From assembly GCA_003644385.1 (NCBI GenBank), contig QNCD01000006.1, forward strand, positions 1 through 37,473: 37,473 nucleotides of DNA. The letters run 5' to 3'. This DNA is from Candidatus Omnitrophota bacterium (GTDB lineage Bacteria > Omnitrophota > Gorgyraeia > Gygaellales > Profunditerraquicolaceae). Numbering within the stretch: position 1 is the first letter of the stretch; each line of letters starts with the position of its first letter. The position numbers and the translations under genes are program-made. Shown piece after piece: positions 1 to 37,473 of the stretch. The notes under the pieces were generated by a model, which saw only the letters and a program-made list of their open reading frames with translations, was not told the origin of the DNA and did no database searches.

Positions 1-1182
1 ATGCACCACATTGCGGATATTTATCGGAGCCGGGTCCTTTAGCGCGCGGCTGGCTGCTTCCACAGAATCAGCAAGCAGCACTATTGCCACTTCCTTGGAG
101 TTGGGTTTCGGCCCGGGATAACGGAAACCCTCTTCTAAAACTTCGTTGTCTTCCTCCAAACTCTCCAGGGCGCGCCGGTAAAAATAATAAACCAGGCTGG
201 TCCCGTGATGCTGCTTGATAAAATCTATCAGCTTGGAGTTCAAATTGTGTTTCCTGGCTAATTCAACCCCTTCATTTACATGATTCATAATTACCAGCCT
301 GCTCATAGTAGGAGTTAAATTATCGTGCTTCCCGAATTTCGAATTTATATTTTCGCTGAAATACTCCGGCTTCTGCAGCTTGCCTATATCGTGGTAATAA
401 GCGCCGATACGCGCAAGCAGAGCATTCGCCCCCACCGCCTGACAGGCAGCTTCCGAAAGATTACCCACCACTAAACTGTGATGATACGTGCCCGGCGCCT
501 CTAAAACCATCCTTTGCAAAAGCGGGTGGTTGAAATCCGCCAGCTCCAGAAGGCTGATATTGGTAATAGTATTAAATATATATTCGAATATAGGCAGAAA
601 ACCGATTACAATTATACTAGAAACCAGGCCGTTAAGCGCAAACATGGAATAAGTATCGGTGAAGTTAATTTTGAAATTATTGATAAAGAACAAAGCCAAG
701 GCCTGAATTGCGCCAATAATAAAGCCAGTGCGGATTATAACACTACGTGTGCGGGCGTTGCGCACTAACACTAACGACATTACACCGCTGGTAAAAAACA
801 ACAACCCTAAATAATTATTGTTGGATAAAAAAGAAATGCTGAATGCCGCCACCAGCGTCAGCAATAATGAAAGCTCAAGGCTAGCAAACAAAATCGTGCA
901 TAGCATCGGGAATGCCGCAAAAGGAATATAGTAAAAAGGGATGCCGTTTCTGATTACAAAATAACTGAAGACAAATAATAATACAAAAAGGCAGCTGATA
1001 TATAGCAGGTTATATTTTAATTTTGTATTCCTCAGATAAAAATAAACGCCGAGTAAAAATAAGGGCAAGATAAAATTAATCTCTAAAATAAAACTCTCCA
1101 GAAAAATAAGCGCTACCACAAGAAGAGTAACTAACTCGTTTTTTTTGAACGTTATTTTATTTTTTAGGGGCTGCTTTATCAT
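1..1182 (-). CDS. 7TM HD-domain phosphohydrolase (PgpH/YqfF-like), C-terminus truncated by window edge
   Basis: Own reverse-strand translation, open for 394 codons to the window edge: MIKQPLKNKITFKKNELVTLLVVALIFLESF... multiple TM segments, then ...NHPLLQRMVLEAPGTYHHSLVVGNLSEAACQAVGANALLARIGAYYHDIGKLQKPEYFSEN (HD motif). Lies directly downstream of phoH, as is common. Missing from the ORF track because it runs off the edge. Confidence 0.85.
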   Translation of the reverse strand, partial: MIKQPLKNKITFKKNELVTLLVVALIFLESFILEINFILPLFLLGVYFYLRNTKLKYNLLYISCLFVLLFVFSYFVIRNGIPFYYIPFAAFPMLCTILFASLELSLLLTLVAAFSISFLSNNNYLGLLFFTSGVMSLVLVRNARTRSVIIRTGFIIGAIQALALFFINNFKINFTDTYSMFALNGLVSSIIVIGFLPIFEYIFNTITNISLLELADFNHPLLQRMVLEAPGTYHHSLVVGNLSEAACQAVGANALLARIGAYYHDIGKLQKPEYFSENINSKFGKHDNLTPTMSRLVIMNHVNEGVELARKHNLNSKLIDFIKQHHGTSLVYYFYRRALESLEEDNEVLEEGFRYPGPKPNSKEVAIVLLADSVEAASRALKDPAPINIRNVVH

Positions 1183-2116
1183 ATGCCTCGATTATCCTTT
1201 GCACCAGGGCATGCCTAACCACATCGGCCCCGGTAAAATAATTAAATACTATTCCATCGATTTCCTTGAGTATATCCCTGGCCTGGAGCAAACCAGTAGG
1301 CTTTCCGTCAGGAAGGTCGCTTTGAGTGATATCCCCGGTAATTACCGCCTTGGAATCAAAACCCAGGCGTGTGAGAAACATCTTCATCTGCTCAGGCGAA
1401 CAATTCTGGGCTTCGTCCAGAATTATAAAAGCATCATTTAGAGTCCTTCCGCGCATATAAGCCAAGGGTGCCACTTCGATGATACCGGTCTCAAGGTATC
1501 TTTCAATAGCCTCTGCCTCCATCATATCATACAGGGCATCATAAAGCGGCCTGAGGTAGGGAGAAATTTTCTCATACATATCTCCCGGCAGATATCCTAA
1601 AGACTCCCCTGCCTCAATTGCCGGCCGGGTTAAGATTATTCTTCTTGCTTCCTGTTTTTTTAATGCTTCTACGGCACAGGCCATTGCCAGGTAAGTCTTG
1701 CCTGTGCCTGCAGGCCCGATACCAAAAACAATGTCATGCTTCTTAATTGCAACTACGTAGTTACGCTGACCTTCGGTGCGCGGGCCGATATGTTTACCTT
1801 TGGCAGAGCGCGTAATCACGGAAGCGGCCAGGCCCGGAGCTCTGCTTAAAGATTTTGATTTACTGGAATCATTTATCAAATAACGTAAGCCCTGCCGGTC
1901 TAAATCACCTTCTCCGGAACGTATTGCGTTTAAAATACGCTCGATAAGAGAAACAGCCTTATTAATATTCGCTGCCGTTCCGCTGACCTTAAGGAATTCC
2001 CCTCTTAAAACAGTTTTGACTTTAAGGTCTTTCTCTATCTGCCGGATGTTTTCGTCATGCGGGCCTAAAAGTATCTGCAACTCCCGCTGACTTTGGATTT
2101 TAATCTTTTTTTCCAC
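1157..2116 (-). CDS. phoH: PhoH-family ATPase
   Basis: 319-aa ORF with KH-like N-terminus, GPAGTGKTYLAMACAVEAL Walker A and FIILDEAQNCSPEQMKMFLTRLG. Confidence 0.93.
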   Translation of the reverse strand: MEKKIKIQSQRELQILLGPHDENIRQIEKDLKVKTVLRGEFLKVSGTAANINKAVSLIERILNAIRSGEGDLDRQGLRYLINDSSKSKSLSRAPGLAASVITRSAKGKHIGPRTEGQRNYVVAIKKHDIVFGIGPAGTGKTYLAMACAVEALKKQEARRIILTRPAIEAGESLGYLPGDMYEKISPYLRPLYDALYDMMEAEAIERYLETGIIEVAPLAYMRGRTLNDAFIILDEAQNCSPEQMKMFLTRLGFDSKAVITGDITQSDLPDGKPTGLLQARDILKEIDGIVFNYFTGADVVRHALVQRIIEAYDKAAPKK

Positions 2117-2144
2117 GCTCGCTTAACGGATAGAAGAAACTTGG

Positions 2145-2690
2145 CTACTTTACCTTTGCTTTTATCGCAGATTCAACCGGAATGTCTATCACCTGTCCGG
2201 GATAAATCTTATCAGGAGCTTTTAGCTTATCTTTGTTTACCTCAAAAAGCATCTGCCATTTACGGGTAGTGCCGTAAAATTTCTGGGAAATCTTCTGCAG
2301 GGTATCCCCTTTTTCAACGGTATACTTCTCTATTGCTCCCTGCGGCTCTACAACTTCTTCAACAGCACTATCAACCACATAACCTTCTTCCTGCCAAGTA
2401 TCTTCCACTACGCTTTCTTCAACCATTGCCGCCTGCGGAGCTACTTCTTCTTCAACGGGCATCTCTTCGGTTTTAAAAAGCGGGTGCAATTCTATTTCAA
2501 AGACCCTGCTTGTGCGCGGCTTAACTTCCCGCTTTGGCGCCGGCGGCGGTGTTCCCATAAGATAACCGCGGTTGCCTGAACTTAAATCCTGGTCTGTGCG
2601 TTCTTTTGTAATCTTATATGACCTCACCACGCAGCCTGATAATACAAATACTGCCAACACCAATAACGAAACCAACTTCCTTTTACTCAT
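2145..2690 (-). CDS. LysM-domain lipoprotein
   Basis: Likely start is the internal ATG at 2690 (MSKRKLVSLLVLAVFVLSGC lipobox) after a G9 ribosome-binding tract; C-terminal LysM YTVEKGDTLQKISQKFYGTTRKWQMLFEVNK. Annotated ORF begins at 2723. Confidence 0.8.
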   Translation of the reverse strand: MSKRKLVSLLVLAVFVLSGCVVRSYKITKERTDQDLSSGNRGYLMGTPPPAPKREVKPRTSRVFEIELHPLFKTEEMPVEEEVAPQAAMVEESVVEDTWQEEGYVVDSAVEEVVEPQGAIEKYTVEKGDTLQKISQKFYGTTRKWQMLFEVNKDKLKAPDKIYPGQVIDIPVESAIKAKVK

Positions 2691-2779
2691 ACCCCCCCCC
2701 TTTTTTTCTTTCCCAAGACTCAAGCCTCTTGACAGCTATTAAGATTTGCCAAGGCCGGGCCTTGAATTTAGTTTAAATA

Positions 2780-4186
2780 TTAAACCCTTCTCTTATTTAC
2801 TTCTAAATTTAATTCCTTTAATTGGCGCTCGCCGACATCCGAGGGTGCGCCGGTTAAAGGACAGATTCCTGCACTGGTTTTAGGAAAAGTAATTACCTCC
2901 CTAATACTGGATTCATTGGCCAATATGGCCAAAAGCCTGTCCAGCCCGAAAGCAATACCTCCGTGCGGAGGAGCTCCGTACTGAAAAGCCTCCAGAAGAA
3001 AACCAAAACGCTTATGTGCTTCTTCCTGGCTAATACCGATAATCTTAAAAATCTTTCCCTGTAATTTCTGGTCGTGAATCCTTATCGAACCTGAACCTAT
3101 CTCCATCCCGTTTAAAACAAGGTCGTAAGAACGGGCTTTAATTTGAGCAAGGTTTTTTTCTAAATCTTGCGGGCTTTCTTTACCCGGAGCAGTAAAAGGA
3201 TGATGCTCACTCTCCCAGCGATTCTCCTCCTGGTTATATTTAAAAAGCGGAAAATCAACAATCCAGGCAAAGGCAAAATCAACGCCCAGTTCTTTTCTTA
3301 AATCCGGCTTGTCAGAGGAGTATTTTTTCTGTGCCTCCTCATAACTGATCCTGGGAAAAGGGATTTTGACCTCTATGCCTTTTATCTCCTTGAACATCTT
3401 CTGCATCATCCGCTCGCAAAGGCTAAAGACGTCCTCCTCGTCAATAAAAGACATTTCTATGTCCAGCTGGGTAAATTCCGGCTGGCGGTCAGCGCGCAGG
3501 TCTTCATCGCGAAAACATTTTGCAATCTGATAATACCTCTCAATTCCGGCAACCATTAAAATCTGCTTAAATAACTGCGGGGATTGCGGAAGCGCATAAA
3601 ACTTTCCTTCACCGAAACGGCAAGGCACTAAATAATCGCGCGCCCCCTCCGGTGTGGATTTAGTAAGAATTGGGGTTTCGCATTCAAAGAACTTTTCCTG
3701 ATCCAAAAATGAACGCAAGACCTTATAAACCTTATGCCTTAACATAAAATTATTAAACACGCGCTTCCTTCTTAAATCCAGATAACGGTATTTAAGCCGG
3801 GTGTCTTCGTTGGATTCCAGGTTATCCTCGATTTCAAAGGGCGGGGTGAGGCTGGAATTTAGAATCTCCAACTCTTTGCAAGCCACCTCTATCTCACCGG
3901 TAGCCAACTTCGGGTTAATCGTCCCTTTTGGCCGCATATTTACCGTACCGCTAAGCTTAACTACAAATTCGCTTCTTAATTCCTGGGCCTTATCATAGGC
4001 ATCAGCAGATTCTTTGGGAATAAAGACTACCTGAGTAAGCCCTGCGCGGTCGCGGATATCGATAAATATCAATTTCCCGTGGTCGCGGCGGGCTGCCACC
4101 CAGCCGCATAGGGTGACCTCTTTTCCCAGATCATTTTTGTTTAATTCACCACAGGTATGTGTCCTTAACATTTTATGTACGTCCAC
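2780..4186 (-). CDS. aspS: Aspartyl-tRNA synthetase lacking the GAD insertion domain
   Basis: 468 aa; OB-fold N-terminus, class II motif 2 RCFRDEDLRADRQPEFTQLDIEMSF, motif 3 GGIAFGLDRLLAILANESSIREVITFPK. Confidence 0.93.
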   Translation of the reverse strand: MDVHKMLRTHTCGELNKNDLGKEVTLCGWVAARRDHGKLIFIDIRDRAGLTQVVFIPKESADAYDKAQELRSEFVVKLSGTVNMRPKGTINPKLATGEIEVACKELEILNSSLTPPFEIEDNLESNEDTRLKYRYLDLRRKRVFNNFMLRHKVYKVLRSFLDQEKFFECETPILTKSTPEGARDYLVPCRFGEGKFYALPQSPQLFKQILMVAGIERYYQIAKCFRDEDLRADRQPEFTQLDIEMSFIDEEDVFSLCERMMQKMFKEIKGIEVKIPFPRISYEEAQKKYSSDKPDLRKELGVDFAFAWIVDFPLFKYNQEENRWESEHHPFTAPGKESPQDLEKNLAQIKARSYDLVLNGMEIGSGSIRIHDQKLQGKIFKIIGISQEEAHKRFGFLLEAFQYGAPPHGGIAFGLDRLLAILANESSIREVITFPKTSAGICPLTGAPSDVGERQLKELNLEVNKRRV

Positions 4187-5450
4187 TCAACTGCCGCAAG
4201 ACCTGGTCCCGGGTAATTTCTGACTGTTCACCCGTTGCCATATCTTTTAATAATACCACGCCTTTTTTAATTTCATCTTCCCCGATTATAATTACCTGGC
4301 TGGCAGCTAAATCATTTGCCCGGCGCATTGCCCCTTTCAAAGACTTCTCTTCATAATCGGTATCAGCAGAGATTCCCTTTTGACGCATTTGAGCTAACAA
4401 TTTTAATCCTTGCTGCCTTGCCTCTTTACCTAAAGTAATCAAGTAGACTAAGTTTTTACTTGTGACCTTGTGACCTTGTGACCTTGTGACCAAAAGTAGC
4501 CTTTCCACCCCAAAAGCAAACCCGATTGCGCCAGTACTTTGCCCGCCTAATTCAGCCACTAAATTATCATACCTGCCACCTGCGCCTAAGGCATCCTGGG
4601 AACCTAATTCGTTGTGGGTTATTTCAAAGACAGTGCGGGTATAATAATCTAATCCGCGCACCAAGTAAGGATTAACATTATAACCTATCTTTAGATTCTC
4701 CAGGCCCTCTTTTACCTGTTTAAAATGCATTTTGCAATCCGGGCATAAGTAATCATCCGATAATTCCAGTTTAATTAGAATTTCCCGGCAGGATTCATTT
4801 TTACAATCTAAAACACGCAGGATATTGCGCCCCAGGCGTTGTTGGCAATCAACGCAAAGCTGCTCTTTTTTTTGCATTAAGCTTTTTCCCAGTATTGCGG
4901 TTAAATTCTTTCTATCTTTTTGACAGCCTAAGCTGTTAATCTGAATTTTATAATCCTTAATGTTATATTCTTTAAGCAGATTATCCGCCAAAGAAATTAC
5001 TTCGATATCAAGCGCAGCATCCAACGACCCGATAGCTTCGCATCCGATATGATGAAACTCGCGCAGCCTTCCTTTTTGCGGCCGCTCAAGGCGGAACATC
5101 GGCCCGATATAATATAATTTGGTAAAGCCGAAGGTTTTATCCAGGTGATTCTCTAAATAAGCGCGGACAATAGAGGCGGTCGCCTCGGGCCTGAGGCAAT
5201 AAAATTGCTTAGTTTTCTCCTGCTTACCATTGCTTATAGGAGCAGAGTTCACCAGAAACATCTGCTTTTGCACGACCTCCGCAGTCTCACCCAGCGAACG
5301 GTTGAATAATCCCGCTTCTTCCATTAAAGGGGGACGGATTTCTTTATAATTATAAAGGCTGAAGACCCTGCGGCTGGCCTCTTCAATTTCCTGCCATGAA
5401 GAGACTTCCTCAGGAAGTATATCTTTGGTGCCGATAATTCTTTTAAACAT
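4173..5450 (-). CDS. hisS: Histidyl-tRNA synthetase
   Basis: 425 aa; GTKDILPEE, RPEATASIVRAYLE, GLDYYTRTVFEI, GFAFGVERLLL motifs. Confidence 0.95.
   Translation of the reverse strand: MFKRIIGTKDILPEEVSSWQEIEEASRRVFSLYNYKEIRPPLMEEAGLFNRSLGETAEVVQKQMFLVNSAPISNGKQEKTKQFYCLRPEATASIVRAYLENHLDKTFGFTKLYYIGPMFRLERPQKGRLREFHHIGCEAIGSLDAALDIEVISLADNLLKEYNIKDYKIQINSLGCQKDRKNLTAILGKSLMQKKEQLCVDCQQRLGRNILRVLDCKNESCREILIKLELSDDYLCPDCKMHFKQVKEGLENLKIGYNVNPYLVRGLDYYTRTVFEITHNELGSQDALGAGGRYDNLVAELGGQSTGAIGFAFGVERLLLVTRSQGHKVTSKNLVYLITLGKEARQQGLKLLAQMRQKGISADTDYEEKSLKGAMRRANDLAASQVIIIGEDEIKKGVVLLKDMATGEQSEITRDQVLRQLSGRT
4460..4491 (-). repeat. Octamer tandem repeat TGTGACCT x4 in frame within hisS
   Basis: TTGTGACCTTGTGACCTTGTGACCTTGTGACC; encodes VTRSQGHKVTS. 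Confidence 0.9.
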
Positions 5451-5589
5451 AAGTATCTATGAAAGTTATAAGCCTGAAAAAATAAACATATCAAAAAATA
5501 TGAATATTTTGCTTTTTGATTCTTTTATCCTGTTATAAATGGCGGGTAATTCAGGCATGCAACCTATATTAAACACATAAGTTGCGTTA

Positions 5590-5862
5590 TTATTTTACTT
5601 TCTTTTTTATTTCCAAGCCGGATTTGAAAACTACGACTTTACGGGGTGGAACAGGAACTACCTGGCCGGTACGAGGATTTCTGCCTATGCGGCTCTTGCG
5701 CTGTTTTAATTTAAAAACGCCAAAGTTGCGTAATTCTATCTTTTCCCCTCTGATCAAAGCATCGATAATGCAATCAAAAGTTTTTTGCACTACTTTCTTG
5801 ACATCTATCTGCTTTAGATTAGTTTCGTCGGCTACTTTTAAGATGATGTCTTTTTTTGTCAT
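5590..5862 (-). CDS. HU/IHF-family DNA-binding protein
   Basis: 90 aa; MTKKDIILKVADETNL...GRNPRTGQVVPVPPRKVVVFKSG; strong upstream RBS AAGGAGGTG. Confidence 0.93.
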   Translation of the reverse strand: MTKKDIILKVADETNLKQIDVKKVVQKTFDCIIDALIRGEKIELRNFGVFKLKQRKSRIGRNPRTGQVVPVPPRKVVVFKSGLEIKKKVK

Positions 5863-6021
5863 TGTTTCACCTCCTTAAAAATCAAAGGCTTTTATTCGCG
5901 AAATGTTGGATTTTTTACTTAACTATAACACTAACAAATGGTTACAGAGCCCTATCTGCACTGAAATAAAAATATACCACAAAATTGCTGCGGGGTCAAC
6001 AAAAAAAAGTTATTTTCTCTA

Positions 6022-9000
6022 CTACACCGCCAGTAGCACTTTATCCTTGCCCACTAATGATTCTATATCCTGGATTAATTTTTCGGTAGGCGAAACATAC
6101 AGGCCGTCCCCCACCACTACCTGCACTCGGGATTTTGTGGGAGTATTCAAATGCAGGTATATAGGCACTTTGCCCGGAGATGAAAGAAGCAGCTCCTTCA
6201 AACTCTCAAAAAGGCTCTCCTCGATTCCGGTAAGGTTAATGGTCATATTATTGATTAATTTGTAGGCTTCTTCTAAAGGAAATAAGTCATTGGCGATAAT
6301 CTTCGGGTTCTCTTCTCTTAAATTAAGCCTGCCCTTGACTAAAACCACGGTATTAGGCTGCAAATAACGCCAGACTTTGTTATATGTAGCGGGAAAAACC
6401 AAAACTTCCACAACCCCTTCCAAATCTTCGAGTTTTAAAATAGCCATCTTCTCCTGTTTAGCGCGAGTTTGAGTCTGTTTAATCTTGGCAATCAAGCCTA
6501 CCAGCTTTATCTCCATGCCGTCCTGAAACTGGCCGAGGTTTGAGCTGGAAAAAGAGCTAAAACGTCTTAACTGGTCTGCGTAACGCGCCAGCGGGTGGCC
6601 GCTGACATAAAAACCGAGCATATCTTTTTCAAAAGCTAACAATTGCGGCTCCGGCCATTCCTTTACTACTGTCATACTATTTGCGGATGAGCGAAAAGCG
6701 CCTTTGCTAAGTTCTGGGTCAAAAAATGAAAGCTGGCCGCGCACTTTTTCTTTCTGCATTTTAGAAGCCTTATCCATAAAACTCTGCAGGTTGGCAACCA
6801 TCTGCGCCCTGGGCATATTGAACATATCTAAAGCGCCGCATTTTATCAGGCTCTCTAACACTTTACGGTTAACCAGGCGCGAATCAACACGCTGGCAGAG
6901 GTCTTCCAGGGATTTAAAGGGCCCAGATTCAAGGCGCGCCTGTATTACTGAATCAATCGCCCCCAGGCCGACATTTTTTACTGCCAGTAAACCAAAACGG
7001 ATAGTCTTCTCATCCACCGCCTTAAACAGGGCGTCGCTTTCATTGATATCCGGAGGTAAAACCGCAATCCCCATCTGATTTGCCTCATTTACATACTCCA
7101 CAATTTTATCGGTATTATCGCGTTCGGAAGTAAGTAATGCCGTCATGAATTCAACCGGAAAATTGGCTTTTAAAAATGCGGTGCGAAAAGAAATTAAAGC
7201 ATAGGCAGCCGAATGAGAATTGTGCACAATAATACCGTTAGCGCAAAAATTATGAATTCCCTCAATCTCCAAATCGTAAGTGCGCTCTCTACCCGCATAT
7301 TCAATGCTTACAACCCTATCCCAGACAAAATCTGAATTAGCCAGCTTTAATAACCTTTCTGACTCTAAAAACTCAGCTAAACGTAATATCGTCTGCTTCC
7401 TGAAACCTTTTTTACGGCAGCTGATTCCTCCGTAGAATTCCTTCATAGAGATTCCTGACTTCTCCTCTAATTGCTGCCAGGTCAAGCCAGACTTTAATTT
7501 TTCTTCTCTGACAATATTTTTAATTGAAGCGGGGATAATATCCTTGGATTCCAAATTACAAGGTACTGAATTATAATGATTTCGCAATCTTTCTATCTGT
7601 TCATCTCTGCCGATTATAAAAGGACAGATAAACTCACTAAACATGGCTATACTTTCATTTCCGAATAGATAAAGAACGTAGCAGGTTTTTTCTTTAATAT
7701 TTTTATATTCATAATTAAAACTCTTTTTTACTATACGGGTGATTATCCTGAATCTTGTTAAAATATCCTGTAACTGCCGGCATAGCCTAATGGAGGAAGT
7801 AGCATAAAAAGGTATGGAATTAAGTTCGGGGAAGATAAACCCGTCTCCTGACCATAACCGGCCCACAAACAAGGCGAGCTTTTCTCTGTCCAGGGAAAAG
7901 ACTTCATCAGGAATAAATTTTTCCGTTGCTTTTTTATAAGCTAACCCCAGCTGCTCTATCCATAATCTAAGCCCGCATTTTTTGTTAGCGATTAATTTTA
8001 CGGCGGTAGCATAATTTTCTTTCGAATAACCCTTATTCCAGGCAGCTGTTCCTTTTGAAAATCTGGTATCTTCTCCTGCGCCGGCATATACCTCAAATAT
8101 CTGCCTTCTTCGTGATACGGAAGTAATAGTATTGTTAAACTTCTCTGCGCTCTGTATAAAATCATTTACTAGCAGCATGTCATTATTATAATAATAAATA
8201 CCACTAGGATGACAGGTATTGCCTTCAGAAATTATAGCCGCCAAAGCAATTATCTGATAAGGCTCCAAAGAGGGAATGCTGTTATAAGGCGTAAACCTGC
8301 ATAAAGCTATCCTATCGCCAATTTGTAATTCTCCCAAGTTCTTCCAACCCTCAAGCGTAAAAACAGGGTGGTTTGCCGTGGCAATAATCTGCCTGCCAAG
8401 ATAAGTCTTAAGCTCATAAACCGGCTTAATCCCGTTATAAAAAATACCTTTTATCCTGGATTTGACAATTTTAAGATTCTCATTGCAACCTACGGTAAAC
8501 TTCACTATATCTTTATTATTGTATAACTCCTCCACCTTAACAATCTTTCCGTTATCGGCATTTATAATCTCAGTAGAGCCAACAACACACTTATTGAAGC
8601 CGTAACCCGCAAAATATTCGATTAAATCAAATATCCTGTTGGCTACGGATTCGCTGATCTGGTTTCTAATACAGCCTAATACAAAGCCCTTTCTCTGCTC
8701 CTCCATGACTTCGGGAATTTTTTTACTCATTGCCCGGCGCAGGCGGTCTGCCTGGGCAAGGCTGAAACCCGCCAGTTGCGAAGCGCTCTGCATAATCTGC
8801 TCCTGATAAACCATAATACCGTAAGTCTCTTTGAGGATCGGCTCTAATTTTTTATGATGGTATTTTATGGGAATGCGGTTATGCCGGCGCTGGATAAAAT
8901 CATCAACCATGCCCGAACTGATCGGCCCGGGACGATGCAAAGCTAAAAGCGCGATTAAATCCTCCAGGCGCTCGGGCTGTAATTTTTTAAGTAAGTCGCG

Positions 9001-10830
9001 CATTCCGGAACTTTCAACCTGAAAAACACCCATGGTGCGGCCTGAAGTAAGAAGCTTATAAGTATTGGGGTCATCAAGCGCTATATTTTCAATATCGATA
9101 TCAACGCCCTTTTTTTTCTTTATCAGCTTTATTGTCTCATCAATCACAGTCAAAGTCCTCAGGCCCAAAAAGTCAACTTTTAACAGCCCGATTTTTTCCA
9201 AAACCCCCATGCTGTAACCAGTGGTAATCTGGTCATCCTGGGTTTTAAATAAAGGCATATAATTATCTAAAGGTTTATCTGCAATGACCACCCCTGCGGC
9301 GTGTATAGAAGCGTGGCGGTTAAGGCCTTCCAGCACCAGCGCGGATTTTATCAAGCGGTTTACCTCGGGGTCGTTTTCGTAAAGACTCTTTAATTCTTTT
9401 TCGCTTTCTAATGCGTCTTTTAAATTAATTCCCGGGTCAGGAGGAATCATTTTAGCAATTTTATCCACGTCAGCATAAGCCATGCCGATTACCCTGCCCA
9501 CATCCCTGACTGCTGCGCGCGCCTGCATTGTCCCGAAAGTGATAATCTGGGCGACATTTTCCTGGCCGTATTTTTTGGTAACATAATCAATAACCTCCTG
9601 CCTTCTTTCGTAGCAGAAATCAATGTCTATATCAGGCAATCCCAGCCTCTCCGGGTTAAGGAAGCGCTCAAAAAGCAAGCCGTATCTTAGCGGGTCAATA
9701 TCAGTTATGCCTAATAAATAACTTACCAGGCTTCCGGCTGCCGAGCCCCTGCCCGGGCCCACGGGAATGCGGTTACTCTTGGCAAAATGGATAAAATCCC
9801 AGACAATCAAAAAATAACTGATAAAGCCGCGGTCTTTGATAATCCTGATTTCCTGCTCTAACCTCTGGTTGATCTCCTCAGTAACCTGGTCATATCTGGC
9901 TTTTAAACCGGCCTGGCATAGCTCGGCTAAATATTTTTCCTTGCTTTTACCCTCAGGCGGGGTGTATTTGGGCAGGTGGATTTTATTAAAATCCAACTCC
10001 AGGTTGCAGCGGCCGGCTACTTCCAAGGTATTAGCGATTGCCTGTGGAGTCTCTTTAAAAAGATCCTTCATTTCTTCAGGAGACTTAAAATAAAACTCTT
10101 CGGTTTGAAAACGCATACGGTTGGGGTCATTAAGGGTAGTCTGGGTCTGGATGCACAATAATACTTCGTGGTGGGGTGCGTCTTCTTTATTTAAATAATG
10201 TACGTCGTTGGTGGCGATTAAAGGGAGTTTTAATTCCTTTGATATCTTAACCAAGCCCTGATTGACTATTTTTTGCTCTGGGATGGCGTTCTCCTGTAAT
10301 TCTAAATATAAATTATCCTTGCCCAGGATATTCGCATATTCATCAGCTGCCTTTAACGCGTCATTAAAACGTTTCTCCTGCAATAGCTGCGGGACTTCGC
10401 CTTTTAGGCAAGCAGTCAGCCCGATAAGGCCTTTTGCGTGGCGGCTGAGCACCTCTTTATCGATTCTCGGCCGGTAATAAAACCCCTCCAGATAGCCGAT
10501 AGAAACCAGTTTCATTAAATTCTGGTAACCTGTCTCGTTTTTTGCCAAAAGTATGAGGTGATATGCCGCTTCTTCGGCTGCCTGCGTGGATTTTTCCAGC
10601 CGGCTTTTAGGAGCAACGTAAATTTCGCATCCGATAATCGGTTTTATCCCCGCTTTCTGCGCCTCGATATAAAATTCGATTGCCCCGAACATATTTCCAT
10701 GGTCGGTAATCGCCAGGGAATCCATTTTGTATTGATGCGCTAAGTTTAAAACCTTTGGTATACGGCAGGCTCCGTCTAAAAGGCTGTATTGGGTGTGTAA
10801 ATGAAGATGGATGAATTCAGAGTGCGGCAC
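6022..10830 (-). CDS. dnaE: DNA polymerase III alpha subunit (PolC-type DnaE) with intein
   Basis: 1602 aa; PHP domain HLHLHTQYSLLDGACRI, polymerase PDIDIDF, VGPGRGSAAGSLVSYLLGI; interrupted at FNK/SHSAAYALISFRTAFLK. Confidence 0.95.
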   Translation of the reverse strand: MPHSEFIHLHLHTQYSLLDGACRIPKVLNLAHQYKMDSLAITDHGNMFGAIEFYIEAQKAGIKPIIGCEIYVAPKSRLEKSTQAAEEAAYHLILLAKNETGYQNLMKLVSIGYLEGFYYRPRIDKEVLSRHAKGLIGLTACLKGEVPQLLQEKRFNDALKAADEYANILGKDNLYLELQENAIPEQKIVNQGLVKISKELKLPLIATNDVHYLNKEDAPHHEVLLCIQTQTTLNDPNRMRFQTEEFYFKSPEEMKDLFKETPQAIANTLEVAGRCNLELDFNKIHLPKYTPPEGKSKEKYLAELCQAGLKARYDQVTEEINQRLEQEIRIIKDRGFISYFLIVWDFIHFAKSNRIPVGPGRGSAAGSLVSYLLGITDIDPLRYGLLFERFLNPERLGLPDIDIDFCYERRQEVIDYVTKKYGQENVAQIITFGTMQARAAVRDVGRVIGMAYADVDKIAKMIPPDPGINLKDALESEKELKSLYENDPEVNRLIKSALVLEGLNRHASIHAAGVVIADKPLDNYMPLFKTQDDQITTGYSMGVLEKIGLLKVDFLGLRTLTVIDETIKLIKKKKGVDIDIENIALDDPNTYKLLTSGRTMGVFQVESSGMRDLLKKLQPERLEDLIALLALHRPGPISSGMVDDFIQRRHNRIPIKYHHKKLEPILKETYGIMVYQEQIMQSASQLAGFSLAQADRLRRAMSKKIPEVMEEQRKGFVLGCIRNQISESVANRIFDLIEYFAGYGFNKCVVGSTEIINADNGKIVKVEELYNNKDIVKFTVGCNENLKIVKSRIKGIFYNGIKPVYELKTYLGRQIIATANHPVFTLEGWKNLGELQIGDRIALCRFTPYNSIPSLEPYQIIALAAIISEGNTCHPSGIYYYNNDMLLVNDFIQSAEKFNNTITSVSRRRQIFEVYAGAGEDTRFSKGTAAWNKGYSKENYATAVKLIANKKCGLRLWIEQLGLAYKKATEKFIPDEVFSLDREKLALFVGRLWSGDGFIFPELNSIPFYATSSIRLCRQLQDILTRFRIITRIVKKSFNYEYKNIKEKTCYVLYLFGNESIAMFSEFICPFIIGRDEQIERLRNHYNSVPCNLESKDIIPASIKNIVREEKLKSGLTWQQLEEKSGISMKEFYGGISCRKKGFRKQTILRLAEFLESERLLKLANSDFVWDRVVSIEYAGRERTYDLEIEGIHNFCANGIIVHNSHSAAYALISFRTAFLKANFPVEFMTALLTSERDNTDKIVEYVNEANQMGIAVLPPDINESDALFKAVDEKTIRFGLLAVKNVGLGAIDSVIQARLESGPFKSLEDLCQRVDSRLVNRKVLESLIKCGALDMFNMPRAQMVANLQSFMDKASKMQKEKVRGQLSFFDPELSKGAFRSSANSMTVVKEWPEPQLLAFEKDMLGFYVSGHPLARYADQLRRFSSFSSSNLGQFQDGMEIKLVGLIAKIKQTQTRAKQEKMAILKLEDLEGVVEVLVFPATYNKVWRYLQPNTVVLVKGRLNLREENPKIIANDLFPLEEAYKLINNMTINLTGIEESLFESLKELLLSSPGKVPIYLHLNTPTKSRVQVVVGDGLYVSPTEKLIQDIESLVGKDKVLLAV
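7219..8589 (-). mobile_element. 457-aa intein with LAGLIDADG-type endonuclease motifs, inserted in DnaE between FNK and SHSAAY
   Basis: N-terminus CVVGSTEIINADNGKIVKVEEL, block B TANHPVFTLEGW, endonuclease-like blocks LAAIISEGNT and LFVGRLWSGDGFI, C-terminus YDLEIEGIHNFCANGIIVHN followed by +1 Ser. Removing it joins FNK-SHSAAYALIS, a normal DnaE sequence. Confidence 0.93.
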
Positions 10831-10848
10831 GTTAAAAACTCAAATCTT

Positions 10849-10940
10849 AAAAGCGCAAAGAGCAAAACTGTAATTTAAAAACTCAAGGTTTTTAAATTTT
10901 TTTCTTAATGTTTTGCTTTTTGCTCTTTTTGTTTTGCGTT
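10849..10940. repeat. Heptamer-type repeat (CAAAACG-like), two inverted copies between guaA and dnaE
   Basis: AAAAGCGCAAAGAGCAAAACTG at 10849-10870 and, inverted, TTTTGCTTTTTGCTCTTTTTGTTTTGCGTT at 10911-10940. Confidence 0.7.
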
Positions 10941-10944
10941 ATTT

Positions 10945-12672
10945 TTATTCCCACTCAATCGTGGCAGGAGGTTTGGAACTTATATCGTAAACTACGCGGT
11001 TTACTCCTTTAACCTCGTTGATGATGCGGTTAGAAATCTTTTCCAGTAAATCATAAGGCAGTTTTACCCAGTCAGCAGTCATTCCGTCTAGACTGTTTAC
11101 GCAGCGTAAAGCTACTACATTTTCATATGTACGCGCATCTCCCTTAACCCCGACGGTTTGTATAGGAAGAAGTACTGCAAACGACTGCCAGATTTGGTCA
11201 TAAAGATTAGCGTTTCTTAGCTCTTCGACTACCCTGCGGTCAACCTCTCTTAACAAATTAAGGTTAGCTAAAGTAACTTCTCCGATTATCCTTACTGCTA
11301 ATCCCGGGCCGGGAAACGGTTGACGGTGAATTATTGTATCCGGGAATCCTAATTCAGCGGCAATATGGCGTACCTCATCTTTAAATAAATCCCTTAGGGG
11401 CTCTATCAGCTTCAGTTTCATTTTTTCCGGCAAGCCTCCTACATTATGATGTGTCTTGATGCGGCTGGCAGGTCCTCCCAAAACAGAGGCGCTTTCGATT
11501 ACATCCGGATAGAGTGTACCCTGGGCTAAAAATTTCACTCCCTTTATTTTGTGAGCCTGCTCTTCGAATACCCTGACAAATTCTTCACCGATAATCTTTC
11601 TTTTTTGTTCCGGATCAGTCACCCCTTTTAAAGCGGCAAGGAACCGCTTACTGCTATCAACGTATCCTAAATTCAAATGGAAAATATTGCGGAATATTTT
11701 TTTAATCTGCTGCGCTTCGTCCTTACGCAATAATCCGTTATCGATAAAGATACAGCGCAGCCTCCTGCCGATAGCCCGGTGGATTAAAAGCGCGGTCACC
11801 GCAGAATCTACTCCGCCGCTTAAGCCTAAAACTACTTTATCTTTGCCGACTGTCTTTTTTACATAATCCAGGGTGTCGCGGACAAAAGAAGGCATGGTCC
11901 ATCGGCCGAGGCAACCGCAGATTTTAAATAAAAAATTGCCGATAATCTGGTTGCCTTTGTCTGTATGGGTTACTTCGGGATGAAACTGGGTAGCGTAGAT
12001 TTTTGCCCTGCGGTTTGCGATAGCGGCAACCTCATTATTTAACGTATGTGCCAGCACGCGGAAGCCCGAAGCATTCTTTTTGATAAAGTCGCCGTGGCTC
12101 GCCCAGCAGGTCAGGTTTCCGGGGAGATTGGCGAACAAATCGCGGTTGTCGTCAACAAATAATTCCTGCTTGCCGTACTCCCTCTTTTCGTGCGCTTCTT
12201 TGACTTTACCGCCGAGCATTTCGGTAATAATCTGCATACCATAACATATACCCAAGATCGGTAACCCTAGCTTAAAAATCTTCTTATCAGGATAAGGCCC
12301 TTTTTTATCCCGCAGCGAGGCAGGGCCTCCGGAAAGAATCAGCCCTTTTGGTGACATAGCGGCTATTTCTTTTGCCGGGGTATTATAAGGTATTATCCTG
12401 GAAAATACTTTGTTTTCACGTACTCTGCGCGCAATCAGCTGGGTATATTGCGAACCAAAATCAAGTATAAGTATGGCGGCATGGCGATGGGAGGAAACCG
12501 TTTTTTCAGGTGATAATTTCGCGTATTTGGATGCTTTTGCCCTGGCGGTTTTTTTTGCTTTTCTGCTTTTCCTGCCGGCCTTTATTTTCTTTGTTTTCTT
12601 TGGTTTTTTTACTGCTCTTTTTTTCGCTTTTCTTATATTTTTGCTTTTTTTGAGAGCTTTCTTTTTTTGCAT
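10945..12672 (-). CDS. guaA: GMP synthase (glutamine-hydrolysing) with ~60-aa Lys/Arg-rich N-terminal extension
   Basis: 575 aa; [62 protein letters not shown]. Confidence 0.95.
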
Positions 12673-13833
12673 TTATTTACCCATCCCCACTTTTTGATCA
12701 GCCTGAAAGATCTTTCCTTCAGTTTGTATCGAGGGCGCAATTATTATTTCTACATTATTCATTTCTTTAATATTTGCCGCGCCTAAAGAACCCATTGAAG
12801 TCTTTAATGCGCCGATCAGATTCTGTGAACCATCGTCGACTTTGGCCGGGCCGAATAGTATTTCCTTCAAGCTGCCGGAAATACCCACATATATCCTTGT
12901 GCCCCGGGGCAAGTTTACGTTAGAAGTAGCCATACCCCAATGATAACCTTTTCCGGGAGATTCCTTGGCACGGGCAAAGCTTGAGCCGATCATTACCGCA
13001 TCTGCTCCTGCGGCAAAGGCCTTGCAGATATCTCCGCCGCGACTCATTCCGCCGTCAGTAATTATGGGAACATACCTTCCGGTATTTTTATAATGAAAAT
13101 CTCTGGCTGCGGCAGCATCGATGGTCGCAGTTACCTGAGGCACCCCTATTCCTAATACACCGCGGGTTGTGCAGGCTGTGCCCGGGCCAATACCGATTAA
13201 AAGCCCGGAAACATTTGTCTGCATTAATTCCAAGGTAGTCTCATAAGTAACGCAATTTCCGATAATCACCGGGATCTTGCAGGAATTACAGAATTTATAT
13301 AAATCCAGTGTCTTATATTCTTTAGAAAGATGTCTTGTGGAAGTAACCGTGGATTGTATGACGAATATGTCTGCCCGGGCTTCTATGGCTATCTTACTGA
13401 ATCTTTCGGCATGGGCAGGTATGCAGCTGACTACGGCGATTCCTTTCTTCCTTTTTATCTCCTCGACTCTCTTACCGATAAGTTTTTCTTTTATAGGGGT
13501 GGTATAAATCGTCTGGATTAATTGGGTTGCTTTTTGCGGGGTAGCTTTGGTTATTTTATTTAAAACTGCGTCCGGATTTTCGTAGCGGGTTTGCACTCCG
13601 TCAAGGTTTAAAACTGCGATTCCGCCCAGCTTGGACATTTCAACCGCAAAATCTACATCCACGACCCCGTCCATAGCCGCTGCCATAATCGGAACCGAAT
13701 AACTTTTGCCGGCGATCTCAAAAGAAGTATCTACCTCATTGGGATTAATAGTAGTGCGTCCGGGGACGAGCGCTACTTCGTCAAAGCCGTAACAACGCCG
13801 GGCACGCTTGTTAATACCTATCCACTCTGCCAT
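12673..13833 (-). CDS. IMP dehydrogenase/GMP reductase family protein, CBS-less (GuaB3-like)
   Basis: 386 aa without CBS domains; GIGPGTACTTRGVLGIGVPQVTA, IITDGGMSRGGDICKAFAAGADAVMIGSSFARAKESPGKGYHWGM. Confidence 0.88.
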   Translation of the reverse strand: MAEWIGINKRARRCYGFDEVALVPGRTTINPNEVDTSFEIAGKSYSVPIMAAAMDGVVDVDFAVEMSKLGGIAVLNLDGVQTRYENPDAVLNKITKATPQKATQLIQTIYTTPIKEKLIGKRVEEIKRKKGIAVVSCIPAHAERFSKIAIEARADIFVIQSTVTSTRHLSKEYKTLDLYKFCNSCKIPVIIGNCVTYETTLELMQTNVSGLLIGIGPGTACTTRGVLGIGVPQVTATIDAAAARDFHYKNTGRYVPIITDGGMSRGGDICKAFAAGADAVMIGSSFARAKESPGKGYHWGMATSNVNLPRGTRIYVGISGSLKEILFGPAKVDDGSQNLIGALKTSMGSLGAANIKEMNNVEIIIAPSIQTEGKIFQADQKVGMGK

Positions 13834-13920
13834 ATTGTCCTCTCTTGATATAACTTATTATTTTTCAAAGGGTTATAAATTTTCACGTTTTTTGCAGGAA
13901 ACTGTGAAAAGAATGTAAAA

Positions 13921-13949
13921 ATTTTACACTAGGTTAACAAGATTGTCAA
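13921..13949 (-). promoter_or_regulatory. Sigma70-like promoter upstream of the guaB3-like gene
   Basis: Minus strand TTGACA (13944-13949) - 17 nt - TAAAAT (13921-13926). Confidence 0.7.
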
Positions 13950-13961
13950 TGTTTTTTTTAA

Positions 13962-14002
13962 ATAAAAGGGCAGAGAATGTTAACCCCTCTCTGCCCTTTT
14001 AT
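13962..14002. terminator. Intrinsic terminator-like hairpin after groEL, possibly bidirectional
   Basis: Perfect 15-bp inverted repeat ATAAAAGGGCAGAGA / TCTCTGCCCTTTTAT, 11-nt loop, T-rich on both sides. Confidence 0.85.
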
Positions 14003-14020
14003 TTTTGCGTCTTCAAGCTG

Positions 14021-14050
14021 TAGTTTTGCGTTTTGCTCTTTGCGTTTTGA
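14021..14050. repeat. Heptamer repeat array downstream of groEL
   Basis: TAGTTTT GCGTTTT GCTCTTT GCGTTTT GAG; same family as the guaA-dnaE spacer. Confidence 0.75.
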
Positions 14051-14054
14051 GCTA

Positions 14055-16021
<1,967 letters not shown>

Positions 16022-16052
16022 ATGCCCCCTCCTTTTGAAAATTTGTTTTTGT

Positions 16053-16079
16053 TTAGCACTCTCTCTCTCAGAGTGCTAA
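16053..16079 (-). promoter_or_regulatory. CIRCE operator (HrcA binding site) upstream of groES-groEL
   Basis: Exact TTAGCACTC-N9-GAGTGCTAA. Confidence 0.97.
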
Positions 16080-16107
16080 TTTTAAAACAAAAAAAAATCT
16101 TTGTCAA
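16079..16107 (-). promoter_or_regulatory. Sigma70-like promoter of groES-groEL abutting CIRCE
   Basis: Minus strand TTGACA (16102-16107) - 17 nt - TAAAAT (16079-16084). Confidence 0.85.
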
Positions 16108-16117
16108 GCATTTTTTT

Positions 16118-16274
16118 TGGGGACGTTTCCCTCCGTTATAACTGCTTATATTTCTGAATGTTACAATCGCATCGAAATCAAAAAAATTTTGGAACTTATT
16201 TTTTATTAGATTAATTTCGACTGTGTTGTAACTGCTTATATATCAAAGAGTAATTTCATTGGGAAACGTCCCCA
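16118..16274. mobile_element. MITE-like element: 14-bp perfect terminal inverted repeats enclosing a 17-bp near-perfect direct repeat
   Basis: TGGGGACGTTTCCC (16118-16131) and GGGAAACGTCCCCA (16261-16274); internal GTTATAACTGCTTATAT (16135-16151) and GTTGTAACTGCTTATAT (16225-16241). Confidence 0.55.
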
Positions 16275-16684
16275 TCTTCGATGGTGGCTTTGAGGAAGTT
16301 CTCTTTAAGAATCTTCTCAGGCATAGTTAATACTGTCTTTAATGCGGCGATGGTATCGGTATGTTGGCAAGATTTCGGGACAAAGGCATTGACTTTTAAT
16401 TTACCCTCATCACCTATGGTTGAGGTATCGGGATGCCCGGTAAACATAATTACCGGTACCTTTTGATTAATTTCACGTATTTCTCTTAACACGCTGACTC
16501 CCTCCTTCATAGGCATCAAATAATCCAAAATAACAATGCCGCAATCAGTCATCTTAAAAACAGCTGCGGCTTTTCTGCTGTCGGTAACTAAAATAGTTTC
16601 AAAGCCCCAGGTTGCTTAATTTTTCCGCATCAGCTCCAGAAAACCTTCATCGTCATCTATCATCAATACCTTTTTATTATTCAT
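16256..16684 (-). pseudogene. Response-regulator receiver domain interrupted by an in-frame TAA
   Basis: MNNKKVLMIDDDEGFLELMRKN*ATWGFETILVTDSRKAAAVFKMTDCGIVILDYLMPMKEGVSVLREI...; stop at 16616-16618, otherwise one frame from 16684 to 16256. Confidence 0.75.
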
Positions 16685-16702
16685 TTATTCCTTTCTTAGG
16701 GC

Positions 16703-17446
16703 TCACTTATTATACAACCTTTCTCTATAAATCAAATTTAAACCTTTAAGCGTTAAATCAAAATCTATTCTTTGAATCTGCCGGCAATACTTTTTGATCA
16801 AAGCAATGTTCCCTCCTGTGGCTACAACCTGAGCGCTGCTGCCGATCCTCTTTTTTATGCGTACGATCAGATTATCGGTCATTGCCGCAAATCCATAAAC
16901 TATACCGCTAAGCATACTGTTTACAGTATCCCTGCCAATAAGCCCACGGGGTTTTTTTAATTTAATTTTGGGTAAAAGCGCTGCCTTTTTAACCAGGGTT
17001 TCCAAAGATATCTGCAGACCCGGCAAAATCATCCCGCCTATATATTCTTTGCGTCCGGAAATAACGTCAAAAGTAACAGCAGTGCCGTAATCGATTACGA
17101 TTAAAGGAAAACCGTAAAGGCTCACTCCGGCATAGGCATTTACCAGGCGGTCCTGGCCTACCTGCCTGGGCTTGCGGTAAAGGTTTTTTATGGGTACCTT
17201 TATATCCTTACCTATAATATAAGGCTTTTTACCCAGAAGCCTGCTTACATCCTTCTTTATCCTTTCGGTCACTTGCGGAACCACGCTACATATAATAACA
17301 TCGTTTATAGTATTGCTTTTTATTCTACTGCGAAGCCTGCCAAAATTATAATCTTCTGTGCTCAAAATAAATCTCTCTGCCAGTTTCTTATTGCGAAAAA
17401 GAGCAAAATTTATATTAGTATTACCGATGTCTATGGCCAACAACAT
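16703..17446 (-). CDS. coaX: Type III pantothenate kinase
   Basis: 247 aa; MLLAIDIGNTNINFALF, GQDRLVNAYAGVSLYG, VIDYGTAVTFDVI, ATGGNI. Confidence 0.95.
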   Translation of the reverse strand: MLLAIDIGNTNINFALFRNKKLAERFILSTEDYNFGRLRSRIKSNTINDVIICSVVPQVTERIKKDVSRLLGKKPYIIGKDIKVPIKNLYRKPRQVGQDRLVNAYAGVSLYGFPLIVIDYGTAVTFDVISGRKEYIGGMILPGLQISLETLVKKAALLPKIKLKKPRGLIGRDTVNSMLSGIVYGFAAMTDNLIVRIKKRIGSSAQVVATGGNIALIKKYCRQIQRIDFDLTLKGLNLIYRERLYNK

Positions 17447-17463
17447 ATCTGTTTAATAAAAAA

Positions 17464-17555
17464 TGGCAAAATTCAAATTACAAAATAAATTCAAATGTCA
17501 AATGACAAATAATAAAATTCGATTTTTGTCATTTGTGCTTTAGTATTTGTCATTC
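17464..17555. repeat. AT-rich heptamer-like repeat with 11-bp inverted repeat between uvrB and coaX
   Basis: TCAAATG TCAAATG ACAAATA; CAAATGACAAA (17499-17509) and TTTGTCATTTG (17525-17535); begins at the uvrB stop codon. Confidence 0.7.
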
Positions 17556-19526
17556 TCCTTTTATTTCCCTGATTTCCTTAATCTTATCCCTAATCGCCGC
17601 TGCCTTTTCAAACTGCAGATTACGCGCAGCCAGCTCCATATCATACTCCAATTCGGCTATATATTTGTTCAACTCATATACATCCCGGGCCTGGCCGGTT
17701 AAATCCTGGACAAATGCTTCGGCTTCTTCTAAATCTTCAATGCCCTCTTTGATTGCTTTCGCAATGGAGTGAGGCATAACTTTATTGCGGCGGTTGAATT
17801 CCAGCTGCCGCCTTCTTCTGCGCCTGCTTTCGTCGATCGCATGCTTCATAGAGCCGGTCATTTTATCGGCATACATAATCACCATTCCGTTAATATTGCG
17901 GGCAGCCCTTCCGGCTACCTGAATTAAAGATGTGCTGGAACGCAAAAAACCCTCTTTATCAGCATCCAATATCGCAACCAACGACACTTCAGGCAAATCC
18001 AGGCCTTCTCTTAGTAAATTTATACCTACCAGACAATCAAAGCTCTTTTTTCTTAATTCACGCAAAATTTTGGAACGCTCAATGGTATTTATTTCGGAAT
18101 GAAGATATTTTACCTTTAAACCCTTCTCTTGTAAATAGGTTGTTAGATCTTCGGCCATGCGCTTAGTTAGGGTAGTCACCAACACCCTCTCGTTCTTTTT
18201 AGCGCGTTTTTTTACTTCTGAGATAAGGTCCTCTATTTGCTCCTGCGTAGGCCTAACCACAATCTCAGGGTCCACCAGCCCAGTTGGCCGGATAATCTGC
18301 TCGATAACCTTACCCGCGCTTCTTTTTATTTCATATTCATTAGGGGTAGCGGAGACAAAAAGTATTTGTTTTACTAGCTGATTAAATTCGGCAAACTTCA
18401 ACGGACGGTTGTCCAGGCAAGAAGGCAGGCGGAATCCATGCTCCACTAAAATTTCTTTTCTTGCCCGGTCGCCTTCATACATCCCGCGTATCTGCGGGAC
18501 GGTAACATGTGATTCATCGATTATGGTTAAAAAATCGTCGGGGAAATAATCGAGTAAGCAATAGGGCCGCGAGCCCGGCTCTCCCCCAGATAAATGCCGG
18601 GAATAATTCTCAATACCGTGGCAATACCCCATTTCCCTAAGCATTTCCATGTCGTATTTTGTACGCGATTCCAGGCGCTGCGCCTGGAGCAGTTTATTAT
18701 TACTGCGCAAGAACTTAAGCTGCTCCTCTAATTCCCGGCTAATGGAGTTAAGGGCGTTTTCAATCTTATCAGTAGAAACAATAAAATGTTTAGCTGGGTA
18801 TATCGCCACTTTATCCAGCGTATTAAGGACTTCGCCTGAAACAGGGTTAATCTCAGATATTTTTTCTATTTTATCTGCGGCAAATTGCAGGCGTAGCGCC
18901 TTCTCCTGGTAGGGAGGAAAAATCTCCACGATATCCCCTCTTACTCTTAATTTACCGCGGATAAACTCATAGTCGTTTCTCTCATATTGAATCTGAATTA
19001 ATCTCAATATGAGTTCATCCCGTGGAATCGCCTGCCCTTTTTCTATAAAAACCAGCTGGCCCCGGTAATCCTCTGGTGAGCCTAAATTATATATGCAGGA
19101 TACTGAAGCAACAATCAGGCAATCGTTTCTGGACATAAGGCTGCTTGTCGAAGATAGCCGCAAACGATCCAGCCTTTCGTTAATTGACGCGTCTTTTTCA
19201 ATATAAGTATCGGTGGAAGGAATATATGCCTCGGGCTGGTAATAGTCATAATAACTTACGAAATACTCGACTGCGTTATGGGGAAAAAATTCTCTAAATT
19301 CAGAATAGAGCTGCGCGGCTAAAGTCTTATTATGTGAAATTACCAGAGTTGGCTTGTTTATCCGGGCAATAACATTAGCCAGGGTAAAAGTCTTACCCGA
19401 GCCGGTTACCCCGAGTAGAACTTGCGATTTTTCACCCGATAATATCGCCTGGGATAATTTCTGGATGGCTTGCGGCTGGTCGCCGCGCGGCTTAAAACTG
19501 CTTTTTAACTTGAAGGTGCCGGGCAC
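17550..19526 (-). CDS. uvrB: Excinuclease ABC subunit B
   Basis: 658 aa; GVTGSGKTFTLANVIA, YYDYYQPEAYIPSTDTYIEKD, DEFLTIIDESHVTVPQ-like, C-terminal UVR motif. Confidence 0.97.
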   Translation of the reverse strand: MPGTFKLKSSFKPRGDQPQAIQKLSQAILSGEKSQVLLGVTGSGKTFTLANVIARINKPTLVISHNKTLAAQLYSEFREFFPHNAVEYFVSYYDYYQPEAYIPSTDTYIEKDASINERLDRLRLSSTSSLMSRNDCLIVASVSCIYNLGSPEDYRGQLVFIEKGQAIPRDELILRLIQIQYERNDYEFIRGKLRVRGDIVEIFPPYQEKALRLQFAADKIEKISEINPVSGEVLNTLDKVAIYPAKHFIVSTDKIENALNSISRELEEQLKFLRSNNKLLQAQRLESRTKYDMEMLREMGYCHGIENYSRHLSGGEPGSRPYCLLDYFPDDFLTIIDESHVTVPQIRGMYEGDRARKEILVEHGFRLPSCLDNRPLKFAEFNQLVKQILFVSATPNEYEIKRSAGKVIEQIIRPTGLVDPEIVVRPTQEQIEDLISEVKKRAKKNERVLVTTLTKRMAEDLTTYLQEKGLKVKYLHSEINTIERSKILRELRKKSFDCLVGINLLREGLDLPEVSLVAILDADKEGFLRSSTSLIQVAGRAARNINGMVIMYADKMTGSMKHAIDESRRRRRRQLEFNRRNKVMPHSIAKAIKEGIEDLEEAEAFVQDLTGQARDVYELNKYIAELEYDMELAARNLQFEKAAAIRDKIKEIREIKGE

Positions 19527-20591
19527 TTATATAGCGCTTTCTAGTTTCTTACGGTTTTCCTTATTGGCTAATTCTGAAGAGGCTACTTCTCGGTCAATAA
19601 TTCCTTTTTTGTAAAGATCTATGATAGAGGAATCCATGGTATGCATACCCATATTCATGCCGGTTTCGATTATGGTAGAAATTTGTTCGGTCTTCTGTTC
19701 CCTGATTAAATGCTTTACCGCGTGTGTGGATAGAAGAACCTCCGTAGCCACAACCCTATCCCGCTTATCGCGGCGCAAAAGTAATTTTTGAGCGACTACC
19801 GCCCCCAGGCAGGATGCCAGCTGTGTCCGTATCTGCTCATGCTGATAAGGAGGAAAAACATCAATAATCCGGTTAATCGTCTCAATGGAATTAGGGGTAT
19901 GAAGTGTGCTAATCACAAGATGCCCTGTTTCCGCTGCTCTCAGTGCGGTCTGAATCGTATCTAAATCACGCATTTCCCCCAGGCAGATAACATTCGGATC
20001 CTGTCTTAGGCTCTGAATTAAAGCAACAGGGAAAGATTTTGTATCCTGATAGACTTCGCGCTGAATAATCATGCTTTTTTTATGATAGAGCACGTATTCG
20101 ATAGGATCCTCAATTGTGACAATCCGGCAGTTTCTGGCCTGATTAATCAATTCTACCATCGAGGCAAGGGTGGTTGTTTTTCCTGAACCGGTAGGCCCGG
20201 TGATTAAAATCAGGCCGTCCTTGCGCATACATAGCTGCGAAATAATGGCAGGCAACCCAAGCTCTTTTAAAGTTTTTATTTTGGTGGGGATTACCCTAAA
20301 GGAAGCTCCTACTTTCTGCTGAGCTATGTAAATATTCACCCTGAACCTTCCTAATTGCGGCAGATGCAGAGAAAAATCCAAATCTAATTCATTTGTAAAC
20401 TTTTCCTTTTGAGCATCAGTTAAAATACTGAAAACCATCTCTTTGATTGCGTTACCGTCTAATGTGCCGAATTCTTTAAGCGGTAATAAGGCTCCGTGTA
20501 TACGTAAAACCGGAGGCACACCGAAAGCTAAATGTAAATCCGAGGCTTCTTTCTGCACTGCTACTGATAAAAGGGTCTTTATATCAAACAT
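19527..20591 (-). CDS. pilT: Twitching motility ATPase PilT
   Basis: 354 aa; ASDLHLAFGVPPVLRI, ITGPTGSGKTTTLASMVELIN, LGEMRDLDTIQTALRAAETGHLVISTLHT. Confidence 0.95.
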   Translation of the reverse strand: MFDIKTLLSVAVQKEASDLHLAFGVPPVLRIHGALLPLKEFGTLDGNAIKEMVFSILTDAQKEKFTNELDLDFSLHLPQLGRFRVNIYIAQQKVGASFRVIPTKIKTLKELGLPAIISQLCMRKDGLILITGPTGSGKTTTLASMVELINQARNCRIVTIEDPIEYVLYHKKSMIIQREVYQDTKSFPVALIQSLRQDPNVICLGEMRDLDTIQTALRAAETGHLVISTLHTPNSIETINRIIDVFPPYQHEQIRTQLASCLGAVVAQKLLLRRDKRDRVVATEVLLSTHAVKHLIREQKTEQISTIIETGMNMGMHTMDSSIIDLYKKGIIDREVASSELANKENRKKLESAI

Positions 20592-20600
20592 GGATACCTC

Positions 20601-21485
20601 CTAGCTCTTCAAAATATCTAAACTTATATCCAATGCTTCTAGCGAACTGGTAAGCTTACCGATAGAAATCATATCTACGCCTGTAGCGGCAATACTACTT
20701 ATATTTTTTAAATTAATCCCTCCGGAAGCTTCCAGAAGAATACGCCGAAAGGCATGCGGCATTCGGCATTTAATAGCGGTGGCTTTTTTTATTTCAGGTG
20801 ATTTCATGTTATCCAGCATGATAATATCAGGCTTCGCTGCCAAGGCCTGCTTGAATTCTTTTAAGTTACCCACCTCCACCTCTATTTTCATTTTCCTGGG
20901 AATTCTTTTTCTAATTTTCTTTACTATATCTTTCACACTTGTGACCTTGTGACCTTGTGACTTTGTGACTTTGAAATGGTTATCCTTCACCAGCACCATC
21001 TGGTCAAGAGTAAATCTATGATTTCTCCCCCCCCCTACTCTCACGGCATATTTAACTATTTTACGTAATCCAGGAATGGTCTTTCTGGTATCCATAACTA
21101 AGGTTTTGTGAGGTTTTACCTTTTTGACAAATTTTTCGGTTTTAGTAGCAATTCCCGATGCAAAGGAGAGAAAATTTAAAGCTACCCTCTCGGCAGTCAA
21201 AATAGATGCTGCCCTGCCGTATAACTTAGCAATAACCTCACCTCTTCTGACAAACTGGCCCTCTTTTACTTTCGGGATAAATTTTATCTTATTATCACGG
21301 GTTTTAAATACAAGTTTAGCAATATCTAAGCCGCAGATAATACCTTTTTCGTTAGCCAATATTGCCGCAACAACAACCTTATCCCTGGGTAAAATTAATC
21401 TGGTGGTTAAATCGCCGCCAGCTACATCTTCCCTTAATGCCTGCTTTACAATATTCTTTAATTCTAATCTCTCAGCGTAATTCAT
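20601..21485 (-). CDS. nadC: Nicotinate-nucleotide pyrophosphorylase (quinolinate phosphoribosyltransferase)
   Basis: 294 aa; EDVAGGDLTTRLI, ERVALNFLSFASGIATKT, DTRKTIPGLRKIVKYAVRVGGGRNHRF. Confidence 0.95.
   Translation of the reverse strand: MNYAERLELKNIVKQALREDVAGGDLTTRLILPRDKVVVAAILANEKGIICGLDIAKLVFKTRDNKIKFIPKVKEGQFVRRGEVIAKLYGRAASILTAERVALNFLSFASGIATKTEKFVKKVKPHKTLVMDTRKTIPGLRKIVKYAVRVGGGRNHRFTLDQMVLVKDNHFKVTKSQGHKVTSVKDIVKKIRKRIPRKMKIEVEVGNLKEFKQALAAKPDIIMLDNMKSPEIKKATAIKCRMPHAFRRILLEASGGINLKNISSIAATGVDMISIGKLTSSLEALDISLDILKS
20939..20973 (-). repeat. Octamer tandem repeat TTGTGACC/TTGTGACT x4 in frame within nadC
   Basis: TTGTGACC TTGTGACC TTGTGACT TTGTGACT TTG; encodes KVTKSQGHKVTS. 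Confidence 0.9.
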
Positions 21486-24198
21486 CAGCCATTTTCTTAA
21501 GGCGCTTTATCTCGCCTTCCAGCTTGACCAGCGCCTCTTTTTCTTGGTTAACGACTCCCTGCGGAGCTTTTTTAAGAAAATCCTTATTTTTAATCCGTCC
21601 GGATTTTGCTTTTATTAAATTCCCAATGTTTGTTAATTTCTTTTCTAATCCGGCCCTGACATTATCAATATCAATCAACCCGCTATAATGAAGGTAAATA
21701 TCTATTTCGCCAGTTAAAGAGCTGATTGTTGATTCCGGACGCATGGATTTATCCAATACCTGCAAACCCTCTAATCTGGATAAGTTAATCACCAGGTCTT
21801 TATTATTGCCGACCAGCTGCTGCTTTTGTTTTGAATGAGGATAAAGCGAAACCAAAACCTTTTCCTGGGGTTTGACTGAAATAAGGCTGCGCAAATTCCT
21901 GATTTCTTTTATCAGGTTAAAAATACTCTCGGCCTGTTTTTCTAATTTTTTGTCAATCATCTGCTCTTCTAGATGCGGCCATCTCTCTGTCATGATGCTG
22001 GTATCCCGCCCGCCTGCCTGCCCGGCAGGCGGGCCTGCCGGCGAGGCAGGGTGTCCTTGCATCCTTGTGTTTTTAATCTTCTGCCAAATCTCCTCGCTGA
22101 TAAAAGGCATAAAGGGATGAATCAGGCGCAAAAATTTCTCCAACACCTTAAACATCACCAGCTGATTATGAGGATGTTTTATATCCGCTTTGACTATCTC
22201 TAAATACCAATCGCAGAATTCATGCCAGAAAAAAGCATATAATAAATTTGCCGCTTCATTCAATTTAAAGCTTTCCAAATAATTGTTTATCGCTTTTAAA
22301 GTAGAGTAAAACCTGCTTAGAATCCAACGGTTGACTGTATCCAGGTCTTCTTTCTTAAAGAATGCACATAAATCCGCATTGGTTAAAGAAGGCTCTAAGT
22401 TCATAAGAATAAACCGCGAGGCATTCCAGATTTTGTTGGCAAAGTTCCTGCCTTGTTCGAATCTTTCTTTGGACAAAAATACGTCCTGGCCCTGTGCGGT
22501 TATAGAGATTAAACTAAAACGCAACGCATCTGCTCCGTACTGGTTTATAATATCCAGGGGGTCAATTATATTGCCCAATGACTTGGACATCTTTTTGCCT
22601 TCTATATCACGCACTGTACCGTGAATATAGACGTCTCTAAAGGGGATGTCCTTCATGAATTCCAGGCCTGCCATAATCATACGCGCTACCCAAAAGAATA
22701 TTATTTCCGGGGCAGTAACCAGGATTGATGTAGGATAAAAATATTCCAAATCTTGCTGCTGCCTGCTGCCTGCTGCCTGCTGCCTGCTGTCAAACGGCCA
22801 ATAGAAAGTGGCAAAAGGCCAAAGCCAACTTGAAAACCAAGTATCTAATACATCCTCATCCTGTTTTAAATTTGTAGACTTACAAGACCTGCAAGCATCA
22901 GGCTTTTCTATAACAGCAACGGCTTCCTTTTTACAATCAAGGCAATACCACAATGGTATACGGTGCCCCCACCAGATCTGACGGGAAATGCACCAGTCTT
23001 GGATATTCTCCATCCAGTTAAGATAAACTTTAGTCCAGCGTTTAGGATGGAATTTAACTTTTCCCTTTCTGACTACTTCAACTGCCGGCTTTGCCAGTGG
23101 TTTCATTTTTACAAACCACTGACGGGATAAATAAGGCTCGATTACGGTATGGCAGCGGTAACAATGCCCGGCAGAAAGCCGGTGCGCTTCGATTTTTTCT
23201 AATAGGCCCCTTTCCTTTAAATCCTCTAAAATAACTTCCCTGGCTTCGAACCTGTCCATGCCGTTATATTCGCCGGTATTAGCGTTTAACCTGCCATCAG
23301 GATGCAGAATATTTATAAAATCAAGCCGGTGTTTTTTGCCTAAAAGATAGTCATTGGGATCGTGCGCCGGAGTAACTTTTACGGCACCCGTGCCGAATTT
23401 CATATCCACCATGCTGTCGGCGATGATTTTTATCTCCCTGTTAATTAAAGGAAGAGTTAACGCCCTACCCACTAATTTTTTATACCTTTTATCTTTTGGA
23501 TTAACCGCAACCGCAGTATCTCCAAGCATTGTCTCAGGCCGGGTAGTAGCTACAACCACAAATTTTTCAGGTTCGTCCTTGAATGGATATTTTAAATAAT
23601 AAAGATTTCCTGCCAGCTCCCTGTGCGGCGCTTCTTCGTCTGCTAAGGCAGTCTGACACCTCGGGCACCAGTTGATTACTTTATCATCCTGATAAACCAA
23701 ACCTTTATTCCAAAGCCTGACAAATACCTCCTTTACCGCCCTGGAATATTCTCCGTCCATTGTAAAGCGCATCCTCTGCCAGTCACAAGAAGCCCCCAGT
23801 TTTTTAAGCTGGCGTATTATTGTGGAACCATACTCTTCCTTCCATTGCCAGACCTTCTCCAGAAATTTTTCTCTTCCTAAATCTTGGCGCTTCAATCCTT
23901 CTTTGGCAATGGTTTTTTCTACTACATTCTGCGTGGCGATCCCGGCATGGTCAACCCCGGGCATCCAGAGGGCTTCCTCTCCTTTTAAGCGGTGGTAACG
24001 GGTTAAAATATCCTGAATAGTATTATTCAGGGCATGCCCCATGTGCAGTATTCCAGTAACATTAGGAGGAGGTATTACGATACAGAAAGGTTTTTTAGCG
24101 GGATTTGGTTTTGCGCAGAAATATCCTTTATCTTCCCAGAATTTATACCATTTGTCTTCTGCTTCTTTATGGTTATACCTGGTTGAAAGTTCATTCAT
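21472..24198 (-). CDS. valS: Valyl-tRNA synthetase
   Basis: 908 aa; PPPNVTGILHMGHALNNTIQDIL (HIGH), GKKMSKSLGNIIDP (KMSKS), C-terminal coiled coil. Confidence 0.96.
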   Translation of the reverse strand: MNELSTRYNHKEAEDKWYKFWEDKGYFCAKPNPAKKPFCIVIPPPNVTGILHMGHALNNTIQDILTRYHRLKGEEALWMPGVDHAGIATQNVVEKTIAKEGLKRQDLGREKFLEKVWQWKEEYGSTIIRQLKKLGASCDWQRMRFTMDGEYSRAVKEVFVRLWNKGLVYQDDKVINWCPRCQTALADEEAPHRELAGNLYYLKYPFKDEPEKFVVVATTRPETMLGDTAVAVNPKDKRYKKLVGRALTLPLINREIKIIADSMVDMKFGTGAVKVTPAHDPNDYLLGKKHRLDFINILHPDGRLNANTGEYNGMDRFEAREVILEDLKERGLLEKIEAHRLSAGHCYRCHTVIEPYLSRQWFVKMKPLAKPAVEVVRKGKVKFHPKRWTKVYLNWMENIQDWCISRQIWWGHRIPLWYCLDCKKEAVAVIEKPDACRSCKSTNLKQDEDVLDTWFSSWLWPFATFYWPFDSRQQAAGSRQQQDLEYFYPTSILVTAPEIIFFWVARMIMAGLEFMKDIPFRDVYIHGTVRDIEGKKMSKSLGNIIDPLDIINQYGADALRFSLISITAQGQDVFLSKERFEQGRNFANKIWNASRFILMNLEPSLTNADLCAFFKKEDLDTVNRWILSRFYSTLKAINNYLESFKLNEAANLLYAFFWHEFCDWYLEIVKADIKHPHNQLVMFKVLEKFLRLIHPFMPFISEEIWQKIKNTRMQGHPASPAGPPAGQAGGRDTSIMTERWPHLEEQMIDKKLEKQAESIFNLIKEIRNLRSLISVKPQEKVLVSLYPHSKQKQQLVGNNKDLVINLSRLEGLQVLDKSMRPESTISSLTGEIDIYLHYSGLIDIDNVRAGLEKKLTNIGNLIKAKSGRIKNKDFLKKAPQGVVNQEKEALVKLEGEIKRLKKMADELR
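22009..22050. repeat. GC-rich palindromic element, two tandem hairpins in frame within valS
   Basis: CCCGCCTGCC-TGCCC-GGCAGGCGGG (22009-22033) and CCTGCC-GGCGA-GGCAGG (22034-22050). Confidence 0.9.
22755..22790 (-). repeat. Heptamer tandem repeat CAGCAGG x~5 in frame within valS
   Basis: Minus strand CAGCAGG repeated; encodes DSRQQAAGSRQQQ. Confidence 0.9.
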
Positions 24199-24220
24199 TA
24201 TAAAAGGCAGTTAATACAAT

Positions 24221-25792
24221 TTAGGTTGCTACTTTATCCTTTAAAAGCTTATATTCCACACTATCTAGAAGTGCTTGCCATGATGCTTCAATGATATTCT
24301 CGGAAACTCCGATAGTGCTCCAGGTATCGGATTCATCCTGAGACTGTATAAGCACGCGAACCTTTGCCGCAGTGCCGGATTTTTCATCCAATACCCTGAC
24401 CTTAAAATCAGAAAGGTGCATCTTAGAAAGCGTAGGATAAAAACCTTTCAAGGCCTTACGTAAGGCGTTATCCAGGGCATTAACCGGGCCGTCGCCTTCT
24501 GCAGCAGTATGTTCTTTTAAATTCTTTACTTTTAACTTCATAATTGCCTCAGAGGTGATTTTTTTCTTGGATTGCTTTTCAACCACTACCCGGAATCCCT
24601 CCAGTTCGAAAAAGCGCTTATATTTCTTCAGAGCCCTCTTCATTAATAATTCAAAAGAGGCGTCTGCCGCTTCAAAATGATAACCCTGGTGCTCAAGATT
24701 CTGAATCAGTTTTAAAATCTTTTTTGTTTTAGGGTCTCCTTTTTCTAAATCCAACTCGATATTCTTAGCCCGGATTAAAATACCGGTTTTACCGGCGAGC
24801 TCAGAAACCAGAATCCTGCGCCGGTTACCCACCAGATGCGGCTGAATGTGTTCATAGGTCTTGGGATTTTTCATAACCGCATTAATATGCACTCCGCCCT
24901 TATGCGCAAAAGCAGAGATCCCGGTATAAGGCTGATCGATTTTTTGCTTCATGTTGCTGACCTCGCTGACAAAATGCGAAACATAGGTAAGCTGCTTTAA
25001 TTTCTCGTCGCTGACACAATCAATGCCTAATTTTAATTTCAGGTTGGCGATAATCGGGATTAAATCCGCATTACCGCAGCGTTCCCCGTAGCCGTTGATT
25101 GTCCCCTGAACCATATCCGCTCCTGCTTCTACGGCAGCTATAGAATTAGCTATTGCCAGCCCTGAGTCATTATGGCAATGAATACCAAGCATAACTTTAA
25201 CTTCTGAGCGCACTTCGCCGGCTACCTTAAAGATTTCAGAAGTAAGCGATCCGCCGTTAGTATCGCATAAAACAACCGCGCTTGAGCCTGCTTCTTGAGC
25301 TGCGATTAGACATTTAAGGCTATATTCGCGGTTGGAATTATAGGCATCAAAAAAATGTTCGGCGTCGTAAAAAACAGTCAGGCCTTTTGAAACCAAGAAA
25401 CTAACAGTATCTTTAATCATATTTAAATTTTCATCCAAAGTAGTCTTAAGCACATCCTTGATATGTAAATCCCAGGTCTTACCGAAAATAGTAATAACCT
25501 TTGCCTGTGATTTTAAAATCGCCTTAAGGTTGGCATCCTGGCCTGCCTTAGAGTACGGGCGGCGGGTTGAGCCAAAAGCAACCAGCTGGGTGAATTTCAG
25601 GCGCTTTTTGGACATCTTCAAATAAAATTCCATATCTTTGGGATTAGAACCCGGCCAACCGCCTTCAACATAATGGACACCTAGTTTATCCAGCTCTTGG
25701 ACAATGTGCACTTTATCCAAAACCGAATAAGAAATTCCTTCTGCCTGAGAACCATCACGCAGAGTAGTATCGTATAATTTCACTTTTGACAT
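24221..25792 (-). CDS. cimA: (R)-citramalate synthase
   Basis: 523 aa; KLYDTTLRDGSQAEGISYSVLDK, GIHCHNDSGLAIANSIAAVEAGADMVQGTINGYGERCGN, C-terminal LeuA-type allosteric domain. Confidence 0.9.
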   Translation of the reverse strand: MSKVKLYDTTLRDGSQAEGISYSVLDKVHIVQELDKLGVHYVEGGWPGSNPKDMEFYLKMSKKRLKFTQLVAFGSTRRPYSKAGQDANLKAILKSQAKVITIFGKTWDLHIKDVLKTTLDENLNMIKDTVSFLVSKGLTVFYDAEHFFDAYNSNREYSLKCLIAAQEAGSSAVVLCDTNGGSLTSEIFKVAGEVRSEVKVMLGIHCHNDSGLAIANSIAAVEAGADMVQGTINGYGERCGNADLIPIIANLKLKLGIDCVSDEKLKQLTYVSHFVSEVSNMKQKIDQPYTGISAFAHKGGVHINAVMKNPKTYEHIQPHLVGNRRRILVSELAGKTGILIRAKNIELDLEKGDPKTKKILKLIQNLEHQGYHFEAADASFELLMKRALKKYKRFFELEGFRVVVEKQSKKKITSEAIMKLKVKNLKEHTAAEGDGPVNALDNALRKALKGFYPTLSKMHLSDFKVRVLDEKSGTAAKVRVLIQSQDESDTWSTIGVSENIIEASWQALLDSVEYKLLKDKVAT

Positions 25793-25799
25793 TTAAACC

Positions 25800-27056
25800 T
25801 CATCTTTTTGCTAATTTAAATTTTTTATGTAAAATCCTTACTGCTTTTTCAGCAAACTTCTTCTGGATTATGCAGGATATACTGATATCAGAGGTAGAGA
25901 TCATCTCAATATTAATTTTATTCTTTGCCAAAGCATCGAACATTGCCGCGGCCACGCCAAAATGCGATTTCATGCCTACGCCGACGATTGAAACCCGGGC
26001 AATGTTACGATCCTCAAGCACATCTCCGGCTTTAAGTAATTTAGCCATCTTTCTGGTAAGTTTGCCGGCTTTACCAATCTGGTTTTTATGCACGGTAAAA
26101 GAAATGTCAGTCTGGCGTAAGTGGCTGACATTCTGAACAATCATATCCACATTTATTCCGGCAGAGGATAATTCCTTGAATATCCTGGCTGCCACACCCG
26201 GCCGGTCAGGAACATTACAGACAGTAATCTTGGCTTCTGATTTATTCATAGTAACTCCGCTAACCACAACCTCCTCCATCATTTTAGCCTCCTTAGCCCC
26301 GCTGATCTTTTTTATAAGGGCAGGGTGAATAATCATTGTTCCGGTATGATTACTAAAGCTTGAGCGCACATGTATAGGCACATTGAATTTCTTTGCTACT
26401 TCGATTGAACGCGACTGCATTACCTGAGCACCAAGAGAAGCCATCTCAAGCATTTCATCGTAGGTTACGGCGGGAATTTTTCTCGCTCCAGGCTCAATGC
26501 GCGGATCAGTAGTATAAATTCCTGCTACGTCGCTATAAATTTCGCAGGTATCGGCTTTTAATTCCTTAGCCAGGGCAACTGCAGTCAAATCCGAACCGCC
26601 CCTGCCTAAAGTAGTAATATCTTTCTTTAAAGTCGCGCCTTGAAATCCGGCAACAATAACAATCTTGCCTTTTTTCAACTCTTCTTTTATCTTATCAGTA
26701 TTAATTTTTATAATTCTTGCCCGGGTGTGGCTGGAATCAGTTATAATCCCCACCTGCGCTCCGGTGAAAGATATTGCCTCAAAGCCCAATTTATGGATCG
26801 CCATTGCCAGAAGCGCAACCGAAATCTGCTCTCCGGTAGATAATAACATGTCCATCTCGCGCTCAGACGGCTCTATATTAATCTTGTTTGCCAGCTCAAC
26901 CAATTCATCAGTGGTATCTCCCAGAGCAGAAACCACCACTACCAAATCACAGCCTTTTCTTTTGTAGCCTACCACCTTTTGCGCCACTTTTTTAATGCGT
27001 TCTACATTTGCTACGGAAGAGCCCCCGAATTTCTGAACAATCAATTTCTTCGCCAT
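25800..27056 (-). CDS. lysC: Aspartate kinase
   Basis: 418 aa; MAKKLIVQKFGGSSVANVERIKKVA, TTLGRGGSDLTAVALA, tandem ACT domains. Confidence 0.96.
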   Translation of the reverse strand: MAKKLIVQKFGGSSVANVERIKKVAQKVVGYKRKGCDLVVVVSALGDTTDELVELANKINIEPSEREMDMLLSTGEQISVALLAMAIHKLGFEAISFTGAQVGIITDSSHTRARIIKINTDKIKEELKKGKIVIVAGFQGATLKKDITTLGRGGSDLTAVALAKELKADTCEIYSDVAGIYTTDPRIEPGARKIPAVTYDEMLEMASLGAQVMQSRSIEVAKKFNVPIHVRSSFSNHTGTMIIHPALIKKISGAKEAKMMEEVVVSGVTMNKSEAKITVCNVPDRPGVAARIFKELSSAGINVDMIVQNVSHLRQTDISFTVHKNQIGKAGKLTRKMAKLLKAGDVLEDRNIARVSIVGVGMKSHFGVAAAMFDALAKNKINIEMISTSDISISCIIQKKFAEKAVRILHKKFKLAKR

Positions 27057-28639
27057 TTTAACCTTACCTTTTTAAAAACAGAGATTACGTCAGTCATCAT
27101 AAATAAAGCTAATAAAAGCAAACTTATAGAAATAGATAAAAGCAAATAATCACCATGCTTGAAATAGCGCGCTATCTGCATAATAAGCGCTGCTATAGTG
27201 GTTATAAGCATTAAAGCCGCAGGGGCTAAAGTGTAACGCACAGGTTTATTACGGCTTAACAGCCAGCAGGTGATTACCAAAAATGCTAAGGCGGCAACCA
27301 ACTGATTGGAGGCGCCGAATGCCGGCCAGATCTTATTCCACTTGCCGCTAACCGCAAGGATGACGCTGGGGATTATTATCAATAGCGTAGAAAGAAACCT
27401 GTTTTTTACCTTAAATAGCTCTTCGGTTATATACCGACCTATCCTGGTTGCCGTATCAAGGGTAGTTAGAATAAAAGCGTTAAGGATAGTAATAGCAATA
27501 AAAACCCCGAAACCTCCTAAAAAAATCTGGGTAATCGCACCGTAGCCTTTTCCAAAAAGCCCTATCGGAGAGGAATCTTTTAAAATTTGGGTAAAGTTTT
27601 CTCCGCTTTTAAATAAAATACCAACGCAAATTACAGCTAATATCGCCACAATCGCCTCGGCAACCATGCCGCCATAACCGATTCTTTTGGCATAATATTC
27701 ATTAGGCAGCTGCTTGGAAGAGGTGCCGCTGGAAATCAAAGTATGGAATCCTGAAATTGCTCCGCAGGCAACGGTTACGAATAAAGCCGGCCAAAGGTAA
27801 CCTTCATCTGCCTTCCAGGTAATATACGCCGGCATGGTAATAACCGGACGCGTTATTATCAGGCCTAAATATCCGGCGATTACGCCGAAAAATAAAAGAT
27901 AACTGGATAAATAATCCCGCGGCTGTAAAAGTATATTCACCGGAATAATAGAGGCGATATAAGAATATATAAATAAAATAAAAATCCAGAACCCTAAACT
28001 GGCGTTTAAGGGAAATAAATTGCCCAAGAATATCAATCCTGCCATCATGACCAAGCCCAAAAGTGTGGCATAAATAGGATTTATTCTTAAATAATAAAGC
28101 AAGTACCCAACCAACATTGCCACTGGGATCAGGCCCAACGACGGGACAACTACCTCAGGCTTATTTATAAAGGTATTTGCGCAAAAATAAGCGAATACTG
28201 CAATAACTAAAATTAAAGAAAGCAAAAGAAAGCAGGAAAAAACAATCTTTGCCCTGCGCGAAATCGCTGCTTCCGCAATATCGGCAATAGAAGATCCCCC
28301 TTGCCGGACAGAAGTAATTAAAGAGCCGAAATCGTGGACTCCGCCGATAAAAATAGTCCCCAGGATTATCCATAATACTGTCGGAGCCCAACCCCAGACC
28401 ATTACCGCGATTATCGGCCCTAAAATAGGGCCGGCTCCGGAAATAGAAGCAAAATGATGACCGAATAAAACCAACCAGTTTTTAGCGGGAATATAATCGA
28501 CGTTATCGAACTTAGTATGGGCCGGCGTACTATTTGAAGGGTTGACTTCCCAAAGGGATTCTAATTTCCTGGCATAAACCTTGTATGCCCAAAAAAATAA
28601 AACCAGCGAGATAACAACTATAACTAAAGAATTTAACAT
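27041..28639 (-). CDS. cstA: CstA-family carbon starvation/peptide or pyruvate transporter
   Basis: 532-aa polytopic protein; FGHHFASISGAGPILGPIIAVMVWGWAPTVLWIILGTIFIGGVHDF, FGASNQLVAALA. Confidence 0.9.
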   Translation of the reverse strand: MLNSLVIVVISLVLFFWAYKVYARKLESLWEVNPSNSTPAHTKFDNVDYIPAKNWLVLFGHHFASISGAGPILGPIIAVMVWGWAPTVLWIILGTIFIGGVHDFGSLITSVRQGGSSIADIAEAAISRRAKIVFSCFLLLSLILVIAVFAYFCANTFINKPEVVVPSLGLIPVAMLVGYLLYYLRINPIYATLLGLVMMAGLIFLGNLFPLNASLGFWIFILFIYSYIASIIPVNILLQPRDYLSSYLLFFGVIAGYLGLIITRPVITMPAYITWKADEGYLWPALFVTVACGAISGFHTLISSGTSSKQLPNEYYAKRIGYGGMVAEAIVAILAVICVGILFKSGENFTQILKDSSPIGLFGKGYGAITQIFLGGFGVFIAITILNAFILTTLDTATRIGRYITEELFKVKNRFLSTLLIIIPSVILAVSGKWNKIWPAFGASNQLVAALAFLVITCWLLSRNKPVRYTLAPAALMLITTIAALIMQIARYFKHGDYLLLSISISLLLLALFMMTDVISVFKKVRLKWRRN

Positions 28640-28641
28640 AG

Positions 28642-29847
28642 CTATCCCCCTTTATAATTAAGAAAGTATCTCATCAACTCATGGCCTTTCTCAAAGAGAA
28701 GCTTGGAATTCTCAGCCTCTTTTTCGCTAAAGTTTACAAATCCCCTTCCTAAAACATTTTTACCGAAAATGCCAAAGGGAACAATATCCCGGGTATGCGT
28801 TCGTACTGAAATCGGAGTAGCATGGTCCGGCAAAACTAAAACCCGGAAGTTTTTCTTGCGCTTATAAGCGTTTAGTATTGTGCCTGCGATAAAATGGTCA
28901 AAACGCTCTATAGAGGTAATTTTTTCTCTTAAATGCGCATTATGGCCGGCCTCATCCGGAGCCTCCACATGCACAAAAACAAAATCTTTTTTCTCTAAGA
29001 CCCGCAGGGCAGCCTTGGCTTTTCCCAGATAATCAGTATCGTAATATCCGGTGGCTCCGTCTACTTTAAGCGCATCAAGGCCGAGAATTAAACCCAACCC
29101 CTTAATTAAATCAACCGCAGAAATCACCGCACCGTCAACTCCGAATCGCTCGCTGAATTTAGGCATGCTTGGTTTTTTACCCTGACCCCACAACCAGATC
29201 ATATTTCCCGGGTTCTCCTTTAAATCCACTCTGACCGTATTTATTTCGTGAGTTTCTAAAACCTGGCGGGAATTCTCCATCAACTCTACTAATATTTCAG
29301 CGTTTCCATCTTTGGGAAAATGTTTACTGATTTTCTCACCCATAATATCATGCGGAGGCGTACATTTTACATCCTGGAGATTGTCTCTTGCGCCTGCCTT
29401 TGCTACCATCAAATGCCTATAGCTTACCCCCGGATAAAACCTGAAACGTTTACTCCCCAGTTTCTGGTCAATAAACTTGATTAAAATCTCGGCTTCTTTA
29501 GAGCTTATGTGCCCAGCGCTGTAATCAGCGAGCTTATCATCTAAAACAGTAATTAAATTGCACCTGAAAGCCACATCATCATCTTCCAAATCCACTCCCA
29601 GGTTTGCTGCCTCAAGCGGGCCCCTGCCGCAGTAATAGACCTGGGGATTATAGCCTAAAATAGAAATATTAGCCACATCAGAAGCAGGAGTCATCTTATC
29701 GGGCACGGTTTTTATACGACCGAGCCTGCCGTGCTTGGCAATAAAATCCATATTCGGTGTACGCGCAACCTCTAAGGGCGTACGACCGCCTAATTCCTCA
29801 ATCGGATAATCCGCCATTCCGTCTGGCACCAAGACTGCGTATTTCAT
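28642..29847 (-). CDS. ApgM-like 2,3-bisphosphoglycerate-independent phosphoglycerate mutase family; candidate homoserine kinase
   Basis: 401 aa; MKYAVLVPDGMADYPIEELGGRTPLEVARTPNMDFIAKHGRLG, alkaline-phosphatase-fold metal motifs; lies in a threonine pathway cluster. Confidence 0.85.
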   Translation of the reverse strand: MKYAVLVPDGMADYPIEELGGRTPLEVARTPNMDFIAKHGRLGRIKTVPDKMTPASDVANISILGYNPQVYYCGRGPLEAANLGVDLEDDDVAFRCNLITVLDDKLADYSAGHISSKEAEILIKFIDQKLGSKRFRFYPGVSYRHLMVAKAGARDNLQDVKCTPPHDIMGEKISKHFPKDGNAEILVELMENSRQVLETHEINTVRVDLKENPGNMIWLWGQGKKPSMPKFSERFGVDGAVISAVDLIKGLGLILGLDALKVDGATGYYDTDYLGKAKAALRVLEKKDFVFVHVEAPDEAGHNAHLREKITSIERFDHFIAGTILNAYKRKKNFRVLVLPDHATPISVRTHTRDIVPFGIFGKNVLGRGFVNFSEKEAENSKLLFEKGHELMRYFLNYKGG

Positions 29848-29848
29848 T

Positions 29849-30469
29849 TTAGGTTATATGTTTTAACAGCTCTCTTGCTAAAAAATATTTTTTCTTAACA
29901 GGGAAAACTTCGCCGTATTTATTAATAATAAAAGCCTTATAAGGATTGATTTTATTGGCGACAACAATATCAGCTCCTATATGCTTCAATGCTATTTTAG
30001 CCCTGCGTAGTAAACAGGCGTCAGAAACCCCGCTTTCCAGCTTAAACATTACTAATTTTGCTCTGCCGGCAATGCGCCTGATCTGCTTAATAATTTTCGG
30101 CAGCCGGACTAACTTAAGGCTGTAATTCCGGGATGAGTCAATTTTTCCCACTGCTTTTTTTTTAGGCTTAAAATCAGAAACCGCAGCAGAATGTACTATG
30201 ATGTCGTATTTTTTAGAAAGCAGTTCTTTCTTAAGTTTGTTTCTTAAATCGCTAAAGTAATTAAATCGCAGAATCTTTATCTTGCTATTTAGGCGCCAGC
30301 CAGCTACCGGACCTAAGATTAAAGTAACCCTGGCTCCTGATTTATTAAAGCCGTCTGCCAAAGAGATGCCGGTTTCGCCGGTAGCAATATTACTAATTAC
30401 CCTGACGCTATCTATAGGGACCCAGGTCGGCCCGGCGGTTATAAGAACTCGCTTGTTCTTTAGACTCAT
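29849..30469 (-). CDS. coaB: Phosphopantothenoylcysteine synthetase (stand-alone CoaB domain)
   Basis: 206 aa; RVLITAGPTWVPIDSVRVISNIATGETGISLADGF, HSAAVSDFKP; no CoaC domain in this ORF. Confidence 0.85.
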   Translation of the reverse strand: MSLKNKRVLITAGPTWVPIDSVRVISNIATGETGISLADGFNKSGARVTLILGPVAGWRLNSKIKILRFNYFSDLRNKLKKELLSKKYDIIVHSAAVSDFKPKKKAVGKIDSSRNYSLKLVRLPKIIKQIRRIAGRAKLVMFKLESGVSDACLLRRAKIALKHIGADIVVANKINPYKAFIINKYGEVFPVKKKYFLARELLKHIT

Positions 30470-30474
30470 TGGAT

Positions 30475-30506
30475 CACCAGGACATCAGCACACCAGGACA
30501 CCAGTA
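30475..30506. repeat. Octamer tandem repeat CACCAGGA x4 upstream of coaB
   Basis: CACCAGGA CATCAGCA CACCAGGA CACCAGTA. Confidence 0.8.
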
Positions 30507-30550
30507 TAAGCAAAAAACCTTACTTATACACTCGTAACTTCTCACCGCTT

Positions 30551-30582
30551 GCGACGTTGTGTCTTTGTGTCGTGGTGACTTT
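30551..30582. repeat. Octamer tandem repeat immediately after the thrC stop
   Basis: GCGACGTT GTGTCTTT GTGTCGTG GTGACTTT. Confidence 0.7.
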
Positions 30583-31698
30583 TTAATAGCCAATTTCTTT
30601 CAACACTGCTTTTAAATTCGACTTAACTGTTTTAGGAGGTTTTATGCTTTTTATTGCCCTGTCCGGATCTTTCAAGCCGTGGCCGGTGAGTATACAGACA
30701 ACTCTTTGAGTACGGCCTGTGCTGCTCCTTGGGCGCTGCTTAAAATAGCCTTTGCCTGATAATTTCAATAATCCGGCTACTGAAGCTGCGGATGCCGGCT
30801 CTACAAAAACACCGTCTCTTGCCGCCAATATTTTATAAGCCTGGGTTATTTCCTTATCCGAAACCATATCGATCAAGCCGCCGGATTCATCGCGCGCTTG
30901 CTCTGCATGCTTCCAGCTGGCAGGATTGCCGATACGTATAGCTGTAGCAATAGTTTCCGGATTTTTTATCGGATGACCCCTTACAATAGGCGCAGAGCCC
31001 GCAGCCTGGAACCCCAGCATTTTCGGCAAGCCGGTTATCTTCTTTTTGGCATAATAAAGTTTATAGCCTTTCCAGTAAGCAGTAATATTTCCGGCGTTAC
31101 CCACTGGCATGACCTGAAAATCCGGAGCACAACCCAGACAATCACAAATTTCAAAGCTGGCTGTTTTCTGGCCTTCGATTCTGTAAGGGTTCAAAGAATT
31201 CACTAAAACAATCGGATATTTTTCGGTAATCTCCCTGACTAAGCTTAAGGCGTCATCAAAATTACCGTCAACAGCTAAAACCTGCGCATTATGAATCAAG
31301 GCCTGGCTTAATTTACCCAGTGCAATAGCTCCTTTTGGTATCAAAACAATACACTTGATTCCAGCACGCACAGAATAAGCAGCTGCCGAAGCAGAAGTAT
31401 TCCCTGTAGAAGCACAGGCTACAGCCTTTGCTTTTTGTTCGCAGGCCTTGGAGATTGCCATGGTCATGCCGCGGTCTTTAAAAGAGCCTGTGGGATTAAG
31501 CCCCTCGTACTTCAGGTAAACTTCAAAATTTTTGCCCAAAGTCTTGCTCAAATAACAAGAATAAATTAAAGGCGTGTTACCTTCAAGCAGAGTAACTATC
31601 GGGGTCTTGGAGCTTACAGGCAAATACTGCCTGTATCTTTCTATTACACCTTTATACTTATGGCTTTGTGGCTTTGTGGCTTTGTGGCTTTTTCTCAT
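30583..31698 (-). CDS. thrC: Threonine synthase
   Basis: 371 aa; LEGNTPLI, KYEGLNPTGSFKDRGMTMAISKA, CASTGNTSASAAAYSVRAG. Confidence 0.95.
   Translation of the reverse strand: MRKSHKATKPQSHKYKGVIERYRQYLPVSSKTPIVTLLEGNTPLIYSCYLSKTLGKNFEVYLKYEGLNPTGSFKDRGMTMAISKACEQKAKAVACASTGNTSASAAAYSVRAGIKCIVLIPKGAIALGKLSQALIHNAQVLAVDGNFDDALSLVREITEKYPIVLVNSLNPYRIEGQKTASFEICDCLGCAPDFQVMPVGNAGNITAYWKGYKLYYAKKKITGLPKMLGFQAAGSAPIVRGHPIKNPETIATAIRIGNPASWKHAEQARDESGGLIDMVSDKEITQAYKILAARDGVFVEPASAASVAGLLKLSGKGYFKQRPRSSTGRTQRVVCILTGHGLKDPDRAIKSIKPPKTVKSNLKAVLKEIGY
31661..31692 (-). repeat. Octamer tandem repeat TGGCTTTG x4 at the thrC N-terminus
   Basis: TGGCTTTG TGGCTTTG TGGCTTTG TGGCTTTT; encodes KSHKATKPQSH directly after MR. 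Confidence 0.9.
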
Positions 31699-32990
31699 AT
31701 CTCTTCTATCCTTATTGCTACGCTTTTTCCGCTTATAATATTTAACTTGTCAACTATTCTTAAAGCCTCGCTGAGATTCTTTTCTTTTGCGTCGTGAACG
31801 ATCATAACTATAGGCACAAATTGCGCCCTTTTTCTTTCCTTTTGAGTAACCGAAGCGATACTAATCCCGAATTTTGCTAATACTCCGGCAATTCTTGCCA
31901 ATACGCCGGGCTGGTCTTTCGCCATAAAACGTATGTAATATCTGCTTTCGATATCGTCGATTTTACGTAATTTTTTTACGCTTTTATCAATTGAAATATT
32001 AAGTGTCGGCCTGAACATCCCGGCTTTAATATCGGCGGTCAGATCCACTAAATCAGAAACAACCGCGGAAGCAGCGCATAACTGTCCTGCTCCGGGGCCG
32101 TAAAAAAGCATGTTCCCCGCTAAATCCGAAGAGACATATATCGCATTAAATATGCCTGATACAGATGATAATAAATGGTTGCTGGGTATCAAAGTAGGAT
32201 GCACCCTTACCTCAAGCTCTGAGGCCTCTTTTTTTGCTATCGCCAGTAATTTTATTTCCAGGCCCATCTCTTTTGCATAATTTATATCTGCTAAAGAAAT
32301 ATGCGAAATGCCTTCGATGAAAATATCCTGCATTCCTACAAATTTTCCGCTTGCCAAATAAGTAAGCAATATAAGCTTGTGGGCGGAATCTATGCCTTCG
32401 ATGTCTAAAGTTGAATCCTTTTCGGCAAAACCTTTTTTTCTTGCTTGCGCCAATGCTTCTTTAAAAGTGCGGTTCTGCTCGGACATCTGGGAGAGGACAT
32501 AGTTAGAGGTTCCGTTTACAATACCAAATATGCCGCTGAATTTATTCACAATCAATCCTTCTCGCAAAATTTTAATTATGGGAATACCTGCTCCAACAGA
32601 AGCCTCAAAATAAATACTCTTGCCGCGGTCGCGGGCCAAGGCGAATAAATGCCTACCTTCCTGCGCAAGAAGGGCCTTGTTTGCGGTAACAATACTTTTA
32701 CCTTTTTCTAACGCCTGAATTATATATTCTTTTGCAGGATGTATGCCGCCGATTAATTCCACTACTATATCTATAGCGGGATCATCAATGATATCTTTTA
32801 TCTTTCGGCTGAACAGGTTTTTATTTAATTTGATTTTTTTCTTGGCGGACGGGTCAATATCGCAAATTTTCTTAATGTTTATTTCCAGGCCTATTTTTTC
32901 TGCCAGCAGCGCCTTTCTTTCATTTAAAATTTTTAAGACCCCTGAGCCGACGTTGCCCAGCCCGATTAAACCAATGTTTATCTTCTTCAT
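31695..32990 (-). CDS. hom: Homoserine dehydrogenase
   Basis: 431 aa; NIGLIGLGNVGSGVLKIL, VTANKALLA, SVGAGIPII, NGTSNYVLSQM, C-terminal ACT. Confidence 0.96.
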   Translation of the reverse strand: MKKINIGLIGLGNVGSGVLKILNERKALLAEKIGLEINIKKICDIDPSAKKKIKLNKNLFSRKIKDIIDDPAIDIVVELIGGIHPAKEYIIQALEKGKSIVTANKALLAQEGRHLFALARDRGKSIYFEASVGAGIPIIKILREGLIVNKFSGIFGIVNGTSNYVLSQMSEQNRTFKEALAQARKKGFAEKDSTLDIEGIDSAHKLILLTYLASGKFVGMQDIFIEGISHISLADINYAKEMGLEIKLLAIAKKEASELEVRVHPTLIPSNHLLSSVSGIFNAIYVSSDLAGNMLFYGPGAGQLCAASAVVSDLVDLTADIKAGMFRPTLNISIDKSVKKLRKIDDIESRYYIRFMAKDQPGVLARIAGVLAKFGISIASVTQKERKRAQFVPIVMIVHDAKEKNLSEALRIVDKLNIISGKSVAIRIEEI

Positions 32991-33346
32991 TTATTATCCT
33001 TTCTAACATTAAAATCTACGGTTTCTTTTATTATACTGCGGTGCTTCTCGTCAATTGCCAGGAATATCAGCCTGGTATCGTAAATTAAATCTTTACTGAT
33101 TTCACGCGACTCTAACACCCTGCCCACAATAATTATGGGGTTGCGGTCAAAGGGAAGCCTGATCTCTAATGCTAAATGCGTACCCTCAGGAAAAGACCTA
33201 TTAGTGGTAAGCAACATGCCGCCGAGACTTAAATTTTTAGTCTGGGTTATATCTACGTTGTCCACCTCTTCGAGTATGCGGTAAGATACTACAAAACGCG
33301 CATGAATGCGCTCTGACCTTCGCCTTTCTACTCCTGAATAATGCAC
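32987..33346 (-). CDS. PilZ-domain protein
   Basis: 119 aa; ERRRSERIHARFVVSYRI ... TKNLSLGGMLLTTNRSFPEGTHLALEIRLP. Confidence 0.8.
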   Translation of the reverse strand: MHYSGVERRRSERIHARFVVSYRILEEVDNVDITQTKNLSLGGMLLTTNRSFPEGTHLALEIRLPFDRNPIIIVGRVLESREISKDLIYDTRLIFLAIDEKHRSIIKETVDFNVRKDNK

Positions 33347-33391
33347 TTTTTCCTCCTATAAAATTCGCTTCTTTGTGATAGAAAACGAATT

Positions 33392-33470
33392 TGGTCGGGG
33401 AGGTGGGACTTGAACCCACGGCCTTTTGAACCCCATTCAAACGCGCTAATCCAAACTGCGCCACTCCCCG
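33392..33470 (-). tRNA. tRNA-Pro(GGG), CCA encoded
   Basis: CGGGGAGTGGCGCAGTTTGGATTAGCGCGTTTGAATGGGGTTCAAAAGGCCGTGGGTTCAAGTCCCACCTCCCCGACCA; anticodon loop ATGGGGT. Confidence 0.93.
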
Positions 33471-33509
33471 TTACAACCTTAAAAACCAGATCTGTTAATT
33501 TATAAATAA

Positions 33510-34529
33510 TTATTCCGCTTTACCTTCACGGGTCATTAAATCACGTACAGCTTTAAGCGGAGATTTATTTTTATAAAGAACAGAATAAACTTCTTTTGTT
33601 ATCGGCATGCTGACTTTATGCTTTAAACTTAATGCATAAGCAGATTTTGCTGTAGGTACTCCTTCCGCTACCCCTGCCTGACGGCAGGCGGGCATCTGCA
33701 TACGTTTGGTTATTTCTCTTAATACCCTGCCTTTGCCGATTTGTTCACCTACGAACCTATTGCGGCTATAAGGACTCATACAGGTAGTCGCTAAATCACC
33801 TAAACCTGAAATACCGCTAAAGGTTTGCAGTCTTGCCCCCATTACGTGGCCTAACCGAGATATTTCAACAATCCCCCTGGCCAATAATGCGGATTTTGTA
33901 TTTGAACCGAACCCTAAACCGTCTGAAATACCGCAGGCAATAGCAATGACATTCTTAAAGCTTCCTCCCAGCTCAACGCCTATAACGTCTGAATTAGTAT
34001 AAACTCTGAACCTCTCAGTCATAAAAATATTTTGTATGCTTTTCATCGTGGCACGGTCGTAAGAAGCAGCTACCGCTGTTGTGGGTATTCCTCTTGCAAC
34101 TTCGTGGGCGATTGTCGGCCCGGAGAGAACCGCTAATTTTATTCTGCCTAATTCTTCGTGGATAACTTCAGACATCCTCTTAAGCGTTTTTGTCTCTATC
34201 CCTTTCACAACACTTAAAAATCTGGGGCAGGATTTGTAATCATGGTCTCTGATTTTCTTTAAAACCCTGCGTAGATGCTGAGAGGGAATAGCTAAAACTA
34301 TTAACTCTTTATATTTAACGGCTTGCGCAAGATCATGTGTTATCTCGATATTCCTTGGAATTTTGACAGCCGGCAAAAATTTTGAATTGACCCTTTTTTT
34401 ATTCAAATAAATCGCGTAATCCTCAAATGCACTCCAGAGGGTGACTTTATAGCCTTTATTGTTTAATAAAATTGCTAAAGTCGTTCCCCAGCCACCGTCG
34501 CCCAAAACAGAAATATTAAGGTCACGCAT
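33510..34529 (-). CDS. gpsA: Glycerol-3-phosphate dehydrogenase (NAD(P)+)
   Basis: 339 aa; ISVLGDGGWGTTLAILLNNKGY, LSGPTIAHEVARGIPTTAVAAS, GISDGLGFGSNTKSALLARGIVEISRLG, GLGDLATTCMSPYSRN. Confidence 0.95.
   Translation of the reverse strand: MRDLNISVLGDGGWGTTLAILLNNKGYKVTLWSAFEDYAIYLNKKRVNSKFLPAVKIPRNIEITHDLAQAVKYKELIVLAIPSQHLRRVLKKIRDHDYKSCPRFLSVVKGIETKTLKRMSEVIHEELGRIKLAVLSGPTIAHEVARGIPTTAVAASYDRATMKSIQNIFMTERFRVYTNSDVIGVELGGSFKNVIAIACGISDGLGFGSNTKSALLARGIVEISRLGHVMGARLQTFSGISGLGDLATTCMSPYSRNRFVGEQIGKGRVLREITKRMQMPACRQAGVAEGVPTAKSAYALSLKHKVSMPITKEVYSVLYKNKSPLKAVRDLMTREGKAE
33671..33692. repeat. GC-rich palindromic element in frame within gpsA, homologous to the valS element
   Basis: CCCCTGCCTGACGGCAGGCGGG; encodes MPACRQAG. 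Confidence 0.85.
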
Positions 34530-34932
34530 TGTCTTTGCGGCCTTCTTCTTTCGCCTTCTCGATAAAATATAACTTTGAGTGGATATGCGTCAAATCCTTT
34601 TCCTGGCGGGTAATAAACTGGATGCCGACGTTATAAGCATCGTCCTTTGTGGTTTCTATCCTTACCACCTTGCCTATTATTCCGCTTTGATAAACTAAAC
34701 AATTTTTTTCAAGGTCTGTGCAGATTTGCAAAGTATCCCTATCAAAAGAAAGCCAAATAATATCGTCCTTATTTACATGTTCCTTTAATTTACATAAAAT
34801 ACCGGACTGGCTTACGTTGGAAGTATAACCTTCAAGAAGTTTTTTAATCGTCTCTGCCTTGCATATCTTGTATGCCAAAGGAGCAACATAATTCAACCTT
34901 ACGAATTTTCTGCGTTCGGGCCCGTTATGCAT
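34522..34932 (-). CDS. PilZ-domain protein
   Basis: 136 aa; ERRKFVRLNYVAPLAYKI ... YTSNVSQSGILCKLKEHVNKDDIIWLSF. Confidence 0.75.
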   Translation of the reverse strand: MHNGPERRKFVRLNYVAPLAYKICKAETIKKLLEGYTSNVSQSGILCKLKEHVNKDDIIWLSFDRDTLQICTDLEKNCLVYQSGIIGKVVRIETTKDDAYNVGIQFITRQEKDLTHIHSKLYFIEKAKEEGRKDNA

Positions 34933-34946
34933 TTTTAGTCTCCGTT

Positions 34947-35720
34947 TTATTTTTCCTGCGCTATTCTTTGCCCTGCCAGCGCATTTGGTTTATTTGTCCT
35001 TATCTTTGCCAATTCCCAGCTATAGTCGTAAAGATGCAAGCCCTTGCTTACGGCAATAATTTCACCGTCTTCTACGCCGATCTCTTCGGCCATGTATTGT
35101 TTTACCAGCTGCAGCCCTCCTAAATTCGAAGGAAAGCCGCCCCAGAGATCCCAGGAACGGAAATATAAAATAAAAATTAACTTTCCGTAGCGTATGCGCG
35201 TATCAATCAACCTCAGGCACGGCGGATCAACCAGCTTAATATCCGAAGGCATTCCGATTTCCATTATTGCCTGATTAGTGCCAAAGCCTTTTTCTTTATA
35301 AATTCTAATTACTTCTTCTATCTGATTAACCTCAAGCGGCATTTCCCTAATCATATCCTTGCCGCCAGCGCTTTCTTTAACTTTAACCTTAGGCTCTACG
35401 AGCCTTTCGCCATAAGTATAATCTTCGGTCTCGGTTTTTACGCCAGTCATCAGGTAATTTAAATAACCCTGGATATACTCCATGTCGGTTGGCGCCGGAA
35501 TACTCATACCCTCGGGAATTATGGGAATAATCTGATGACCGGGTTTTTTAACTCTTATTGTTACAAAATCAAATTCCAGGCGCTTCTGTCCTTCGTAGCT
35601 GCCTCTGGTTATGGTATAAACATGCCCTTTGTCTAAAATATAAGCAAGGCACTGAAACCAGGCATCATCCAGATCAAAAGCATCAATAAAAACCGGCTCT
35701 AAAAATTCTCTTTCGTCCAT
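34947..35720 (-). CDS. Thymidylate synthase (ThyA)-superfamily protein, divergent/archaeal-like
   Basis: 257 aa; VDPPCLRLIDTRI...LIFILYFRSWDLWGGFPSNLGGLQLVKQYMAEEIGVEDGEIIAVSKGLHLYDYSWELAK resembles the ThyA catalytic Cys and RSxDxxxGxPxN motifs. Confidence 0.65.
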   Translation of the reverse strand: MDEREFLEPVFIDAFDLDDAWFQCLAYILDKGHVYTITRGSYEGQKRLEFDFVTIRVKKPGHQIIPIIPEGMSIPAPTDMEYIQGYLNYLMTGVKTETEDYTYGERLVEPKVKVKESAGGKDMIREMPLEVNQIEEVIRIYKEKGFGTNQAIMEIGMPSDIKLVDPPCLRLIDTRIRYGKLIFILYFRSWDLWGGFPSNLGGLQLVKQYMAEEIGVEDGEIIAVSKGLHLYDYSWELAKIRTNKPNALAGQRIAQEK

Positions 35721-35728
35721 CTTTTTTC

Positions 35729-35804
35729 TGGAGCGGGCGAACGGAATCGAACCGTCATATATAGTTTGCCTCGTCTATTTACTAAACTGATAACGGGAAC
35801 CCGC
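35729..35804 (-). tRNA. Degenerate tRNA-like sequence (Gly/Thr-like acceptor, T73, CCA), possibly a pseudo-tRNA
   Basis: GCGGGTTCCCGTTATCAGTTTAGTAAATAGACGAGGCAAACTATATATGACGGTTCGATTCCGTTCGCCCGCTCCA; exactly 76 nt with good T-arm and acceptor, poor D-arm and anticodon arm. Confidence 0.4.
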
Positions 35805-35820
35805 AATCAAATTTTCTCAT

Positions 35821-35891
35821 AGCGAGCGATGGGAATCGAACCCACATATATGGCTTGGAAGGCCATTGTTCTACCATTGAACTACGCTCGC
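35821..35891 (-). tRNA. tRNA-Gly(TCC), CCA not encoded
   Basis: GCGAGCGTAGTTCAATGGTAGAACAATGGCCTTCCAAGCCATATATGTGGGTTCGATTCCCATCGCTCGCT; anticodon loop CTTCCAA. Confidence 0.95.
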
Positions 35892-36031
35892 ACATTTGTC
35901 AATAAATGCAGGAGAAGGCTACTTCAATTCCTCTGTGTTATGCCCGCGATTATAATTATATCCCGATAGGCACTATGGTTAATTCACACGCTATTACTTG
36001 TTAGTGAATTACACCGCGAAGCAATGCTGCT

Positions 36032-36156
36032 TGAGTGCCACCAGAATTTTCTACTTTCCAAAAAACAGGTATGCACTCCGCTCGCTATTTTGCTTGTCGC
36101 AAAATTACGCTCGCTTGAGTGCCACCAGAATTTTCCTTGTCGGAAAATTCTGGTGG
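36032..36156. repeat. Related hairpins with shared TTGTC loop in the tRNA-Tyr/tRNA-Gly spacer
   Basis: CCACCAGAATTTTCC-TTGTC-GGAAAATTCTGGTGG (36122-36156), ATTTTGC-TTGTC-GCAAAAT (36087-36105), third partial copy TGAGTGCCACCAGAATTTTC near 36032-36051. Confidence 0.8.
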
Positions 36157-36436
36157 GTAGGAGAGGATTCGAACCTCTGAAGCACAAGTGCAGCAGATTT
36201 CAAGTGCCCTCGAGTTGCCTCAAGGCTTGGACTATCTCATCACCATGACCTATTTAAGGCTTTAGGTGGTAGGCGCTTAGTCTCTGCACCTTTCCGCCAT
36301 AGAATCGACGGACTTGGCTCAGGATTACCCCAAGTATTCCGGGGCTTCCCTGAATTCACCTACTTTTTCATTCTGCCTTTCAGCAGAACGCTGCTTTCAT
36401 ACAGTCTGCCCCCTTTGGCCACTTGGGTACCTACCC
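36151..36436 (-). tRNA. tRNA-Tyr(GTA), class II, split by a group I intron; exons 36401-36436 and 36151-36200
   Basis: Spliced GGGTAGGTACCCAAGTGGCCAAAGGGGGCAGACTGT+AAATCTGCTGCACTTGTGCTTCAGAGGTTCGAATCCTCTCCTACCCACCA; 7-bp acceptor GGGTAGG/CCTACCC, anticodon loop CTGTAAA, variable arm GCAC/GTGC. Confidence 0.93.
36201..36400 (-). ncRNA. 200-nt group I self-splicing intron (IC3-like) in the tRNA-Tyr anticodon loop
   Basis: P motif AATTCAGGGAAGCC, Q AATCCTGAGCCAAG, R GTGCAGAGACTA, S GATAGTCC; P1 CTGT/GCAG with U.G at the 5' splice site, P2 TTCTGC/GCAGAA, P3 GTAGGTG/CGCCTAC, P4 TCAGG/CCTGA, P5 CCCC/GGGG, P7 GACTA/TAGTC, P9 CCTTGAG-GCAA-CTCGAGG; terminal G. Confidence 0.92.
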
Positions 36437-36459
36437 ACTCAAACATTTGTTTATCATTA

Positions 36460-36535
36460 TGGAGCTGGCGAAGGGAATCGAACCCCCGACCCGCGGTTTA
36501 CAAAACCGCTGCTCTGCCTGCTGAGCTACGCCAGC
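36460..36535 (-). tRNA. tRNA-Thr(TGT), CCA encoded
   Basis: GCTGGCGTAGCTCAGCAGGCAGAGCAGCGGTTTTGTAAACCGCGGGTCGGGGGTTCGATTCCCTTCGCCAGCTCCA; loop TTTGTAA. Confidence 0.95.
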
Positions 36536-36536
36536 G

Positions 36537-37400
36537 TTAACTGCATTTTTTTACCGCTTCCGGGATACTCTCAATTACATCCGAAGCAATCAAGCTGATT
36601 TGTGTCTTCTTTTTTGCAGCTAGGTCTCCGGCCAAGCCATGAAGATACACCGCATATTTAGCAGCCTCAAAACTATCTAACCCTTGCCCGAGAAACGCGG
36701 CAATCATTCCGCTTAAAACATCTCCGCTTCCTGCTGTCGCCATTCCTGGATTGCCAGTACGGTTTATATAAAATCCGCCTTGATAATCCACCACCAGCGT
36801 ATTATGGCCTTTTAAAACCAAAGTAAGCTTATAATCACTGGCAAATTTTTTTGCGATCCCCGGCCGGTTATTCTGTATTTTTTTCACACTTACTCCTAAT
36901 AACCTGGCCATTTCACCGGGGTGCGGAGTCAAAATAAAACGGTGTACGGTGTTCGGTGTACGGCGCAATAGATCTAAATGACCGACTAAAGCATTCAGGC
37001 CGTCTGCGTCAATTACTGCAGGCTTCTTTAACTTTCTGATCACCTTGTGTATTAAATTCTGAGTAGACTTATTTTGCGTCAGCCCCGGGCCGATAACCAA
37101 GACATCGGTTTTTTTTATAAAATCTTCTAGTTTTTTAAATCCGCTTAAGCTTAAAGTCCCGCTGCTCGTTTCAGCAAGAGGCAGTATCATTGCCTCTTTA
37201 GGTTTTATTTTTATAATTGCGCTGTTTAAGCTTTTGGGTATACCCAGCGTAACTAATCCGCTGCCACTACGCATTACAGCCTGAGCGCATAAAACCGCAG
37301 CGCCTGAAAATACGCTTGAGCCGCCTAAAATAAAAATATGCCCGAAGTCGCCTTTGTGGCTGCTAAGCTTTCTGCGTAATAATCGCGTTGGCAACCGCAT
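36537..37400 (-). CDS. nnrD: ADP/ATP-dependent NAD(P)H-hydrate dehydratase
   Basis: 287 aa; HKGDFGHIFILGGSSVFSGAAVLCAQAVMRSGSGLV, VIGPGL, VIDADGLNAL, TPHPGEMARLL, NRTGNPGMATAGSGDVLSGMIAAFLGQG. Confidence 0.93.
   Translation of the reverse strand: MRLPTRLLRRKLSSHKGDFGHIFILGGSSVFSGAAVLCAQAVMRSGSGLVTLGIPKSLNSAIIKIKPKEAMILPLAETSSGTLSLSGFKKLEDFIKKTDVLVIGPGLTQNKSTQNLIHKVIRKLKKPAVIDADGLNALVGHLDLLRRTPNTVHRFILTPHPGEMARLLGVSVKKIQNNRPGIAKKFASDYKLTLVLKGHNTLVVDYQGGFYINRTGNPGMATAGSGDVLSGMIAAFLGQGLDSFEAAKYAVYLHGLAGDLAAKKKTQISLIASDVIESIPEAVKKCS
36940..36964 (-). repeat. Heptamer tandem repeat CGGTGTA x3 in frame within nnrD
   Basis: CGGTGTA CGGTGTT CGGTGTA CGGCG; encodes RRTPNTVHR. Confidence 0.85.
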
Positions 37401-37473
37401 AATTTTTTATATGAGAAATCGAAACATACACTTTTATTTTTTTATTTTCGCCCTTGCGTACAACACAACAGGG
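37363..37473 (-). CDS. acpS: Holo-[acyl-carrier-protein] synthase, C-terminal end (start outside window)
   Basis: Own translation PCCVVRKGENKKIKVYVSISHIKNYAVANAIITQKA*; VSISHxxxYAxA matches the AcpS C-terminus; overlaps the nnrD start. Confidence 0.7.
   Translation of the reverse strand, partial: PCCVVRKGENKKIKVYVSISHIKNYAVANAIITQKA

Follow-up and report, generated by a model that had tools for sequence, protein, structure and literature searches.

Bacterial tRNA group I introns have been listed for the cyanobacteria and for the alpha- and beta-proteobacteria only (PMC4033280). The hosts named in the papers that we found are tRNA-Leu, tRNA-fMet and tRNA-Ile2, with one paper claiming further hosts in cyanobacteria. 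A preprint by Nakagawa et al. (2025, bioRxiv 10.1101/2025.07.03.662931, cited in PMC12641178) concerns, by its title, tRNA group I introns with a novel insertion site in Patescibacteria. Outside tRNA genes, group I introns have been described in the T-loop of tmRNA (PMC11915505). tRNA-Tyr interrupted between positions 35 and 36 is not named as a host in the literature that we found on bacterial tRNA introns. Here we describe such a gene in an Omnitrophota bacterium. Judging from comparison of sequences, it is very probably the sole tRNA-Tyr gene of this organism, interrupted by a functional self-splicing group I intron that is IC3-like and has no endonuclease gene.

The window, that is, the whole stretch of 37,473 nucleotides analysed here, belongs to an Omnitrophota MAG. 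On its minus strand, positions 36151–36436 contain a class II tRNA-Tyr(GUA) gene split in the anticodon loop between positions 35 and 36 by a group I intron of 200 nt (36201–36400, minus strand). The 5' exon, GGGTAGGTACCCAAGTGGCCAAAGGGGGCAGACTGT (36401–36436, minus strand), covers tRNA positions 1–35 and comprises the acceptor strand GGGTAGG, U8, the D arm, the 5' strand of the anticodon stem and the loop bases CUGU. The 3' exon, AAATCTGCTGCACTTGTGCTTCAGAGGTTCGAATCCTCTCCTACCCACCA (36151–36200, minus strand), runs from A36 onwards through the long variable arm, the T arm and the 3' acceptor strand to the encoded CCA. The joined exons form an 86-nt tRNA-Tyr(GTA) with the 7-bp acceptor stem, U8, long variable arm, T arm and CCA in place. 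This is a complete class II tRNA with the GUA anticodon, as expected of a functional gene, and ARAGORN, given the spliced 86-mer, likewise calls tRNA-Tyr(GTA). The coordinates, strand, host gene, boundaries and class II product proposed in an earlier note, made from this DNA alone, are thus borne out by the exons, the covariance model (see below) and ARAGORN. The same note expected standard tRNA finders to miss or misreport the gene. ARAGORN with default settings indeed did not detect the split tRNA-Tyr in the window, but with its intron option it found, unaided, a tRNA-Tyr in the unspliced gene, with an intron of length 200 after base 36.

The split gene is located in a tRNA cluster, with tRNA-Thr(TGT) (36460–36535, minus strand) upstream and tRNA-Gly(TCC) (35821–35891, minus strand) downstream. 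The order Thr-Tyr-Gly resembles that of the thrU-tyrU-glyT cluster of E. coli, and hence the split tRNA-Tyr stands in a normal gene context. The cluster is surrounded by housekeeping genes, encoding NAD(P)H-hydrate dehydratase, a thymidylate synthase-like protein, glycerol-3-phosphate dehydrogenase, homoserine dehydrogenase and threonine synthase.

The Rfam model RF00028 (Intron_gpI) matches positions 36408–36208 of the minus strand over its whole length with 89.1 bits (E-value 1.2e-21), well over the curated gathering score of 50 bits. This agrees with the group I assignment of the earlier note, for which a poor covariance score of 36201–36400 had been given as one way to fail. The precursor folds better than all of 200 shuffled sequences (z-score −4.25).

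The covariation analysis covered 44 distinct precursors and a structure that included the tRNA helices, P1–P9 and the P3/P7 pseudoknot. The fraction of paired cells is 94.6%, against at most 50.7% in the best control with the pairing partners slid, and two-sided changes are seen at 53 of the 79 pairs, every shuffle being below the real structure. Such changes occur in eight of nine pairs in the P2 hairpin with its GAAA loop (36369–36390, minus strand here and below), in three of seven in P3 (5' strand 36357–36363, 3' strand 36269–36275), in eight of eleven in P4/P5 (36319–36353), both helices contributing, in all eight in P6/P6a (36289–36317), in three of four in P8 (36241–36268) and in six of seven in the P9 hairpin with its GCAA loop (36208–36225). 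The guanosine-binding helix P7 is formed by the R motif (36278–36282), its 5' strand, and the S motif (36230–36234), pairing GACUA with UAGUC. The internal guide sequence GCAG (36391–36394) pairs with CUGU (36401–36404), producing P1 with the U.G wobble at the 5' splice site. All four pairs of P1 and the GACU/AGUC part of P7 are invariant in the 44 homologues, and so P1 and most of P7 are neutral with respect to covariation. The U.G at the splice site is present in 44 of 44, and the last intron base is G (omega-G at 36201); both the U at −1 and the 3'-terminal G are group I features, though, as they were demanded by the searches, their constancy is partly built in, whereas the guide G opposing the U was not demanded. 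The P3–P9 core with its P3/P7 pseudoknot, as expected of group I, is backed by covariation, and most of the P1–P9 pairings drawn at first reading, including the GCAA-capped P9, covary.

The IC3 subgroup features a compact core, GNRA loops on P2 and P9, and the absence of P5abc, P2.1 and P7.1/7.2. In its anatomy the intron of the window fits this description, with GAAA on P2 and GCAA on P9, and it is thus IC3-like and a candidate member of the subgroup. It contains no homing-endonuclease ORF, as had been stated earlier, and none could fit in 200 nt. P1 is only 4 bp long, and there is no clear candidate for P10, a pairing that looks weak or absent.

The fold suggests the following course of events. 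The pre-tRNA-Tyr would fold with the anticodon stem still paired, and the guide GCAG would pair with C32-U33-G34-U35, so that P1 places its U.G at the 5' splice site. Cleavage after U35 by a guanosine held in P7 would come first; U35 would then attack after the terminal G, so that U35 is joined to A36 and the GUA anticodon loop is restored. Since P10 looks weak or absent, the 3' exon is probably held by the paired anticodon stem, as in the Anabaena pre-tRNA in the account given of it (Zaug et al. 1993, cited in PMC3984707). The sequences themselves establish the anatomy, the boundaries, the covariation and the mutual exclusion with intact genes (see below); catalysis by the RNA itself, its kinetics, the order of the steps and the participation of any helper proteins are what we infer. 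The genome also encodes tRNA-guanine transglycosylase, which modifies G34; as its target U33-G34-U35 abuts the junction, queuosine is presumably added after splicing.

An alternative, which we consider unlikely, is that splicing occurs only with the help of a protein, such as tyrosyl-tRNA synthetase acting on pre-tRNA-Tyr, or an RNA chaperone. The fungal mitochondrial tyrosyl-tRNA synthetase CYT-18 assists group I introns in splicing (PMC3984707), and in the present case a tyrosyl-tRNA synthetase would meet its own natural substrate in the host RNA; the short P1 and the lack of an evident P10 point in the same direction. However, the tyrosyl-tRNA synthetase gene present in the MAG fits the ordinary tyrS model, with an open frame of 398 aa, the ordinary length, and no sign of an extra domain, so that no extended CYT-18-like enzyme is seen. 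Moreover, compact bacterial tRNA introns splice alone, the one in Azoarcus pre-tRNA-Ile being an example that needs no protein.

The MAG comprises 175 contigs at a completeness of 90.7%, and among its 38 other tRNA matches there is no further tRNA-Tyr; within this draft genome, the intact second copy that the earlier note had allowed for was not found. As tyrosine codons need to be read and the split gene is the only tRNA-Tyr found, it has to be spliced. In the Omnitrophota at large (384 genomes), the pattern of an intact tRNA-Tyr is found in none of the 26 genomes with the split gene and in 239 of the 358 others (hypergeometric p = 2.2e-12, a value that overstates the independence of related genomes, although the split and intact states alternate within genera). 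The one remaining genome with a split pattern (G328) has a different tRNA split and carries an intact tRNA-Tyr. Similarly, an intact tRNA-Tyr is found in none of 37 split genomes reached via named records, 14 of them from Patescibacteria and some of the Omnitrophota overlapping the above 26. This mutual exclusion of split and intact genes seems to be the strongest functional evidence short of an experiment.

One might still suppose that the split gene is dead or silent and that an intact tRNA-Tyr, unassembled or residing on another replicon, does its work, as the completeness and fragmentation of the MAG would permit. For the strain of the window alone, an intact copy might lie in the portion of the genome that the MAG lacks, but this is improbable given the distribution over the genomes. 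Further, the exons form a perfect tRNA and the intron helices are under strong covariation, both of which speak against a dead copy, and with zero intact genes in both sets of split genomes this explanation is strongly disfavoured and, in our estimate, highly improbable. Hence the split gene has to work, and it very probably does so by self-splicing.

The Tyr 35/36 intron is a widespread family rather than a single occurrence. RF00028 matches are present in 36 of 58 related genomes. A survey of the same site in related genomes, as proposed in the earlier note, was made by scanning GTDB species genomes with a pattern consisting of the S motif, G|AAATCY and the T loop. It yielded 70 stretches. 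In 48 of them, from as many species, a tRNA-Tyr gene is split, and its 5' exon, with CTGT at the end, lies 181–282 nt upstream. Of these species, at least 48 in number, 32 are Omnitrophota and 14 are from Patescibacteria lineages. The latter lineages are Moraniibacteriota, Magasanik-, Uhr-, Peri-, Peregrini-, Yanofsky-, Lipton- and Parcubacteria. The pattern itself dictated the 3' splice site at AAATC. For the 5' site, the search called for an anticodon stem that matches and for U as the last exon base, and every site found was after U35. Two stretches resembling Tyr introns, one at a contig edge (L108) and one with a run of N (L118), were left out of the count. The non-Tyr matches (L100, L101, L105, L107 and others) were taken to be due to chance or to other tRNAs and were set aside. 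In viral contigs, the only match for a split tRNA-Tyr has a 3' exon of a Met-type (CAT) tRNA and not of tRNA-Tyr. The same pattern also gave candidate 3' ends of group I introns, as pattern matches only, in Arg-like tRNA genes of the Desulfobulbales (L115, L142, L161) and in a tRNA gene of Parachlamydia (L123).

Relatives in the Omnitrophota carry group I introns in other genes too, the host isotypes being assigned by explicit stem checks. Many have an intron in tRNA-Asn(GTT) (L044, L055, L057, L059–L063, L065, L070–L072, L074, L085–L087, L089) at the same position, 35/36, with the same CUGU target and GCAG guide as in tRNA-Tyr; in some of these introns the P1 loop carries a long extension, and one intron encodes an HNH-like ORF (a weak match). 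Initiator-type tRNA-Met genes are split at 33/34, and some of their introns (L064, L066) encode a PD-(D/E)XK endonuclease (PF11645, E-value 4.7e-45), a family known from cyanobacterial tRNA-fMet introns. Further group I introns are seen in tRNA-Lys (33/34), tRNA-Arg (34/35), tmRNA and 23S rRNA. No Asp intron with the CUGU target was found in the 384 genomes, the single match being an fMet intron.

Because some branches in the tree of intron cores are long (Lys, Arg, L127 and L133), we take from it only that introns cluster according to host gene rather than to genome. The Tyr introns of the Omnitrophota cluster together, separately from the introns that related genomes have in tRNA-Asn, tRNA-Arg, tRNA-Lys and tRNA-fMet. 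The Tyr introns of Patescibacteria, with the exception of L127, form a clade of their own, apart from the Omnitrophota Tyr introns at the same site. Within each of the genera g13 and g29, both split and intact tRNA-Tyr genes occur, and hence gain or loss has been recent in places. This mixing, together with the endonucleases encoded by introns in other tRNAs of the relatives (PD-(D/E)XK in fMet, HNH-like in Asn), could mean that the intron inserted recently as a mobile, homing element on which the host depends little. We find this doubtful, as all Tyr introns found are 181–282 nt long and have no room for an endonuclease, the hallmark of a homing intron, and the separate clustering of the Omnitrophota Tyr introns also argues against it. 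Covariance matches of at least 285 nt at Tyr loci might suggest introns with an endonuclease ORF, but the explicit search for exons gave intron lengths of 199–282 nt there, the surplus being upstream sequence. More probably, the Tyr intron has been inherited, with patchy gain and loss at one fixed site in the Omnitrophota, and a separate lineage occupies the same site in Patescibacteria.

The tetranucleotide CUGU, C32-U33-G34-U35, is common to the tRNAs with GUN anticodons, which are the queuosine tRNAs. Tentatively, a CUGU-guided intron family may have settled separately in tRNA-Tyr of the Omnitrophota, in tRNA-Tyr of Patescibacteria and in tRNA-Asn of the Omnitrophota, always at 35/36, by re-targeting a single guide specificity, the sole essential tRNA-Tyr gene being the host in the first two cases; we hold this to be possible rather than probable.

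A second group I intron (L038:2542–3600, G000 contig 27) interrupts the tmRNA gene of the same MAG in the T loop; its P7 and P3 strands are set apart by a few hundred additional bases. Its RF00028 score, 35.6 bits, is below the curated cut-off, and the tmRNA model ends at the junction. A palindromic stretch of about 180 bp with a GACAAG loop occurs in two copies, 83% alike, at 35979–36156 of the window (minus strand) and at about 1500 of L227 (G000 contig 27, about 3570–3750). Each copy starts precisely at a CCACCA 3' end, one at that of the split tRNA-Tyr and the other at that of the split tmRNA, and the marker GGCACTCAAGCGAGCG of the stretch has only these two occurrences in the genome. Possibly the stretch is a small element settling at the 3' ends of RNA genes.

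With the split tRNA-Tyr, the group I introns of bacterial tRNAs reach an apparently new isotype and site, where they are common in two mostly uncultured groups. The split gene explains the apparently missing tRNA-Tyr genes in such genomes. It also provides a natural test, in which an essential single-copy tRNA depends on a ribozyme and the split and intact states exist side by side in one genus. Since the Tyr and Asn introns have the CUGU target in common, a spread from tRNA to tRNA directed by the guide can be tested.

How new the host is depends on the recent literature. The suggestion of the earlier note that a Tyr host is unusual and may be undescribed agrees with the papers that we found, but is less safe in view of the preprint of Nakagawa et al. 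(2025). Its title names Patescibacteria and not Omnitrophota, and the novel site may or may not be Tyr 35/36; the preprint may therefore cover a part of the present finding. Like the Tyr intron, the group I intron in the T-loop of tmRNA (PMC11915505) interrupts a small RNA with a defined structure and has U at −1 of the site, while the host RNA and the loop differ. The closest systems are the bacterial and plastid introns of tRNA-Leu(UAA), tRNA-fMet, tRNA-Ile2(CAU) and tRNA-Arg(CCU). The Tyr intron shares with them the compact core of about 200 nt, the site in the anticodon loop, U at −1 with the U.G pair of P1, the terminal G and the GNRA loops on P2 and P9. Unlike them, it resides in tRNA-Tyr(GUA), interrupts it between positions 35 and 36, and is found in Omnitrophota and Patescibacteria. 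Thus, while group I introns in the anticodon loops of bacterial tRNAs are already known, tRNA-Tyr(GUA) split at 35/36 appears to be both a new host isotype and a new site.
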